Source of the DNA: Chitinophagaceae bacterium
GTDB taxonomy: Bacteria > Bacteroidota > Bacteroidia > Chitinophagales > Chitinophagaceae
Assembly (NCBI GenBank): GCA_947381435.1
Contig: CANCVE010000008.1
Coordinates: forward strand, 1-64,000
Direction: 5' to 3'
Length of the DNA: 64,000 bases
The translations under genes and the position numbers were made by a program. The notes beneath the pieces are model-generated. The model had not been told where the DNA came from. It did not search any database and saw only the letters and a program-made list of their open reading frames with translations. This document shows positions 1 through 64,000 of the stretch, one piece after another. Position 1 is the stretch's first letter. The number at the start of each line of letters is the position of its first letter.

Positions 1-1
1 G

Positions 2-121
2 ATGCTTACAGGAAAGGTGGAGTTTTGTCCAATTGATGTGAATGAATACAGAAATAAGTACAAGGAGGATAAAATAGCGAGGCTGGAAAAGCAACTTGCC
101 AAGCTCAAAACTGCTGCGTAG
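2..121 (+). CDS. 3' end of an unidentified gene (partial)
   Basis: An open frame enters at the left edge and stops with TAG at 119-121. The visible 39 residues end in a charged, probably coiled-coil tail (EDKIARLEKQLAKLKTAA). The ATG at position 2 may be internal, because the true start is probably outside the window. I do not recognise the family. An A/T-rich inverted repeat (160-178, AAAAAAGT/ACTTTTTT) follows and could terminate it. Confidence 0.4.
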   Translation: MLTGKVEFCPIDVNEYRNKYKEDKIARLEKQLAKLKTAA

Positions 122-129
122 AAGAGCAG

Positions 130-250
130 TTATATAGTAGGTCACACAGACTCGAGTATAAAAAAGTAAAACTTTTTTGCTATGTGTTCTTCTCTTTTTT
201 CTTCTTTAAATCAATAGAACTATGTTCCTACTGTGCCTATGTGTTGAATT
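130..250. repeat. Interspersed word-repeat element, CACATAG type (degenerate copy)
   Basis: The stretch with AACTTTTTTGCTATGTGTTC, CTTTAAATCAATAGAACTATG and TGTGCCTATGTGTT resembles the better-preserved element at 30888-31039 (AACTTTTTAGCTCTGTGTTC, ATGTGCCTATGTT). It lies between the partial gene and the subtilisin gene. The similarity was judged by eye and the limits are approximate. Confidence 0.45.
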
Positions 251-376
251 TTGTTAAAAGTGAATAAAACTGCGTAACATCAGTTAGTTACTTATCTTGA
301 ATTGAAAATGTATAAGAAATAAACCATTACTTTGAATAATCATTACAAATAATTATCTATATTATCAATAAGTTAA

Positions 377-3300
377 ATGAAAAAGCTATCGTTTTTAACG
401 CTATTATTTTTGATTGCTTCTTTTGTAACAGTTTTTGGGCAGCTAAAAACGAACATTACAGCGTTGGAACGACAAGCAAAGCTATCTTCCGATTTATATA
501 AAGACCAAATTGAAAAAGCATTTGCTTTTGCCAAAAAATATCATTGGGATACTTTAATGATAAGTAAAGGTCATGGCATTTCTCGTCTTGTTGGGGTAGA
601 TAACTACAATCATCCTCTTTATTATACCACTTTCGATAATCTAATTGCAGCCAACACCACAGGTGCTAGTCAGCTTTGGTCAGGCGGAATTAGTGGCTTA
701 TCTCTGAGTGGGTCTCCCTCATATCTCAAAAATAAATTAGGTATTTGGGATGGTGGCGGAGTACTTGGCACGCATAAAGAATTAGTAGGCAGAGTAACCC
801 AAATGGAAGGACGGGCAAGTAGTACCGACGAAGGTTCTATTCATGCCACACACGTAGCAGGAACGATGATAGCAACAGGCATTAATCCGTCTGCAAAAGG
901 AATGTGCTTTAAGTTTCCAGGTATTCGAGCATATCTATTCACAAACGATATAACTTCCATAACGAGTGCAGCTCCAAACTTATTGTTATCCAATCATTCT
1001 TACGGCACTATTTGCGGTTGGTACATGAATAGTAATGGTGATTGGTATTTTGAAGGAAATTATGGTGATTCTTCCGACTTTAAATTTGGGTATTACGATG
1101 AAGCAGCAGCTTCTTATGACGCGATTGCTTTTAACGCCCCCAACTATCTAATTGTAAAGGCCTCTGGAAATAACAGAACCTCCACGGGGCCTGCTATTGG
1201 TGGGTATTATTATTATTATGATGAATTTGGAAATAAAGTACAAGCTACAAGAGTTTATGGCACAATATCTAATAATGATAGTTATAAAACAATTGGCACA
1301 TCTGGAAACGCTAAAAACATTCTTACGGTTGGTGCTGTATCTGGAATTGCAAATGGATACAAATCGGCTAGCGATGTAGTAATGACTTCATTTAGTAGTT
1401 GGGGTCCAACTGATGATGGAAGGATTAAGCCAGATATTGTGGCTGACGGATTGAATGTGCTTTCTTGTAGTGGAGCAAATGATAGTGCTTATGCCACACT
1501 AAGTGGTACGTCGATGGCCTCACCAAATGCTACGGGCTCATTGATGTTGTTACAAGAATATTATTCTGAATTGAATAATGGATCTTTCCTGCGCTCTGCT
1601 ACCCTTAAAGGATTAGCTATTCATACTGCAAGTGAGGCGGGAAGTTATCCGGGACCTGACTATAGATTTGGTTGGGGACTATTAAATGTAGCAAAAGGAG
1701 CAGAGGTAATAAAAGAAGCCGTTACTAGCAACAATGCCGCAACAAGCCCACATTTATTGTACGAAAATGTATTGAATAATGGACAGTCGTATTCTATAAA
1801 CGTTGTAGCTTCTGGCAAAACCCCCATAACGGCAACTATCTGTTGGACAGATCCTTCTGGAATAGTAATTACCAGTAATGTGTTGAATAATCACTACCCC
1901 GAGTTGGTAAACGATTTAGATATTCGTATTACAAAAGGGGCAACTACCTATTATCCTTGGAAGCTAAATCCTACTGTTCCCGCAGCTGCAGCTACAAAAG
2001 GAGATAACACAATCGATAATGTAGAAAAAATAGAGATTGATAATGTAGTTCCTGGGCAAGTATATACTATTACGGTAACACATAAAGGCAAACTTACCCA
2101 TGGATTGCAAGCTTACTCTTTGCTAATAAGTGGCGTAGGTGGAAATCCGTATTGCTCTATTACTTCTGCAACTTCTATTGGCGCATCCATAGATAAAGTT
2201 GTTTTTGGAGGAATCAACAATATTAAAACTAGTGGCTGTGGTGCTTATAACAACTTCACTAATCTGGTTGCAACCATTAAACCCAATAAATCAATGCCTA
2301 TCTCCATAAACCTTAGTAGTTGTGATGGGGGCGCACACGCAAAAAGTGTAAATGTGTACATAGATTACAACGAGAATGGAAGCTTTAATGATAGTGGTGA
2401 GTTGGTGGCTAAAGGTATAGTAAGTACTAGTAGCAATAATTTTAGTGCTACCATTTTGCCACCAAATAACCTTACGGTTGGAACCAATGCTGTAATGCGT
2501 GTTGTGGCTGTAGATACCATAAATGCAGCTATACTTTCTCCGTGTACGGCTAGTATATCTGGCGAGACACAGGATTATTTAGTAACTATTGCAAAGCCTG
2601 ATAATGATATTGCAGTTGCTGGAATAGTATCTCCAATAACTGGTGATAATCCAGATAGCAAGCAATTGTTAGTGGCTCAGTTGGTAAATAATGGATTTTT
2701 TAGTCAATCAAACATTAATTTTACGGCTACTATTAAAAAAGGAAATGTAACAATTGCAAATCTTTTTGGCATCTATCCATCACCTATTGCTAGTGGCGCA
2801 ACTGTTAATTACACTTTTCAACAACCATTCGAGCTTTTACCAAACACTAGTTACACTATATCGGTAAATGCTACTGCTCCTAATGATGACATTCCTTTTA
2901 ATAATACACTTTCGCAAACTATTAATACTGCAAATCCTGTTATAGCAACCGCAAATGTTTGTAGCTATACAACAAACCTAAATATTACCAATCCTGTAGG
3001 TTCTACAAATTATTTATGGTACAGTAATACTGTTTCTTCTATTGCTTCCGGCAGTTCGGCAAGTTTGCCAAAGGCAATTCAAGACTCTGTAGTCTATATA
3101 AGTACTGGTTTAGAAGGCAATGTGGGACCTGTAGAAAAGGGACCTTATACAGGAGGCTATCAAGCAATAGGAAATAATTACTTAAACTACACTTCTACAG
3201 TTCCCGTTATTTTACAGAGTACAAGATTGTACACTAGGTATCCCGGAAAAGTAACTATTATGGCAGCAGATATTACCAATGCTACAAGTTCAGGATCTTA

Positions 3301-4126
3301 TAACTATTCAGTGTTGAAATCAAAAACAATTGATGTTTTTGCTACAAATCCTGTTCCTTATTCTAGTAATATTGATGGTAATGATGCAGCAGATACGGGT
3401 AACGTATTCTACGTAAATATGGAGTTGCCTGCAGGAAAGCATTCCATTATCATATCAGCTACCAATGCAACTTTATTTAGAAGCAAGGGACTGCCTATTT
3501 CTAACTATCCTTATACGTTTAGCAATATATTCTCTATAACTGGTAACAGTGTGAGTATATCTAATACTTCGGACACTAATTATTATAAGTCTTTTTATTA
3601 CTATTTATATAATATGAGAATAAAAACTAAAGACTGTGAAGGAGATAAAATTCCTGTAAGTGTATATACTTCACCAAAGCCTTTAGTTACTTTTTTTAAT
3701 GATAGTTTAAGGAGTAGTGTGGCCAATGGAAATCAGTGGTATCACGATGGGGTAGCTATTAATGGTGCTACAAGCAATACTTTTAAGCCAACAATAAGTA
3801 CAGGAAACTACCAAACTATTGTTACGGACATTTATGGCTGTCAGCGGTCTTCCAACTTCCTTTCTTTAAGCAGTATAATACCTATAATAAGCGCAAATCC
3901 AAACAAGGGGGTATTCAACCTTAGTTTTTATGTAAATGTTGCTACGCCATTACAAGTTTCATTGGTAAATAGTGAAGGACGATTAATATTCAATAAGTCT
4001 TATTCTTCTTTTCAAGGCTATTTCTCCGAATTATTTAATGAAACTGGTTTAGCATCAGGTGTATATGTGTTACAAGTACAACATGGTAATGACATGGAAC
4101 GCAAAAAGGTGGTAATAATCCATTAA
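377..4126 (+). CDS. Secreted subtilisin-like serine protease (S8) with GEVED domain and T9SS C-terminal signal
   Basis: A 1249-residue exported protease. It has an N-terminal signal peptide (MKKLSFLTLLFLIASF, cleavage near FGQ). The S8 catalytic triad is visible as Asp125 (GIWDGGG), His156 (HATHVAGT, where most family members have HGTH) and Ser379 (SGTSMASP). A GEVED-type beta domain covers about residues 592-740 (YCSITS start, YIDYNENGSFND core, ETQDYLV end). Further beta-rich repeats follow. The last about 80 residues match a type A T9SS sorting domain (NPNKGVFNLSF, GVYVLQV), which predicts export across the outer membrane by T9SS and attachment or release at the surface. gldJ, a T9SS/gliding gene, is in the same window. 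Substrate unknown. Confidence 0.93.
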   Translation: MKKLSFLTLLFLIASFVTVFGQLKTNITALERQAKLSSDLYKDQIEKAFAFAKKYHWDTLMISKGHGISRLVGVDNYNHPLYYTTFDNLIAANTTGASQLWSGGISGLSLSGSPSYLKNKLGIWDGGGVLGTHKELVGRVTQMEGRASSTDEGSIHATHVAGTMIATGINPSAKGMCFKFPGIRAYLFTNDITSITSAAPNLLLSNHSYGTICGWYMNSNGDWYFEGNYGDSSDFKFGYYDEAAASYDAIAFNAPNYLIVKASGNNRTSTGPAIGGYYYYYDEFGNKVQATRVYGTISNNDSYKTIGTSGNAKNILTVGAVSGIANGYKSASDVVMTSFSSWGPTDDGRIKPDIVADGLNVLSCSGANDSAYATLSGTSMASPNATGSLMLLQEYYSELNNGSFLRSATLKGLAIHTASEAGSYPGPDYRFGWGLLNVAKGAEVIKEAVTSNNAATSPHLLYENVLNNGQSYSINVVASGKTPITATICWTDPSGIVITSNVLNNHYPELVNDLDIRITKGATTYYPWKLNPTVPAAAATKGDNTIDNVEKIEIDNVVPGQVYTITVTHKGKLTHGLQAYSLLISGVGGNPYCSITSATSIGASIDKVVFGGINNIKTSGCGAYNNFTNLVATIKPNKSMPISINLSSCDGGAHAKSVNVYIDYNENGSFNDSGELVAKGIVSTSSNNFSATILPPNNLTVGTNAVMRVVAVDTINAAILSPCTASISGETQDYLVTIAKPDNDIAVAGIVSPITGDNPDSKQLLVAQLVNNGFFSQSNINFTATIKKGNVTIANLFGIYPSPIASGATVNYTFQQPFELLPNTSYTISVNATAPNDDIPFNNTLSQTINTANPVIATANVCSYTTNLNITNPVGSTNYLWYSNTVSSIASGSSASLPKAIQDSVVYISTGLEGNVGPVEKGPYTGGYQAIGNNYLNYTSTVPVILQSTRLYTRYPGKVTIMAADITNATSSGSYNYSVLKSKTIDVFATNPVPYSSNIDGNDAADTGNVFYVNMELPAGKHSIIISATNATLFRSKGLPISNYPYTFSNIFSITGNSVSISNTSDTNYYKSFYYYLYNMRIKTKDCEGDKIPVSVYTSPKPLVTFFNDSLRSSVANGNQWYHDGVAINGATSNTFKPTISTGNYQTIVTDIYGCQRSSNFLSLSSIIPIISANPNKGVFNLSFYVNVATPLQVSLVNSEGRLIFNKSYSSFQGYFSELFNETGLASGVYVLQVQHGNDMERKKVVIIH

Positions 4127-4601
4127 GTAAGCGTTATGTAAACTGTTTTAATTAGCTAGTTAACATTAACTAAAGTATGGCAAACGCATTAAAATGAAAA
4201 AAAATGTCTAATAAACACATCATTCCTTTACATATTTCAATGTTTGCTTTGAATTTGCAAATAACTCTTTTATCAAATTGGAAACTGTGAATTGCAACAC
4301 TCGATTTATTATGTAGAGAGTTTTGAATTAGCTATTTTGAATATAAATTAAGAAGTGAAAAATAAACACTTTGTAAATAATTTTTAGAGTACGCTTTTCA
4401 TTAGACAAATTCTAATATTTAAATGCGCTTACCCTGTTAAATAAAGTTACAAACCCATTCTCTAGTTTTGTTATATTTACCTAAAAAGTGTCAGAAATAC
4501 TTTTTAGGCAAATATAACGGAGAACTAAACTGACTTTTACCTCTGCCCTCTAAACTGCAACTTGGGTTAATTGTTAGCTTGTACTCTTGATTTTCTTAAA
4601 A
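4127..4601. other. Intergenic region between convergent genes
   Basis: AT-rich spacer of about 475 bases between the subtilisin stop and the asnS stop. Apart from the long inverted repeat at 4470-4518, I see no gene or recognisable signal. Confidence 0.7.
4470..4518. terminator. Long inverted repeat, possible bidirectional terminator
   Basis: Two 20-base arms (GTTATATTTACCTAAAAAGT at 4470-4489 and its near-exact complement at 4499-4518) enclose a 9-base loop, with one mismatch. It lies between the convergent subtilisin and asnS genes. The stem is AT-rich and lacks a clean terminal T-run, so a terminator role is only likely. Confidence 0.5.
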
Positions 4602-6050
4602 CTAAAACTCACAGTTCTTCGGGGTTCTTGCAAATGGAATAACATCGCGTATGTTGGTCATTCCGGTTACAAAAAGAACCATTCTTTCAAAGCCTAATCC
4701 AAAGCCAGCATGTGGTACCGAACCAAAACGGCGAGTATCTAAGTACCAGCTCATTTCTTCGAGCGGGATATGCATTTCGTTCATTCTCTTTTCTAGCTTG
4801 TTTAGTCTTTCTTCCCGTTGGCTACCACCCACTATTTCACCAATACCAGGAGCCAATATATCCATGGCTGCAACAGTTTGTTTGCCTTCTTCGCAGTTAT
4901 CGTTCAAGCGCATATAGAATGCCTTTATTGCAGCAGGATATCCTGTAACAATTACTGGTTTTTTAAAATGTTTTTCTACCAAGTAGCGTTCATGTTCGCT
5001 CTGCATATCTATTCCCCAAGCCACATCATATTTAAACTTCTTCTTTTTATAAGCAGGACTATCCAATAATATCTGGATGGCTTCGGTATAAGTAATACGC
5101 TCAAACTTATTATCTACCACAAACCGTAGCTTTTCTATCAATCCAAATTCACTTCTTTCTGCTACCGGTTTAGACTTTTCTTCTTCTGCCAAACGTGCAT
5201 CCAAAAACTCTAAGTCTTCCATATTATGCTCCATCGCATAACGGATAAGGTATTGAATAAACTCCTCAGCCAAGTTCATATTATCTTCAATATCATTGAA
5301 AGCCATCTCAGGTTCTATCATCCAAAACTCTGCTAAGTGACGAGTAGTATTAGAATTCTCCGCCCTGAATGTTGGCCCAAAAGTGTATATCTCACTAAAA
5401 GCCATTGCCCCAAGTTCCCCTTCCAATTGTCCACTTACGGTAAGATTGGTGCTTTTACCAAAGAAATCTTCGGTATAGTTTACAGTGCCATCTTCATTTC
5501 GAGGAGGATTATCGAAAGGAAGCGTTGTTACCCTAAACATTTCACCTGCACCTTCGGCATCGCTTGAAGTAATGATGGGAGTATTTAGATAAACGAATCC
5601 TTTTTCATTAAAGAATTTATGTACGGCAAAAGCCAACGAATTGCGCAAGCGAAATACCGACCCAAAAGTATTGGTACGGAAACGCAAATGTGCCTTCTCC
5701 CTTAAAAACTCCAAGCTATGTTTCTTAGGTTGCAATGGATATTTCTCTGCATCACTATCACCCAAAATCTCCAACGTCTTAGCTTTCACTTCCACCTTCT
5801 GTCCTTTGCCAAGGCTTGCCACCACTTCACCAATTACTTTTATAGAGGCACCAGTAGTTAGGCGTTTCAGGGTTGCCTCATCTAGCAAACCCAATTCTAC
5901 CACTACTTGCAGGTTATTATTAGTGCTTCCATCATTCAAAGCTATAAACTGGTTATTCCTAAAAGTACGTATCCAACCCATGACGGTTATCTCTTGCCCT
6001 GTTTGTTCGCTGGCAAGTAATTCTTTAATCTTTACCCTTGTATTAAACAT
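4602..6050 (-). CDS. asnS: Asparaginyl-tRNA synthetase
   Basis: Class IIb aminoacyl-tRNA synthetase that charges tRNA-Asn in the cytoplasm; 482 residues, close to the usual length. An OB-fold anticodon-binding domain is at the N-terminus ([20 protein letters not shown]). Class II motif 2 ([15 protein letters not shown], about residues 226-240) and motif 3 ([12 protein letters not shown], about 450-462) are intact. The frame stays open to a TTG at 6083, but the ATG at 6050 matches the family N-terminus ([12 protein letters not shown]) and is preferred. A promoter-like TATTTTTG lies on this strand at 6078-6071. Confidence 0.97.
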
Positions 6051-6070
6051 TGTTTCTTTTTTAGCGGCGG

Positions 6071-6078
6071 CAAAAATA
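6071..6078 (-). promoter_or_regulatory. Candidate -7 box for asnS
   Basis: Read on the minus strand, TATTTTTG fits the Bacteroidota -7 consensus TAnnTTTG, 20 bases before the chosen asnS ATG. No good -33 TTTG was found at the expected spacing. Confidence 0.4.
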
Positions 6079-6102
6079 GGCAAAAGGAGTAAGCAAGATA
6101 TG

Positions 6103-6167
6103 AGATAGTAGATATGAGATATTACCTATTGTTACAAATAATATCTATTATCTCATATCTACTATCT
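6103..6167. repeat. Palindromic word repeat (GATATGAG type)
   Basis: A perfect 19-base stem (6103-6121 AGATAGTAGATATGAGATA, complement at 6149-6167) lies between divergent asnS and the acetyltransferase gene. Related words (TTATGAGATATGAG, ATATCTCATAAC) recur at 13150-13168 and 29270-29298, which suggests a dispersed short-repeat family. Confidence 0.6.
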
Positions 6168-6192
6168 AAATTGCAGTTATTAACTTGAATCT

Positions 6193-6678
6193 ATGCTACG
6201 CACTGCTGAACATCTTGACCTGCCCATTATATTGGAAATAATGAATGAGGCGATACTGAACACTACCGCTATTTATGATTATAAAAGCCGCTCAATGGAG
6301 TTCGTTGAAGTGTGGTTTGCCAAAAAACAAGCTGATAATTTGCCTGTATTAGTTTATGAACTGGAAGGAAAAGTGGTTGGCTATGGCACTTATGGGATAT
6401 TTAGGGCTTGGGATGCCTATAAATTCAGTGTAGAACATTCTATATATGTACACGTAGATCATCAGGGAAAAGGGATAGGCAAAACATTGTTGACAGCCTT
6501 GATAAAGGCTGCAAAAACCAGTGGCTACCACACCATGATTGGGGGAATAGATGCATCCAACCAAAAGAGTTGCGACTTTCATGGAAAGTTTGGCTTTGCA
6601 GAAGCTGGCAGAATAAAAGATGCAGGCTACAAGTTTGACCGTTGGCTCGATTTGGTTTTTATGCAATTGATGCTGTAA
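6193..6678 (+). CDS. GNAT-family N-acetyltransferase, phosphinothricin acetyltransferase-like
   Basis: A 161-residue single-domain acetyl-CoA-dependent N-acetyltransferase. The acetyl-CoA pyrophosphate loop is clear (HVDHQGKGIGKTLL). The C-terminal GGIDASNQKSCDFHGKFGF resembles the PAT/bar-type subfamily (COG1247), whose members acetylate small amines, amino-acid analogues such as phosphinothricin or methionine derivatives. The substrate here cannot be assigned. It stands alone, divergent from asnS across a palindromic repeat. Confidence 0.85.
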   Translation: MLRTAEHLDLPIILEIMNEAILNTTAIYDYKSRSMEFVEVWFAKKQADNLPVLVYELEGKVVGYGTYGIFRAWDAYKFSVEHSIYVHVDHQGKGIGKTLLTALIKAAKTSGYHTMIGGIDASNQKSCDFHGKFGFAEAGRIKDAGYKFDRWLDLVFMQLML

Positions 6679-7027
6679 TGCATTAAATTTAAGCACTATT
6701 GAATTAATGGTGGTAAATAAGAAATACAACCATTTTCTTGACAACTGTATTATTACCTTATCATTTCAAAGAAATTATGATTCAGAGAAGTCGGTTAAAA
6801 TTAATACATTAAATAAAATTAATAACTTAAAAATCAATATACATTTTAATAAAAAAGAATGTAAAAATTAAAATAAAACCAAATAAAACATCTATTTTTA
6901 TTAATAGAATCATGTTTTTTATAATTTATTTTGGATAAATACAAATTTATCTACACTTTTGCCGAAGCAATTGAAATATAAAAATATTTTAATTAGTGTT
7001 ATTAATTTAGACAATAAACATTGCCAC
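6679..7027. other. AT-rich intergenic region upstream of amtB
   Basis: About 350 bases of very A/T-rich sequence without a convincing gene. A TTTG (6930-6933) and TACACTTTTG (6952-6961) near its end are at roughly promoter spacing, but the -7 element departs from TAnnTTTG. No nitrogen-regulator site could be identified. Confidence 0.5.
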
Positions 7028-8413
7028 ATGACAGCTACAATCAAAAAAACAGCCCCCTTTGTTATCCTTGCAATCGTATCAATTTCGGCTCTCCTTATCC
7101 CAAGTCTTCCAGGTTTTGATGACAAAGGAAAAGTATATAATTCAGCCGACATTGCATGGGTTCTTGTCTCTACAGCATTGGTTTTTTTAATGACGCCAGC
7201 CCTAGCTTTTTTTTATGGTGGTATGGTTCACAGAAAGAATGTACTCTCTACAATGATGAAGAGTGTAGTAGCAGCAGGAATAGTTAGTGTTCTTTGGGTA
7301 GTGGTTGGATATAGCCTATGTTTTGGGAAAAGTATTAATGGGGTGATAGGTGATCCACGCACTCACTTCTTTTTTAAAGATGTACTTTCTGGTGCACCTT
7401 GGAGTTTGGCGCCCACTATTCCTTTACTATTGTTTTCTCTTTTCCAATTAATGTTCGCCATCATAACCCCAGGATTGGTTGTAGGCGCAGTAGCAGAACG
7501 TGTTCGTTTTACTTCTTATACCTTATTTATTGTGTTCTTTAGTTTGTTTGTTTATGCCCCATTAGCACACTGGACATGGCATCCTGACGGATTTCTTGCT
7601 AAAATGGGTGTATTAGATTTTGCAGGTGGTACAGTGGTCCACATTTCGGCAGGTTGTGCGGCATTGGCGGGAGCAATCGTATTAAAAAGAAGAAAGGCAC
7701 ATGAAATAAATAAAGAGATTCCTCCTGCAAATATTCCTTATGTACTTATTGGTACTGGCTTGTTATGGTTTGGTTGGTTTGGTTTTAATGCCGGCTCGGC
7801 ACTTGGCTCAAATACACTTGCCATAACCGCTTTTGCTACTACAAACATTGCAGCAGCTGCTGCAGGATTATCTTGGATGTTTTTTGATGTATTACAAGGT
7901 AAAAAACCTTCTGTATTAGGCTTTTGCATTGGTGCAGTTGTTGGTCTTGTGGCAATTACTCCTGCAGCGGGATATGTTGCTATTCCGCAGAGTATATTTA
8001 TTGGCACAATTGCCGCAATTATCTCAAACGTAGCTGTACACCTTAAATCAAAGTCGAAGCTTGACGATGTGCTCGATGTATTTCCTTGTCATGGTTTGGG
8101 TGGAATGGTAGGCATGCTATTAACTGGGGTATTTGCAACAAAATCTGTAAACCCAGCAGGAAATGATGGTTGGTTTTATGGCAATCCCACCTTTTTCTTT
8201 ACTCAATTAAAAGCTTTGGTTATTGTAGTTTTGTATAGTTTCACAGTATCTTATCTTATTTTCAGAGCAATGAACTTCATTGTTCCAATTAGGGTAAGTG
8301 AAGAAGATGAAGAAATTGGTCTTGACGCTTCTCAACATAATGAAGAATATTTACAGGGCACTTTGCTGGTTCATCAAGGAGATATGATTTCAGAAATGGT
8401 TATCAAGCAATAA
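7028..8413 (+). CDS. amtB: Ammonium transporter
   Basis: Inner-membrane Amt/Rh-family ammonium channel of 461 residues with about 11 transmembrane helices. Both pore histidines of the family are present, in DFAGGTVVHIS and in DVFPCHGLGGM. The conserved FFYGGMVHRKN and FGWFGFNAGSAL segments are also present. The open frame extends upstream to a TTG at 6959, but the ATG at 7028 gives the usual N-terminus followed by a hydrophobic segment. No glnK/PII gene is adjacent, which is unusual for amtB. A strong hairpin follows the stop. Confidence 0.96.
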   Translation: MTATIKKTAPFVILAIVSISALLIPSLPGFDDKGKVYNSADIAWVLVSTALVFLMTPALAFFYGGMVHRKNVLSTMMKSVVAAGIVSVLWVVVGYSLCFGKSINGVIGDPRTHFFFKDVLSGAPWSLAPTIPLLLFSLFQLMFAIITPGLVVGAVAERVRFTSYTLFIVFFSLFVYAPLAHWTWHPDGFLAKMGVLDFAGGTVVHISAGCAALAGAIVLKRRKAHEINKEIPPANIPYVLIGTGLLWFGWFGFNAGSALGSNTLAITAFATTNIAAAAAGLSWMFFDVLQGKKPSVLGFCIGAVVGLVAITPAAGYVAIPQSIFIGTIAAIISNVAVHLKSKSKLDDVLDVFPCHGLGGMVGMLLTGVFATKSVNPAGNDGWFYGNPTFFFTQLKALVIVVLYSFTVSYLIFRAMNFIVPIRVSEEDEEIGLDASQHNEEYLQGTLLVHQGDMISEMVIKQ

Positions 8414-8426
8414 TAACTGCCCACAT

Positions 8427-8467
8427 CAAGAAAGCGGATAATTTTTTTAAAGTTATCCGCTTTCTTG
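8427..8467 (+). terminator. Intrinsic terminator downstream of amtB
   Basis: A perfect 15-bp stem (CAAGAAAGCGGATAA at 8427-8441, complement at 8453-8467) with an 11-base loop, 14 bases after the amtB stop. Confidence 0.8.
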
Positions 8468-8541
8468 CTTTCAATAGGTTACACATTCCATCATAAAAGT
8501 AACTGTTAGCGGTATATTGCGTTTTTTACTAATAAAGCTAT

Positions 8542-9621
8542 ATGAAAAAGTACTTTCTCTTATTACTAATATCAACCATTGCTATACATTCAAATGCGCA
8601 GTATGTAGGACTAACCCATACTGAAATAATTAAACTTAAAAGCCTCCTAAAAACAGATAAATTAGCTGATAAAGGATATTCTTATTTTAAAAATGAAGCT
8701 AAAAAAGCCCTATCTGATAATCCCAATCCTAGAGATACCATCGTTTCGGAAGGACATTTAAAAGGCAATCCAGATAAAACGGCCTCCATTGAGTCGATGA
8801 AGGATTATCCAAAAATATATTCTCTAGCTCTTGCCTATATAGTTGATGGCAATGCAAAATATCTATCTAAAGCAATAGACTATTTGGTATCGTGGGCCAC
8901 TGTAAATCATCCCACAGGAAACCCCATTAATGATACTAAACTAGATTTCTTACTGATGGGTTACGATATGATCAGAGCTGAATTGGCTGATGCCGATAAG
9001 CAAAGAATTGATAATTGGCTAATAACCATCGCTGAAAAAGAACTGCTAAAAGGAAAGAAAGGGAAGGCTACAGTGTTCAATAACTGGCATTCGCATAGGC
9101 TAAAAGTGGTTGGCCAAATAGGATTTATTTTGAATGATAATAAATATATAGACTATGCTGTTTCAGGAATAGTAACACAAGTTGAAACGAATTTAAACCC
9201 TGATGGCTCTACTTTCGATTTCTTAGAAAGGGATGCATTGCACTATCATCTCTACGATTTAGAACCTTTAACTACATTGGCCATTATCATAAAAAGGGCT
9301 AAGGGCACAAATGAGTTTTCCTACATTTCCCCGAAAGGTTCGAGCATTAAAAAGTCGGTAGACTGGGTGTTACCTTATGTAACGGGAGAAAAAACGCATG
9401 AAGAATATGTAAATAGCAAGGTAGCATTTGATAAGGCAAGAGCAGATAATAAAGAACCTGGCTTTGCAATAGGACACTTATTTCAACCAGAAAAAGCCTT
9501 GTTTCTACTGTCCTTAGCAACTTACTTCGACTATAGTTATTACAGTGCCATCACTAAGGTTAAGAAAAAAAACAATGATTTGGCAGACTGGCAACTAGTT
9601 CTAAATAAGTTGATGCAATAA
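8542..9621 (+). CDS. Alginate lyase family protein (PL5-like), exported
   Basis: A 359-residue protein with a signal peptide (MKKYFLLLLISTIAIHSNAQ) and an all-alpha alginate-lyase fold. Polysaccharide lyase family 5 signatures are visible: NNWHSH around the middle (catalytic Asn/His region), FDFLERDALHYHLYDLEPL, and the helical repeats of the alpha/alpha toroid. It would cleave a uronic-acid polysaccharide in the periplasm or outside the cell. Substrate specificity (alginate or another uronan) is inferred from the family only. No alginate-type utilisation locus surrounds it, although a GH43-like enzyme lies 2 kb away. Confidence 0.8.
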   Translation: MKKYFLLLLISTIAIHSNAQYVGLTHTEIIKLKSLLKTDKLADKGYSYFKNEAKKALSDNPNPRDTIVSEGHLKGNPDKTASIESMKDYPKIYSLALAYIVDGNAKYLSKAIDYLVSWATVNHPTGNPINDTKLDFLLMGYDMIRAELADADKQRIDNWLITIAEKELLKGKKGKATVFNNWHSHRLKVVGQIGFILNDNKYIDYAVSGIVTQVETNLNPDGSTFDFLERDALHYHLYDLEPLTTLAIIIKRAKGTNEFSYISPKGSSIKKSVDWVLPYVTGEKTHEEYVNSKVAFDKARADNKEPGFAIGHLFQPEKALFLLSLATYFDYSYYSAITKVKKKNNDLADWQLVLNKLMQ

Positions 9622-9667
9622 TCTTTCTATTCCGTCATCTTAATCAAAATATTTCATAACGTTCATT

Positions 9668-10303
9668 ATGACCACAACCTTGTTATTAGTATTATTTATG
9701 GGATGGCTGGTAAGCTTTGTAGGACAGATTGCCCTAGGAAGCATGAGCTTAACTTCTACACAAATAAGTGTGGAAGAAGGCGTAAAACCAGCAATGCTTT
9801 TTACATGGGGCGTTATGGTTATAGAAATGCTCTATCTGCGCCTATCGCTTTTGGGCATGGACTTCATTTACCAGCATCATGCAGTTGTAATTGCCATTGG
9901 GTGGGTAACTGCCGCCTTTTTTGTAATACTCTGTGCTGTAAGCATTAGGAGTATAATAACATATCACGAAGAAAAAAAGAGTACTTTATTGGATAATAGT
10001 ATTAACAGATTTGTTTTTGGTATGATGCTAAGTGCTGCAAATCCGGGACAGATACCGTTTTGGTTATTATGGAGTAATTACATGCTCGATTGGAAAATAC
10101 TTCATTCAAGCATGCTTCAGTATAATCTGTTTACCATTGGCGGTGGAATAGGTACTGTAACCGGGCTGATGGTTTACATTTTTGCTGGAAGTTATATAGT
10201 ATCAAAATTAGATATTAGCAATAAAACACTCTATAAAATAATGGCCATCGTATTTGCCATTGCCAGCATTGCCCAAACAATAAAGATGATAAATATGAAA
10301 TAA
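9668..10303 (+). CDS. LysE-family-like transporter
   Basis: A 211-residue membrane protein with about six transmembrane helices. The pattern of an N-terminal helix pair, a short charged cytoplasmic loop (TYHEEKKSTLLDN) and then AANPGQIPFW in the middle fits the LysE/RhtB amino-acid exporter superfamily. The family match is moderate and the substrate is unknown. It follows the alginate-lyase gene by 46 bases on the same strand and may be co-transcribed. Confidence 0.65.
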   Translation: MTTTLLLVLFMGWLVSFVGQIALGSMSLTSTQISVEEGVKPAMLFTWGVMVIEMLYLRLSLLGMDFIYQHHAVVIAIGWVTAAFFVILCAVSIRSIITYHEEKKSTLLDNSINRFVFGMMLSAANPGQIPFWLLWSNYMLDWKILHSSMLQYNLFTIGGGIGTVTGLMVYIFAGSYIVSKLDISNKTLYKIMAIVFAIASIAQTIKMINMK

Positions 10304-10371
10304 TAATCACAGTAATACCCAATTGTAAATGCTCAAACTGGTTAGGATACAGTAATTTCAAATATTCAAAA

Positions 10372-11493
10372 TTATTTTTTTTGGGTAACTATTGAGTTTA
10401 GTTCCCATTCTTTCTTATAAGGAAATAAAAGTTGTTTATTAGCAGTAAAAACAACAGGAAGCCATACATAGGAGCACCGCATAAAGTTTTCGGTGTTGTG
10501 CCTTTCCAACATTATGATTGTTTGGTTTTTATCTCCATGAACACAAAACGCATTAGTACCCTGTGTGTTGTAAGTTGCCTCAGCCCCCTCGCCTTCACAA
10601 GGATTACCCACTATTTCCCATTGCCCCATTATGGTAGTTGCTTTATACACTTTAGCAGCATTCGATTTCCAGCCAGAAACATCAGATGTAACCAAATAAT
10701 AAATGCCTTCATGTTTAATAACCACCGGTGCTTCTCTTCTATTGGCCACCTCTATTTTAGACCATTTATTAGTAGAGTGTAAGTAATCGTCAGTAAGTTT
10801 TACAATGTGCAGACACCTTGAACCATTCGTTTCCTTACGGTCAAAAATAAAGTATGCCGAAGCATCCGTATCTACAAACAAGGTACAATCTTTCACTGCC
10901 CCACTATCATTTATAGGTCTATGATGACCAATGTAGGTAAAAGGACCTGTAATTTTATCTGCAACAGCCACACCTGCATCGGCGGTTCCAATAGCTTCTC
11001 CATGTTTGCCAGGATAGCCTACATAATGAAACCAAAGGACATATTTGTGTGTTTTTTCATTGTAAATAATTTTTGGCCGTTCCATTCGCATAGGTGCTCT
11101 CAATGGATTTGCCGTATCAGTAGAGGTAGATAATATAACGCCCTCATATTTCCAGTTGTACAGGTTTTTAGAACTGTAAAGTGTGATACCTGTAGTTGTG
11201 GCAGCACCATTATTTTCGTCTTTGCTAACCTTCAAGGGTCTCAATGCTAGCCCATACCAATAATAAGTTCCATTACTTTCTATTATACCCCCATCATGTG
11301 CATTTATAAGTTCGCCCCTATTATCACGCCATTCTACAAATTCGTTAATGCCACCATTCTTAAATATGGAAGTATCTACTTTTTCAAAATTTCTAGCAAC
11401 ACAATGAGTAGTTAATAATGAAGAAAGGAATAAAGATTTTAATAAATAGCGAAAGATAGCAATCAATAGATTTTCATTTTGAAGATGTATCAT
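10372..11493 (-). CDS. GH43-like glycoside hydrolase, exported
   Basis: A 373-residue five-bladed beta-propeller protein. The N-terminus is hydrophobic (LLKSLFLSSLLTTHCVA), which suggests a signal peptide and possibly a later true start. NAHDGGIIESNGTYYWYG carries the catalytic-base Asp region typical of GH43 enzymes acting on galactan-type chains. MERPKIIYNEKTHKYVLW and REAPVVIKHEGIYYLVTS are further blade motifs, the latter containing the likely general acid Glu. It would remove sugars from plant or microbial glycans. The subfamily is not certain. Confidence 0.8.
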   Translation of the reverse strand: MIHLQNENLLIAIFRYLLKSLFLSSLLTTHCVARNFEKVDTSIFKNGGINEFVEWRDNRGELINAHDGGIIESNGTYYWYGLALRPLKVSKDENNGAATTTGITLYSSKNLYNWKYEGVILSTSTDTANPLRAPMRMERPKIIYNEKTHKYVLWFHYVGYPGKHGEAIGTADAGVAVADKITGPFTYIGHHRPINDSGAVKDCTLFVDTDASAYFIFDRKETNGSRCLHIVKLTDDYLHSTNKWSKIEVANRREAPVVIKHEGIYYLVTSDVSGWKSNAAKVYKATTIMGQWEIVGNPCEGEGAEATYNTQGTNAFCVHGDKNQTIIMLERHNTENFMRCSYVWLPVVFTANKQLLFPYKKEWELNSIVTQKK

Positions 11494-12131
11494 GTAAACG
11501 TTTTTATTAAATCATATCAATTATTTCGCCAATTTTAGATGTTCCTCACTTTGTTGTGTTTATAGGTAAACGATGACAATTAGGACTTTGAGAATTGTAA
11601 ATGGTGAGGAACTATCTACTTATTGGCGAATGAGTGGGGAGAACAAACAAAGGGAAAAGAGTTCTTCATCCTTTCAGGGAAGGAAATGGAAGTACCGCAA
11701 GGATAATGGGAAACCTAATGCTAAGAAAGCAAGGTTATGATGCGCTGAAATTTGATTGACAGTAAAAACTTTGAGTTATATGTGCAGGCTGTTCAATTTT
11801 CCGCTAAATAGGACTACACTAAAATAGAATCACATATCCAACTTATCTTCCCAACTTAGCCTCTATTTTGTGTAATGTTTCCACTGCTTTCTGCTTAGGA
11901 ATGTCTATCCCCTCTAATTATTCTTTTCCTCCCTTCCTCCCACAATCCCTACCTTGCGCTCGGTTAAGGGGTACAGGCGGTTAAGAAAGGCTTCGCTGAG
12001 AGCGAAACCTTCCTTTATAAAACCACTTTACAAGCCTTCTCTACAGGCATCTTCCACTTTTCTCACCTTGTTTTATACGTTCTACCAACGAGATAAGGAG
12101 GCGTATTGGGTATGCCTCCCGCCATTTCCGA
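11494..12131. other. Long intergenic region, possible remnant
   Basis: About 640 bases between divergent GH43 and the 12.1-kb tandem array. A 55-codon frame at 11573-11740 (+) encodes a basic, Ser/Lys/Arg-rich peptide (SGENKQREKSSSSFQGRKWK) that I do not recognise and that may be spurious. A hairpin lies around 11980-12015 (AAGGCTTCGCT/AGCGAAACCTT). Another, built on GGAGGC/GCCTCC, lies at about 12097-12119, directly before the array. Confidence 0.5.
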
Positions 12132-12362
12132 TACCTCGGATGTGACATCCGATACCTCGGATACGATAAAAGATACCTCGGATGCAACAAAACATACCTC
12201 GGATACGATAAAACATACCTCGGATACGATAAAAGATACCTCGGATGCGACAAAGCATGCCTCGGATGCGACAAAAGATACCTCGGATGCGACAAAGCAT
12301 ACCTCGGATACGATAAAAGATACCTTGGATGCGACAAAGCATACTTCGGAAGTAAGTAAACA
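12132..12362. repeat. Intergenic tandem array A: 11 units of 21 nt
   Basis: Eleven head-to-tail units, each exactly 21 nt, beginning TACCTCGGAT and continuing RCGAYAAARSA. Unit junctions fall at 12132, 12153, 12174 and so on to 12362, with no length variation although bases differ. Two unit versions (GCGACAAAGCA and ACGATAAAAGA tails) partly alternate. Because 21 is a multiple of three, several frames stay open (for example repeated TSDATKH at 12112-12378). The substitutions do not look synonymous, so I do not treat it as a gene. It lies between divergent GH43 and lolD. Confidence 0.95.
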
Positions 12363-12483
12363 AAAAGATTTATTTTAAATTAAAAAACAAAAAATAGTTA
12401 TGAATAAGGTAATAACAAATAATCATTGAGAACATAATTTTAATGTTTCAAAATCAATCAAATCATTTAATCAACGGTATAAC

Positions 12484-12491
12484 TAAGTTTG
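12484..12491 (+). promoter_or_regulatory. Candidate -7 box of lolD
   Basis: TAAGTTTG followed by CACC fits TAnnTTTG and ends only 4 bases before the lolD ATG. Transcription starting there would give a leaderless or nearly leaderless message. The -33 element is unclear. Confidence 0.4.
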
Positions 12492-12495
12492 CACC

Positions 12496-13149
12496 ATGTT
12501 ACAAGCAAAAGGTATCACGAAGAGTTATGGCCCATTAGCGGTATTGAAAGGAGTAGATATAAGCATTGAGAAAGGAGAAATTGTATCGATAGTGGGAAGC
12601 TCGGGCGCAGGAAAAAGTACATTATTGCACATTCTTGGCTCATTAGATACGCCCGATGCTGGAACCATAATGATGAATGACATTGCCGTACACTCACTAA
12701 AAGGACGCAAACTTGCCAACTTTAGAAATAAGAATATTGGTTTTGTATTTCAGTTTCACCACTTATTGCCAGAATTTAATGCCATAGAAAATGTTTGTAT
12801 CCCCGGATGGATTGCCGGCAGAAGCAAGAAACAAGTGCGTGATGAGGCAGCCAAATTACTGGACTTACTAGGGCTAGGACACCGACTAGAAAATAAACCT
12901 AACGAGATGAGCGGGGGCGAACAACAACGTGTGGCGGTGGCAAGGGCATTAATAAACAACCCAAGTATTGTTTTTGCAGATGAACCAACTGGCAACTTAG
13001 ATAGTGCCAATGCCGAAGCTTTGCACCATCTTTTTCTGGAGCTACGCAATACCCTTCAACAAACATTTTTGATAGTAACACACAACGAAGAACTCGCTGC
13101 CATGAGCGACCGAACCATCCACATGCGCGACGGGAGGATAGTAAAATAG
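12496..13149 (+). CDS. lolD: ABC transporter ATP-binding protein, LolD-like
   Basis: A 217-residue ATPase of the LolD/MacB/FtsE class. Walker A (GSSGAGKST, about 35-43), Q-loop ([12 protein letters not shown]), ABC signature ([14 protein letters not shown], about 138-151), Walker B (IVFADEP) and the switch His (VTHNEE) are all intact. The partner would be a LolC/E-type permease releasing lipoproteins from the inner membrane. No permease is adjacent, so assignment to lipoprotein release rests on sequence resemblance. In Bacteroidota the ATPase is often encoded alone. Confidence 0.88.
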
Positions 13150-13175
13150 TTATGAGATATGAGTTATGAACCGAT

Positions 13176-13241
13176 AATCGAAAGGAACGAGAATCGTAAG
13201 TTTAAGGAGTTCCATACTTGCGATTCTCGTTCCTTTCGATT
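13176..13241. repeat. Long palindromic repeat between convergent genes
   Basis: A 25-base arm at 13176-13200 (AATCGAAAGGAACGAGAATC...) pairs with 13217-13241, 24 of 25 positions, around a 16-base loop. It fills the gap between the lolD stop (13149) and the ctp stop (13255) and could terminate both. The preceding TAGTTATGAGATATGAG word begins at the lolD stop codon itself. Confidence 0.7.
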
Positions 13242-13254
13242 GCCGATTAATCTA

Positions 13255-14847
13255 CTATTTCATCGTTTCCAACGCCTTCTTTACTGTATTATCTGTTTGG
13301 TTTTCTAATTCATAATAACCTTCTGTACGGAATACTTGTCTTGCCATCAGCGCCTGCATCCTATGTAGTATTTCCGCCTTTTCTTTTGGCGTAACCTCTG
13401 CCAAATTAATTGCATCTCTCTGCATGGCAATTGTTTTTATCCCCTGCCATTCAGCTTCTCCTGGAATAAACTGCTGAAGCAACTGAGCTGTAGTAGTTAT
13501 TTTTTGAAACTTACTTTTATTATCTAAAAAGTAATGATAAACATAGCTGTTTAGTGTGTTTCTAAAATAAAAGCGTGTATATGGAATAGAAGATTTAGAA
13601 GAGTCGATGGGTACAAAAACATCTGGCGTAATGCCACCGCCACCATAAACGGTATGCCCCGCAGGTGTTTTGTAAGCCTTTCCTCTGTTACTGCTAGTAT
13701 CTTTTCCGGTAAGCTCTCCATTATGATATCGTTTCATTAGCTCATCATCATAATCTTGTTTGCTTTTATCATTGTATGGCTTCTGTATATTTCTACCCAA
13801 TGGCGTATAATAATGTGCTACCGTAAGGCGCAATGCACTTCCATCACTTAGTTGAAACTGCTGTTGCACCAATCCCTTTCCAAAACTTCTGCGCCCAATA
13901 ATGGTTGCCCTATCCCAATCTTGCAATGCACCACTTAGTATTTCACTAGCACTTGCCGATGTTTCATCTATCAAAACGGCTAACTGTCCTTTCTCAAACA
14001 ATCCTTCTTTTCTACATTTATAATCTGTTCTTGGCGATTGATTTCCTTCGGTATAAACAACCAGTTTGTTTTCATCCAAAAACTCATCGGCTATGGCAGT
14101 CGCTTCGTTTACAAGTCCACCACCATTACCACGCAAATCCAGGATTAGTTTCTTCATACCTTGTTTTTGCAGTTTTTCTAGGTTCTGCATAAACTCCTCA
14201 TACGTTCTGTCGCCAAACTTATTCAGTTTTATATAACCTGTTTCTGGGGCAATAATGTAAGCGGCATCAATAGAAGGAATAGGAATATTGCCACGGGTAA
14301 CGGTTACATTAAGCAGCTTTCCATTGCGCAAAACAGCAATTTTTACAGTAGAACCCGCTTCTCCACGAAGAGTTTTTCTTATTTCTATGCCATTAGTCTT
14401 TTTACCGTACAATAAAGTAGTGTCATTTGCTTTTAGCAACATATCACCCACCTGCAATCCTGCTTTTTCTCCAGGGCCATCCTTTATTACATTCATTACG
14501 TTTACAGTATCATTCATCAATTGGTATTCTACACCAATTCCCTGAAAATTTCCTTGCAAATCATCATTAACATCCTTCACATATTTAGAGGGAATATAAA
14601 CTGAGTGAGGATCAAGGTGTGCCAAAAGGTTATCAATTACCGCTTGGCTTACACTATCAGCCTTATCAGCATCTACATAACGTTCTTTTATTAAATCAAC
14701 AACCTCCTGAATTGAGTTCTTTTTGCCACTGCCCATAAAGATGGCGCTGTTGGTTTTATCGTGTAGTTGGAAGCCGATAATCATCCCAATAATCACCAAT
14801 ACTGCGAACAAAAGGGGCAACCAGACTTGTAATTTTTTATTAGCCAT
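13255..14847 (-). CDS. C-terminal processing protease (S41 family)
   Basis: A 530-residue periplasmic serine protease with one N-terminal membrane anchor (LQVWLPLLFAVLVIIGMIIG). It has a PDZ domain (DGPGEKAGLQVGDMLLKAND) and the tail-specific peptidase domain. The catalytic Ser is near 299 (DETSASASE) and the Lys at 324 (SFGKGLVQQ), with the expected 25-residue spacing. The C-terminal part is the extra helical region common in Bacteroidota CTPs. The frame is open to a TTG at 14883, but the ATG at 14847 directly precedes the anchor. Substrates are not evident from context. Confidence 0.93.
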   Translation of the reverse strand: MANKKLQVWLPLLFAVLVIIGMIIGFQLHDKTNSAIFMGSGKKNSIQEVVDLIKERYVDADKADSVSQAVIDNLLAHLDPHSVYIPSKYVKDVNDDLQGNFQGIGVEYQLMNDTVNVMNVIKDGPGEKAGLQVGDMLLKANDTTLLYGKKTNGIEIRKTLRGEAGSTVKIAVLRNGKLLNVTVTRGNIPIPSIDAAYIIAPETGYIKLNKFGDRTYEEFMQNLEKLQKQGMKKLILDLRGNGGGLVNEATAIADEFLDENKLVVYTEGNQSPRTDYKCRKEGLFEKGQLAVLIDETSASASEILSGALQDWDRATIIGRRSFGKGLVQQQFQLSDGSALRLTVAHYYTPLGRNIQKPYNDKSKQDYDDELMKRYHNGELTGKDTSSNRGKAYKTPAGHTVYGGGGITPDVFVPIDSSKSSIPYTRFYFRNTLNSYVYHYFLDNKSKFQKITTTAQLLQQFIPGEAEWQGIKTIAMQRDAINLAEVTPKEKAEILHRMQALMARQVFRTEGYYELENQTDNTVKKALETMK

Positions 14848-14880
14848 AAGAGAGCGTATTCTAACCTGTTTTAAAGGCGG

Positions 14881-14910
14881 CAAATATATCTGTAATCGGT
14901 CATTGGCAAT
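14881..14910 (-). promoter_or_regulatory. Candidate promoter of the S41 protease gene
   Basis: On the minus strand TATATTTG (14888-14881) is a perfect -7 box. ATTG (14910-14907) sits 18 bases upstream as a near -33 TTTG. The -7 box ends 33 bases before the ATG. Confidence 0.55.
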
Positions 14911-15085
14911 AGAGATTAAGGATAGGCGAGCGATTGATTTTAAAGTAAATGGATGCTTATGTCTATTTCTAAGAAGAATTTAAAATTGATATTATGTTGA
15001 TTGATAGGTAAACTATTGCCAAGAAATACTATATTTAAACCTTGATAGGCTAGTTTTAAGTTGACTAAATATAAATTAGAAAAAT

Positions 15086-15928
15086 ATGCCAGTACAATTA
15101 ATTGCCGATAGCGGTTCTACAAAATGCGAATGGTGTTTGCTGTATAATGGCAAAAAGAAGATTATTAATACGCATGGCATCAGTCCTTATTTTGTAAAAA
15201 GGGAACAGATAGTTGATTTGTTGGAACAAGACTTGGTGCCAGAATTAAAGAACGTAGAAATTGAAGAACTGCACTTTTATGGCACAGGAATGGGCAATCC
15301 ATCCAACGAAAAGATAGTAAGATTAGCTTTGAAAGAAGTCTTTTCTACTGCCGAAATAACCTTGCAAGATGATTTACTGGGAGCCGCCCGTGCTTTGTGT
15401 GGCCACGAAAAAGGTATTGCCTGCATATTAGGAACCGGTGCAAACTCTTGCTATTACAACGGCAAAAAGATTGTAAAGAATAGTCCAGGATTGGGTTATG
15501 TATTGGGCGATGAAGGCAGCGGGGCTTATTTGGGAAAGAAAGTAATACAATACTATCTGTACAATACTTTCGACGAAGAACTTTTGTACCGCTTTAATAA
15601 ACAGTTCAATGTTACTAAAGATGATATTCTGGATAGTGTTTACAAAAAGCCGCTTGCCAATAGATATTTGGCTAGTTACGCCATCTTTTTGGCAGAAAAC
15701 AGGGGTCATTACATGATAGAAAACATTATTGAAGATGGATTGAACGATTTTGTATTCAATCATCTATATAAATATGAAGAGTCTTGGAAGATGCCCATCA
15801 ACTTTACGGGCAGCATTGCTTTTGGTTTTAAGGATGTACTTCAAGAACTTTGCAATACCTACGAACTAGAATTGGGCAATGTATTCCAAAGCCCGATGGA
15901 TGGTTTGGTAGAGTTTCATAAAGAATAG
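15086..15928 (+). CDS. N-acetylglucosamine kinase-like protein (BadF/BadG/BcrA/BcrD ATPase family)
   Basis: A 280-residue ASKHA-fold kinase. The N-terminal phosphate-1 loop (IADSGSTKCEWCL), the phosphate-2 segment (ACILGTGANSCYYNG) and GLGYVLGDEGSGAYLGKK are diagnostic of the BadF/NagK-like family. It would phosphorylate an amino sugar, probably N-acetylglucosamine from peptidoglycan or glycan recycling. The substrate is inferred from the family. Its stop codon (TAG, 15926-15928) runs directly into a palindromic word repeat. Confidence 0.82.
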   Translation: MPVQLIADSGSTKCEWCLLYNGKKKIINTHGISPYFVKREQIVDLLEQDLVPELKNVEIEELHFYGTGMGNPSNEKIVRLALKEVFSTAEITLQDDLLGAARALCGHEKGIACILGTGANSCYYNGKKIVKNSPGLGYVLGDEGSGAYLGKKVIQYYLYNTFDEELLYRFNKQFNVTKDDILDSVYKKPLANRYLASYAIFLAENRGHYMIENIIEDGLNDFVFNHLYKYEESWKMPINFTGSIAFGFKDVLQELCNTYELELGNVFQSPMDGLVEFHKE

Positions 15929-15935
15929 TTTCTGG

Positions 15936-15981
15936 TTACTGGTTTCAAGTTACTAGTTGCCAACAACCTGAAACCAGCAAC
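15936..15981. repeat. Palindromic word repeat (GGTTTCAAGTTACTAG type)
   Basis: GTTACTGGTTTCAAGTT (15936-15952) pairs with AACCTGAAACCAGCAAC (15965-15981) at 15 of 17 positions. It begins a few bases after the kinase stop codon and probably forms a hairpin in the 3' end of the message. Confidence 0.55.
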
Positions 15982-16017
15982 TTGTAACATTTCATAAATA
16001 AGTAAGTTTTTCGATTC

Positions 16018-16584
16018 ATGCATCTTTTAGAACCACATTTCAATTGGCGGTATATGTATAACGCAGAAGAGGACAAGCGTTCCCCTTTTTATGGCGTGGT
16101 ACACAGCGAATTCGAATTTTCTGCTACCGTTTACAACTATTATATACATCCTCAATGGGAAGATTTTGGTAGTAACACACTTTACCTAAAGATTATTTAT
16201 GTTGACTACGAACTTCATTTTGCCATTATAGAAATGATTGGCGAATGGAACGATGCCATAGAAAATGACATCATGGAACTAAAGCGCGAAGTAATTGATA
16301 AACTCGCCCATTATAACATTATTAAATACATTCTTATTACAGAGAATATCCTCAACTTTCATAGTGGCGATAAGGATTATTATGAAGAATGGTTTGAGAA
16401 TGTAACCGACGAAAACGGATGGATTGTATCCTTGAACATGCCCGAACAAAGTCAGTATGATTTCCGGAAGAGAAAGCTAAACTACTACATAGAACTAATG
16501 GAAATCCCCGAATGGCGTACCTACAAACCCTATCACCTTTTTAAAAAGATTGATGAGGAGATAATGAAAAGACTTCCACAGTGA
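16018..16584 (+). CDS. Hypothetical protein
   Basis: A 188-residue acidic, aromatic-rich protein with no signal peptide or membrane segment (start MHLLEPHFNWRYMYNAEEDK; middle IIEMIGEWNDAIENDIMELK). I do not recognise a named family, although it reads as a normal, well-conserved cytoplasmic protein. The stop codon TGA (16582-16584) is the first part of the CAGTGAACAGTAATCAG repeat block that follows. Confidence 0.75.
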   Translation: MHLLEPHFNWRYMYNAEEDKRSPFYGVVHSEFEFSATVYNYYIHPQWEDFGSNTLYLKIIYVDYELHFAIIEMIGEWNDAIENDIMELKREVIDKLAHYNIIKYILITENILNFHSGDKDYYEEWFENVTDENGWIVSLNMPEQSQYDFRKRKLNYYIELMEIPEWRTYKPYHLFKKIDEEIMKRLPQ

Positions 16585-16652
16585 ACAGTAATCAGTAAAC
16601 AGTTATCAGTGAACAGTTATCAGTAAGCAGTAAACAGTAATCAGTTAATAGA
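16580..16652. repeat. CAGTTATCAGTAAACAG word-repeat block (left of four-helix-bundle gene)
   Basis: Imperfect iterations of (T)CAGTRAACAGTTATCAGT in one orientation: CAGTGAACAGTAATCAG, TAAACAGTTATCAGTGAAC, AGTTATCAGTAAGCAGTA, and so on. The same words flank the other side of the next gene. The block overlaps the stop codon of the upstream gene. Confidence 0.85.
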
Positions 16653-16707
16653 GAAGTTCCTGTTGTTTGAACGGTGTATCTTTATTGCTTAAGTAATAAT
16701 ATTGTTT

Positions 16708-17058
16708 ATGGAAAGTAGTTTGGTTTATAACAAAGCATATCTTTTTTCCATAAGAATGATAAGAGCGTTTGAGTACTTGAGGAGAGATAAAAAAGAGTTT
16801 ATTTTATCAAAGCAGTTATTGCGTAGCGGAACTTCTGTTGGAGCAAACATAGCAGAAGCAAACGGAGCAATCTCAAAAAATGATTTCTCATCTAAAATGA
16901 GTATTGCCTATAAAGAATGTCTTGAAACCAAATATTGGCTTTCACTTTTAAAAGATACAGATTATATAGATGAACCAACCTTTTTAAGCATCAATAAAGA
17001 TGCAGATGAAATATGTAAAATGCTTTTTGCAATATTAAAAACGACAAGAATCAGTTAG
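16708..17058 (+). CDS. Four-helix-bundle protein (S23 / 23S rRNA intervening-sequence family)
   Basis: A 116-residue helical protein. LLRSGTSVGANIAEANGA is the hallmark of the TIGR02436/S23-type four-helix-bundle family, first seen inside 23S rRNA intervening sequences and related to the Avd accessory protein of diversity-generating retroelements. Neither rRNA nor a reverse transcriptase is nearby. The gene is bracketed by the same short word repeats on both sides and its TAG stop (17056-17058) lies inside the right-hand block. The frame is open from a TTG at 16702, but the ATG at 16708 is preferred. Function unknown. Confidence 0.88.
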   Translation: MESSLVYNKAYLFSIRMIRAFEYLRRDKKEFILSKQLLRSGTSVGANIAEANGAISKNDFSSKMSIAYKECLETKYWLSLLKDTDYIDEPTFLSINKDADEICKMLFAILKTTRIS

Positions 17059-17138
17059 CAGTTAGCAGTAAACAGTTATCAGTGAGAAACAATTTAGATT
17101 TTTAACTGCTCACTGTTTACTGATAACTGTTAACTGTC
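17051..17138. repeat. CAGTTATCAGTAAACAG inverted word-repeat block (right of four-helix-bundle gene)
   Basis: Forward words at 17051-17086 (CAGTTAGCAGTTAGCAG, TAAACAGTTATCAGTGAG) and their complements at 17103-17138 form a hairpin. AACAGTTATCAGT at 17071-17083 matches ACTGATAACTGTT at 17119-17131 exactly. The block contains the stop codon of the four-helix-bundle gene and, on the other strand, that of the TPR gene. Confidence 0.85.
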
Positions 17139-17441
17139 AAGGTCTTCATACGCCGCTTGCAATTCATTATATGCATGATTATCCTTTGCTTTTTTAGCTG
17201 CTGCCATACCCTTTTCGTACCATTCAATGGCGAGGTCTCTATGTGCTAGTTTCTCTAAAAGTTTTGCCAGATGATAATATGAGCCAATATAATCAGGACT
17301 CTCCGTTAGTATTTCTTCAAACAATATCCTAGCTTTCAAGTCGTCGCCAATCTTTATATATTCCAAAGCCAAAGCGTGCCTAAGAAAATTATCTTTCGGT
17401 GTAGCCTTCAAAAACTCATTCAACTTTTGTATCCTATCCAT
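17130..17441 (-). CDS. Small tetratricopeptide-repeat protein
   Basis: A 103-residue protein made of about two and a half TPR helix pairs (NFLRHALALEYIKIGDDLKA, DYIGSYYHLAKLLEKLAH, DLAIEWYEKGM). There is no signal peptide, so it is probably a cytoplasmic scaffold or adaptor. It is divergent from hemW. The TAA stop (17132-17130) lies inside the CAGTTAACAG repeat, so the last residues may be set by that element. Confidence 0.8.
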   Translation of the reverse strand: MDRIQKLNEFLKATPKDNFLRHALALEYIKIGDDLKARILFEEILTESPDYIGSYYHLAKLLEKLAHRDLAIEWYEKGMAAAKKAKDNHAYNELQAAYEDLDS

Positions 17442-17452
17442 AATAAATTATT

Positions 17453-17567
17453 GCCACAAAGAAACAGAAAAGTAATAAGTTCATTTACAATAACCTTTTT
17501 AGCTTTCATAAGGATAATATTCCTCTTTTCCTCTTTGCCTATCTCCTACTTCCCTTTTCTTTGTGGC
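17453..17567. repeat. CACAAAG-type inverted repeat in a divergent promoter region
   Basis: GCCACAAAGAAA (17453-17464) is complementary to TTTCTTTGTGGC (17556-17567), about 90 bases apart, with pyrimidine-rich filler. It occupies the whole gap between the TPR gene and hemW. It belongs to the same family as the copies near 18.7, 20.7 and 21.6 kb. Confidence 0.6.
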
Positions 17568-17579
17568 TCAACTTAATAT

Positions 17580-18704
17580 ATGGCAGGCATCTACATTCAC
17601 ATACCCTTTTGCAGGAAAGCCTGCCACTATTGCAACTTTCATTTTTCCACAACGCATAGTCTGCTGCCACAAATGGTGGATAGTATTGTGCAGGAAATTA
17701 GGCTCAGGAAAAACTACCTATCCTCCCCCGTTTCCACTATCTATTTTGGTGGTGGTACGCCTAGCATCTGTAATAATGAGCAATTAGCTTCTTTACTTGA
17801 TGAACTAAAATCGGCTTTTCATCTCGCACCTTCCGTAGAAATGACACTCGAAGCCAACCCCGATGATATCACCGCCGAGAAACTTTCTCATTGGAAATCT
17901 GTTGGCATCAATAGGCTAAGTATTGGCGTGCAGTCTTTTAGAGAAGAAGATTTGCAATGGATGAATCGTGCACATAATGCCGCTCAGGCCACCGATGCCA
18001 TCCAGTTGGCCAAGCACTATGGGTTCAATAACATTAGTATCGATTTAATTTATGGAACGCCTACTTTATCGGACGAGCAGTGGCAACAAAATGTGCAAAC
18101 GGCCATCAACTTGCAAGTGCCGCACCTTAGTTGTTATGCCCTAACGGTGGAATCGAGGACGGCTTTGGATAAGATGATTGAGCGAAAAAAGATGCAGGCA
18201 CCCGACCCAGAAAAGCAAGCCCGCCATTTTGAATTGCTGATGGAGTGGATGGAAGCCGCCGGTTACGAACACTACGAGATAAGCAATTTTGCCAAGCCCA
18301 CCATGCGCAGTAAACACAATAGCAGCTACTGGCAAGGCGAACATTATGTGGGTTTGGGACCGGCAGCACACTCGTTTAATGGACAAAGCCGCCAATGGAA
18401 CTTGGCCAATAATGCCTTGTATATAAAGAATATTGCGGAGGGAATAGTGCCTTTTGAAATGGAAACACTTACCCCCACACAAGCTTTGAATGAATACATC
18501 ATGACGAGCCTTAGAACGAGCGAAGGCTTATCTTTTATCCATATAAAAGAAAATTGGGACGAACAGAAAGTCATGGATATAAGGAAGAATGCTGCTGCTT
18601 ATGTACTGCAAGGCAATGCATTGATTATTGATGAACACCTACAACTAACCCAAAAGGGTAAATTATTGGCGGATGGCATTGCTGCCGATTTGTTTTTTGA
18701 TTAA
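17580..18704 (+). CDS. hemW: Radical SAM heme chaperone HemW-like protein
   Basis: A 374-residue radical-SAM protein. The [4Fe-4S]/SAM motif is C11-x3-C15-x2-C18 (CRKACHYCNF), followed by YFGGGTPS and the HemW C-terminal domain (HYEISNFAKP, GLGPAAHSF). By family knowledge HemW binds heme and delivers it to respiratory enzymes. It lacks coproporphyrinogen oxidase activity despite frequent annotation as HemN. It uses the start MAGIYIHIPF, directly after the CACAAAG hairpin. Confidence 0.9.
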   Translation: MAGIYIHIPFCRKACHYCNFHFSTTHSLLPQMVDSIVQEIRLRKNYLSSPVSTIYFGGGTPSICNNEQLASLLDELKSAFHLAPSVEMTLEANPDDITAEKLSHWKSVGINRLSIGVQSFREEDLQWMNRAHNAAQATDAIQLAKHYGFNNISIDLIYGTPTLSDEQWQQNVQTAINLQVPHLSCYALTVESRTALDKMIERKKMQAPDPEKQARHFELLMEWMEAAGYEHYEISNFAKPTMRSKHNSSYWQGEHYVGLGPAAHSFNGQSRQWNLANNALYIKNIAEGIVPFEMETLTPTQALNEYIMTSLRTSEGLSFIHIKENWDEQKVMDIRKNAAAYVLQGNALIIDEHLQLTQKGKLLADGIAADLFFD

Positions 18705-18713
18705 TGAAATATT

Positions 18714-18862
18714 GTTACTACTCAGGTGTATTTAACCACAAGGAACACTAAGCTTTTCAACAAGAACACAAGGATGGAAGGTTATTATTTTGTTGAATTA
18801 CTAATGGGGGACTCTAAACCATTGTGTTCTTTGTTTTTTCCTAGAGTGGTAATTTTTATGAG
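18714..18862. repeat. CACAAGG interspersed element, copy 1
   Basis: It begins GTTACTACTCAGGTGTATTT AACCACAAGG and ends with TTGTGTTCTTTG...GAGTGGTAATTTTTATGAG. The left end matches, in inverted orientation, the right end of the element at 21607-21760. The element is non-coding and word-rich. Confidence 0.6.
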
Positions 18863-19033
18863 TAATTATGAGATATTTCATTTAATCGGGGGATGTTGAT
18901 AGTTAATGTAGAATAAATATTCTCAATACATAATGATAATATCAACTCAGATACTACATTTTACATCCCTTTACAGCTTCATCTAAATCTAAAAGAACTC
19001 TTTATAAGCTACATTTATCGAAATACTTTATAA

Positions 19034-19359
19034 TTGAGCCAAATGACGTCATACGTCACGACGTACCACTTAAATTGGCTCAAATGGCTCGTGTTGTCGT
19101 GAAGTACCACGTCATTTGGCTCAAATGGCTCGTGTTGTCGCGACGTATGACATCATTTGGCCCAATTTACGCGTGTTGTCGTGACGTACGACGTCATTTG
19201 GCTCAATTTACTCGTGTTGTCGTCTCGTACGACGTAAAAAGCGATTTTGAACCCATAACGTCGTGACGTATGACATCATTTGGCTCAATTTACGTAGTAC
19301 GTCGTAACGTATGACATAATTTGACTCAAATTAAGTGCTACGTCAAAACGTATGATGAT
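19034..19359. repeat. Intergenic tandem array B: seven units of 41 nt plus one inverted copy
   Basis: Seven consecutive units of exactly 41 nt run from 19073 to 19359. Each has ATTTGGCTCAATTTAC, then GTGTTGTCGTGACGTA, then CGACGTC. The junctions are 19073, 19114, 19155, 19196, 19237, 19278 and 19319. Unit 5 keeps length and 3' half although its 5' half is unrelated. A reverse-complement partial copy (19034-19066) precedes the array and could pair over about 31 bases with 19258-19288. The array is rich in CG-containing ACGT words, unlike the surrounding genome. It lies between hemW and the sensor kinase gene. Confidence 0.93.
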
Positions 19360-19499
19360 AATTGTATTCAAGGAAGGTTTCATTCAAAGCAGGCCTTTAT
19401 CGGTTGCTACAATCACCTCCATTGTCCGCTTCAACAACTATTTTGCCCGTTCTATTCATGAAATGATTTTTAGAAGTTGGTGGAGGATATTTTTACAGT

Positions 19500-20603
19500 A
19501 TGAAAATGAAGATGCCTGGCTCTTGGAATTTATTTTTTATACCACTTACGATTTTTAGTATCTACATTAGTTTTTTACGTGATACTTCTATAGCTTCAAA
19601 ATGGGAAACTTGGGTTTTAATAGTCGCATTCTTAATAATAAGCGTTTGTACTTTTTTGCTTAAACTAGAAAAGTATCAAAGTCTATTTGTATTAGTCATA
19701 ATAACACTCAATAATTTATTTAGTAACCTGAGTGAATTGTTAAAAAATAACATAGAATCATATTATTCGTGTTTAATGGGATCTCTGCTTTGGGCTGGTT
19801 TTTTTCTTGGCATGACACCTGTAATAAGGATTCAAATACGAAAATGGATTGTTTTAAGTATTGTAATCATATCACTAGGCAGTTTATACTTATACCCAAT
19901 TTATTTCCCCAATAAATTAGATAAAGTCGGGGAATACCCCATCCTGTTGGCTATGACTATTATAAATATTATGGTATTTGTATTAGTCACATATCGTGAA
20001 AAAAAAGAGAAAGAAAAAGAATTGGAACAACTCAAACAAGCCCAAACGCAAGCCAAGCTTTCTTCGCTAAAGGACCAACTGAGTCCGCACTTTTTATTCA
20101 ATACCCTCAATACCATCACTAGTATTTCGCAGGAGCAAACGGTAAAAGATTTTGTGGATGAAGTAGCTAATATATACCGTTACGTATTGCAATTTAAAGA
20201 AGTGGATTCTGTAACGCTAAGGCAGGAAATGGAATTTATACAGTCGTACTTATATATCATTAAAAGCAGATTGGAGGGAGGAATTGACTTTGATATAAAC
20301 ATAGAAAATGAAAATCTTTTAGACTCTAAGATGCCGCCACTTACTTTGCAAATGTTGATAGAGAATGCGGTAAAGCACAATAGTACCTCTATCGATAAAC
20401 CACTGAGCATTAAACTATTTACCACCGAAGGCCCAATGCTGGTTGTTCAAAACATCTATCAACCCAAACTATCGGTATTGCCCGGCAATGAAACAGGACT
20501 AAAGAATATTGCAGAACGATACCGACTGCTCTATAAAAAAGAGATTGTGGTGGAGAATAAGAATGGCTTTTTTACCGTAAAACTTCCAATTGTAATGGCA
20601 TGA
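19500..20603 (+). CDS. Sensor histidine kinase, LytS/YehU type
   Basis: A 367-residue inner-membrane kinase. The first about 170 residues hold five or six hydrophobic helices. A charged coiled linker (EKKEKEKELEQLKQAQTQAK) leads to the His_kinase domain with the phospho-acceptor His197 in LSPHFLFNTLNT. The HATPase N-box is LTLQMLIENAVKHNS. A LytTR response regulator follows about 220 bases downstream and is the likely partner. The signal is unknown. Confidence 0.92.
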   Translation: MKMKMPGSWNLFFIPLTIFSIYISFLRDTSIASKWETWVLIVAFLIISVCTFLLKLEKYQSLFVLVIITLNNLFSNLSELLKNNIESYYSCLMGSLLWAGFFLGMTPVIRIQIRKWIVLSIVIISLGSLYLYPIYFPNKLDKVGEYPILLAMTIINIMVFVLVTYREKKEKEKELEQLKQAQTQAKLSSLKDQLSPHFLFNTLNTITSISQEQTVKDFVDEVANIYRYVLQFKEVDSVTLRQEMEFIQSYLYIIKSRLEGGIDFDINIENENLLDSKMPPLTLQMLIENAVKHNSTSIDKPLSIKLFTTEGPMLVVQNIYQPKLSVLPGNETGLKNIAERYRLLYKKEIVVENKNGFFTVKLPIVMA

Positions 20604-20649
20604 GAAAAGATTTAAACTGTTCTTTTTTATATGATAATATACGTTTGCT

Positions 20650-20760
20650 TCTCACTCTGTTTTTTCTGTGTCTTCTGTGGCAATCATTTTATACAATTAT
20701 GTAGAATTTCTTTGCCACTGAGGCACTGAGGTAACAGAGGAAGAGAGATAATGGATTTCC
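20650..20760. repeat. CACTGAG/CACAGAG-type word-repeat element between kinase and regulator
   Basis: CTGTGTCTTCTGTGGCAAT on the left and TTGCCACTGAGGCACTGAGG, TAACAGAGG on the right form an inverted pair around an AT-rich centre. It separates the two genes of a two-component pair that in most genomes overlap or nearly touch. Confidence 0.55.
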
Positions 20761-20821
20761 GCTGAGGTCTATTGTAAGAATAACTAAAGTTTGTTCCAAT
20801 GAAACTTATAATTGTACTAGC

Positions 20822-21586
20822 ATGAACATATTGATTATAGAAGACGAAACAAAAGCGGCACGAGAACTGGAAAAGTTGTTGCAAGAAGTAAATCCTGAAA
20901 TCAACATTCTGGGAAAGATAGATTCTGTAGTGAATGCTTGTAAATGGCTTGCCAACAATGAACATCCCGATGTTATTTTCTCGGATATTCAATTGGCGGA
21001 TGGTTTGTTTTTCGACATCTATCAGCAGATAGAAATTAAAAGTCCGGTGGTGTTCTGCACCGCTTTTGATATGTATATGATGGATGCTTTTGAAACCAAT
21101 GCCATCAGCTATTTATTGAAACCCCTGAGTAAGGAAAAGGTGAAGAAGGCATTGGTGAAACTAGAAAGCCTGAAGCTGGCTTTTGCCCCCGAAAAGAGCC
21201 GCATGGAGATGAACAGGTTGATGCAACAACTGAAACAACCTTACAAAAAGGCTTTGCTGGTAAGCCAGGGCGACAAGATAATACCGATAAAAGTAAACGA
21301 TATTGCCTGCTTTTATGTAGAGAAACTGATAGTGGTTATCACTACTTTTTCGAAGGAAGAATACCTACTTTCCGCCACACTTGATGAAGTGGAAAAGATG
21401 GTGGATCCTGCTTTCTTTTTTAGGGCAAACAGACAATTCATCATCCACAGAAACGCCATCACCAATGCCGAGCGTCACTTTGCACGTAAGCTGGTGGTTA
21501 AACTAAACTTCCCCACTAAAGAATCTATTACAATAAGCAAGGCAAGGGCGCAGGAATTTCTGGAATGGCTGCAAGGGGAGGGGTAG
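20822..21586 (+). CDS. LytTR-family response regulator
   Basis: A 254-residue regulator. The receiver domain (1-120) has the acidic pocket IIEDE, the phospho-acceptor Asp55 (IFSDIQLADG), the conserved Thr (FCTAFD) and Lys (LLKPLSKE). A LytTR DNA-binding domain covers about 150-250 (DIACFYVEKLIVVITT, FFRANRQFIIHRNAI). It pairs with the LytS-type kinase upstream. Targets are unknown. Confidence 0.93.
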   Translation: MNILIIEDETKAARELEKLLQEVNPEINILGKIDSVVNACKWLANNEHPDVIFSDIQLADGLFFDIYQQIEIKSPVVFCTAFDMYMMDAFETNAISYLLKPLSKEKVKKALVKLESLKLAFAPEKSRMEMNRLMQQLKQPYKKALLVSQGDKIIPIKVNDIACFYVEKLIVVITTFSKEEYLLSATLDEVEKMVDPAFFFRANRQFIIHRNAITNAERHFARKLVVKLNFPTKESITISKARAQEFLEWLQGEG

Positions 21587-21606
21587 GAAGAGAATAAATA
21601 GAATGA

Positions 21607-21760
21607 GCCTAACCACAAAGCTCACAAGGGAAACACCAAGGACACAAAGGTTTAGAGTCTCTGTTAAAAACTCTAAGCTAAATAGAAACATCATTCTTCT
21701 CTGGTGTTCTTTGTAAAAACCTTAGTGCGCCTTGTGGTAAAAATACCCCTGAGTAATAAC
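21607..21760. repeat. CACAAAG interspersed element, copy 2
   Basis: It opens TAACCACAAAGCTCACAAGG, ACACCAAGGACACAAAGG and closes CTCTGGTGTTCTTTG, CGCCTTGTGGTAAAAATACC, CCTGAGTAATAAC. Its ends can pair (ACCACAA with TTGTGGT). The right end is the inverted counterpart of the left end of copy 1 at 18714, so the two copies bracket the kinase-regulator pair. Confidence 0.65.
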
Positions 21761-21795
21761 AACTTCATAAGTTATATTTGTAGAAAAAGCAGGAT

Positions 21796-22386
21796 ATGAC
21801 AGAGATTGAATTGAGAGAAATAGAAGCTGGTTTTACAAATTCGAACATAAAAATTAAAGCCCTACAAGAAGAGACTGCTACATTACAAAAAGAAACAGCC
21901 GCTTTACACAAGAAAAATGAACAGGAAAGTGCAAAGACAGAAGCGCTATTTAAACGTCTAGGTATTTATGTGGGCAATATTGGAGACAATAATGGGGCAA
22001 CCGCCGAAGAGTATTTTTTTAATGCTTTGAGTGACAATCCAGTTTTTGGCGGCATCAAATATGATAAAGTAGGAAAGAATATTCACGCAATAAACAAAAG
22101 GTTGGAGGATGAATACGATATTGTGTTGTATAATGGGGATAGCATTGCCATCATTGAATGTAAGTACAAAGCCCACGAGACTGACCTGAATAAATTGATT
22201 GATAAGAAGGTGGGTAACTTTAGGCTATTATTTCCAGACTTTAAAGATTATACCATCTTTCTAGGACTTGCCAGCTTTGCTTTTTATCCAGAACTTGAAG
22301 CATTAGCAAAACAAAAAGGGGTTGCCATCCTAAAACAAAAAGGTGGATTTGCAGAAATAGATGCCAGTAATCTAAGAGCTTATTGA
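21796..22386 (+). CDS. Coiled-coil protein with PD-(D/E)XK nuclease-like domain (DUF3782-like)
   Basis: A 196-residue protein. A long N-terminal coiled coil (about 10-50, KALQEETATLQKETAALHKK) is followed by an alpha/beta domain with EYDIVLYNGDSIAIIECKYK. The Asp, then Glu-x-Lys (IECKYK), is the core of the PD-(D/E)XK superfamily, and the arrangement resembles DUF3782. Whether it is an active nuclease is unknown. No methylase or other restriction gene is adjacent. A strong terminator follows. Confidence 0.75.
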   Translation: MTEIELREIEAGFTNSNIKIKALQEETATLQKETAALHKKNEQESAKTEALFKRLGIYVGNIGDNNGATAEEYFFNALSDNPVFGGIKYDKVGKNIHAINKRLEDEYDIVLYNGDSIAIIECKYKAHETDLNKLIDKKVGNFRLLFPDFKDYTIFLGLASFAFYPELEALAKQKGVAILKQKGGFAEIDASNLRAY

Positions 22387-22392
22387 ACAATA

Positions 22393-22427
22393 AAAAAGCC
22401 GCTTCATACTGTTTGAAGCGGCTTTTT
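22393..22427. terminator. Bidirectional intrinsic terminator
   Basis: A perfect 14-bp stem (AAAAAGCCGCTTCA, complement 22414-22427) with a 7-base loop and A/T runs on both sides. It serves the nuclease-like gene (+) and the FAH operon (-). Confidence 0.9.
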
Positions 22428-22450
22428 ATATCTATTTAGAATTGTTATTC

Positions 22451-23308
22451 TTATGAACCATAAGCTTTTGCAGTTTGAGTAGAGCTACCCAAACCATCAA
22501 TGCCCAATGCTACAACATCGCCCGCTTTAAGATAAATAGGGTTTGGCTTCTGACCCAAACCTACTCCTGCAGGAGTACCTGTAGAAATGATATCGCCCGG
22601 AAGCAAAGTCATGAACTCACTGAGGTAAGAAATGATAAAAGGCACGTTGAAAATAAGGTTCTTGGTGTTACCATCCTGATAAGTTTTGCCATTTACAGTT
22701 AGCCATAAACGAAGGTTGTTGATGTCTTCAAACTCATCAAGTGTTGCTACCCATGGGCCAAAAGGCGCAAACGTATCGCAGCTTTTTCCTTTCACCCATT
22801 GACCGCCTCTTTCTAGTTGATAGGCTCTTTCGCTATAATCATTGTGCAAAGCCAATCCTGCTACATAATCCAAAGCTTCTGCTTCGGTAATGTAACTTGC
22901 TTTCTTGCCAATAACTACTGCCAATTCTACTTCCCAGTCAGTTTTTTCACTTCCTTTAGGAATAACTAAATCATCATTAGGGCCTACCAAGGCAGTGGTA
23001 GATTTAAAGAATACCACAGGTTCGGCAGGAGTGGCCATATTGCTTTCGGCAGCATGATCTGCATAGTTCAATCCAATACAAATTATCTTAGAAGGACGTG
23101 CAATGGCAGATGCCCATCTTACTTCTTTATCAACTACAGGGCAAAAAGCTTTATTAGCTTCAAACCAAGTTTTGAGTTTATTCAGACCATCATTGCCAAA
23201 GAAATCTTCTGTGTAGTCTTGTCCAAAAGCACTTACATCATAGCGTATATCATCAACCACAACAGCGGGTTTCTCATTGCCTACATTGCCAAACCTAGTA
23301 ATCTTCAT
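22451..23308 (-). CDS. Fumarylacetoacetate hydrolase (FAH) family protein
   Basis: A 285-residue metal-dependent hydrolase of 2,4-dioxo acids. The FAH core is present: CIGLNYADHAAES, FFKSTTALVGPND, DWEVELAVVIGK (metal-binding acidic residues) and GDIISTGTPAGVG. Its neighbours, an SDR and a UxaA-family dehydratase, fit the non-phosphorylative deoxy-sugar acid route, in which this enzyme would split a 2,4-diketo-3-deoxy acid into pyruvate and lactate. Pathway placement is inference from context. Confidence 0.88.
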   Translation of the reverse strand: MKITRFGNVGNEKPAVVVDDIRYDVSAFGQDYTEDFFGNDGLNKLKTWFEANKAFCPVVDKEVRWASAIARPSKIICIGLNYADHAAESNMATPAEPVVFFKSTTALVGPNDDLVIPKGSEKTDWEVELAVVIGKKASYITEAEALDYVAGLALHNDYSERAYQLERGGQWVKGKSCDTFAPFGPWVATLDEFEDINNLRLWLTVNGKTYQDGNTKNLIFNVPFIISYLSEFMTLLPGDIISTGTPAGVGLGQKPNPIYLKAGDVVALGIDGLGSSTQTAKAYGS

Positions 23309-23403
23309 TTATGTTTCTTTTTAATTATGATTGAATGATTTGAATGAAAAGAATGATTAATTCAAACCATATTTCTAACGTAAAACGTAATACTTAATAC
23401 TTC

Positions 23404-24165
23404 CTAGTTATTCAATGTTGTAAAACCACCATCAATCGGGTAGTCGCAACCTGTGATGAAGCTAGCCTCATTGCTACACAGATACAAGGCAAGTGTAGCA
23501 ATCTCATGAGGTTCGGCCATACGACCAATAGGTTGAGATTTAGATAATTTCTCAAACATTTCCGCTTCTTTTCCAGCGTAGTTATTCTTCAAAAAACCAT
23601 CTACAAAAGGCGTATGAACCCTTGCTGGCGAAATAGAATTGCAACGGATACCTTCCTTTATATAGTCGCGGGCAACGCTCATGGTCATTGCCTTGATGGC
23701 GCCTTTGGTGGTACTATAAACAAATCTATCCGCAATGCCTACATTAGAACCTATGGAAGCCATGTTTACAATAACCCCACCCTGAATGCGAAGCTTAGGA
23801 ATAGCAGCAAAAATGCAGTTGTAAGCTCCCTTTACATTTACAGCCATAACTCTGTCAAAGTCGGCTTCAGGCGTTGTATCTGCCTTGCCAATGTGTGCAA
23901 TACCAGCATTATTTATCAGAATATCCACCTTATCTATCTTGGCAATGGTATCTACTACTTGTTGTTGATTAGCCACATTACAACTGTGCGCAGTGGCAGA
24001 ACCGCCTGCAGCAACAATTTCTTCTACTGTAGACTTAGCATTTTCTTCACTCAATTCGATGATATGCACTGCTGCACCTTGCTGAGCAAATAATACCGAC
24101 ATAGCACGACCAATGCCGCTACCACCTCCTGTTATTACTGCTGTTTTATTATCTAATCTAAACAC
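23404..24165 (-). CDS. Short-chain dehydrogenase/reductase (SDR)
   Basis: A 253-residue classical SDR. It shows the Rossmann motif TGGGSGIGRAMS, NNAGIAH, the catalytic Ser in VNMASIGS and YSTTK (Tyr-x3-Lys), and a C-terminal GCDYPIDGG. It probably oxidises a 2-keto-3-deoxy sugar acid (or the sugar itself) with NAD(P)+ in the same pathway as its neighbours. The start appears to be GTG at 24165 because no in-frame ATG precedes the Rossmann motif. Confidence 0.9.
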   Translation of the reverse strand: MFRLDNKTAVITGGGSGIGRAMSVLFAQQGAAVHIIELSEENAKSTVEEIVAAGGSATAHSCNVANQQQVVDTIAKIDKVDILINNAGIAHIGKADTTPEADFDRVMAVNVKGAYNCIFAAIPKLRIQGGVIVNMASIGSNVGIADRFVYSTTKGAIKAMTMSVARDYIKEGIRCNSISPARVHTPFVDGFLKNNYAGKEAEMFEKLSKSQPIGRMAEPHEIATLALYLCSNEASFITGCDYPIDGGFTTLNN

Positions 24166-24174
24166 TTTCTATTA

Positions 24175-24269
24175 TTTTAAATGTTGTATTTTAAGTTTTA
24201 AATTATTAATCTGTACTCTAAATTTATTGTTTGAAATAGAACTCAAAACTTAAAATACAAAATTTAAAA
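24175..24269. repeat. Palindromic word repeat inside the sugar-acid operon
   Basis: The 25-base arm at 24175-24199 (TTTTAAATGTTGTATTTTAA...) pairs with 24245-24269 with one mismatch. It fills the gap between uxaA-like and SDR genes, so it could be an intra-operon processing or attenuation hairpin. Confidence 0.6.
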
Positions 24270-24276
24270 CAATTCT

Positions 24277-25923
24277 TTAAAGGCTCACCCCTCTCTTCCA
24301 TGGAATAAAGTCGTCTTGGTTCAGTTGCACCGCTTTAGGAATTACTTCACCACTGGCAGCTTTAATGCAATACTCCAAAATTTCTTCTCCCATTTGAGGA
24401 ATAGTCTTTTTGCCATCTATAATATCACCTGTATTAATATCTATAATATCGCTCATGCGGGTAGCTAGTATGGTGTTGGTAGCCACTTTTATTACTGGGC
24501 AAACTGGGTTTCCAGTTGGTGTTCCCAAGCCTGTAGTAAACAATATAAGTGTTGCACCGCTAGCAGCTTTTCCGGTGGTAGCTTCTACGTCATTACCTGG
24601 CGTACAAACTAGGTTTAGTCCGGGTTTAGTAGCAGGTTCTGTATAATCTAATACATCAACTACCGGGGCAGTACCGCCTTTCTTGCAAGCACCCGCACTC
24701 TTAATAGCATCAGTAATTAGACCGTCTTTAATATTACCTGGTGATGGATTCATGTGAAAACCAGAGCCTACTGCATGAGCAGAGGCATCATAAGTACGCA
24801 TCAAATGAATAAACTTCTCAGCTATTGGTTGATTGGTGCATCTATCAATAAGTTCTTGTTCTACACCGTTCAATTCTGGAAACTCTGCCAATAAAATCGT
24901 ACCGCCCAGTCCTACTACTAGGTCAGCACAATAACCAACTGCTGGGTTTGCAGAAATACCACTAAAGCCATCGCTACCACCACATTTTACACCAATGTTT
25001 AGCGCAGAAAGAGGTGCAGGTTTGCGTTCTAGCTTGTTAGCTTCTATCAAACCAATAAAAGTTTGCTTAATGGCATCATTCACTAAGTCTTCCTCACTCT
25101 TTGTCTTTTGTTGTTCGTATATGTAAACGGGTTTATCAAACTTTGGATTGTGTGCTTTTAAATCTTTTAAAAAGTCGTCTGTTTGAAGGTGTTGACAACC
25201 AAGGCTCAATACAGTGATACCCGCCACATTTGGATGATCTGCATAAGCCACCAAAAGTTTACTTAACACTTCAGAATCTTGTCTTATTCCACCACAGCCA
25301 CCTTGGTGATTTAGGAATTTAATACCATCAATATTCTTAAAGTAGCCATGCTTTTTGTTGGCTTCTACTGGTTCAAAAGTTACATTGTTTAAGTCTTCAC
25401 CTTTTTCGTAAGCTTCTACCAGTTGGCGAGTATAACTTTTATATTTATCGGTAACGTCATAACCCAATTCAGTATACAAAGCTTCTTTTATTACATCCAT
25501 ATTTCTGTTTTCGCAGAAAACAGTTGGGATAAAAAGCCAATAGTTTGCTGTACCTACTTTACCATCATTGCGATGATAACCATTAAAAGTTCTGCCTGCA
25601 AACTTACTTACATCAGGCGCTGACCAAGTGTAGTGTCCATCACGATAAAAGTATGGTTCAGCAGCATGGCGTGTGTTGTCCACGTTCATTCTGTCGCCTC
25701 TTTTCACGTCGTACTGTACTTTTCCTACCAGTACACCATACATTATTACGGGTTCACCAGCTGTCATATCGTTCATAAAGAACTTATGCTTTGCGTGAAC
25801 ATCTTCCTGTAAAATGTAAGTTTCGCCATTAAATTCTATGGCCTGACCCTTAGTCAAATCGGTCAATGCCACTAATACGTTATCCTTACTTTCAATCTGT
25901 AATACCAAATGTGGTTCGCTCAT
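24277..25923 (-). CDS. UxaA-family sugar-acid dehydratase (altronate/fuconate dehydratase-like)
   Basis: A 548-residue iron-dependent dehydratase. An N-terminal SAF-like domain (about 1-100) is followed by the altronate hydrolase/galactarate dehydratase domain (NHQGGCGGIRQD, SLGCQHLQTDDF, KCGGSDGFSGISANPAVG, GTPTGNPVCPVIKV). In the Campylobacter fucose locus uxaA-like genes accompany an SDR, so L-fuconate or a similar 6-deoxy acid is a plausible substrate here. Altronate is the alternative. No uxaB/uxaC genes are near, which weakens the altronate reading. Confidence 0.88.
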   Translation of the reverse strand: MSEPHLVLQIESKDNVLVALTDLTKGQAIEFNGETYILQEDVHAKHKFFMNDMTAGEPVIMYGVLVGKVQYDVKRGDRMNVDNTRHAAEPYFYRDGHYTWSAPDVSKFAGRTFNGYHRNDGKVGTANYWLFIPTVFCENRNMDVIKEALYTELGYDVTDKYKSYTRQLVEAYEKGEDLNNVTFEPVEANKKHGYFKNIDGIKFLNHQGGCGGIRQDSEVLSKLLVAYADHPNVAGITVLSLGCQHLQTDDFLKDLKAHNPKFDKPVYIYEQQKTKSEEDLVNDAIKQTFIGLIEANKLERKPAPLSALNIGVKCGGSDGFSGISANPAVGYCADLVVGLGGTILLAEFPELNGVEQELIDRCTNQPIAEKFIHLMRTYDASAHAVGSGFHMNPSPGNIKDGLITDAIKSAGACKKGGTAPVVDVLDYTEPATKPGLNLVCTPGNDVEATTGKAASGATLILFTTGLGTPTGNPVCPVIKVATNTILATRMSDIIDINTGDIIDGKKTIPQMGEEILEYCIKAASGEVIPKAVQLNQDDFIPWKRGVSL

Positions 25924-26199
25924 ATCTTTAAAATTTGCGGTAAATGTAACCGCTTATTTCTAAAAAAAGAAAGCTCTCCGCAGAAGAGGAAAGCTTTGTT
26001 CAATAATCAAAACACAACTATGAAAAATGAAACACTTTACTGTTTCTATCCAATAATGTTTACAATATTACTTTTATAATGTTGTCGCTCGCAAAACTAC
26101 TTGACTAATTAATACTGATTTTACCTTAGTTTAGCAACTTTAAATACTATTTTATCTTTTTATTGGTTATACTAACTCAATTATAGCATATATACTGCC

Positions 26200-27075
26200 A
26201 TGAAGCCCAAGTTACTCAAAATATCGGTTGCCCCAGAAAACTCTTTCAGTTGTCGTTTTGATAGCGTACCTTATTTTTATAATGAATGGCATTTTCATCC
26301 AGAAGTAGAACTTGTTTCTATACTTCATGGTAGTGGCACGCAATTTATTGGCAATGATATTGACCATTTTAACAATGGCGATATGGTTATAGTGGGTAGT
26401 AATCTTCCACACTTATGGCGTTGCGACGATGACTATTTTGCTAAAGAAAGTACCCTGAAAGCAGAATCGTTGGTTATTCATTTTATGCCAGATGTTTTGG
26501 GCGAACCATTTATGCATTTACCTGAAAACAAATTTATCATTGACTTATTAAAAAGAGCCAAACAAGGTATAAAAATAAAAGGCGTTACGAAAGAAAAGAT
26601 ACATAGCTACATGCAAACCCTTTTGATTGCTAAAGGAGGTGAACGTTTGATTTTGTTATTGCAAATACTAAATACCCTTTCTTTCTCTAAAGACCTAGAA
26701 CCAATTGCCGCAAATAATATGGAAAAACCTCACTCTGCAAAGGAGGGGGAGCGTATGAATGCCGTGTTTCAGTACCTGATAGACAATTTTTCTAAAACTG
26801 TTTCGCTCGATGATATTGCAGCACAGGCACACCTTACACCCAATGCATTCTGTAGGTTTTTTAAAGCGCGTACAAAAAAGACATTCTCACAGTATTTGTT
26901 GGAAATGCGTATTAGTCACGCTTGTAAACTTTTGGCAGACACCGAAAAGAGTATTGGAAATATATGTTTAGAGTGTGGTTTCAATAATTCATCACATTTT
27001 AACAGGCATTTCAAGCAATTAAATGGCTGTACGCCTTTAGAATATCGAAAAAAACAGTTGAGTAAAGAGGGATAG
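26200..27075 (+). CDS. AraC-family transcriptional regulator
   Basis: A 291-residue regulator. An N-terminal cupin-like sugar-sensing domain (EWHFHPEVELVSILHGSG, GDMVIVGSNLPHLWR) and a C-terminal double helix-turn-helix (SLDDIAAQAHLTPNAFCRFF, GNICLECGFNNSSHFNRHF) are clear. It is divergent from the UxaA-SDR-FAH operon, so it probably controls that operon in response to a sugar or sugar acid. The 276-base gap holds a weak hairpin (25968-26000) but no operator I can define. Confidence 0.9.
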   Translation: MKPKLLKISVAPENSFSCRFDSVPYFYNEWHFHPEVELVSILHGSGTQFIGNDIDHFNNGDMVIVGSNLPHLWRCDDDYFAKESTLKAESLVIHFMPDVLGEPFMHLPENKFIIDLLKRAKQGIKIKGVTKEKIHSYMQTLLIAKGGERLILLLQILNTLSFSKDLEPIAANNMEKPHSAKEGERMNAVFQYLIDNFSKTVSLDDIAAQAHLTPNAFCRFFKARTKKTFSQYLLEMRISHACKLLADTEKSIGNICLECGFNNSSHFNRHFKQLNGCTPLEYRKKQLSKEG

Positions 27076-27082
27076 ATTGCTA

Positions 27083-27379
27083 TTATTTAATAACCGTCAC
27101 AGTCTCTCTTTGGAAGGAAAGTACGGATGTAAATACGTTGATAAGTATATCGCTGAATTTGAAATCCGTTTTAACGGTATAATTCACAGCATCACCAGCC
27201 AGTGCTTTTGGATTTACTTTGTTACAGCGAGCTAATCCCCATAATACAAACCATTGTTTTTTAGAAGTCACGGTACTCTTCGATGCTCCAGTACCGGCAA
27301 CAAACATAGTGGAATTACAAGAAGAAAGAACGATTAAGATTAATCCTATTAAGAATATTTGTCTAGATATTATTTTCAT
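27083..27379 (-). CDS. Small lipoprotein, Bor-like
   Basis: A 98-residue protein with a lipobox ending at Cys21 (LIVLSSC). The mature part (KKQWFVLWGLARCNKVNP, TDFKFSDILINVFTS) resembles, in spacing and hydrophobic pattern, the Bor/YjcZ-type small lipoprotein fold. The match is by eye and tentative. Convergent with the AraC gene, it ends 8 bases from that gene's stop. Confidence 0.65.
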   Translation of the reverse strand: MKIISRQIFLIGLILIVLSSCNSTMFVAGTGASKSTVTSKKQWFVLWGLARCNKVNPKALAGDAVNYTVKTDFKFSDILINVFTSVLSFQRETVTVIK

Positions 27380-27695
27380 AACTGAATTATTTACCCTGTT
27401 CGCGTTGCAGTTGGGATTAATTTAATCGCAAATTAACTAAGTAAAGCTATTCAGCTAGATTAAAATAGTAAAAAGATAACGACTTATAGCAAGACACAGG
27501 CAGGTGGACACCGTTTTACAGAGCCAATATAATTCTCTCTGTATTGTTACAGCAACCACAGTTTGAAGTTTATTGATGCTTTTTTTGAATAATATGTCAT
27601 TCCTTAAATTCATTATACAAGTTGCAAAGTATAAAATCTCTGTAATTACTTTGCTTAATCAATCATAAAAATATCACTACCTATATTTGCAGTCT
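27380..27695. other. Intergenic region between divergent genes
   Basis: 316 bases without a gene. Apart from the TATATTTG box just before gltX, no repeat or structured element stands out. Confidence 0.6.
27682..27689 (+). promoter_or_regulatory. Candidate -7 box of gltX
   Basis: TATATTTG followed by CAG is a perfect TAnnTTTG and ends 6 bases before the gltX ATG, which predicts a leaderless or near-leaderless mRNA. No TTTG occurs at the usual -33 spacing. Confidence 0.45.
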
Positions 27696-29222
27696 ATGAC
27701 AGAAGGAACTATCAATAAAAAAGTAAGGGTACGTTTTGCGCCATCTCCTACAGGCGGATTGCATTTAGGTGGTGTACGCACTGTACTATTTAATTACCTG
27801 TTTGCTAAGCAACATGGAGGAGATTTTGTGGTGAGGATAGAGGATACAGACCAAACACGCTTTGTAGCTGGTGCTGAAGATTACATTTTTGAGACATTGA
27901 AATGGTGTGGTCTTACCCCCGATGAAAGCTCCTTGCATGGCGGCCCTTTTGCACCTTACAGGCAAAGCGAACGCAAGCCAATGTATAAGGAATTTGCAGA
28001 TAAACTGGTAAAAGAAGGCAAGGCATATTACGCTTTTGATACGGCCGAAGAGCTTGATACAAAGAGAAAAGAGATTAACAATTTTCAATACAATCATGCC
28101 ACTAGAGGGCTAATGAAGAACTCTCTAACACTTTCAGCTAAAGAAACGGAGAGTCTTTTGGCTGCTGGGACACCACATGTAATACGTATTTTATTACCTG
28201 ACAATGAAGAAGTAAAGTTTACTGATTTGATTAGAGGAGAGGTTATTTTTAATACCAATCAGGTGGATGATAAGGTATTATTAAAGGCCGACGGAATGCC
28301 TACTTATCACCTAGCAGTTGTGGTTGATGATTTTAAAATGGAGATAACACATGCCTTTCGTGGGGAAGAATGGTTGCCATCGGCGCCTGTACATATCCTA
28401 TTATGGAATTATTTATTTGGATTGGAAAACATGCCTCAATGGGCGCATCTTCCGCTAATATTAAAGCCCGATGGTAATGGTAAACTAAGCAAAAGAGACG
28501 GTGACAGATTGGGCTTTCCTACATTTGCCATGGATTGGAAAGATCCAAAATCGGAAGAAACTACCATCGGGTTTAGAGAGCGTGGCTTTTTGCCAGAAGC
28601 TTTTGTAAACATGTTGGCTGCCCTCGGCTGGAATGATGGTAGCGGACAAGAAGTATTTTCTTTAGATGAATTGATTGCTAAATTCAGCATTGACAGGGTA
28701 CATAAAGGTGGGGCAAAGTTTGATTACGAAAAGGCTAAATGGTACAACCAAGAGTGGATTAAGAAACTACCAGTAAGTAGCTACCAAGCGCAAGTAAAAC
28801 AAATATTAGCCGATAAAGGTATCATTGCCAATGATGAAAACTTGGAGCAGATACTAAACCTAGTAAAGGAAAGATGTGTGTTTCTGAATGATTTTGTAGA
28901 ACAAGCAGGTTTTTTCTTTAAAGCGTCCGATACGCCAGATATTGCATCGATAAAACCAAAGTGGGAAGAGAAGAAAAATATGTTCTTCATAGAGTTGATT
29001 AGGGCTTATGAACTAAGTACCCTTTGGGAAGCCGCAGATTTGGAAAAAGAGTTTAAAGAACTAGCAGCTGCACACCAACTAAAACCTGGCGAACTAATGC
29101 TGCCATTTAGAATTATGCTGGTAGGAGGAAAGTTTGGTCCCGGTGTGTTCGAAATAGCCGCCTTCTTAGGTCGAGATGAAACACTTAACAGAATAAAGAA
29201 AGTATTAGGCATGTTGGACTAA
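27696..29222 (+). CDS. gltX: Glutamyl-tRNA synthetase
   Basis: A 508-residue class I synthetase. The HIGH-type motif is at residues 16-26 (PSPTGGLHLGG) and the KMSKS-type motif near 262 (KLSKRDGDR). FEAEDTDQTR-like IEDTDQTRF and the C-terminal helical anticodon-binding domain are present. The frame opens at a TTG (27687), but the ATG at 27696 is the natural start. In genomes lacking GlnRS the enzyme may be non-discriminating; that cannot be judged here. Confidence 0.97.
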   Translation: MTEGTINKKVRVRFAPSPTGGLHLGGVRTVLFNYLFAKQHGGDFVVRIEDTDQTRFVAGAEDYIFETLKWCGLTPDESSLHGGPFAPYRQSERKPMYKEFADKLVKEGKAYYAFDTAEELDTKRKEINNFQYNHATRGLMKNSLTLSAKETESLLAAGTPHVIRILLPDNEEVKFTDLIRGEVIFNTNQVDDKVLLKADGMPTYHLAVVVDDFKMEITHAFRGEEWLPSAPVHILLWNYLFGLENMPQWAHLPLILKPDGNGKLSKRDGDRLGFPTFAMDWKDPKSEETTIGFRERGFLPEAFVNMLAALGWNDGSGQEVFSLDELIAKFSIDRVHKGGAKFDYEKAKWYNQEWIKKLPVSSYQAQVKQILADKGIIANDENLEQILNLVKERCVFLNDFVEQAGFFFKASDTPDIASIKPKWEEKKNMFFIELIRAYELSTLWEAADLEKEFKELAAAHQLKPGELMLPFRIMLVGGKFGPGVFEIAAFLGRDETLNRIKKVLGMLD

Positions 29223-29229
29223 AAATGAG

Positions 29230-29268
29230 AAAGCCACAAAGATTTCAACTCTGTGGCTTTTTTTTAAT
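29230..29268 (+). terminator. Intrinsic terminator of gltX
   Basis: AAAGCCACA (29230-29238) pairs with TGTGGCTTT (29252-29260), followed by a run of T, a few bases after the gltX stop. Confidence 0.85.
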
Positions 29269-29302
29269 CATAACTCATAGTTAATATCTCATAACTATAT
29301 TC

Positions 29303-30046
29303 CTATCCGTACAGCTCCAAGTGAATATCCTTTTTATCATAGCCCATACATACTAACTTATCCTTTGCCTCATCAACCATGTTTTTCCATCCACACAAAA
29401 AGAAGTTTGCAGGAGGAATAATACCCTCACTCCTTGATAGGTTTATGAGGGTTTCATAAACCTGATGAACGTAACCTGAATAGCAACCCTCTGGCACTTC
29501 CGCTTCTCTTGAGTACGTGGGGCAAAAATGAAAATCAGGTTCATCTTTTTCCAGCTGCTTCAATTCGTCAAAATACAGACTGTCCTCTAACCTTCTGCAT
29601 CCAAAAATGATATATACATTTTTATGAGGTATTTTATGCGAATGAATATGATGAATCATCGACCTGAAAGGCGCAATGCCAGTGCCCGTACAGATTAAAA
29701 ACAGATCCTTATCTAAGGTTTCGGGTAGCGTAAACCTACCAATGGGGCCACGAAGCATTACTTCCATGCCAACCCCTCCTTCCTTAAACAAATAACTTGT
29801 GCCAGCACCTCCCTCTAAACGTACAATAACCAGTTCTATAATGTTTGTACCATTTGGCGAAGAGGCTATCGAGTAGCTGCGCCAACGTTTATTTTTTTGT
29901 TCATGTATGGGTAAATCTAGTGTTACAAACTGTCCCGGTTCAAAATCAAAACGATCTAATTCGGGTATTTCTATCCAGAAACGTTTTGTGTTGGGCGTTT
30001 CATCCACAATTTTTATCATTTTTCCAATCCTCCAAGGCTCTTGCAT
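29303..30046 (-). CDS. Ferredoxin-NADP reductase-type flavoprotein
   Basis: A 247-residue FAD/NAD(P)-binding reductase. The FAD-binding RWRSYSIASSP, the NADP-binding LICTGTGIAPFRS and the C-terminal NFFLCGWKNMVDEAK are characteristic of the FNR/flavodoxin reductase family. It would pass electrons between NADPH and ferredoxin or flavodoxin. The frame is open to a TTG at 30169, but the ATG at 30046 (MQEPWRIGKM) matches the family N-terminus. A TTATGAG-type word abuts its stop. Confidence 0.88.
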   Translation of the reverse strand: MQEPWRIGKMIKIVDETPNTKRFWIEIPELDRFDFEPGQFVTLDLPIHEQKNKRWRSYSIASSPNGTNIIELVIVRLEGGAGTSYLFKEGGVGMEVMLRGPIGRFTLPETLDKDLFLICTGTGIAPFRSMIHHIHSHKIPHKNVYIIFGCRRLEDSLYFDELKQLEKDEPDFHFCPTYSREAEVPEGCYSGYVHQVYETLINLSRSEGIIPPANFFLCGWKNMVDEAKDKLVCMGYDKKDIHLELYG

Positions 30047-30242
30047 ATCAATCGTTTTAGCTAAAGTAATATTATTTATTTGAAAAGAGAATAGGAATCT
30101 TTTTATTAGAGAGTAATTATATCGGATAGGTGTAGATTTATTTCGGATGTTTATATTTTCTATTGCCAAATTAGTTAAGCTATTTATAATGTCTATTTTG
30201 TTTTTATTTTATCCTGACACAAATACTTTTTTCAATACCAAA

Positions 30243-30250
30243 TACCTTTG
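30243..30250 (+). promoter_or_regulatory. Candidate -7 box of hemJ
   Basis: TACCTTTG followed by CGCC is a perfect Bacteroidota -7 box, 44 bases before the ATG. The -33 region is not clear. Confidence 0.5.
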
Positions 30251-30294
30251 CGCCTCATTGTAGTCTTCTTGGCAGCATCATTTTAATTGTTATT

Positions 30295-30840
30295 ATGTAT
30301 CCATACTTAAAGGCATTGCACATTATTTTCATCGTTACTTGGTTTGCTGGACTTTTTTATATGCCCCGTTTATTTATCTACAACGTAGAAGCCCTCGAAA
30401 AACCAAAGGAAGTGCGGGAGGCACTACAACAACAATTCACCATTATGATGAAGCGTTTGTGGTATGGCATCACTTGGCCTTCTGCGGTGCTAACACTCAT
30501 TCTGGGTACTACTATTTTATTCATGGGCGGATGGAACAATATTGTCTTTGCCGAAGAAGGCAGGTGGCTATTGATTAAGCTTGGCTTCGTTGTCTTTTTG
30601 TACATCTATCATCTTTCCCTACAAGCCATTTTGAAGCAACAATTGCAAGGCATTTTTAAGTATTCCTCACAACAACTACGCCTTTGGAACGAAGTGGCAA
30701 CGGTGTTCCTTATCGCCATCGTTATGTTAGTTGTGGTAAAGCAAAGCATCAGTTTGGTTTGGGGACTAACAGGCTTGGTTTTGTTTATTGCCTTGCTTTT
30801 GGGTGCAATTAAGATTTATAAACTGCTACGAGATAAGTAA
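30295..30840 (+). CDS. hemJ: HemJ-type protoporphyrinogen IX oxidase
   Basis: A 181-residue integral membrane protein with four hydrophobic helices. The N-terminal KALHIIFIVTWFAGLFYMPR with conserved His9 and the Arg/Lys-rich helix ends match the UPF0093/HemJ family. HemJ oxidises protoporphyrinogen IX to protoporphyrin IX in heme synthesis. hemW and hemD are in the same window but not in the same operon. Confidence 0.88.
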   Translation: MYPYLKALHIIFIVTWFAGLFYMPRLFIYNVEALEKPKEVREALQQQFTIMMKRLWYGITWPSAVLTLILGTTILFMGGWNNIVFAEEGRWLLIKLGFVVFLYIYHLSLQAILKQQLQGIFKYSSQQLRLWNEVATVFLIAIVMLVVVKQSISLVWGLTGLVLFIALLLGAIKIYKLLRDK

Positions 30841-30887
30841 AATAGATTACTCTTAGTTATCAACAAACACCATTCGCACAAAAATCT

Positions 30888-31039
30888 AACACATAGGCAC
30901 ATCCGCCACATAGAAAAAGAACAAGTAGGATAAGAAGCGTTGCACTTTAAGTTCTCATAGATGGGGGAATGAAAAAAGTGCAACTTTTTAGCTCTGTGTT
31001 CTTTACTTTTCCTTTAAAATAAATCTATGTGCCTATGTT
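30888..31039. repeat. CACATAG-type interspersed element
   Basis: AACACATAGGCACAT (30888-30902) is inverted at ATGTGCCTATGTT (31027-31039). Inside are CCACATAGAAAAAGAAC, TTGCACTT and AAAAAGTGCAACTTTTT, then CTCTGTGTTCTTTAC. The whole can fold into a long interrupted hairpin and resembles the copy at 130-250. Confidence 0.65.
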
Positions 31040-31175
31040 CATAAGTGGTAATTTTTACTTCTACTTGAATCTAATACCCAGAAACATGAACCCTATCCTT
31101 GTCTCCTTTGTTGTTATTTCTCTCCTTTAAACTCCGTTAAACAACTTTAACGCAAATTTTAAAAACTTCTGTATT

Positions 31176-31183
31176 TATATTTG
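31176..31183 (+). promoter_or_regulatory. Candidate -7 box of the BAX inhibitor-1 family gene
   Basis: TATATTTG, a perfect TAnnTTTG, ends 22 bases before the ATG at 31206. Confidence 0.5.
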
Positions 31184-31205
31184 TATCAACTAAAAAGTTA
31201 TAACA

Positions 31206-31973
31206 ATGGAATTATTTAAATCGGGTAACCCTACGCTAACAGAAAAAATTTTTGATAGGAGTTCAAACATAGATGCCTCACTACAAGGAACCATGACCGT
31301 TAAAGGCACAATGAACAAGTTTGGTTTTTTACTTCTAATGGTTATGGGTGCTGCGGCATATACGTGGCATTTGTATGCTACTTTTAACCAGAACCTAACG
31401 TCGGGCTTAATGATGCTGGGCATTTTTGGTGGAATGATTTGCGCTTTTGCCATGATTTTTAAGCCTAATTGGGCACAATATGTGGCACCACTCTACGCCA
31501 TTTTAGAAGGATTTTTCCTAGGAGGCATTTCTGCTATCATGAATGATGCCTTCCAAAAGTCCTATCCAGGATTGGTAATGCAAGCAGTAGGTTTAACTTT
31601 TGGCGTTGCTATTGCGATGTTTTTGCTCTACAATTTCCGAATTATACAAGCTACAGAAAAGTTCAAGAGCATACTTATTTCAGCAACCATGGGTATTGGT
31701 ATCTTCTATTTAATAAGCATGGTTTTGGGTCTTTTTCATGTAAACATGCCATTTCTTTATGATAGTAGCCCAATGGGCATTGGCATTAGCTTGTTCATTG
31801 TTGCTATTGCAGCCCTTAATCTTATCATGGATTTTGATATGATTGAGCAAGGTGCCGAACATGGTGCTCCTCAATTTATGGAATGGTATGGTGCTTTCGG
31901 ATTATTGGTTACAATAGTTTGGTTATATATTGAAATTCTAAAATTGTTGATTCGTTTTGCAAAAAGAGACTAA
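31206..31973 (+). CDS. Bax inhibitor-1/YccA family membrane protein
   Basis: A 255-residue protein with seven transmembrane helices. The N-terminus (SGNPTLTEKIF, GTMTVKGTMNKFGFLL) and LILMDFDMIEQGAEHGAP-type segment (NLIMDFDMIEQGAEHGAP) are typical of the bacterial BaxI_1/YccA-like group. Proposed roles are calcium leak or membrane protease control. The exact function is unknown. Confidence 0.9.
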   Translation: MELFKSGNPTLTEKIFDRSSNIDASLQGTMTVKGTMNKFGFLLLMVMGAAAYTWHLYATFNQNLTSGLMMLGIFGGMICAFAMIFKPNWAQYVAPLYAILEGFFLGGISAIMNDAFQKSYPGLVMQAVGLTFGVAIAMFLLYNFRIIQATEKFKSILISATMGIGIFYLISMVLGLFHVNMPFLYDSSPMGIGISLFIVAIAALNLIMDFDMIEQGAEHGAPQFMEWYGAFGLLVTIVWLYIEILKLLIRFAKRD

Positions 31974-31996
31974 TTAATTAACCACAATATGTGTAT

Positions 31997-32030
31997 AAAG
32001 CCGAATTGCCCATGCAATTCGGCTTTTTTA
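31997..32030 (+). terminator. Intrinsic terminator
   Basis: AAAGCCGAATTG (31997-32008) pairs perfectly with CAATTCGGCTTT (32015-32026), 6-base loop, followed by T-run, 23 bases after the stop. Confidence 0.9.
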
Positions 32031-32096
32031 TTTTATTCATTTCCTAAATTTTCAACAAATACAGCTAATTTGGTGGCATCTTAAATTTTGATTGCA

Positions 32097-34103
32097 ATGT
32101 ATATTAATCGCTTGGGGTTTTATGATCAGGAACTGATAGACATTTATAAGCATTTGCTGTTGCCACGTTTGATAGAGGAAAAGATGCTTGTTCTTTATCG
32201 ACAAGGCAAAGTGAGCAAATGGTTTAGTGGTCTTGGTCAAGAAGCCATTAGCGTTGGGGCTACACTTGCCCTGCAAAAAGATGAGTGGATCATGCCACAA
32301 CATCGTAATCTTGGGGTTTTTACCACGCGCCATCTTCCGTTACATAAACTGTTTATTCAGTGGCAAGGGGGCAAAGATGGTTTCAGCAAAGGCCGTGAAC
32401 GTAGTTTTCATTTTGGCAGTCCCGATCATCATATATGTGGTATGATTTCTCATTTGGGATCAATGCTTTCTGTTGCAGATGGAGTTTCATTGGCACATAA
32501 TTTAAAAAAACAACATAAGGGTTCTCTCGCTTTCATTGGTGATGGCGGCACTAGCGAAGGAGATTTTCACGAAGCACTCAATGTGGCTGCTGTGTGGGGA
32601 TTGCCTGTGATATTTGCCATTGAGAATAATGGTTATGCACTTAGTACACCAACAAATGAACAATATCGTTGCGAAGAATTGATTGATAGGGCAAAAGGTT
32701 ATGGAATAGAAAGTGCCAGTGTGGATGGCAATAATATTCTGCAAGTGTATGACGCTATTAAAGGAATAAGGGAAGCGTGCATTAAAGACCAAAAACCTTA
32801 TCTAGTGGAGTTCCGCACGTTCAGAATGGGTGGACATGAAGAGTCGAGTATTGATAAAAACATCCCCCAAGAATTACTAAAGGAGTGGGCTTTAAAAGAT
32901 CCGATAGTAAATTTTGAACAGTTTCTGTTGAATGAAAAAGCTATTACTACTTCGCAGATTACCCAGATTAAAAACGAAATAAAAACATACATAGATAGCG
33001 AATGGGCAATTGCGGATAAACCGAAAGCTTTTGTACACGACATTTTAGAGGAAGTGAATGATGTGTATGCAGAAAAGTTGATAGGCAATGAAAAATGGCC
33101 AACTGTTAATACTGAAAAAGAATTGGCCACCCAGCCAAATACCAAAATTCGTTTTCTTGAAGCCATTAGAGAAGGATTGCAACAGTCGCTTAAAAAGCAT
33201 ACCAACCTTGTTTTAATGGGGCAGGATATTGCCGAATACGGAGGCGTTTTTAAACTAACCGAAGGATTGGTGAAGGAATTTGGCAAGGAGCGCGTGCGCA
33301 ATACGCCACTGTGCGAAAGTGCAATAATAGGAACGGCCTTGGGGCTTAGTTTGGAAGGATATAAGAGTGTAGTAGAGATACAATTTGCCGATTTTGTTTC
33401 TGTGGGATTTAATCAGATTGTAAATAATTTGGCTAAAATACATTACCGTTGGGGACAAAAAGCCGAAGTGGTAATAAGAATGCCTACGGGCGCAGGAATG
33501 GGTGCAGGGCCTTTTCATAGTCAGAGTAATGAGGCTTGGTTTACGCATGTGCCAGGGCTTAAAGTGGTTTATCCATCCAATCCTTTTGATGCAAAAGGAT
33601 TGATGATAGCCGCTATTAATGACCAAAACCCTGTGCTGTATTTTGAACATAAGGCATTATATAGAAGCATTTATGGCAATGTGCCAAACGAATATTACGA
33701 AGTAGAAATAGGTAAGGCAAATCTGGTAAACAAGGGCGAAGACGTAACCATTATTACCTATGGTGCGGGTGTTCATTGGGCTTTGGAGTATCAAAATCAA
33801 CACCCAGAAACGTCCTTGCATATATTGGATCTCCGTACACTTTTACCTTTAGATTATAATAGTATTGCTTATGCAGTTCAGAAAACTGGAAGGGTTTTGA
33901 TATTGCATGAGGATACTTTAACGGGAGGCATTGGTGGAGAGATAGCCGCATGGATTGCCGAAAAATGCTTCTCTTATCTCGATGCGCCAATATTACGCTG
34001 TGCAAGCCTAGATACCCCGATTCCTTTTAATGCAGAGCTTGAAAAACAGTTTTTAGCAAAGAGTAGGCTACACGAAAGCATTACTAAACTGCTAAGTTTT
34101 TAA
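32097..34103 (+). CDS. Branched-chain 2-oxoacid dehydrogenase E1, fused alpha-beta subunits
   Basis: A 668-residue fusion of the alpha (about 1-320) and beta (about 345-668) subunits of the 2-oxoisovalerate dehydrogenase E1 component. The thiamine-diphosphate motif GDGGTSEGDFHEALN...ENN starts near residue 148. The beta half has the usual MGQDIAEYGGVFK, VEIQFADF and RMPTGAGMGAGPFHSQS. It decarboxylates branched-chain oxoacids and loads the E2 lipoyl group. E2 and E3 genes are not adjacent. The frame opens at a TTG (32088), but the ATG at 32097 (MYINRLGFYD) is preferred. Confidence 0.92.
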   Translation: MYINRLGFYDQELIDIYKHLLLPRLIEEKMLVLYRQGKVSKWFSGLGQEAISVGATLALQKDEWIMPQHRNLGVFTTRHLPLHKLFIQWQGGKDGFSKGRERSFHFGSPDHHICGMISHLGSMLSVADGVSLAHNLKKQHKGSLAFIGDGGTSEGDFHEALNVAAVWGLPVIFAIENNGYALSTPTNEQYRCEELIDRAKGYGIESASVDGNNILQVYDAIKGIREACIKDQKPYLVEFRTFRMGGHEESSIDKNIPQELLKEWALKDPIVNFEQFLLNEKAITTSQITQIKNEIKTYIDSEWAIADKPKAFVHDILEEVNDVYAEKLIGNEKWPTVNTEKELATQPNTKIRFLEAIREGLQQSLKKHTNLVLMGQDIAEYGGVFKLTEGLVKEFGKERVRNTPLCESAIIGTALGLSLEGYKSVVEIQFADFVSVGFNQIVNNLAKIHYRWGQKAEVVIRMPTGAGMGAGPFHSQSNEAWFTHVPGLKVVYPSNPFDAKGLMIAAINDQNPVLYFEHKALYRSIYGNVPNEYYEVEIGKANLVNKGEDVTIITYGAGVHWALEYQNQHPETSLHILDLRTLLPLDYNSIAYAVQKTGRVLILHEDTLTGGIGGEIAAWIAEKCFSYLDAPILRCASLDTPIPFNAELEKQFLAKSRLHESITKLLSF

Positions 34104-34146
34104 GTGGGTTTATCAAAAGAAACAATTTATTGACTTATTTATATGC

Positions 34147-34180
34147 TCGGCAAGTGTATTATCTCCACTTGCCGATTTTA
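34147..34180 (+). terminator. Intrinsic terminator of the E1 gene
   Basis: TCGGCAAGTG (34147-34156) pairs perfectly with CACTTGCCGA (34166-34175) around a 9-base loop, followed by TTTTATTTTT. Confidence 0.88.
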
Positions 34181-34224
34181 TTTTTAAAGTATTTACTGTT
34201 TGTGAAATCAATTTTTAGGAGCAT

Positions 34225-34434
34225 TTATGCAATTCCGTTAGGAAGTTTGGTTCTTCCTTCACGAAGTTGGTTTGTTTATTCATGAAATATTGTTCTTCCT
34301 TCCTGAAGTTGGTGTATTTCTTCATGAAGTATTTATCTTCCTTAAGGAAGGCTTGCTCTTTCTTAAGGAAGTTTATTTGTTCCTTCACGAAGTCTTATTC
34401 TTCTTTCACGAAGTTTGGTTCCTATTTCATGAAG
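34225..34434. repeat. Intergenic tandem array F: ten units of 21 nt
   Basis: Ten units of exactly 21 nt, junctions every 21 bases from 34225 to 34434. Each ends in a GAAG-type half of a small palindrome: TTCYTTCAYGAAG, with versions CTTCATGAAG, CTTCACGAAG and CCTTAAGGAAG. Sequence between palindromes is T-rich and variable. The 7-codon period leaves frames open (for example 34267-34455), which explains spurious ORFs. It lies between the E1 terminator and the 34.7-kb membrane protein gene. Confidence 0.93.
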
Positions 34435-34674
34435 AAAAGGGTTCTTTTGCTATAGAATGTATCTATCATTCCATAAAAAAGAAAAGGCGTCAGATGTTAA
34501 AGGCCGCCTGTATCTAAAAATGAATCTTATTATCAGCAGAAAAAAATCTTTCAGAAAATATTTTCTAATTATAAAACCATACTTCTACATCTCTCGTATC
34601 TAATCGTGTTATAAAAAAATAAGAGTGTTGCGCAACCCCTTTTTTTTCTTTTAGTAAACGTAAAAAAATACGTA

Positions 34675-35103
34675 ATGAAAAAGGGATTTTCAAAAAAAGC
34701 ACTATGGGCAATGGGGATGTTCTTGCTACTTTCTACCATTGTTCTATCGGTTCACATTTATCTGGTTACAAGGCACAAGGCACCCGAAGCAAACACATTG
34801 GTAATGGCAAGAATAGACCTAAAGCAGCCTATTACAAAGGAGGACGCTTCGAAAATTACTGCATGGCTTTATCAGCAAAAAGGTGTGGACCATGTGCTGT
34901 GTAATCCCGATAGTAGAATTACCGTTTTTAGTTTCTACCCCGTGAAGACATCTGCTGATGAGATTGTTGCAAACTTTAAAAACAGCCTCAATTACAAGGC
35001 TGAGAGGTTTGTGCCATCTAAAAATCAGGTGCAAAGTGGCTGCCCAGTAGCGGCAACTTCCTTCACATACAAAGCTTACAAGGCATTGAACAATTTATTT
35101 TAA
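34675..35103 (+). CDS. Membrane-anchored small protein with HMA-like fold
   Basis: A 142-residue protein with one N-terminal transmembrane anchor (ALWAMGMFLLLSTIVLSVHI). The soluble part has the beta-alpha-beta pattern of heavy-metal-associated domains (TLVMARIDLKQPITKEDASK, GVDHVLCNPDSRITVFSFYP, ADEIVANFKNSL) but lacks the CxxC metal motif. A late SGCPVAATS holds the remaining Cys besides LCNP. It lies 19 bases upstream of the globin-like lipoprotein gene and is probably co-transcribed. The fold call is tentative. Confidence 0.6.
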   Translation: MKKGFSKKALWAMGMFLLLSTIVLSVHIYLVTRHKAPEANTLVMARIDLKQPITKEDASKITAWLYQQKGVDHVLCNPDSRITVFSFYPVKTSADEIVANFKNSLNYKAERFVPSKNQVQSGCPVAATSFTYKAYKALNNLF

Positions 35104-35122
35104 TTAAAAAAAACTTTACAAA

Positions 35123-35695
35123 ATGAAAAAGACAAATTTTAAATCATTATTGGCTATTGTAGCCTTGGTTGGCATTATTGGTACGATGCCGTTTTTAACT
35201 TCTTGCAAAAAAAGTACATCGGTAGCCCCTACATTGTACGATAGTGTGGGTGGAAGCGTAATGGTAAAAGACCCCAAAAGTTCTTCGGGCGCTATGATAG
35301 AGGCGGGCCGCCTGGCATTGCGTTCTGTTGTGGACAGTACTATTTTTGTGATTGCGGCCGATGGCTCATTAAACAATAAGTTTTTCTCTGTATTGCTAGG
35401 AGAAGTGGGTAAAGGCAATCTTAGTGGCTTTACAGAATTGAGCATGAACCTCACCGATTTTTTCTGTGTTGCCACTGGCGCAAAGAGCTTTAAGTACACA
35501 GGTATGGACATGGTGTCTGCACATGACCCAGCAAAAAATTCTAGAATGGGAACAAAGGCAACTAGTGCAGATTTTGACTTGTTTGTGGGCGACCTAGTGA
35601 AGGGTGCACAGCAAAATGGGGTTTCGAACGACCTTATTGCCAATCATATTGGCCCGTTGGTGTATACGCTGAAAAGCCAAGTGGTGCAAAAATAA
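35123..35695 (+). CDS. Exported truncated haemoglobin-like lipoprotein
   Basis: A 190-residue protein. The signal sequence ends in a lipobox (FLTSC, Cys28). The mature part matches group 1 truncated haemoglobins: LYDSVGG start, ELSMNLTDFFCVATGA (E helix region), KYTGMDMVSAHDP with the proximal His at 134, and FDLFVGDLVKGAQQNGVSND (G-H helices). A heme-binding globin tethered to the membrane facing the periplasm or outside is an unusual location. The partner upstream is the HMA-like protein. Ligand (O2, NO) is unknown. Confidence 0.78.
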   Translation: MKKTNFKSLLAIVALVGIIGTMPFLTSCKKSTSVAPTLYDSVGGSVMVKDPKSSSGAMIEAGRLALRSVVDSTIFVIAADGSLNNKFFSVLLGEVGKGNLSGFTELSMNLTDFFCVATGAKSFKYTGMDMVSAHDPAKNSRMGTKATSADFDLFVGDLVKGAQQNGVSNDLIANHIGPLVYTLKSQVVQK

Positions 35696-35721
35696 TTTGT
35701 CTTGTAGTAGGAGGGGATATC

Positions 35722-35767
35722 AGGGGATTGTTGCTGGATTATACTTGCATACAATCCCCTTTGTTTT
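35722..35767 (+). terminator. Intrinsic terminator after the globin gene
   Basis: AGGGGATTGT (35722-35731) pairs with ACAATCCCCT (35751-35760), followed by TTGTTTTATT. Confidence 0.75.
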
Positions 35768-35785
35768 ATTATTAATCAAAAAGAA

Positions 35786-36112
35786 CTAGGATCCACTTAT
35801 ACCAAGTAGTAGTTTATCAACCCTCGATATACCATCGTTATTCAATAAATGATATTCCATAATAAGTTCCATCTCCGCATAAAATTCTGCCAAGGTTTCG
35901 TTTCTTTTTTGCACAGCCTCATGGTGATGAACGGTGCTTTTTGGGATAGACTCCATGTCTCTCACCCAGTTTTCCTGCAATTGCAATAAACGGGTAACCT
36001 TCTTTTTAGGCACATTCCACTCTTGAGCATTGCTAGATATTTTTTCTATAAACAATCGCTGATATAAATTGAACCGCGAATGTTGTCGCGGTATTTTAAA
36101 TTTCTCTGGCAT
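35786..36112 (-). CDS. Hypothetical helical protein
   Basis: A 108-residue, all-helical, charged protein without signal peptide (MPEKFKIPRQHSRFNLYQRL, KVTRLLQLQENWVRDME). The KIPR...FN and W.VP spacing recalls a short version of a Bacteroidota family of unknown function. Convergent with the globin gene. Confidence 0.6.
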   Translation of the reverse strand: MPEKFKIPRQHSRFNLYQRLFIEKISSNAQEWNVPKKKVTRLLQLQENWVRDMESIPKSTVHHHEAVQKRNETLAEFYAEMELIMEYHLLNNDGISRVDKLLLGISGS

Positions 36113-36302
36113 AATAAAAATGATAAGACGGATCAGTTATTCTTTTCCGCTACAAAGCAAGGGCTTTTAGCGATAATTTCATTACCGATTATGGATGTAT
36201 TGAGTATTTGTAATTGGAACGGTACTAATAAAATGATTTTGTGTAGGGCGGGAACTGTAATTTTGGTGCAAATAGTTGATGTTAAATTTATAGATTGCCC
36301 TT

Positions 36303-38087
36303 ATGGAATACAGCGGACGCCTCTTTGATTGTATAGAATACCAGTTAGAAAACTTTCCGAAGGAGGATATGTTGGTTGCAAAAGAGAATGGTATTTGGAA
36401 AAAATATTCCACAGCACAAGTACAAAACCTTACAGATACACTGAGTGCCGGCCTGATGCAGCTAGGGGTTTCGGGCAATGATATGACTTCGGAAGGGGCA
36501 GATAAAATTGGCATTATTAGTAATAACCGCCCGGAATGGATGATAGTAGATATGGCAGTGCAACAAATAGGTGCCATACTGATACCCATTTATCCCACCA
36601 CTAGTTTGGTAGAAATAGAGTTTATACTGCGTGATGCCGAAGTAAAATATATGTTTGTTAGCAACGAAGAGATGCTGCAAAAGATAAATAGTGTAGCTGA
36701 TGCTGTGCCTTCCTTAAAAGGGATTTTTACTTTTGATAAGATACAAAACGCCCGCAACTGGCAAGAAATAAACACACTGGCCACTGATGAGAGCAAACAA
36801 ACAGTGCTATTGCTGAAGCAAGCGATACCTACATCTCACACTGCCACCATCATATATACTTCGGGCACTACTGGCGTGCCAAAAGGAGTTGTGCTTAGCC
36901 ATGAAAGTATTTATGCCAATGTTCGGCTTAGTAAAGAAAGTTTTCCGTTTGAAGATAATCCTACATGGCGTGTACTGAGTTTTTTGCCATTAAACCATGT
37001 TTTTGAGCGAATGGTTTCCTATATATATATGTATAGTGGTATTGGTATTTACTATGCCGAAAGTTTGGAGACCATTGGCGATAATTTGAGAGAAATAAAG
37101 CCTAATGGGTTTACAACTGTACCAAGATTGCTTGAAAAGGTTTTTGAAAAGATTATGCATAAAGGAAATGAGTTGCGGGGAATAAAACGCAGATTGTTCT
37201 TTTGGTCGGTAAGCATTGGGGGCAAATACGATAACCAAGTAAACCAAGGATGGTGGTACAATTTGCAGTTGGCAATTGCAAATATGTTAGTGTTTGGTAA
37301 ATGGAGAGATGCGCTTGGCGGAAATGTTTCGTTTATTGTTACTGGTGGCGCGGCTTGCCAACTAAAATTGATGCGTATTTTTAATGCAGCAAATATTCCT
37401 GTTTATGAAGGCTATGGTCCCACGGAAAATAGTCCGGTAATATCTGTAAACAGAAAATCTGTTAATAGCCATAAGTTTGGCACTGTCGGGCCACCATTAA
37501 ATGGGCTTGAAGTAAAGCTAGCAGCTGATGGAGAGATACTAGTTTCGGGACCTTGCCTGATGAAGGGTTATTACAAAAGACCCGATCTTACAGCCGAAAC
37601 AATTATAAATGGGTGGCTGCATACTGGAGATATTGGTGTTTGGGACGGTGATAGTTTAAAAATTACAGACCGTAAGAAAGAACTTTTTAAAACTAGTGGG
37701 GGAAAATATGTAGCCCCACAACCTATTGAAAATAAGTTTAAAGAAAGTCCTTTTATAGAGCAAATAATGGTGATTGGTGCTGACAAAAAGTTTGTAGGAG
37801 CATTGGTAGTTCCATCTTTTGAAACTTTAAAGGAGTGGTTGAGGGATAAACACATTCAATTTACTACCAATGAAGAGATAATTAATCATCCAGTTGTTGT
37901 GGTTCATTTTAATAGTATAATAGATACCTATAATAAACATTTTAATCAGGTTGAGCAGATTAAAAAGATTACCCTTTTGCCGCAAGAGTGGAGTGTGGAT
38001 ACTGGAGAACTAACGCCAAAATTAAGTCTGAAAAGAAAAGTGATAATGGAAAAACACGAAAAGGATTTGAAAAGTTTGTATGGATAG
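36303..38087 (+). CDS. Long-chain acyl-CoA synthetase (AMP-forming)
   Basis: A 594-residue adenylate-forming enzyme of the FadD/FAA type. The AMP/P-loop motif is TIIYTSGTTGVPKGVVLSH. GYGPTENSPVIS, GWLHTGDIGVWDGD and ITDRKKELFKTSGGKYVAP are the other signature blocks of the family. It activates fatty acids to acyl-CoA at the inner face of the membrane. Chain-length preference cannot be read from the sequence. Confidence 0.93.
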   Translation: MEYSGRLFDCIEYQLENFPKEDMLVAKENGIWKKYSTAQVQNLTDTLSAGLMQLGVSGNDMTSEGADKIGIISNNRPEWMIVDMAVQQIGAILIPIYPTTSLVEIEFILRDAEVKYMFVSNEEMLQKINSVADAVPSLKGIFTFDKIQNARNWQEINTLATDESKQTVLLLKQAIPTSHTATIIYTSGTTGVPKGVVLSHESIYANVRLSKESFPFEDNPTWRVLSFLPLNHVFERMVSYIYMYSGIGIYYAESLETIGDNLREIKPNGFTTVPRLLEKVFEKIMHKGNELRGIKRRLFFWSVSIGGKYDNQVNQGWWYNLQLAIANMLVFGKWRDALGGNVSFIVTGGAACQLKLMRIFNAANIPVYEGYGPTENSPVISVNRKSVNSHKFGTVGPPLNGLEVKLAADGEILVSGPCLMKGYYKRPDLTAETIINGWLHTGDIGVWDGDSLKITDRKKELFKTSGGKYVAPQPIENKFKESPFIEQIMVIGADKKFVGALVVPSFETLKEWLRDKHIQFTTNEEIINHPVVVVHFNSIIDTYNKHFNQVEQIKKITLLPQEWSVDTGELTPKLSLKRKVIMEKHEKDLKSLYG

Positions 38088-38161
38088 TTTAAGGAACTAT
38101 GAATACTATAAAATTACTAATTGGGATAGTAATCTTGCGTAAAAAGTGCCACATTTGCCAA

Positions 38162-38818
38162 ATGTTCAATCCAGTTTTATTTTATTGTTATGATGCTTAT
38201 TGCGGCTGGTGCTATGGTTTTAGCAACGTGATAAAGCAAATAGACACAGAGTATAGCAAGTTTTTAACTATAGAGGTATTGAGTGGAGGTATGATTTTGC
38301 CAGAAAAGCCTGTTCATATTGGCGCAACCGCTAGTTTTATAAAGCAGGCATATAAGACAGTAGAAGAATATAGTGGCGTTCAGTTTGGTGAAGATTATTT
38401 ATGGCACATTAACAATCCAGAAGAAAGTGATTGGTATCCCAACAGCGAGAAACCTGCCATTGCTCTATGTATATTGAAAGAATATTATCCAGAGAAACAA
38501 GTATCGTTTGCAGCCGATTTGCAATATGCCTTACACTTTGAAGGAAGGGATTTAACGGACAATGAATCTTACAGACATCTCATTGAAAAGTATGGCATAA
38601 ACGAAGAGGCCTTTTATACAAAACTAGGTAGCGACGAATACAAGGAGAAAGCATACTATGAGTTTCAGTTATGCAAACAATTACAAGTTTCTGGATACCC
38701 TTGTTTACTTGTGCAAACAGGAGATAGCAAGTTTTATTTGATAGCAAGAGGATTTACTGATTTTAACGACATTAATACAAGGCTAATGAATGTCTTGAAA
38801 GAAGTATTACATAAATAG
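38162..38818 (+). CDS. DsbA-family oxidoreductase
   Basis: A thioredoxin-fold protein with a helical insertion (DsbA_2/FrnE-like). The CGWC redox motif lies near the N-terminus (CYDAYCGWCYGFSN), and VSGYPCLLV is the cis-Pro loop. There is no signal peptide, so it is probably cytoplasmic. An in-frame ATG at 38099 would add 21 residues and has AAGGA just upstream. I prefer the ATG at 38162 because the family begins close to the CxxC strand; the longer form is the alternative. Confidence 0.8.
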   Translation: MFNPVLFYCYDAYCGWCYGFSNVIKQIDTEYSKFLTIEVLSGGMILPEKPVHIGATASFIKQAYKTVEEYSGVQFGEDYLWHINNPEESDWYPNSEKPAIALCILKEYYPEKQVSFAADLQYALHFEGRDLTDNESYRHLIEKYGINEEAFYTKLGSDEYKEKAYYEFQLCKQLQVSGYPCLLVQTGDSKFYLIARGFTDFNDINTRLMNVLKEVLHK

Positions 38819-38824
38819 GTAATC

Positions 38825-39286
38825 CTACCAATTCTTCATGTGCTCTTCTACTACACGTTCAGAATCTTTAGGTTGATGTTGTTGCCATTCGGGATCATAA
38901 TCAACAAACCAGCTAATCCACATACTTCTACTGATGCGCATGAATAAGGGTTGAAGTAAAAGTAAAACCCCTGCATTGATGGCAAGCCACCAGAAGATGC
39001 GGTTATCTTCCAAATTAAAGCCAATGGTAAAGAACCAAAGTGCAAAGGAAAGTCCAGAGAAAGCCACAGTCAATCCATAACTAACATAACTAGTGCCATA
39101 ATAGAATCCAACTTCAATCTCGGTTTGTTGATTACAACCGGGACAGCGATCATGCATATTTACATTTTCCCCATTTTTCAAATTATATGCAGCTTTAGAT
39201 ACAAATAAATCTCCATGCCTACAGCGAGGACATTTATTTTTTAAAAGACTAACTAAGTATGAGGACGTGTTTGTAGAAGTAGACAT
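38825..39286 (-). CDS. DUF983 family protein
   Basis: A 153-residue protein with two paired-cysteine knuckles (CPRC and CPGC, about 20 residues apart), probably a zinc ribbon, then two transmembrane helices (GLTVAFSGLSFALWFFTIG and the next). It matches DUF983 of Bacteroidota. The ATG at 39286 (MSTSTNTSS) is preferred over the upstream TTG at 39319. Function unknown. Confidence 0.85.
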   Translation of the reverse strand: MSTSTNTSSYLVSLLKNKCPRCRHGDLFVSKAAYNLKNGENVNMHDRCPGCNQQTEIEVGFYYGTSYVSYGLTVAFSGLSFALWFFTIGFNLEDNRIFWWLAINAGVLLLLQPLFMRISRSMWISWFVDYDPEWQQHQPKDSERVVEEHMKNW

Positions 39287-39357
39287 AAGTATTTGCTTGA
39301 AGGGCGGCAAGGTAACCAATATGGATTATTGAAAATAGAATAATAAAATACTTAGTA

Positions 39358-40647
39358 CTATTGAATTATTTTCTCCATTTGCATACTTCTAGAACCCTTT
39401 ATTAAGAAGTGAGTGTTGGTGAAATGTTGATTATCGAACCATTCTTTAGCCTCACTAGAAGAATTGAAATAGATAAATGGATGACTTATTCGTTTAAAAT
39501 CGCCTCCAACCAAGACAACATTATCCCAATTGAAACGCTTGATAAGTTCTACAATGTTTTCATGTTCCTCAACACTTATTTCACCAAGTTCCATCATACC
39601 TCCAATAAAAAGAACTTTCTTGTCGCTATCAAGTTTTGCAAAGTTTTCAATTGCAGCTTTCATACTAGTAGGATTTGCATTATAAGCATCTAAAATGATT
39701 GAATTTGTGTCTTTTTGTATCAATTGAGAGCGACTATTAGTAGGAGAATAGTTTTCGATAGCATATTTTATATTTTCATTGCTGACATTAAAATATTTCC
39801 CTATAGCGACGGCACATAACACATTAGGAAGATTATAATCACCAACCAATTGTGTTACTATTGATTCCAAACCTTCTTCACTATTAATACCTACTTTAAG
39901 AAAGGGATTGCTTTCAATTACATTTCCAACAATATCGCCTTCAATAGTGCCATACTTTACGAGGTTACTAATCCCGGCACTCATTTTTTGAAGATAGTCA
40001 TAATCCGAATTAATAAAAACAGTCCCTTTATTTGCTTTTATAAAACCATACAATTCACCCTTTCCCTTGCGCACACCTTCTATTCCTCCAAAGCCTTCTA
40101 GATGTGCTTTGCCACAATTTGTAATTAAAGCATGCGTAGGCACGGCATATTCGCAATATCCAGCAATCTCACTTTGATGATTAGCGCCCATTTCTATTAC
40201 AGCAATCTCAGCGTCAGACTTAATGCTTAAAATAGTTAAGGGAACACCTATATGATTATTTAGGTTTCCCTGAGTAGTATAAATTATAAATGAGGTAGCC
40301 AATACGGAACTCACTAATTCTTTTGTTGTTGTCTTTCCATTACTTCCAGTGATAGCTAAAACAGGTATATTAAGCTGTTGCCTATGGTGTTTTGCTAATT
40401 GCTGAAGAGCAATCAAAGTATCTGGCACAAGTATAATTCTTTCGTTTGCATTGCCAATTGTTTTATCAATAATTGCGTATGAAGCGCCTAATTCAAGGGC
40501 CTTTATGGCAAAGTCACTACCATTAAAGTTTGGGCCAGAAAGGGCAAAGAAAATATCACCTTTTTGTAGTTTTCTAGTATCGGTCTGAACCGAAGGGTAT
40601 TTTAAGAAGAGCTTATATAGATCTACTATCTGATTAGTTGCTTCCAT
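39358..40647 (-). CDS. murF: UDP-N-acetylmuramoyl-tripeptide--D-alanyl-D-alanine ligase
   Basis: A 429-residue Mur ligase that adds D-Ala-D-Ala to the UDP-MurNAc-tripeptide in the cytoplasm. The ATP loop is ITGSNGKTTTKEL; MGANHQSEI, NCGKAHLEGFG and DAYNANPTSMKAA are the MurF-specific blocks. It lies 85 bases downstream of gldJ in the same direction, an arrangement common in Bacteroidota, with a hairpin between the two. Confidence 0.95.
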   Translation of the reverse strand: MEATNQIVDLYKLFLKYPSVQTDTRKLQKGDIFFALSGPNFNGSDFAIKALELGASYAIIDKTIGNANERIILVPDTLIALQQLAKHHRQQLNIPVLAITGSNGKTTTKELVSSVLATSFIIYTTQGNLNNHIGVPLTILSIKSDAEIAVIEMGANHQSEIAGYCEYAVPTHALITNCGKAHLEGFGGIEGVRKGKGELYGFIKANKGTVFINSDYDYLQKMSAGISNLVKYGTIEGDIVGNVIESNPFLKVGINSEEGLESIVTQLVGDYNLPNVLCAVAIGKYFNVSNENIKYAIENYSPTNSRSQLIQKDTNSIILDAYNANPTSMKAAIENFAKLDSDKKVLFIGGMMELGEISVEEHENIVELIKRFNWDNVVLVGGDFKRISHPFIYFNSSSEAKEWFDNQHFTNTHFLIKGSRSMQMEKIIQ

Positions 40648-40680
40648 CGTAAAATATTGTAAGGTAAATGTCCTAAAATA

Positions 40681-40712
40681 AAAAAGTCACTCAATAAATT
40701 AAGTGACTTTTT
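40681..40712 (-). terminator. Terminator or attenuator between gldJ and murF
   Basis: AAAAAGTCACT (40681-40691) pairs with AGTGACTTTTT (40702-40712). Read on the minus strand it follows the gldJ stop and has a T-run, so it would terminate or reduce transcription into murF. Confidence 0.75.
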
Positions 40713-40731
40713 AAATATTGTTAAAGATTTA

Positions 40732-42285
40732 TTATCTTCTTTGTTTTCTTTGGGGGAAGATGTTACCCGTTTTAGTACTTGCTTTCAAATCTTCAGAAGC
40801 ACCGTAGTGTGTCATTGCGCAACGGAAACCAATAGTACTACTGCTTTGTTCTTCTTCTAAGAATCTTCTGCTGCCTGGAGCTAACCAATAAGGACCATCA
40901 TTCCAGCTACCACCTTTCACAACCCGAGATCTATCTGACACTAAGGTTGTAATACCATATCCGTAGTTAACCTGGCTAGTGCTATCACCATCCATGTAGT
41001 CTACTGCATAAGCTTTTTGGTAGTTTCTTCTATCTTTCAAAGCAGAATCAGATTCGAGAACCATTTTTATTCTACCAAGACTATCTCTAAGGTTACCTGG
41101 ACCACCGCTCATGTCAACCTTTTTAAATACGTTACCACGCAATGGGTTAAAGTCATCAGCTTCGATACTTGTAAGTGGTCTGTAAACATCTGCTACCCAC
41201 TCACTAACATTACCACTCATGTTGTATAAACCATAACCATTAGGCATATAAGATTCAACTTCTGCTGTTATTGCTGCGTTATCATTCAAGCCACCTGCTA
41301 CACCCATGTAGTCACCATTGCCACGTTTGAAGTTAGCAAGCATCGCACCTTGGTAACCTCCAGGTTTAGTGTTACGTAAGCTAGAGAACCCATCATCCTT
41401 CCAAGAATAAATTTGTTTGTTTTGAATGTTTTCTTCCCCACGTTGTGTTTTAGAAGGTTTTCTTTGTGGATTTTCAACTATATAACCATAAGCAGCATAT
41501 TCCCACTCAGCTTCTGAGGGAAGACGGTAATCTGCAAACATTACCCCATCTTCAAAACGAGGGTTTCTACCTTTTCCGTTCTCATCCTTGAATGGATTAG
41601 AAGAAGACTTAATAAGTGAACCGGGTTTAGCTTGGTATTCACCCATCAAATAACTTTTAGTTACAAAGTGATTATCATTCTGACCAAACATACTCTTACC
41701 AGATTGCTTATCATCTATTAACTTAAGTTTTTTCAATTCGTATTCATTCACGATATCTGTACGCCATTGGCAGAAATCGTAAGCTTGTCTCCAACTAACA
41801 CCAACTACTGGGTAGTAATTATAGGATGGGTGACGGAAGTAGTACTCTACATAAGGTTCGTTGTAAGAAAGAGATTTTCTCCAAACCAATGAATCAGGAC
41901 GCGCGCCGTTTAAAACCGCACTATACTTTGGAGTATCGGTAAACATGTGTTCAAGCCAATATAAATACTCACGATAGTGCACATTGGCAACCTCTGTTTT
42001 ATCAATAAAGAATGAGTTTACAGTAACTCTTCGTTGTACATTATTCCACTCCTGAAGAACATCTTCTTCTGTAGCTCCCATAGTGAACGTACCACCTTGA
42101 ATGAAAACAAGACCAGGGGCTACTTTGGTATCCTTTGGCTTAGCCACAGAAAAACCTCCCATTTTTTTATCCCCATACGTCATGCCTGTTATAGCAGACT
42201 TTTCAGCCTTAGGGCCGCAAGAGTATAAACCTACTACTGTGGTTAAGGTTAAAACAAAATTTGTTAAACGTGATGTTATTTGCAT
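40732..42285 (-). CDS. gldJ: Gliding motility/T9SS lipoprotein GldJ
   Basis: A 517-residue lipoprotein (lipobox GLYSC, Cys23) with a formylglycine-generating-enzyme (SUMF1) fold: FIQGGTFTMGATEEDV, YPVVGVSWRQAYDFCQWR, RLPSEAEWEYAAYG, YNMSGNVSEWVADVY, VKGGSWNDGPYWLAPG, TIGFRCAM. GldJ is an outer-membrane-associated part of the gliding and type IX secretion machinery. The FGE fold is structural rather than catalytic in this family. The gldJ-murF order supports GldJ over GldK. Confidence 0.9.
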   Translation of the reverse strand: MQITSRLTNFVLTLTTVVGLYSCGPKAEKSAITGMTYGDKKMGGFSVAKPKDTKVAPGLVFIQGGTFTMGATEEDVLQEWNNVQRRVTVNSFFIDKTEVANVHYREYLYWLEHMFTDTPKYSAVLNGARPDSLVWRKSLSYNEPYVEYYFRHPSYNYYPVVGVSWRQAYDFCQWRTDIVNEYELKKLKLIDDKQSGKSMFGQNDNHFVTKSYLMGEYQAKPGSLIKSSSNPFKDENGKGRNPRFEDGVMFADYRLPSEAEWEYAAYGYIVENPQRKPSKTQRGEENIQNKQIYSWKDDGFSSLRNTKPGGYQGAMLANFKRGNGDYMGVAGGLNDNAAITAEVESYMPNGYGLYNMSGNVSEWVADVYRPLTSIEADDFNPLRGNVFKKVDMSGGPGNLRDSLGRIKMVLESDSALKDRRNYQKAYAVDYMDGDSTSQVNYGYGITTLVSDRSRVVKGGSWNDGPYWLAPGSRRFLEEEQSSSTIGFRCAMTHYGASEDLKASTKTGNIFPQRKQRR

Positions 42286-42530
42286 GGTACTTGTTTGAAA
42301 ATGTATCCTTGTTATTAAAACCTAATTTTAAGATGCGAATATAGGAGAAAATGAATAAAAGTAAAAATTTCTATAAACATTGAAATCTTAACTTAAAGTT
42401 TATATGACATTTTAACAAATATTATATAAAACCAACTGCCTTTTGAATAATTAGTATCATAATGTAAATCTACGTTACTGTTTATCAAGATGTATTGAAT
42501 AAATTAATGTCTCTCAATTAATCTCTCTTT

Positions 42531-42538
42531 TACATTTG
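42531..42538 (+). promoter_or_regulatory. Candidate -7 box of gcvT
   Basis: TACATTTG followed by CAT, a perfect TAnnTTTG, 31 bases before the gcvT ATG. Confidence 0.5.
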
Positions 42539-42569
42539 CATTTCTTTTTCTTTAATCAATTAGTTATTT

Positions 42570-43646
42570 ATGGCACTCAATACACCTTTTACTGAAAAAC
42601 ACGTTGCTATTGGTGCAAAGATGGCACCTTTTGCAGGATACAACATGCCAATTAGCTACACAGGCATTAATGATGAACACGCTGAGGTTCGCAACAACGT
42701 TGGCGTGTTTGATGTGAGCCATATGGGAGAATTTATTTTGAAAGGAGATAATGCTTTAAACTTAATTCAACGGGTTACTAGCAATGATGCATCAAAACTT
42801 ATAAATGGGCAGGCTCAGTACAGTTGTTTACCCAATAATGATGGTGGAATAGTAGATGATCTTATTGTTTATTGTATAGAAGCCAATAAAGTTTATATGC
42901 TTGTAGTTAATGCAAGCAATATTGAAAAAGATTGGAACTGGATAAGTAGTTTTAATACAAACAATGTAGAGATGCACAATATCAGTCCTAAAACCTGTTT
43001 GCTTGCAATTCAGGGACCTAATGCTTGCAAACTACTACAACCATTGACTTCTATGGATATTACCAACCTTAAATATTACACTTTTGTAAAGGGGCCATTT
43101 GCAGGAGTAGATAATGTTTTAGTAAGTGCCACGGGTTACACAGGTGCAGGAGGCGTTGAAATTTATTTTGAAGATAGTAACAACTCCGCAAACATTATTT
43201 GGGATAAGTTGATGGCACTAAATATAAAACCTATTGGTCTTGGTGCTAGGGATACGCTTAGACTAGAAATGGGTTATTGCCTTTATGGGAATGATATTGA
43301 CGATGCTACTTCGCCATTGGAAGCCGGACTAGGTTGGATTACCAAGTTTACCAAAGACTTTACTAACAGACCGTTTTTAGAACAACAAAAGAAAGAGGGC
43401 GTTACAAAAAGGTTAGTAGGTTTTGAAATGATAGAAAGAGGAATTCCAAGACACGATTATCTTATAAAAAATGCAGAAGGAACCGAAATTGGAAAAGTAA
43501 CAAGTGGCACCCAGATTCCAGGATTAAATAAAGCCGTAGGATTGGGTTATGTTGCTATTGAACACAGTGCTATTGGTAGCAACATTTATATTGAAATAAG
43601 AAATACTTTGGTTAGGGCGGTTGTTGCTAAAGCTCCTTTTGCATAG
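42570..43646 (+). CDS. gcvT: Glycine cleavage system aminomethyltransferase (T protein)
   Basis: A 358-residue folate-dependent enzyme that takes the aminomethyl group from the H protein and releases ammonia and methylene-THF. [55 protein letters not shown] and [20 protein letters not shown] are conserved family blocks. gcvP and gcvH are not adjacent. Confidence 0.96.
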
Positions 43647-43705
43647 GTTACCGTATTTCAATGAAGAGTGAATCTTATATTCACATGCTTATCTTAATTT
43701 ATTTA

Positions 43706-44299
43706 ATGAATTACTTAGCCCATGCTTATCTTTCTTTCGAGCAACCAGAAATTTTGGTGGGCAATATCATCAGCGACTACATAAAAGGCAAGAAACAATA
43801 CGACTATCCATTGCCTATTCAAAAAGGGATTCAATTGCATAGGGCTATAGACACATTTACTGATGGACATCCGGCTACTAAACAAGCTAAGAAATATTTA
43901 GCACCAGCTGTTGGCACTTATTCTGGAGCTTTCATAGACATTGTTTTCGATCATTATTTGGCATTAGATGTTAGTCGTTTTCCTACTACCGATGCCCTTT
44001 CAGTTTTTTCAGAAAATGCGTACCATACTCTGAATCTTTATCAAGACATCTTTCCAGAAAAGTTTCAAAGAGTGTTTCCTCATATGAAGCAAAACAATTG
44101 GCTTTACAACTATCAGTATGAATGGGGTATTGAAAAAAGTTTTGCAAGTATCACACGCAGAGCTACTTATCTCACCGAATCGGAAAGTTGTTTTGAACTA
44201 TGGAAAGAACATTATGATCCCATAAAGCAATTGTATCAATCCTTTTTCCCAGAACTTAAAGCGTATGCACTTGATTTTTTGCAATGCCCAAATAAGTAA
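43706..44299 (+). CDS. Acyl carrier protein phosphodiesterase-like protein (DUF479)
   Basis: A 197-residue HD-like helical protein of the AcpH/DUF479 family (MNYLAHAYLSF, GNIISDYIKG, GIQLHRAIDTFTDGHP, FDHYLALD). AcpH removes phosphopantetheine from acyl carrier protein. The conserved His and Asp residues of the N-terminal half are present. The upstream ATG at 43661 would add 15 unlikely residues. Confidence 0.88.
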   Translation: MNYLAHAYLSFEQPEILVGNIISDYIKGKKQYDYPLPIQKGIQLHRAIDTFTDGHPATKQAKKYLAPAVGTYSGAFIDIVFDHYLALDVSRFPTTDALSVFSENAYHTLNLYQDIFPEKFQRVFPHMKQNNWLYNYQYEWGIEKSFASITRRATYLTESESCFELWKEHYDPIKQLYQSFFPELKAYALDFLQCPNK

Positions 44300-44366
44300 T
44301 TCAATAAATGCTTTTTGTTCGAATGTGTTCCAGCCATTTTTTTTAGGTTCTAGCAGCAAAATGATA

Positions 44367-44552
44367 TATTTATGCCTAGGAAGCCACTTTTTAGCTTCCC
44401 GCACACCCAATTGTACTCAGAAAGTCACTTTCTAACTTCCCGTGAACGCAATTGTACTCAGAAAGTGGCCGTCTAGCCTCCCGTGAACACAATTGTACTC
44501 AGAAAGTGGCCGTCTAGCCTCCCACGAACACAATTGCTTCCAGACGGCGGAC
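44367..44552. repeat. Intergenic tandem array C: four units of 41 nt plus a partial one
   Basis: Units of exactly 41 nt start at 44367 (diverged), 44408, 44449 and 44490. A partial fifth follows from 44531. Each has CAATTGTACTCAGAAAGT, then GGCCGTCTAGCC, then TCCCGTGAACA. Units 2 and 3 are nearly identical. The array lies in the gap between the convergent DUF479 and LytTR genes and is GC-richer than the flanks. Remaining intergenic sequence (44300-44366 and 44553-44719) shows nothing notable. Confidence 0.92.
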
Positions 44553-44719
44553 TTTTTGAAAGGTATTGTACTTCGTGGATGAGTTATTTAAACCAATTCA
44601 AGTCTATCAAATAGTTAAGTTCTCTTGATTCCAAGACTATGACATAAGTGCATAAGAGAGTACCTTGGTTTTTATGTGATGAGTAAAAACACTTCTTATT
44701 GATTAACAAGAACGTACTT

Positions 44720-45415
44720 CTACGAGTTCTTCGCAATAGCGTCATCTAATGTTTTTCTGAAAGTATTACCAATTGGTATGGTATAAGTATCAATTGTTAT
44801 TTCGTTTTTACTAATAAAGTCTATCTGATTCATGGCTACTATATACGATCTGTGCACCCTTACAAAGTCGGCTGATAGTTTTGTTTCAAATTCTTTTAAG
44901 TTTTTAAGTGTGGTATGTGGGGTCTTTTTACCTTTTAAAAATACCTGCGTGTAGTCTTTTAGGCCAGAAAAAAACAGCACTTCATGAAGATCTATTCTTA
45001 TTAGCTTATAATCTGACTTGATAAATAAGAAATCTTTTTTCTCTAAAGTGTCTACTTTTTGAGCACTAACGATGTATTCAAAGATGTTCTTTTTGAGTGA
45101 TATAACCCTTTCTAAGCTAATGGGCGTTTGTAGGTAGGCAAATACTTGTTGGGCGTTTACTATGTTTTCTAATTCTGCACTATTACCACTACAAACTAAT
45201 AGGGGCCTGTTGTGTTGCTTTTTTAACCACTTTAAAATATTGTTGCTCAAGGAAGGTATTGAGCAAATGATAACAGAAGGTTGTTCAGTGGGCGAATTGA
45301 GGAGTGTAGCCTCATCTACAATTAATACATTGTTTGTAAAATCGGTAGTAGAAAGATAAGCTTGCAGAATGATTGCCTCGGAAAGCTCGTGGTGAATTAT
45401 GTAAAAATGAATCAT
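44720..45415 (-). CDS. LytTR transcription regulator with degenerate receiver domain
   Basis: A 231-residue protein. The C-terminal LytTR domain is clear (DFLFIKSDYKLIRIDLHEV, FVRVHRSYIVAMNQIDFI). The N-terminal about 115 residues have the receiver-like alternation but lack the phospho-acceptor: the strand that should end in Asp reads VIICSIPSL. No histidine kinase gene is adjacent, so it is probably controlled by something other than phosphorylation. Confidence 0.85.
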   Translation of the reverse strand: MIHFYIIHHELSEAIILQAYLSTTDFTNNVLIVDEATLLNSPTEQPSVIICSIPSLSNNILKWLKKQHNRPLLVCSGNSAELENIVNAQQVFAYLQTPISLERVISLKKNIFEYIVSAQKVDTLEKKDFLFIKSDYKLIRIDLHEVLFFSGLKDYTQVFLKGKKTPHTTLKNLKEFETKLSADFVRVHRSYIVAMNQIDFISKNEITIDTYTIPIGNTFRKTLDDAIAKNS

Positions 45416-45475
45416 GAGTAAACTAAAAATTGATTTGCAAAGAATACAAATATCTATGTTTTGGGATGAGCATAA

Positions 45476-45508
45476 AAAAAGAGGTTAACGTTACATTAAC
45501 CTCTTTTT
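45476..45508. terminator. Bidirectional intrinsic terminator
   Basis: AAAAAGAGGTTAA (45476-45488) pairs with TTAACCTCTTTTT (45496-45508), loop CGTTACA. On the minus strand it ends the kelch-DUF4907 operon. Confidence 0.88.
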
Positions 45509-45516
45509 ATTTATTA

Positions 45517-45840
45517 TTATTTTTCTATACCCAAACTGTCCAACTCATGAACAGTTACTGAGGGTAAAGAATGTTTTTGTTTTAACTTAACTATTACTAA
45601 CTCGGCTACTTTATTAGCCTGTTCTTCACTAACAAATTGCTTAGTGCCAATGATGGCAGGAATGTTTCGTTGGGTAATAAAAATCTTCTTTCCTACATAT
45701 ATTTCATACCCCCATCCACTACCAGACTTTATTACTTTCGATTCTATTTCATAGCTATTCTTCCAAGAAATATATGCCGAGGTAAAATAGGCTAATACCG
45801 AGAAAGCAAAAAGAATGTATATCCAGTTCTTTTTAATCAT
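45517..45840 (-). CDS. DUF4907 family protein
   Basis: A 107-residue protein with an N-terminal transmembrane or signal segment (YILFAFSVLAYFTSAYISW) and a small beta-rich domain (GWGYEIYVGKKIFITQRNIP, FVSEEQANKVAELV) typical of DUF4907. Its start overlaps the end of the kelch gene by 8 bases, so the two are translationally coupled and probably act together at the cell envelope. Function unknown. Confidence 0.82.
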   Translation of the reverse strand: MIKKNWIYILFAFSVLAYFTSAYISWKNSYEIESKVIKSGSGWGYEIYVGKKIFITQRNIPAIIGTKQFVSEEQANKVAELVIVKLKQKHSLPSVTVHELDSLGIEK

Positions 45841-46912
45841 TTGTATTCAATACTGCATTTGGTTTCCACTCTTCCAAGTCATCAAAATAAGTAGTACTAG
45901 CTCTACCCATAGATACATAACTTCTTGAGCCAAGTGTAAATGCTACCGCACCTTCACGACCAGAACGTTCGAAGCTTGATTTGCGAACCCATGCGTCAGA
46001 CTTTATATCGTATTCCCAAGTTTTTTGAGTGTACCCACCATTAATGCCTACAGTAAGGTAAGCCTTATCGCCCATTACAAATGAAACTGCACTATTACGT
46101 ACTATATCTGTGTAATCATCATCGTAACTAGCAGTGCTAATGTTTGTAAGTTGTTTTAATGGAGTCCATTTATCGGTAGTTGGATCGTAGCTCCAAAAAT
46201 CAGAAACGTTAGTTCCACCACCGCCAAGACCAGAAACTAGATAGGCTTTGTTGTTATAAACAAATGTTGTAGCAAGCATTCTTTTAAAACCACCTTTACT
46301 GTAGCCTTCTCCAGGATTAGGAACACCACCACCACCTACACTTGTTTTTAGGTTCCATTTGTCTGCTGTAGGATCATATTGCCATAAATCTTTCAAATAA
46401 CTGTTATCATAACCACAAGTTACGTAGCCATAGTTTCCGATAGAGAATGCAGACGCACCATATCTACCAGGCAAAGTGCCATTAGCAAATGGAGCTTTTT
46501 TAGACCAAGAATTGTTATCAACATTATAAGCCCAAGTATCTGTGAACTTGTTGTAGCCATCTGTACCAGTAGTTATGTAACCATTTCTTCCGATAGAGAA
46601 GGCAACAGCGCCATTTCTTGATGGGGCAGAATCGGTACTTGTTTGAGGAAGGCTAGCCAATTGTTGTTTCCAACTACCTGTTGAATCTACCGCCCAAAGA
46701 TCATTATATCTAATAGTACCATCATATCCAGTACCAATATAAGCTACATCGGCTATTACAAAACTTACAGGTTGATATCTTGCATTTGCATTACTTTCAG
46801 AGCTAGTAATCCAGTTGCCTTCTGTAAGAGGATTGGTAGTTGAAGGATTGCAGGCGAGGAACAAAAGAACCGCACTTGCAGGTAAGAAAAATAAATACTT
46901 AATCAGTTTCAT
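45833..46912 (-). CDS. Kelch-repeat lipoprotein
   Basis: A 359-residue protein with a lipobox (LLFLAC, Cys21) and six kelch blades, each ending in a YD or YN turn: YIGTGYDGTIRYNDLWAVD, YITTGTDGYNKFTDTWAYN, YVTCGYDNSYLKDLWQYD, YLVSGLGGGGTNVSDFWSYD, and two more. It forms a beta-propeller on the cell envelope. The GTDG/GYDG variations suggest a Bacteroidota-specific kelch group. It is in an operon with the DUF4907 gene. Confidence 0.88.
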   Translation of the reverse strand: MKLIKYLFFLPASAVLLFLACNPSTTNPLTEGNWITSSESNANARYQPVSFVIADVAYIGTGYDGTIRYNDLWAVDSTGSWKQQLASLPQTSTDSAPSRNGAVAFSIGRNGYITTGTDGYNKFTDTWAYNVDNNSWSKKAPFANGTLPGRYGASAFSIGNYGYVTCGYDNSYLKDLWQYDPTADKWNLKTSVGGGGVPNPGEGYSKGGFKRMLATTFVYNNKAYLVSGLGGGGTNVSDFWSYDPTTDKWTPLKQLTNISTASYDDDYTDIVRNSAVSFVMGDKAYLTVGINGGYTQKTWEYDIKSDAWVRKSSFERSGREGAVAFTLGSRSYVSMGRASTTYFDDLEEWKPNAVLNTND

Positions 46913-47226
46913 TATTAAAAATTTTCGCTGAAATTATAAGTGGCGATGTTAGGCAAATAGTTAAAATGGATTTTCGAACAGAATTTAATGATTAATAGCG
47001 ATATTATATCTACGAAATGGTAATTTAATCTACTTACATAATCCTTCATTTTAATGATTTGCAATAATTAGCTAATATCTGCTAGTTAACAGATGAAATA
47101 TATCCAATTGTCGGCATAATAACACTATTCGTCCAAAGTAACAATTCTGTAACAGGCAGTAATTATAGTATTGCCAATCTTAAAAGGTATTCTATTACTT
47201 TTGGCGGTATTAATTAATACAATCTT
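46913..47226. other. Divergent intergenic region
   Basis: 314 AT-rich bases between the kelch operon and the DUF4270 operon. The only signal I can support is the promoter box at 47196-47203. Confidence 0.6.
47196..47203 (+). promoter_or_regulatory. Candidate -7 box of the DUF4270 operon
   Basis: TACTTTTG fits TAnnTTTG, 23 bases before the ATG. ATTG at 47170-47173 is a near -33 element at 22-base spacing. Confidence 0.5.
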
Positions 47227-48567
47227 ATGCGGTTAAGGCAGTTTCTTTTGTTTTCTTTACTTATTTCAATTTATATCACTGCTTGTGAAAAAGTAGATAT
47301 ACAATATGGAACTCAATATTTGGATAATCAGTATACCCAAATAGTAAAGGTGGATACTTTTACTACTGATATTTCGACAGTGTTTGTAGATTCTTTCCAA
47401 ACATCTGCCTCTGGCATTACCCTTCTGGGAGGATACACCGATTCGGCTTTTGGAAGGATAGATACTAAATCTTACTTCGAGTTAACTCCACCTCCCTACA
47501 CTAAGAGTTACGATAGTGCCCGCTTTGATTCGTTACGTTTGATTCTTAGATTGAATAAGAATTATTATGGTGACACCACAAAGCCTTTGCATCTGGAAGT
47601 AAACAGGCTGTCGCAACAAATTAATTTCCCTGAAAATCAATATGCATTCTATAACACACAAAGTTTCTCTGTATTTCCTAAAGTGATTGGTTCTGGAGAT
47701 TTCCTTTTGAATCCTACTTTCTATTCGGATACTATCAGTATCAAAATGGATGATGCATTGGGGCGTGAGTTTTTGTCGAAATTAAAGAATGCTTCCGATC
47801 AGGATTTACAAAACGATAATAACTTCTTGTATTACTTTAACGGATTAAGAATTAGTAGCAATTCGGATGCTAAAATGATTATCAATTGCACCGACAATAT
47901 AACAATGAGGCTAAGTTTTTCTAGGCCGGGTTCGGATACTTTAGAGAAACACCACATTGATTTTACTTTGGGTAACAAGCAACACCATTTTAACGCTGTA
48001 AAAACCGATAGAAGCAATTTGAAAACACCATTACAAAAGATTGATCATTTTAACAACATCATTTCTGGCGCCTCAATGGGTAATAGAGCATTCTCTCAGT
48101 ATACTTCGGGAGTAATGGCAAGAATCAAGTTCCCATCAATAAAAGAATTGTTGAAATTGCCTAATTATGTAAAAATATTAACTGCCAAACTAAAGGTTGT
48201 ACCAATGAGGGGATCTTATGATACCCATTATTTCTTGCCTCCCTCATTAAGTTTGTGTAGTACCGATATAACAAATAATGTGGGATCACCTCTTGTTGCA
48301 GGAGGAACAGGAGAGACACAGAATGGTAACCTTTATTTGGATAATACCTACAATGACAATACCGTTTACACTTACGATGTATCTAATTACATAAAAAATC
48401 TTGTAACAAACCCTCAGAGTAATAATTACGGGTTGTTATTATTGCCTCCTACGGCTGCTTCAACAACCGAGTTTTCTAGAATAATAATTGGCAACAAGAA
48501 TTTATTACCAGAAAATAAGAATACGACTAAGCTAGAGATTTATTATTTAACCATACAGCCACAATAA
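47227..48567 (+). CDS. DUF4270 family lipoprotein
   Basis: A 446-residue exported lipoprotein (lipobox YITAC, Cys20) of the Bacteroidota-specific DUF4270 family. The N-terminal region TFTTDISTVFVDSFQTSASG and the GGYTDSAFGRIDTKSYFEL motif are characteristic. It has beta-rich composition. It is first in a three-gene set with an outer-membrane protein and a SurA-like chaperone, which points to envelope assembly. Function otherwise unknown. Confidence 0.88.
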   Translation: MRLRQFLLFSLLISIYITACEKVDIQYGTQYLDNQYTQIVKVDTFTTDISTVFVDSFQTSASGITLLGGYTDSAFGRIDTKSYFELTPPPYTKSYDSARFDSLRLILRLNKNYYGDTTKPLHLEVNRLSQQINFPENQYAFYNTQSFSVFPKVIGSGDFLLNPTFYSDTISIKMDDALGREFLSKLKNASDQDLQNDNNFLYYFNGLRISSNSDAKMIINCTDNITMRLSFSRPGSDTLEKHHIDFTLGNKQHHFNAVKTDRSNLKTPLQKIDHFNNIISGASMGNRAFSQYTSGVMARIKFPSIKELLKLPNYVKILTAKLKVVPMRGSYDTHYFLPPSLSLCSTDITNNVGSPLVAGGTGETQNGNLYLDNTYNDNTVYTYDVSNYIKNLVTNPQSNNYGLLLLPPTAASTTEFSRIIIGNKNLLPENKNTTKLEIYYLTIQPQ

Positions 48568-48577
48568 GCAAATAAGA

Positions 48578-49837
48578 ATGATGACAAAGAAAATTATTTT
48601 AAATATTGCTGCTATTATTTGCTTCAATTGTGTAGTATTTGGACAAAATAACAACTCTCCTTATTCCATTATTGGTATTGGAGACATTGAGCATAGCAGC
48701 TATGATAGAACTTCGGGAATGGGGCATGCAGGATTGGCATTATCTTCAAACAGGTTCTTGTACAACGCCAATGCAGCATCACTCAGTGCATTGGATGATA
48801 AGTTTTTTAATATAGAGATGTCTGCATCTGCCAAGTTTGTTCAATACGCAGGTACACCTATCTCAGCTAGTGCCAATTCATCTTCTGATTTGCAGATAAA
48901 AAAGATATCAATAGCCATTAAAGCATTGCCAAAGTGGGGTGTAGGATTTGGTTTGCTTCCTTATAGCAACACTAGCTATCAATTCTACAGCAACAAATAC
49001 ATTGTAGGTACTAATAACAATACTACAAGTGCCTATTATCAAGGTTCGGGGCATGTGAGCCAAATGTATTTATCTAATGGTTATCAATTGACCAAAGGAT
49101 TATCTATTGGGTTACAGGCTTCTTATTTATTTGGACAATTAAACCAAACAGAAAATATATCTCCGGGAGGAGGAATAGACAGTGCATTAGTTACTACCAG
49201 AAAAATAGATATTGGCACTCCCTATTTTAAACCTGGATTTCAATACCATACTAAACTCAATCATAACTGGCAATTGCTTCTAGGTGGTACAGCTACCTTT
49301 AAAAAGTCAATTAATGGCAGCTATAGTTTGTCTGTTTCTGATGGAAATACAACTTCATCGTATCCCGATTTTAAAGGAAAAGACATTACCCTTCCTGCTC
49401 AATATTCTGGAAGTATTGCAGCTAAATTGAAGGATAAATACACTTTTGCGGTGGATTATTCCTACCAGAACTTGAACGATTTAAATGTACATGGATACAA
49501 TTACAGAATGGTGAATAGTAATTTTTTGGCCGCAGGGTTTGAGTTATCTAAAAAGCAGACATACAGGGACTTAACCTTTGAACGCCATTTTTTACAAGCA
49601 GGTGTATTCTATAGTAACTCTTATTTGCAAGTAAATGGTCAACAGATAGCAAACTATGGCTTTACATTTGGCGGAGGAAAAAACTTAATAAGAAGCAATC
49701 TAGGCGTTCAATTGAATGTAGAATTGGGCGTACATGGCACAACAACTGCAGGATTGATAGAAGAGCGTTATGCGCAAGTAAACCTTATTTTGAGCTACAG
49801 AGATTTCTGGTATGTAAAAGTTAAGAAGTTTGATTAA
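48578..49837 (+). CDS. Outer-membrane beta-barrel protein
   Basis: A 419-residue protein with signal peptide (ILNIAAIICFNCVVFGQ). The start of the mature protein (SPYSIIGIGDIEHSSYDRTS, GMGHAGLALSS) and the alternating aromatic strands resemble the FadL/OmpP1-like barrels of Bacteroidota. It begins 10 bases after the DUF4270 stop and is almost certainly in the same transcript. Substrate or partner unknown. Confidence 0.82.
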   Translation: MMTKKIILNIAAIICFNCVVFGQNNNSPYSIIGIGDIEHSSYDRTSGMGHAGLALSSNRFLYNANAASLSALDDKFFNIEMSASAKFVQYAGTPISASANSSSDLQIKKISIAIKALPKWGVGFGLLPYSNTSYQFYSNKYIVGTNNNTTSAYYQGSGHVSQMYLSNGYQLTKGLSIGLQASYLFGQLNQTENISPGGGIDSALVTTRKIDIGTPYFKPGFQYHTKLNHNWQLLLGGTATFKKSINGSYSLSVSDGNTTSSYPDFKGKDITLPAQYSGSIAAKLKDKYTFAVDYSYQNLNDLNVHGYNYRMVNSNFLAAGFELSKKQTYRDLTFERHFLQAGVFYSNSYLQVNGQQIANYGFTFGGGKNLIRSNLGVQLNVELGVHGTTTAGLIEERYAQVNLILSYRDFWYVKVKKFD

Positions 49838-49878
49838 AGGAATTAAACGTCCCATTTCTTAACAGCAAATTCATCAAC

Positions 49879-51243
49879 ATGAAAAAATATTTATTAAGCA
49901 TAACATTACTGTCCATTTATCTTTCTGGTTCAGCACAAACTAAGAAGGTAACGGCAGATAAGATAGTAGGGCAGGTTGGAGACAAGATAGTTTTGCTATC
50001 GGACATTAATAATGCCATCGCTGATTATAAAAGACAAGGACAAGAAGCGCAATTACCTGCTAACCCTGAGTGTGCATTTTTGGAAGGACAACTCATACAA
50101 AAGGCATTGGTACTTCAGGCAGAAAAGGACTCTTTGATAGTTAGTGAAGACGATATTGAGGCGGGGCTAGATAATCAAATTAGAGGGTTCATTAATGCTT
50201 ATGGCTCTAAAGAAGTGCTAGAGGAGGTGGCAGGAAGAACGGTGTATCAGATTAAAGAAGATTTTAGAATCCCTTTTAAAGAACGCAAACTTGCCGACCA
50301 GATGAGGGGTAAAATATTGGAGAACATCAAGATTTCTCCAGTAGAAGTAAAGGCTTATTATGATAAGATTCCGAAGGATAGTTTGCCATTTTATGAAAGT
50401 GAAATTCAGATAAACCAAATACTTTCTCAACCCAAAGCGAGTAAGGAAATAGAAGAATATTGTGTAAAACAATTGTATGAGTATAAGCGCCAAGCGGAGA
50501 GTGGCGTAAAGAAGTTTGACCAATTGTGTAAGCTTTATTCTGAAGATCCGGGAAGTAAGGATAATGGGGGGCAATATAATCTTAACCGTACCAGTAAAGA
50601 ATTTGACCCAACGTTTACTTCGTCTGCTTTTAGGCTGAAAGAAGGTCAGATTTCTAATGTGGTAAAGACTAAGTTTGGCTTTCATTTAATACAGATGGTG
50701 AGTAGGGCAGGCGATGATGCAGTGGTGAGGCATTTGCTAAAAATACCTCAGGTTACTGAAGATGAAATTAAAATATCTGTAAAGAAACTAGACTCTGCTA
50801 GAACGATTGTTCAGAATGGGTTCTTAAGTTTTGGCGAGGCGGTAGATAAGTTTAGTGATGATGAAAGCAGTAAATTTAATGGAGGTACTATAACTGCAAG
50901 AGATGGTTCTTCGTTTTTAAATATTGATCAATTGGATAAAGATCTTGTGATAACACTGAAGAATTTGAAGCCAGGCGATATATCAAAGCCTAGTTCTTAT
51001 ACCGATGAAAGAGGCAGAAAGATGGTGCGCATTGTTTACTTGAAAAACAGAACACAACCCCATCGTGAAAACCTAAAGGAAGATTATAATAGAGTTGCGG
51101 ATAGGGCATTAGAAGAAAAAAAGCGTAATGCACTAGCTAAATGGTTTCAGGAACATTTGCCTACTTACTACATAAATATTGATGAGGCTTATAAAAACTG
51201 CAGCAGTTTAGGAAATTGGTGGAAGTATTCTTCGACAAAGTAG
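49879..51243 (+). CDS. SurA-like periplasmic peptidyl-prolyl isomerase
   Basis: A 454-residue periplasmic chaperone. After a signal peptide (LLSITLLSIYLSGSAQ) comes a SurA-type N-terminal domain (KIVGQVGDKIVLLSDINNAI). Two parvulin domains follow; the first is well conserved (GGQYNLNRTSKEFDPTFTSS, GFHLIQMVSRAG), the second more degenerate (GGTITARDGSSFLNIDQLD). It would help fold outer-membrane proteins, such as the barrel protein encoded just upstream. Confidence 0.88.
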   Translation: MKKYLLSITLLSIYLSGSAQTKKVTADKIVGQVGDKIVLLSDINNAIADYKRQGQEAQLPANPECAFLEGQLIQKALVLQAEKDSLIVSEDDIEAGLDNQIRGFINAYGSKEVLEEVAGRTVYQIKEDFRIPFKERKLADQMRGKILENIKISPVEVKAYYDKIPKDSLPFYESEIQINQILSQPKASKEIEEYCVKQLYEYKRQAESGVKKFDQLCKLYSEDPGSKDNGGQYNLNRTSKEFDPTFTSSAFRLKEGQISNVVKTKFGFHLIQMVSRAGDDAVVRHLLKIPQVTEDEIKISVKKLDSARTIVQNGFLSFGEAVDKFSDDESSKFNGGTITARDGSSFLNIDQLDKDLVITLKNLKPGDISKPSSYTDERGRKMVRIVYLKNRTQPHRENLKEDYNRVADRALEEKKRNALAKWFQEHLPTYYINIDEAYKNCSSLGNWWKYSSTK

Positions 51244-51315
51244 TGCTACAATTGTAAATTGCTAATTGATTGGCTTGACTTTCATTAATTAAAAAAGAAA
51301 ACTAATTTAAGTTAT

Positions 51316-51350
51316 AAAAGACGCTCCTTAACGAAGGGGGCGTCTTTTTT
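51316..51350 (+). terminator. Intrinsic terminator after the SurA-like gene
   Basis: AAAAGACGCTCC (51316-51327) pairs with GGGGCGTCTTTT (51337-51348) with G-U pairing, followed by T-run. Confidence 0.8.
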
Positions 51351-51450
51351 GTTTTTGACGCTTACCTAGAAATGGGGTTGATTAGCCGCTACCGATTACT
51401 AGAGATATTTCTTTATAAGAGACTTACTGAATTATAGTTGGATAGCTAAC

Positions 51451-51500
51451 GTTTAACCCAGATTGCGCAGTAACGGGCTATTGCGTAATCTGGGATAAAC
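51451..51500. repeat. Large REP-like palindrome
   Basis: Arms of 23 bases (51451-51473, core CCCAGATTGCGCAGTAA; 51478-51500, core CTATTGCGTAATCTGGG) pair with four substitutions around the tetraloop CGGG. Non-coding. It resembles a repetitive extragenic palindrome. Confidence 0.65.
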
Positions 51501-51564
51501 TATTTATAAAAGAATAATGGCTCCTTTCGTTTCAAAAAGGTACATTACACCCTTTGAGTTCTTT

Positions 51565-51816
51565 TATTGGCTGACAAAAAGCTTTCATTGGCATACGATG
51601 TTCATTCATTGGTATGTATGAAGCTTTCATTGGTACACGAAGCTTCATCATTGGTATATGTGAAGCTTTCATTGGCATACGAAGCTTCATCATTGGCATG
51701 TGTGGAGCTTTCATTGGCATACAAAGCTTCATCATTGGTATATGTGAAGCGTTCATCGGTATACGAAGCTTCATCATTGGTATATGTGAAGCATTCAATG
51801 GCATACAAAGTTTCAT
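51565..51816. repeat. Intergenic tandem array D: twelve units of 21 nt in a 42-nt alternation
   Basis: Twelve units of exactly 21 nt (51565-51816). Each begins CATTGG and carries an AAGCTT or GAAGCTTC palindrome. Odd and even units alternate between CATTGGTATATGTGAAGC and CATTGGCATACGAAGC types, which gives a 42-nt super-period. The stretch stays open in several frames, so long spurious ORFs cover it. The rest of 51244-52016 holds a terminator and a palindrome only. Confidence 0.95.
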
Positions 51817-52016
51817 CAATTTTAAAAAAATAACACACAACGTCCCTCGCATAACAACCAAAATAGTGGTCCTCCCCGGACTTGTCACGTTGCAATAGCG
51901 CAAAAACCTAGAAAGTCAGAACAGAATTGAGAATTGAAAGTAGAAAGTCAAGCGTAAAAGTTAATAGTCAAACGGTTTCGGGGAATATCATTATTTATCA
52001 TTAAAATTTTAAGGTT

Positions 52017-52928
52017 ATGTTGAATTTAGGTCAATCGAATGAATACAGGCGTTTTAAAAGTCTAGACGACCTTTTTAATCTTCCAAGTAGTGTTGTTGTT
52101 ATTAACACTTTTACACCATTTAAAGATGAGGTTGTTATTTATCATAGTGATTTTATAAAGTTAGATTTACTTATACCTAATAAAGGAGCACTTTCTACAG
52201 GTGTAACTACTGAAAAATTTGTGGATAAGGAAAAGATAGCGAAGGAAATGGGCTTGATTTGTAAAAAAGCCAAAGCTTTTGCCATTAAAACTGGTGATAA
52301 TATACTAGAGGTGGCTGTGAATGTGAGTGTTTCGGAAATATTGAGGAAGAAGGAAGCGGATGTTTTGCCGTTTGTAATAAATATTATTGCCGCTGTAAAC
52401 CCTTTTATTACTAATGTTTTATTTATTCCTTATGGCATTACATCGGTAAAACTTGCTACGCAATTGGCAAATGCTACTACTTATAATGCTAGTATTGGTG
52501 TGGCTGGAAGCATTATAAAAACGAGCGATATTGCGAATAAAAATATTAATTCGGCTATTAAGGTGTTGCAAACAAGCCTGCATACTTTTGATTTGCTTAT
52601 TGATGAATTTGAAGTGGTAAACCCAGATTTTGTGGCAAGCTATCATCTTAATGCAGAAGCGCAACACATTGGAATACACCATAGTGGCGTATATGGGGTT
52701 GTGACAGATGTGGCGACTGGCGAACCAATTTATGGAGCGACGATTAAAATTTTGGGGGCTGCTAAGAGTGCTACTACTGACCTTTTGGGTAAGTATGAGA
52801 TGAGCCCTGTGGGTACAAAGATTTATCAACTTGAAGTTACTGTACCTGGGTATGTTTCTCAGATTGTTATTCACCATATTTTTACTGGCGTTATTGGGGT
52901 AAGGAATTTTGCGATGGTGAAGCTTTAG
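52017..52928 (+). CDS. Hypothetical protein with C-terminal carboxypeptidase-regulatory-like domain
   Basis: A 303-residue protein without a signal peptide. The first about 215 residues are helical and of unknown family (TFDLLIDEFEVVNPDFVASY). The last about 80 form a CarboxypepD_reg-like beta sandwich (GVYGVVTDVATGEPIYGATI, TTDLLGKYEMSPV), a domain usually found in exported proteins. The lack of an export signal makes the location unclear. Confidence 0.7.
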   Translation: MLNLGQSNEYRRFKSLDDLFNLPSSVVVINTFTPFKDEVVIYHSDFIKLDLLIPNKGALSTGVTTEKFVDKEKIAKEMGLICKKAKAFAIKTGDNILEVAVNVSVSEILRKKEADVLPFVINIIAAVNPFITNVLFIPYGITSVKLATQLANATTYNASIGVAGSIIKTSDIANKNINSAIKVLQTSLHTFDLLIDEFEVVNPDFVASYHLNAEAQHIGIHHSGVYGVVTDVATGEPIYGATIKILGAAKSATTDLLGKYEMSPVGTKIYQLEVTVPGYVSQIVIHHIFTGVIGVRNFAMVKL

Positions 52929-53126
52929 CGTAGTGGTTTTAATTTATTTAGTTTGAAAGTCCGTTGGGTTTAGTGCCTGACGGGCTTTTTTTGTACAGGA
53001 AAAAAACAAACAGACTTCATTTTAGGACACATCATTTGAGGATGCACTACACTTTTTTTTGACCCTCATCCCAAATAACGAGAATCTGGGAACCCATTTC
53101 GAATTGTTGAGACATGCAGCAATAAT

Positions 53127-53357
53127 TTACAGACAGGCATCTATTGCTTTGGATAATTGATAGTCTTGGTCTGTAATAACATCTCCAGCATCGTGTGTAT
53201 TTAACCAAATTTGCACCTTGTTGTAGGTATTTGTCCAACGTGGATGATGATTTAGCCGTTCTGCTTCTGCTGCTACTTTTGTTATGAAAGTAAAAGCATC
53301 GGCAAAATTCTTGAAGATAAATTCTTTGTAAAGGCAATTGTTTTCTATCGTCCACAT
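53127..53357 (-). CDS. phhB: Pterin-4a-carbinolamine dehydratase
   Basis: A 76-residue PCD/DCoH enzyme that dehydrates the carbinolamine formed during aromatic amino-acid hydroxylation. The motif EAERLNHHPRWTNTYNKV and LNTHDAG are diagnostic. The ATG at 53357 (MWTIENNCLYKEF) fits the usual N-terminus. An in-frame ATG at 53390 would add 11 residues. Confidence 0.9.
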   Translation of the reverse strand: MWTIENNCLYKEFIFKNFADAFTFITKVAAEAERLNHHPRWTNTYNKVQIWLNTHDAGDVITDQDYQLSKAIDACL

Positions 53358-53418
53358 ATATTTATTGTTCTTGTAAGGTGCTAAGTTCATACATTGCCTC
53401 TATTTAAAATTGATTTTA

Positions 53419-54177
53419 ATGAGATATGCTGTTTTATTTGCTTTTATAACCTGTTTGGGTGTTAATGAATCGATTGCACAGGCAAAAATATCTTTAGGAA
53501 TAAAGATGGGTACAGCCATTCCGGGCATTGGCTTAAACAGCGCTAATCCTGTTATGGATGGATATAAGAACCAATTGGCACCTTGTTTTGGCTTTGTACT
53601 TGAAACTGGATTAAATAAAAAATGGTCATTGCTGAATGAATTGAATTACGCAACAATTAGTATAAGAAAAAACGGCAGTCAGGTTATACCAAAGAGTGCT
53701 TACGAAAACCTGAACCTTACTCGATACAATTTTCCTGACTTTATGTACGCCAATTTTGAAAGCAATATCAAAATAAAATATGTAGAGATCCCCATGATGT
53801 TAAAATACTACATACGCCAAAATGGTAAAATTAATTTCTTTGTTAATGGTGGTCCATTTGTAGGGTTATTAGTTTACGGCAATATAAAAACTAGTGGTAC
53901 GGGAAAAGTTTACACCGATGCTGCTTATACAAATCCTATTACACCTTTTCCGCTAAACCTAAATCAGGAACAGAACGTACAGGATAGGCTAGAAGATATT
54001 AATTATGGTTTTCAAGGTGGAATTGGTGTTACGCTTACAAACAGTTTTGGGGAACTCTTTGCGAATCTGAATGGAACTTTTGGTTTTAATAATATGCAAC
54101 GAAATAAAATTGATGGTGAAAATAAGTCAGCAGAGGCAACTTTGTGTGTAGGGTATCTTATTCATCTCAGTAAATAA
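53419..54177 (+). CDS. Outer-membrane beta-barrel protein (PorT/OmpW-like size)
   Basis: A 252-residue exported protein with signal peptide (YAVLFAFITCLGVNESIAQ). Repeated amphipathic strands (ISLGIKMGTAIPGIGLN, YVEIPMMLKYYIRQNGKINF, FVNGGPFVGLLVYG) place it with the outer-membrane beta-barrel domain (PF13568) group. The frame is open from a TTG at 53410, but the ATG at 53419 precedes the signal peptide. Role unknown. Confidence 0.82.
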   Translation: MRYAVLFAFITCLGVNESIAQAKISLGIKMGTAIPGIGLNSANPVMDGYKNQLAPCFGFVLETGLNKKWSLLNELNYATISIRKNGSQVIPKSAYENLNLTRYNFPDFMYANFESNIKIKYVEIPMMLKYYIRQNGKINFFVNGGPFVGLLVYGNIKTSGTGKVYTDAAYTNPITPFPLNLNQEQNVQDRLEDINYGFQGGIGVTLTNSFGELFANLNGTFGFNNMQRNKIDGENKSAEATLCVGYLIHLSK

Positions 54178-54351
54178 TCACGTTTGAAGCACTCATCCGC
54201 TGATTTAGAATGTGCTTTCACCGAAAACTAAAATAAATCAACATTTCGTTAGCAATTTTAAATTCTTTTGGCATTGGGTTTGTTATTTTAGAATTATAGA
54301 AAGCAAATAAATTATTTAAAGTTTTTCTCATAAGCAGTTAGTTTTGGTTGC

Positions 54352-54382
54352 GGCTCCGATTTTTATCGGGGCCAATTTTTTT
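54352..54382 (+). terminator. Intrinsic terminator in intergenic region
   Basis: GGCTCCGAT (54352-54360) pairs with ATCGGGGCC (54365-54373), tetraloop TTTT, followed by AATTTTTTTTT. It lies 175 bases beyond the barrel gene, so it may end that long 3' UTR or a short RNA gene in between. No other content is seen in 54178-54467. Confidence 0.8.
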
Positions 54383-54467
54383 TAGGCCATTTTCGTTCAG
54401 ATTTAGCCAACTAAACACACTTTTATACTTCATATTTAGGTCTCTTTTTCAGTTCGTTTAGTTTTTA

Positions 54468-54498
54468 TTTGAAATATAACAACATTACTCTACATTTG
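54468..54498 (+). promoter_or_regulatory. Promoter of the rimP-nusA-infB operon
   Basis: TTTG (54468-54471), 19 bases, then TACATTTG (54491-54498), a textbook Bacteroidota -33/-7 pair. Transcription would start near 54505, about 45 bases before rimP. Confidence 0.75.
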
Positions 54499-54508
54499 CA
54501 GCGAAGAA

Positions 54509-54538
54509 AAAAGAGGGAACGACTATCGTTCCCTTCTT
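54509..54538 (+). promoter_or_regulatory. Leader hairpin before rimP (possible attenuator)
   Basis: AAAAGAGGGAACGA (54509-54522) pairs with TCGTTCCCTTCTT (54526-54538), three-base loop, then a T-rich TATTTATATC. It sits between the predicted start of transcription and the rimP ATG. Because nusA is in this operon, a NusA-sensitive attenuator is plausible but unproven. Confidence 0.55.
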
Positions 54539-54548
54539 ATTTATATCT

Positions 54549-55016
54549 ATGGCAGCGGATACATTACAACAAATACAATCGTGGTTAGAAGAAATACTAA
54601 CAGAGTTTCCTGAACTTTTTTTAGTTAGTCTTAAAATTAAACCTACGAATAACATCAAAGTTTTTATTGATGGGGATAATGGTTTTTCTATTGATTCATG
54701 CAAAAGAATCAACAGAAAATTATATAAAACAATCGAAGAGGCGCTAATCTATCCCGAAGGTGATTTCAGTCTTGAGGTATCAAGTCCGGGCGTAACTGAA
54801 CCCCTAAAGTTGCACAGACAATACACAAAAAATATAGGCAGAGACATTGAAATTATTTTTAAAGATGATACATCGAAAATAGGCACTTTGTTGACTGTTG
54901 CAGAGGATGACATCATTATTGAACAAACTGAGGGTAAAGGCAAAAAGGCTGTAGTACAGCAAGTAGTAATTCCATTTGCCAATATAAAGTCGGCAATAGT
55001 TCAAATCAAATTTTAA
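54549..55016 (+). CDS. rimP: Ribosome maturation factor RimP
   Basis: A 155-residue cytoplasmic factor for 30S maturation. The N-terminal domain ends with SLEVSSPGVTEPLKLHRQY, the family hallmark, followed by the C-terminal SH3-like domain (GTLLTVAEDDIIIEQTEG, IPFANIKSAIVQIKF). First gene of the conserved rimP-nusA-infB operon. Confidence 0.95.
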   Translation: MAADTLQQIQSWLEEILTEFPELFLVSLKIKPTNNIKVFIDGDNGFSIDSCKRINRKLYKTIEEALIYPEGDFSLEVSSPGVTEPLKLHRQYTKNIGRDIEIIFKDDTSKIGTLLTVAEDDIIIEQTEGKGKKAVVQQVVIPFANIKSAIVQIKF

Positions 55017-55045
55017 AGTACATTCCAAAAATAGATTTTTAGATT

Positions 55046-56299
55046 ATGGCAAGTATAAACTTAATTGATGCGTTTCAGGATTTTAAAGATGCTGAGAAAC
55101 TAGATCGTCCCACGATGATGAAAGTTGTGGAAGACGTATTCAAAACATTGCTTCGGAAGAAATATGGTAGTGATGAAAATTTTGATGTAATCGTAAATGC
55201 TGAGAAAGGGGATTTAGAAATCATTCGTCGTAGAATGATAGTAGAAGATGGTGATGTGATGGATCCAAATGAAGAAGTATCATACTCTGAAGCAACCAAG
55301 ATAGAACCCGATTTTGAAGTTGGTGAAGAATTATATGAAGAAGTAGATATGCTTGATTTTGGTCGTCGTGCTATTTTGGCTGCGAAGCAAACATTGGCTA
55401 GTAGAATTGGCGATCTTAAAAAGAGTGCGTTAGTTAAAAAATATGAAGATAGAATTGGTGAAATTATTTCTGCCGAAGTTTATCAAGTATGGAAAAAAGA
55501 GGTTTTATTATTAGATGAAGAAGGTAATGAACTAATATTACCTAAGTCAGAACAAATAGGCAACGACTTCTTCAAGAAAGGAGAAAATGCTAGAGCAGTA
55601 ATAGTTAGGGTTGATGTAAAAAATAATAATCCTGTTATTATCCTATCTAGAACAAGTCCTACTTTCTTATCTAAATTACTTGAAATAGAAGTTCCAGAAA
55701 TATATGACGGTCTAATTGCCATTAAAAAGATTGTAAGAGAACCTGGTGAAAGAGCTAAAGTTGCTGTTGAAAGTTATGATGACAGAATTGATCCAGTAGG
55801 TGCTTGTGTTGGGATGAAGGGAAGTCGTATTCATGGTATTGTTAGAGAATTGAAAAACGAGAATATTGATGTAATTAACTTTACTACTAATGTTCAGTTA
55901 TTAATTCAACGTTCATTGACACCAGCAAAAATTAGCTACATGCGTATTGATGAAGCTAAAAAACAAGTGGATGTTTACCTAAAAGCTGATCAAGTTTCTT
56001 TGGCTATTGGAAGAAGAGGTGTAAACATAAAATTAGCTTGCGAATTGACAGGTTACGAAATAGATGCATTCAGAGAAGATGAAGAAAAAACAAATGAATT
56101 CGACATTGACTTAGATGAATTTATTGACGAAATTGAACCTTGGATTATAGACGAATTTAAGCGTGTTGGTTGTGATACTGCCCGTAGTGTTTTGTCTCTT
56201 ACTCCTAGCGAATTAGAAAGACGTACCGATCTAGAAAAAGAAACTATTGCAGATGTAATTAAAATATTGAAAGAAGAATTTGAAAGAGAAGAAGAATAA
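55046..56299 (+). CDS. nusA: Transcription termination/antitermination factor NusA
   Basis: A 417-residue RNA-polymerase-binding factor. Domains in order: N-terminal RNAP-binding (about 1-130), S1 (about 135-205), KH1 and KH2 (about 225-355; IDPVGACVGMKGSRIHGI, AIGRRGVNIKLA). A short acidic C-terminus ends in helix-hairpin-helix sequence (LTPSELERRTDLEKET). It lies 29 bases downstream of rimP. The length is typical for Bacteroidota. Confidence 0.96.
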   Translation: MASINLIDAFQDFKDAEKLDRPTMMKVVEDVFKTLLRKKYGSDENFDVIVNAEKGDLEIIRRRMIVEDGDVMDPNEEVSYSEATKIEPDFEVGEELYEEVDMLDFGRRAILAAKQTLASRIGDLKKSALVKKYEDRIGEIISAEVYQVWKKEVLLLDEEGNELILPKSEQIGNDFFKKGENARAVIVRVDVKNNNPVIILSRTSPTFLSKLLEIEVPEIYDGLIAIKKIVREPGERAKVAVESYDDRIDPVGACVGMKGSRIHGIVRELKNENIDVINFTTNVQLLIQRSLTPAKISYMRIDEAKKQVDVYLKADQVSLAIGRRGVNIKLACELTGYEIDAFREDEEKTNEFDIDLDEFIDEIEPWIIDEFKRVGCDTARSVLSLTPSELERRTDLEKETIADVIKILKEEFEREEE

Positions 56300-56451
56300 A
56301 CTATTTATTATTCAAAATTTATAAGGTTACTTTGTGGTTCAATATTGAATTAAGGGTACTTAATAATTAAATATTTGTTTTTCATAAAAAAATATACAAA
56401 TGGCTATGACAAATTGATTGTTTTCATAGCTTGTGGATTAAAAAGCACTGA

Positions 56452-59400
56452 ATGTCAGAACTGAAATTACCGAGGTTATTAGCAGCAGCTAAAGAGTTTA
56501 ATGTGGGACAAGATACCCTTATTGACTTTTTGTCTAAAAAAGGATTCAATAAGGATGAACTTAAGCCTACAGCAAAGCTCACTGAGGCTATGTACCACTC
56601 CTTACAAGCTGAGTTCCAAAATGACAAACAAGCTAAGAATAAAGCAGATTTGGTAGAAATACCAAAAAGTCAACAAAGTGAGCGAAAAAGGCGCGATGAG
56701 GAAGAAATTTCTTTCAAGCGTGAGGAGAAAAAAGCGCAACCCAAAGAAGAGGTTAAACTAGAGCCCCAACCAATTGCTCCAGTTGTTGTAGTAGCTGAAG
56801 TTGTTGTATCTAAGCCAGTACCAGCTTCTCCGCCTGAAGTATTTAAACCTGTAGAGGTGGTAGTTCCAGTTCAGGTACAAATAGGAAAAGCGCCTGAAGT
56901 TTTCACCGAAACAACAGTGAAAGAAATAGTAGCTGAGAATAAAAGTGAAGAAACTAAGGAAAATACAATAACTAAAATTGAAGCCCCAGAACTTGAAGGG
57001 CCAAAAATTCTTACTAAGATAGATTTATCTGCTATTGACTTCTCTACAAGACCAAAAAAAGGTTTTGTAAAAAAAGAGGAAGAAATTAAACCCATAGAAC
57101 CTACACCAATAATTGTAAAAGAAATACCTGTTGCACCTGTAGCAGTCATTGAACCTATTATAATAGTAGAAGAGAAACCAACTACTATCCCAAATGTTAT
57201 TCCAGCATTCAGTGAGCCAGTTTCTAGAAAAGAGGAACACGTTCCTGCTCCAAAGGTTGAACCTGTTGTAGTAGTAGAACAGAAAATAGAAACGCCTGTA
57301 CAAGAGGCTACTCCTGAAAATACAGGTGTAGTCATAGAAAATATTCAAGCAGAAAAAATTACTGGGCCTAAGATTTTAGGTAAAATTGAATTGCCTATCG
57401 ATAGCGATACAAGGCCAAAGCCTAGTAGTGCTGAAGATAGAAAGAAGAGAAAAAGAATTCCTGTTGATAATAGGCGTGTAGGAGGCAATCACAATCATCC
57501 TCCACATGGTCATCAACAACATAATCATCCTACACAAGGTCAACCACATCAAGCTGGTCTGCCTCATCAAGGTTCACAAGGTGGTCAAGGTCGTCCGCCA
57601 GGCAATTTCCAGAACAGAGGTCCACAGCAAGGTGGCGGTGGTTTCAATAGAGACAGAACAGCGGCTCCCTATCAGTCTCCTGCACAAGATGCAAGGGCTA
57701 GTAGACCAGTTGTAGCAGCAAATAATAACAATAACCGTGGCGGTCAAGGCGGTGGAGGATTTAATAGAGATAGGCCTGGTGGCGGCGGATTTAATAGAGC
57801 TGGTGGTGGTAGAACTTCTGGACGCAGAGATGATAATAAGGAAATTGACGCTAAAGAAATTCAAGATAAGATTAAGGAAACCCAAGCCAAACTTGCTGGT
57901 GGTGGCGGTAGAGGTAAGAGTCTGAAAGCTAAATATCGTCGTGCAAAACGTGACGAAGCTGCCGAGGCAATGAACGACATGGATGGTGATGACAACAAAC
58001 TACAAGTTACAGAGTTTGTAACCGTGAGTGAGTTGGCAAATCTAATGGATGTAAGCTTTGCTGAGGTTATTGGCAAGTGTATGGGACTTGGCATTATGGT
58101 GAGCATCAATCAACGTTTGGATGCGGAAGTAATTGAATTGGTTGCAAGCGAATTTGATTATGAAGTCGAATTTATCGGTGTTGATGATATTGACGAAATG
58201 GATGAAGAAGAGGAAGAAGAAGATCTAGCCGAATCTGAAACACGTCCTCCAATAGTTACTATCATGGGACACGTGGATCATGGTAAAACATCCCTATTGG
58301 ATTATATCCGTAGTGCAAATGTGGTAGCTGGTGAAGCGGGTGGTATCACACAGCATATTGGTGCTTATGAGGTTACCCTTCCTAATGGAAAAGCAATTAC
58401 TTTCTTAGATACTCCTGGTCACGAAGCCTTTACTGCCATGCGTGCAAGAGGTGCCAAGATTACAGATATTGCGGTGATTGTAGTTGCTGCGGACGATGCG
58501 GTGATGCCTCAAACAAGAGAAGCTATCAGCCACGCTCAAGCGGCAGGTGTACCAATGATCTTTGCCGTAAATAAAATGGATAAAGACGGTGCTAATCCTC
58601 AAAAGATTTACGAACAATTGGCCGGTATGAACATCTTGGTAGAAAGTTGGGGTGGTAAATATCAAAGTCAGGAGTTGGCAGCTAAGAAGGGATTAAACGT
58701 TGATTTATTATTAGAAAAAATATTATTAGAAGCTGAATTATTAGATGTAAAAGCTAATCCTAAGAGAGATGCTACAGGATCAATCATTGAGGCTTCTTTG
58801 GATAAAGGTCGTGGATTTGTCGCTACCATTCTTGTACAAAATGGAACACTTCGTCAGGGCGACTTGATGGTTTCTGGTCAGTATTTTGGTAGAGTAAAGG
58901 CAATGTTCAATGAGCGTAACCAACGTGTTACCGAGGCACCGCCATCAACACCGGTTGTAATTCTTGGTTTGAATGGTGCGCCTCAAGCGGGTGAGAAATT
59001 TAAGATTTACACCGACGAAAGCGAAGCAAAAGAAATTGCAACTAAGCGTGCTCAAATTTCACGTGAGCAAGGTTTACGTGCAAGGAAACACATTACTTTA
59101 GATGAAATTGGTCGTCGTTTGGCATTGGGCAACTTTAAAGAACTTAATATTATCATCAAGGGCGACGTGGATGGATCTGTTGAGGCATTGAGCGATTCAT
59201 TGCAAAAACTTTCTAACCAAGAAATTGCTATCCGTGTGGTACATAAAGCCGTAGGTCAGATTTCTGAAAGTGATGTATTGTTGGCTGCGGCTTCCGATGC
59301 TATTGTTATCGGGTTCAATGTTCGTCCTTCTTCTCAAGCTAATAAATTAGCAGAAAACGAAGGTGTACAGGTTAAAATGTACTCTATCATCTATACTGCT

Positions 59401-59763
59401 ATCGACGAAATACGTAGTGCGATGGAAGGTATGCTAGAACCTAAGGTTGAAGAAAAAGAAGTTGCAACAGTAGAGGTAAGAGAAGTTTATAAATTTGATA
59501 AGGCAACTGTTGCAGGTTGTTATGTTCAGGAAGGAAAGATTAAACGTGAACATAAAATCCGTGTATTCCGTGATGGCATCCTAGTTTATCCTCGACAAGA
59601 AGGTGGTTTTGCAGAGCTTGGTAGCTTGAAACGCTTTAAAGATGATATGAAGGAAGTAAACAATGGTTACGAGTGCGGATTGACCGTTAAAGGCTTTAGC
59701 GACCTTGCAGTGAATGATAGCATCATTGCTTACGAACAAGAAGAAGTGAAGCGGACTTTGTAG
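56452..59763 (+). CDS. infB: Translation initiation factor IF-2
   Basis: A 1103-residue GTPase that brings fMet-tRNA to the 30S subunit. The N-terminal IF2_N-like helix region ([20 protein letters not shown]) is followed by a very long low-complexity linker (about 90-490): Pro/Val/Glu-rich, then His/Gln (about 345-370), then Gly/Asn/Arg blocks. The GTPase core has G1 GHVDHGKT (606-613), G3 DTPGHEAF and G4 NKMDK. Domains II-IV follow ([37 protein letters not shown]). Total length exceeds E. coli IF-2 (890), mostly in the linker. Confidence 0.96.
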
Positions 59764-59787
59764 AAAAGTTTTAATTTTATAGCTTAC

Positions 59788-59826
59788 AAATAAGGTTCAG
59801 ACATAAAGTTTGAACCTTATTTTTTT
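59788..59826 (+). terminator. Intrinsic terminator of the rimP-nusA-infB operon
   Basis: AAATAAGGTTCA (59788-59799) pairs with TGAACCTTATTT (59811-59822), followed by TTTT. Confidence 0.85.
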
Positions 59827-59983
59827 GCATTCAAAAAGGCCAATACTATCTCCATCATATAACTCAATATCATATTCATCCTCCTCCACCTTGTCCTTTC
59901 CCTACCCTTTTCTCTAGTAAATTTCGCTCATTTCACTTCAAATAAACTACAGACGAGCTTAAAAAATCTTCATCGAAGTGAGT

Positions 59984-60067
59984 GGGAAGCGTATTTACGT
60001 GACAGGGTAGCATACACACGTTCGCGGGAAGCACTTTTGTGTGACAGGGTAGCATACAATTTGACGA
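59984..60067. repeat. Intergenic tandem array E: four units of 21 nt (two of 42)
   Basis: Units start at 59984, 60005, 60026 and 60047, each 21 nt. They alternate GGGAAGC-type (followed by ...TGTGACA) and GGGTAGCATACA-type, which gives a 42-nt super-period. It is the shortest array and lies between infB and the small gene at 60.5 kb. The rest of 59823-60496 has AT-rich sequence, TTTAATCAA words (60225-60260) and the palindrome at 60380. Confidence 0.85.
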
Positions 60068-60379
60068 ATAAAACCCTGCCAACTTTAAATATACTATACC
60101 ACACTTCAAAAAAACACCATCTATTTCACTCATTTTTCCATCTAGGACTTAAAAAAGGATATTTGTTAACGAAAAATTGTCGTGTAAATTCCATTGAAAT
60201 CAAGGTAATCAATCATTAATATCATTCAAATCGTTTAATCAATAATCTATTTCAAACTTTTAATCAATAAAACAATAATTTCAGCTATGCTTGATCTTAG
60301 CATTTGCTGTTAGTACATCTTAAAGTGAAGCGCATCCCGAACAGCCGCGAAGTTGTCGCCGAGATGATTTTATGGTAGA

Positions 60380-60398
60380 GACAAGGCAATGCCTTGTC
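60380..60398. repeat. REP-like palindrome (GACAAGGCA)
   Basis: GACAAGGCA-A-TGCCTTGTC is a perfect 9-bp palindrome within GGTAGAGACAAGGC...CCTTGTCCCTA. Similar GTAGAGAC-type palindromes are widespread extragenic repeats in several phyla; that comparison is from memory. Confidence 0.6.
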
Positions 60399-60496
60399 CC
60401 TATAGCCCGAAAATCTGTGAATGCTTTTCTTTTATATTTGTAAACGAATAAACCTAATTAGTTAACCATGTTTGGGAAAGAAAATAGATTTTAGGG

Positions 60497-60832
60497 ATGG
60501 ATTCAAAACTAATTTATATAGCGTGTAGAAAATTAATTGGAAAAGTTAGTTGGACTAAAATATCAAATGACAGTGAGTGGATTTATTTTGGCGATGGAAA
60601 TAACATCAACAAACTTCTTGTTTATGAAATTATCAATAATCATTTTACTGAATCAGAATTATTAATAGCATGGACAAGGCAAGGTTCTGTACAAGTTAAT
60701 AGAATTGAAATCAATAAGAGTATTGATAATATACTAGGTTATCATGACTTCTCAATTTGGGATAATCATTTAAGAAAAGTAATAGATTTTAACCTTATTG
60801 GAGTATTAAGAATTGGAAAAGTAATAAATTAA
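60497..60832 (+). CDS. Hypothetical protein
   Basis: A 111-residue small protein (MDSKLIYIACRKLIGKVSWT, WIYFGDGNNINKLLVYEI) with no signal peptide or transmembrane segment. I recognise no family. Isolated, AT-rich and flanked by repeats on both sides, it has the look of an accessory gene. Confidence 0.6.
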   Translation: MDSKLIYIACRKLIGKVSWTKISNDSEWIYFGDGNNINKLLVYEIINNHFTESELLIAWTRQGSVQVNRIEINKSIDNILGYHDFSIWDNHLRKVIDFNLIGVLRIGKVIN

Positions 60833-60906
60833 TTCCTCTTTCGTCATTTATCCATCCACTCGCCGTTGTTGTGTCTTTTGACCAACAACAATAAAATAAA
60901 AACCCA

Positions 60907-60925
60907 TCAGGTCTCAAACACCTGA
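60907..60925. repeat. Short palindrome (TCAGGT...ACCTGA)
   Basis: TCAGGT-CTCAAAC-ACCTGA, followed by CAACTTT. A 6-bp stem with a 7-base loop, similar in style to the dispersed word palindromes elsewhere in the window. Confidence 0.45.
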
Positions 60926-60953
60926 CAACTTTATATATGGCGAAATAATTTTT

Positions 60954-60985
60954 TTTGTTCCAATTAAATTCAAATTATATATTTG
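60954..60985 (+). promoter_or_regulatory. Promoter of the asd leader/asd gene
   Basis: TTTG (60954-60957), 20 bases, then TATATTTG (60978-60985) followed by CCCCG. It matches the Bacteroidota -33/-7 consensus. The predicted transcript starts near 60990, almost at the ATG of the leader peptide, about 180 bases before asd. Confidence 0.75.
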
Positions 60986-60992
60986 CCCCGCA

Positions 60993-61052
60993 ATGATAAA
61001 TAGTACAAACACAATAAAGACAATAAAGGTATTCTCGCAAGGGAAGGCTTAG
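60993..61052 (+). CDS. Putative leader peptide of asd
   Basis: A 19-codon frame, MINSTNTIKTIKVFSQGKA, begins a few bases after the predicted transcription start. Residues 5-12 are Thr-Asn-Thr-Ile-Lys-Thr-Ile-Lys, all aspartate-family amino acids made downstream of the Asd step or from aspartate (Thr, Ile, Lys, Asn). The last codons and the stop (61041-61052) overlap the first strand of the attenuator hairpin. This is the layout of a ribosome-mediated attenuator. Confidence 0.65.
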   Translation: MINSTNTIKTIKVFSQGKA

Positions 61053-61113
61053 TCGTTTGTGTACTTAAAATATAACAGCAGCCTTCCCACACTGGGGAGG
61101 CTGTTTTGTTTTT
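61041..61113 (+). promoter_or_regulatory. Transcription attenuator upstream of asd
   Basis: Three complementary segments are present: 1 = GGGAAGGCT (61041-61049), 2 = AGCCTTCCC (61080-61088), 3 = GGGGAGGCTG (61094-61103). Segment 2 can pair fully with 1 (antiterminator) or, as CAGCCTTCCC (61079-61088), with 3 to form a terminator stem with loop ACACT. TTTTGTTTTT follows. Stalling of a ribosome on the Thr/Ile/Lys codons just 5' of segment 1 would change which pairing forms. The precise logic is unproven. Confidence 0.7.
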
Positions 61114-61168
61114 AATCAATCACTAATAAAAAAGCTGTTTGATAGACAGCAAAAAGGAGAAACAGAAA

Positions 61169-62158
61169 ATGAAAGTAGCCGTAGTTGGGGCCACAGGCCT
61201 GGTAGGCACAAAAATGTTGGAAGTGCTTGCCGAAAGAAACTTCCCAGTAACAGAACTAGTACCCGTAGCGTCTGAACGCTCTGTGGGAAAAGAAGTGGAG
61301 TTTAAAGGTAAAAAGTACACAGTGGTAGGATTGCAAGCTGGTATTGATGCTAAACCTGCTGTTGCTATTTTTTCTGCTGGTGGCGGAACTTCTACCGAGT
61401 GGGCACCAAAGTTTGCTGCTGCTGGCATTACTGTTATTGATAATAGTAGCGCTTGGCGTATGGATCCTACCAAGAAATTAGTAGTGCCAGAAGTAAATGC
61501 TGATGTATTGACTGCTGAAGATAAAATTATTGCCAATCCAAACTGTAGCACCATCCAGATGGTGGTTGCTTTGCAGCCTTTGCATACAAAATATAAGATT
61601 AAAAGAGTGGTTGTAAGCACTTACCAAAGTGTTACCGGTACTGGTAAAGCTGCCGTTGATCAATTGTTCAACGAAAGAAAAGGCATTCAAGGCGAAATGG
61701 CTTACAAATATCAAATTGACCTGAATGTTATTCCTCAAATTGATGTGTTCCTAGAAAATGGCTACACCAAAGAGGAAATGAAAATGGTGAAAGAAACAGG
61801 TAAAATCATGCAGGATGATAACATCAAAGTTACTGCTACCACAGTTCGTATTCCTGTTGTAGGCGGACATAGCGAAAGCGTAAATGTAGAGTTTGAAAAT
61901 GAATTTGATTTGGATGAGGTAAAAGCTTTATTAGCTGCCGCTCCAGGAATTGTTTTGCAACAAAATGATGCTGAACAGTTTTATCCAATGCCTTTATGGG
62001 CACACGAAAAGGACGATGTGTTTGTAGGTCGTTTACGTAGGGATGAGTCTCAACCAAAAACATTGAACATGTGGATAGTGAGCGATAACCTTAGGAAGGG
62101 TGCTGCTACTAACGCTATTCAAATTGCAGAATACTTAACAGGCAAGGGTTTGTTGTAA
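61169..62158 (+). CDS. asd: Aspartate-semialdehyde dehydrogenase
   Basis: A 329-residue NADPH-dependent enzyme converting aspartyl phosphate to aspartate semialdehyde, the branch point to Lys, Thr, Met and Ile. The Rossmann motif is VVGATGLVGTKM, the catalytic Cys is Cys126 (NPNCSTIQM) and the His is His234 (GGHSESV). The frame is open from a TTG at 61139, but the ATG at 61169 starts the conserved MKVAVVGATG and has AAAGGAG upstream. An attenuator-type leader precedes it. Confidence 0.96.
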   Translation: MKVAVVGATGLVGTKMLEVLAERNFPVTELVPVASERSVGKEVEFKGKKYTVVGLQAGIDAKPAVAIFSAGGGTSTEWAPKFAAAGITVIDNSSAWRMDPTKKLVVPEVNADVLTAEDKIIANPNCSTIQMVVALQPLHTKYKIKRVVVSTYQSVTGTGKAAVDQLFNERKGIQGEMAYKYQIDLNVIPQIDVFLENGYTKEEMKMVKETGKIMQDDNIKVTATTVRIPVVGGHSESVNVEFENEFDLDEVKALLAAAPGIVLQQNDAEQFYPMPLWAHEKDDVFVGRLRRDESQPKTLNMWIVSDNLRKGAATNAIQIAEYLTGKGLL

Positions 62159-62178
62159 CCCTTGCTTAGTAATAACAA

Positions 62179-62216
62179 AAACGCCCCGAAGCAGTGATGT
62201 TTCGGGGCGTTTGTTT
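62179..62216 (+). terminator. Intrinsic terminator of asd
   Basis: AAACGCCCCGAA (62179-62190) pairs perfectly with TTCGGGGCGTTT (62201-62212), then TGTTTTT. Confidence 0.92.
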
Positions 62217-62331
62217 TTCTGTGTATCAAGATGAAAATACTTAAGCATTTGTTTTTCTAAAATAGAGAGTCTGTAAACAATTAATAACTGTTATAAAAAT
62301 ATAAACTAAACAACTTTGTTTGTTAAACTCC

Positions 62332-62339
62332 TATTTTTG
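62332..62339 (+). promoter_or_regulatory. Candidate -7 box of the DUF4271 gene
   Basis: TATTTTTG fits TAnnTTTG and ends 5 bases before the ATG, again a near-leaderless geometry. No well-spaced -33 TTTG was found. Confidence 0.35.
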
Positions 62340-62344
62340 TTTCG

Positions 62345-63424
62345 ATGCGTTTTTACAGAAAAATATTCACTTTATTTTGCTTCCTAGCATTTGTTGTACA
62401 AGCAAATGCCCAACAAGATTCTGTTACGCAAGACTTAGTTGCAAAAACGTTAGATGCAAAACCCATCATAAAGCCAATAAGAAAACTTGTTACTAAGAAA
62501 GACTCTTCTGCTAGTAGGCTCACACCAAATATCAAAGACACTTTTTCGGCTGCAAATCCAAATACTCTTGCAATTGATTCTGTAAAGCTAAAAGACTCTT
62601 TGTTATTGGTACAGAAAAGAGTAGACTCGATAAGGGTAGATTCCATTAAAAGAAGCATTGCCTTAGCCGCAAATAAAAAAGACACCTCATCGTATGCAAG
62701 CGTATTTGGCGGATCTTATATTCCTGTTGGCTTAAGGGCTGTTGCACTGATGGAAAAAGAGCGGAATGCTGAGGGAAAGGAAATGATGTTTTATATATTA
62801 GTAGGTCTGGTAGCCATCGTAGCACTAACAAGAACAATTTTTCCTCGGTATTTTATTAATATCTTTTCATTACTATTTCAAAAATCATATCGTCAAAAGC
62901 AAGCAATTGAGCAAATTACAAATAGCAAAATATCCTCACTGATATTAAATATAGTTTTCATTGTATGTCTTGCCTTCTATCTAACCATCGTTTTACACAA
63001 TAAAGGCTTCATTCATATAAAATTTTGGCAGGTTTTATTATACGCTTTGGCACTAGTAGGTGGCGTATATTTATTTAAATACACCTTTCTAAACTTCATC
63101 GGTTGGGTGTTTAATGCGCGTGAGGCAATGGAATCTTACACCTTTGTTGTTTTTTTGAGCAATAAAATAACTGCTATATTGCTACTTCCATTTTTATTCA
63201 TATTAACATTTACGGGTGGTGAAATTGCATCAATTGGATTGATGGCAACCTATTGTCTTTTTGGGTTGGTACTACTGTATAGGTATTTTGTTGCAATGAG
63301 TTCATTAAGAAATGAGCTTAGCTTTCACCCCTTGCATTTTTTCCTATACCTTTGCGCCGTTGAGATATTGCCATTGTTACTTATTTTCAAAGCAGTTTTC
63401 AATTTAATAACCACCAGCATATAA
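62345..63424 (+). CDS. DUF4271 domain membrane protein
   Basis: A 359-residue protein with a signal peptide (TLFCFLAFVVQANAQ) and a Ser/Asp/Lys-rich exported stretch (about 25-120). A block of about seven transmembrane helices follows (MFYILVGLVAIVALTRTIFP, FWQVLLYALALVGGVYLF, HFFLYLCAVEILPLLLIF). It matches the Bacteroidota DUF4271 family, usually next to hemD as here. Function unknown. Confidence 0.9.
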   Translation: MRFYRKIFTLFCFLAFVVQANAQQDSVTQDLVAKTLDAKPIIKPIRKLVTKKDSSASRLTPNIKDTFSAANPNTLAIDSVKLKDSLLLVQKRVDSIRVDSIKRSIALAANKKDTSSYASVFGGSYIPVGLRAVALMEKERNAEGKEMMFYILVGLVAIVALTRTIFPRYFINIFSLLFQKSYRQKQAIEQITNSKISSLILNIVFIVCLAFYLTIVLHNKGFIHIKFWQVLLYALALVGGVYLFKYTFLNFIGWVFNAREAMESYTFVVFLSNKITAILLLPFLFILTFTGGEIASIGLMATYCLFGLVLLYRYFVAMSSLRNELSFHPLHFFLYLCAVEILPLLLIFKAVFNLITTSI

Positions 63425-63429
63425 TTTTG
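63422..63429 (+). promoter_or_regulatory. Candidate -7 box of hemD
   Basis: TAATTTTG followed by CAC overlaps the DUF4271 stop codon and ends 20 bases before the hemD ATG. TTTC at 63397-63400 is a near -33 element at 21-base spacing. Another TACCTTTG lies inside DUF4271 at 63347-63354. Confidence 0.4.
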
Positions 63430-63449
63430 CACAACCTTAGATAAGAAGA

Positions 63450-64000
63450 ATGGTTACGAAGGAAGAGAACAAGCCCGTTACTGAAAATATTTCGAAGAAG
63501 ATATTAATATCTCAAGCTAGACCAGATAGCGACAAGTCCCCGTATTTTGAATTGCAACGTAAGTTTCCTGTAGAACTTGTGTTTTATCCATTCATAAAAA
63601 TAGAAGGAATAACGGCCAAAGAATTCAGAAAACAAAAGATAGATTTAGCTAAATACTCCTCAATAATTTTTACTAGTCGCAATGCGATAGATCATTATTT
63701 TAGGATGAATGAAGATATGAAGCGTACAATAGATCAGGAAACTAAGTATTTCTGTACTACTGAATCAGTTGCTTTGTATCTACAAAAGTTTATTCTTTAT
63801 AGAAAAAGAAAAGTTTTCTTTGGTGCTACCGCCAATAATAAAAGCCTGTTTGACGTGATAAACAAACACAAGGACAACCAAAGTTTCTTGTACGTGTGTA
63901 GCGAAAACCAGCAAGACAGTGAAATTGTAACTTGGCTCAAAACAAACAAATGCGACTTTAGCCTTGCATTTATGTATCGTAGTGTAAGTAATGACATTAA
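63450..64000 (+). CDS. hemD: Uroporphyrinogen-III synthase (5' part, runs off the window)
   Basis: The frame opens with ATG at 63450 and has no stop before the window ends (183 codons visible). Segments ISKKILISQARPDSDKSPYF, ELVFYPFIKIEGIT, YSSIIFTSRNAIDHYF, FFGATANNKSLFDVI and NQSFLYVCSENQQDSE follow the two-lobed HemD fold. SQA/RP and FTSRNA are the conserved loops. HemD closes hydroxymethylbilane to uroporphyrinogen III. Its position after DUF4271 is typical for the phylum. Confidence 0.88.
   Translation, partial: MVTKEENKPVTENISKKILISQARPDSDKSPYFELQRKFPVELVFYPFIKIEGITAKEFRKQKIDLAKYSSIIFTSRNAIDHYFRMNEDMKRTIDQETKYFCTTESVALYLQKFILYRKRKVFFGATANNKSLFDVINKHKDNQSFLYVCSENQQDSEIVTWLKTNKCDFSLAFMYRSVSNDI

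Follow-up and report, generated by a model that had tools for sequence, protein, structure and literature searches.

Upstream of asd, the gene for aspartate-semialdehyde dehydrogenase, a Chitinophagaceae genome very probably carries a ribosome-mediated transcription attenuator that would sense amino acids of the aspartate family (Lys, Thr, Ile, and probably Met). This reading is drawn from a promoter, selection on a leader open reading frame (ORF), covarying helices, and codons that match the downstream pathway; the transcription start, the translation of the leader, the stalling, the termination, and which of the coded amino acids matter are what we infer from sequence. The element lies on the forward strand of the window, the name used here for the whole analyzed stretch of 64,000 nucleotides.

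A promoter of the Bacteroidota type, with a −33 element TTTG (60954–60957) located 20 nt 5′ of a −7 box that reads TATATTTG (60978–60985), precedes a leader peptide ORF of 19 codons (60993–61052), MINSTNTIKTIKVFSQGKA followed by a stop codon, which displays coding-type drift in relatives. The first-pass annotation had proposed a good promoter a few bases before this frame, and one is indeed present, with the ATG at 60993 lying 7 nt after the −7 box, but it is of the −33/−7 type of Bacteroidota and not of the E. coli type. The frame contains, as residues 5–12 (61005–61028), the Thr-Asn-Thr-Ile-Lys-Thr-Ile-Lys stretch described there, which holds the presumed regulatory codons. Segment 1 (61002–61010), inside the leader codons, is the 5′ arm of a helix termed P1, the 3′ arm of which lies at 61056–61065; both arms are supported by a swap test and pair counts, and the 3′ arm also by folding. 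This conserved helix, joining the codon region with 61056–61065, had gone unmentioned in the first-pass annotation. Segment 2 (GGGAAGGCT, 61041–61049) provides the 5′ strand of the antiterminator as well as the last three leader codons, and is followed by the stop codon at 61050. Segment 3 (AGCCTTCCC, 61080–61088) is common to the antiterminator and the terminator, and segment 4 (GGGGAGGCT, 61094–61102) is its partner in a predicted intrinsic terminator (61077–61113), composed of a hairpin at 61077–61105 and a T-rich tail to 61113.

A small hairpin (GCTGTTTGATAGACAGC, 61134–61150) lies 5′ of the asd ribosome-binding site; a comparable one is present in 24 of 82 loci, and it may or may not be part of the switch. 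The gene itself (61169–62158) was identified by TIGR01296 (428.3 bits, cut-off 324.2), NF011456 (also above cut-off), PF01118, and PF02774. Its earlier assignment as asd therefore stands, and the accompanying list of products (Thr, Ile, and Lys) needs a fourth, since methionine is also made through the asd pathway. Because a strong terminator-like hairpin (62179–62212) follows it, asd is probably transcribed as a single gene.

In the proposed mechanism, which follows the principle of the E. coli thr and trp leaders, transcription would begin just a few nucleotides 5′ of the ATG, with a ribosome loading on the nearly leaderless 5′ end. With charged tRNAs for the regulatory codons plentiful, the ribosome would reach the stop codon and cover segment 2, so that segments 3 and 4 would form the terminator and asd would be off. 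A ribosome stalled at 61005–61028 would instead leave segment 2 free to pair with segment 3 ahead of the synthesis of segment 4, and RNA polymerase would continue into asd; the same stall would open helix P1 as well.

The distribution of this element was analyzed across relatives. asd was recovered from all 13 genomes of the genus, from 116 of 117 sampled genomes of the family, and as 80 loci from named records, the closest of which (L014) has an asd identity of 96%. These three overlapping sets were pooled into 207 loci; 205 have at least 200 nt upstream, and 200 of the 205 are distinct. A codon-blind detector, which requires a terminator, an upstream segment able to pair with the 5′ arm of that terminator, and an ORF whose end falls on that segment, matched 101 of the 205 upstream regions (98 of them distinct) and none of 2050 dinucleotide shuffles. 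An earlier, looser detector had given 137 matches in the 207 loci, many of them plainly false, and the criteria were tightened before counting. A covariance model, R1, was built from 70 leaders, its alignment holding 70 of 79 references (L027, L052, L108, L111, L146, L148, L154, L159, and L175 were left out by choice). Before asd, and in sense orientation, R1 matched 13 of 13 genus loci (five of which are in its training set), including three that the detector had missed (L003, L009, and L012). It likewise matched 78 of 116 family loci in sense orientation, 51 of them in the training set and two of the 27 untrained ones (L095 and L105) repeating training rows. In the window’s own genome, the asd element is the sole R1 copy at E ≤ 0.01 under the filters used. 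The 38 of 116 family asd loci that have no R1 match would suit the idea that the leader is vestigial or due to chance, with a terminator that merely trims background transcription and an ORF that is unused; this is set against the absence of matches in 2050 shuffles, the coding-type drift, and the covariation in P1, and we regard it as highly improbable.

Among the named records, 23 of 80 loci were matched by R1. The genera in their titles are Filimonas, Sediminibacterium, Flavihumibacter, Limnovirga, Parafilimonas, and Niastella, with Niastella yeongjuensis (L042), Limnovirga soli (L024), and Sediminibacterium roseum (L020) among the carriers of the element; the 23 loci also include one MAG titled Sphingobacteriales, several titled only Bacteroidetes, and L027, which is from another family. 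R1 had no match at the named loci of Mucilaginibacter, Pedobacter, Dyadobacter, and Flavobacterium, with fewer than 250 nt of upstream sequence available at L038 and L051. Across the sampled class, 30 genomic matches were obtained at E ≤ 1e-4, 10 within the family and 20 outside it (20/396). Fifteen of these 20 extra-family loci are asd (seven by NCBIfam, the remainder by likeness; eight of the 15 come from one genus), and the detector confirms 11 of the 15. Their leaders are Lys-rich and most have an internal Met, as in MKMICSKKCMKKPVR. The other five comprise one hisG, one thrA (MYNSTIIITIIITTGRNLAEE), one cysteine-synthase-like operon (MKNTFTFTCCCCSTRR), and two false matches. Weak R1 matches at L226, L227, and L237 in the family and at L287 and L294 in the class were rejected as false.

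Leader peptides were compared in a set of 94, consisting of the 101 detector matches minus three duplicates and four loci without a Lys/Thr leader (L055, L062, L181, and L187); the set spans more than one family, as L027, from another family, has the same leader as L275. A subset of 63 leaders with mutual similarity below 0.80 was used for the drift and swap tests. In this subset, synonymous changes make up 61% of the single-base codon differences in frame compared with 8% and 12.5% in the other two frames, on a gapless alignment of the core in which peptide likeness was used for the anchor and the frame was set by the start and stop. Judged from this drift, the leader ORF is under selection at the level of amino acids, and it is presumably translated. 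The leader core in relatives reads K-H-T-K-R-(T/I)-K-K, and the linker of asd leaders contains a conserved ACATA.

The mean content per leader in the 94 is 4.3 Lys, 2.4 Thr, and 1.6 Ile. Relative to shuffled ORFs, Lys is in 1.8-fold excess (403 observed, 224 expected), Thr 1.5-fold (223, 152), Ile 1.2-fold (151, 122), Met 3.3-fold (80, 24), and His 1.6-fold (96, 62); Asn (0.7-fold), Arg (0.7), and Ser (0.8) fall below expectation. The original description of a leader rich in Thr, Ile, and Lys is thus borne out in that all three are enriched, but across the 94 leaders Lys dominates and there is an excess of Met as well; a Thr/Ile-heavy leader is characteristic of the window’s genus. The Met excess may in part represent spare start codons. 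His is not a product of the pathway and its excess probably corresponds to the CAU in helix P1, from which it follows that RNA structure shapes leader codons too. The excess of His in asd leaders is at odds with a pure product-codon reading.

These contents raise a serious rival to sensing of all four amino acids, namely that only some of the enriched codons are read, Lys alone for example, with Thr, Ile, and Met being side effects of A-rich sequence, helix P1, and spare start codons. Lys does provide the most uniform signal, lying above the leader’s own shuffled expectation in 94 of 94 cases compared with 77 for Thr and 55 for Ile, and in other families the asd leaders contain much Lys but little Thr. 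However, residue six of the core, which lies outside P1, is Thr in 52 of the 94 leaders, encoded by four different codons (ACA 19, ACC 15, ACG 10, and ACT 8), and Ile in a further 21, giving Thr or Ile in 73 of 94, and the leader in the window has six Thr and Ile residues together against three Lys. We hold sensing of Lys alone to be possible, if rather doubtful, and favor an attenuator that responds to several products of the pathway.

The arms of helix P1 were placed without use of their pairing, and in the 63 sequences they pair at −10.8 kcal/mol with their own partner compared with −7.6 kcal/mol when swapped, a difference that none of 5000 permutations equaled; for 60 of the 63, pairing with the sequence’s own 3′ arm beats the row median. 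Four of five control segment pairs were null in this test, and the fifth (z −2.8) overlaps upstream codons. The inner antiterminator helix was weak (z −1.9), and swap tests of segments 2:3 and 3:4 carry a bias, since pairing was the criterion by which these segments had been picked. Counts of doubly changed pair cells were 13 for the antiterminator against 5.7 in shuffles, and 52 against 14.1 for the terminator (70-sequence alignment). With P1 and the terminator taken together, there were 165 against 50 on a model-fitted alignment that is biased toward the model and includes four antisense matches. When P1 is shifted by −2 columns in the first alignment, it pairs almost equally well (70.6% vs 72.3%). 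An RNAalifold consensus of the 70-sequence alignment recovered neither helix 1:2 nor helix 2:3, which is explained by the two registers in which that alignment places the 3′ arm of P1. An alignment of asd leaders from relatives had been suggested by the first-pass annotation; in it, the Lys, Thr, and Ile codons are kept with synonymous drift, and the stems contain compensatory changes.

The spacing of these parts is consistent with control by a ribosome. In all 94 leaders, the first base of the stop codon lies −6 to −1 or +6 to +15 relative to where segment 2 begins, partly by construction of the detector. A ribosome has a footprint of ∼12 nt to either side, and one terminating at the stop codon would overlap segment 2. 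The core mostly ends 8–15 nt before segment 2 (83 of 94 leaders), and therefore a ribosome stalled in the core should leave segment 2 free. In predicted folds of the complete leader RNA, the terminator is present in 93 of 94; in minimum free energy (MFE) folds of RNA ending at segment 3, with no ribosome, the antiterminator is present in 71 and P1 in 21 of 94, so that P1, although it covaries, may or may not restore termination in an untranslated leader. Folds with masked ribosomes are not independent evidence: with a ribosome at the stop codon the antiterminator forms in 0 of 94 simply because every mask includes the beginning of segment 2, and with a stalled ribosome it forms in 94 of 94 under a mask that never touches segment 2. 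P1 and the antiterminator might coexist as a pseudoknot; P1 may accordingly act as such a pseudoknot, as a kinetic competitor, or as a pause.

The window’s own leader folds more stably than expected by chance. The stretch 60989–61112 reaches −36.6 kcal/mol compared with −22.4 (sd 3.1) in 200 shuffles (z −4.6). Against 200 shuffles each, z is −4.2 for the antiterminator stretch (61039–61090) and −5.4 for the terminator stretch (61076–61112); these folds and the sequence itself uphold the earlier proposal of two mutually exclusive pairings, the second with a T-run. The stretch from segment 2 to the tail (61039–61112) is less striking (z −2.2, 200 shuffles), and that from the ATG to segment 3 (60990–61090) has z −1.8, with 8 of 200 shuffles equally good. 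In the window sequence, the MFE fold takes P1 in a different register, 61009–61014 with 61057–61062.

No Rfam family reached its gathering score in a scan of 58000–64000 or of 18 related loci, and this includes the lysine riboswitch and the T-box at the asd locus and at those loci. Phe_leader gave 30.3 bits over 60948–61109, below its threshold of 55, and no other Rfam leader family lay over the element. Sub-threshold His_leader matches at 62135–62296 overlap the terminator 3′ of asd and were discarded. These scans are relevant to the alternative of a ligand-binding RNA, resembling a riboswitch or T-box, in which the ORF would be incidental. Helix P1 and the ACATA of the linker do represent structure beyond a simple switch, but no Rfam family reached its gathering score at the loci scanned, and the synonymous drift in the ORF needs translation as its explanation. 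We consider this alternative very unlikely.

The layout put forward for asd is confirmed there, but it is not peculiar to that gene, occurring also before hisG and some dapA, lysA, and aspartokinase genes. Of the 20 strongest non-asd matches of R1 in the family, seven lie upstream of dapA and are Lys-rich, six lie upstream of hisG and are poly-His, lysA accounts for two, an aspartokinase or an aminotransferase–aspartokinase pair for two more, and three are false; genes were identified by NCBIfam and Pfam for representatives and by first-residue likeness for others, and the lysA, aspartokinase, and dapA leaders came from a model trained on Lys-rich leaders. Because of this training, dapA and hisG were rechecked with the codon-blind detector in the best 30 loci of 57 (dapA) and 49 (hisG) matching genomes among 60, the query locus included. 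For hisG, 26 of 30 loci matched compared with 1 of 600 shuffles, with three His in a row in 24 and 20 of the 26 being new. For dapA, 4 of 30 matched compared with 0 of 600 shuffles, all four Lys-rich and all already known (L295, L297, L313, and L320 are L218, L220, L223, and L224). The leaders of asd and hisG are distinct in their Lys and His content (a difference reached by 0 of 10000 permutations, with a different set of 94 asd leaders that keeps the four odd loci and has repeated ORFs removed). That the same codon-blind detector finds poly-His leaders before hisG indicates that leader codons follow the pathway.

Within the window’s genome, hisG has the leader MNKKAILHHHYYVLPNG, and a Thr/Ile ORF, MKGQQNILLFPIAIATIATTTLFTTTL, precedes the gene for a bifunctional aspartokinase–homoserine dehydrogenase; neither the detector nor inspection by eye found a leader before dapA, two monofunctional aspartokinases, or ilvD. 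Leaders of thrA were present in 15 of 30 loci, where enrichment is circular since they were picked by Thr and Ile content, and no T-run terminator follows them except a weak one in L268.

The comparison with hisG also bears on the suggestion that the leader is an arrest peptide, the core of which acts in the exit tunnel in response to some ligand and thereby sets the RNA switch, while charged tRNA is not sensed. As would be expected of such a peptide, conservation extends to the core sequence itself and takes in His and Arg, neither of which is a product. It lies very near the N-terminus, however, Thr, Ile, and Asn interchange within it, other families retain the richness in Lys and not the core sequence, and the hisG leaders have His instead. 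An arrest peptide is thus unlikely.

Promoters of this group have the consensus TTTG/TAnnTTTG, as given in the relevant section of PMC7366714. A full TANNTTYG box lies 5′ of 89 of 94 asd leaders compared with 8 of 94 shuffles, and the distance from the box to the next in-frame ATG is 6–10 nt for 83 out of 93 leaders having at least 5/6 box matches (where −7 boxes tied, the one nearest the core was chosen). The hisG leaders have a full box in 26 of 26, located 4–18 nt before the ATG and 4–10 nt in 20 of 26. Since the −7 motif is centered at −7 in B. thetaiotaomicron (PMC7366714), the asd leader would have a 5′ UTR of only ∼3–7 nt, counted from the start site predicted in this way. In B. thetaiotaomicron, ∼3.7% of 5′ UTRs are under 10 nt according to the same section of that paper (PMC7366714).

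Attenuation in the E. coli thr operon uses a Thr/Ile leader. The asd element resembles it in having a leader ORF with product codons, a stop codon by segment 2, and a competing antiterminator and terminator before aspartate-family genes. It differs in that the gene is asd and not thrABC, Lys (and Met) codons are present in addition, the promoter is of the Bacteroidota type with hardly any 5′ UTR, and no Rfam model reaches its gathering score. Vitreschak, in 2004, reportedly included some Bacteroidetes/Chlorobi attenuators among branched-chain, His, Thr, Trp, and Phe operons, and the His and Thr leaders of relatives may therefore already be known. Leader-peptide attenuators of Proteobacteria, Actinobacteria, and Firmicutes follow the same principle in other phyla, as described in parts of PMC1262725 and PMC2965389. 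With the exception of ermC, the latter (2010) states, no such attenuator had been demonstrated beyond Proteobacteria and Actinobacteria until the Firmicutes case that it presents; the terms Bacteroid-, asd, lysine, and threonine are absent from its main text. For lysine and methionine, the pertinent part of PMC1262725 lists riboswitches, and for His, Thr, and Phe it lists attenuators. The L-box lysine riboswitch treated there is comparable in its RNA-level control of lysine genes (PMC1262725), but it needs no translation, whereas the asd locus has a translated-looking ORF and no riboswitch model match. In the same phylum, Bacteroides thetaiotaomicron has leader-like small ORFs in long 5′ UTRs, reminiscent of attenuation leader peptides; the passage that reports them names BT_4401, not asd, and gives no amino-acid pathway, antiterminator, or comparison (PMC7366714). 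An upstream ORF of Corynebacterium ilvB is similarly short, conserved, and rich in several related amino acids, in another phylum and pathway, as outlined in a section of PMC10272879. No leader-peptide attenuator for asd or lysine was found in the excerpts of the literature searched (including PMC1183508 and PMC4833913). The principle of attenuation is old; what is apparently new are attenuators with lysine codons and a nearly leaderless leader peptide.

More broadly, we see about an even chance that Bacteroidota sense lysine by means of leader peptides, with the asd leader integrating the charging of tRNA-Lys, -Thr, -Ile, and -Met, the leaders of branch genes narrowed to their own product (mostly Lys for dapA and lysA, Thr/Ile for thrA, and His for hisG), and those of asd and hisG nearly leaderless, with the ATG mostly 4–10 nt after the −7 box. 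If true, attenuation would define a widespread regulon in which a sensor with several inputs sits where the aspartate family branches. Lysine, and probably methionine, would join the amino acids read by leader peptides, and a set of attenuators whose codons track the pathway would directly predict the amino acid sensed by each gene. Control of amino-acid synthesis in Bacteroidota is little known, and neither promoters nor ribosome-binding sites of the E. coli type apply in these organisms. The asd leader would also provide a test case for how a ribosome loads on a 5′ end that has only a few nucleotides ahead of the ATG, fast enough to control RNA polymerase.

In one member of the window's genus (locus L003), segment 2 of the asd leader (61041..61049 in the window) reads GGGACGGCT instead of GGGAAGGCT, a change that introduces a mismatch into the antiterminator formed with segment 3 (61080..61088) and leaves the remaining element intact. 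Judged from its sequence, this is a natural variant of the putative antiterminator. Further features of the RNA are also seen. The linker between segment 3 and P1, the helix that involves the leader codons, contains a conserved ACATA/ATATA stretch (window 61070-61074, in the alignment of asd leaders from relatives) for which the three main helices do not account. A small, sequence-variable hairpin lies immediately 5′ of the asd ribosome-binding site (window 61134-61150) and is also present in relatives, occurring in 24 of 82 loci at a score that is also attained by 8% of shuffles.

Leaders are also found upstream of other biosynthetic genes. The hisG gene of the window's own genome (contig C56) is preceded by the leader MNKKAILHHHYYVLPNG, with an antiterminator (GGGTAAGC/GCTTAC) and a terminator, at L238:266-400; a detector scan identified such a leader upstream in 26 of the best 30 hisG loci of the family. 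Lys-rich leaders with the layout of the asd element precede dapA (L218-L221, L223-L225), lysA (L232 and L236), and aspartokinase (L231 and L233) in other family members. On contig C19 (L239) of the own genome, a Thr/Ile-rich ORF, MKGQQNILLFPIAIATIATTTLFTTTL, ends 120 nt upstream of bifunctional thrA. ORFs of this type, chosen by their Thr + Ile content, were present upstream of thrA at 15 of 30 loci, and no T-run terminator was found downstream of them in the loci scanned, with the sole exception of a weak one in L268. They perhaps represent a different form of attenuation.

Outside the family, locus L291 of the same class carries a leader, MKNTFTFTCCCCSTRR, and a terminator ahead of peroxiredoxin, cysteine-synthase-like, and JAB genes, and is a candidate cysteine attenuator. 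The asd leaders from other families of the class (L275-L286, L289, L290, L293; for example, MNISCMKRKMKKPLL) are Lys-rich with little Thr, and most have an internal Met. From leader composition across families, it appears as if the set of amino acids sensed has shifted between lineages.
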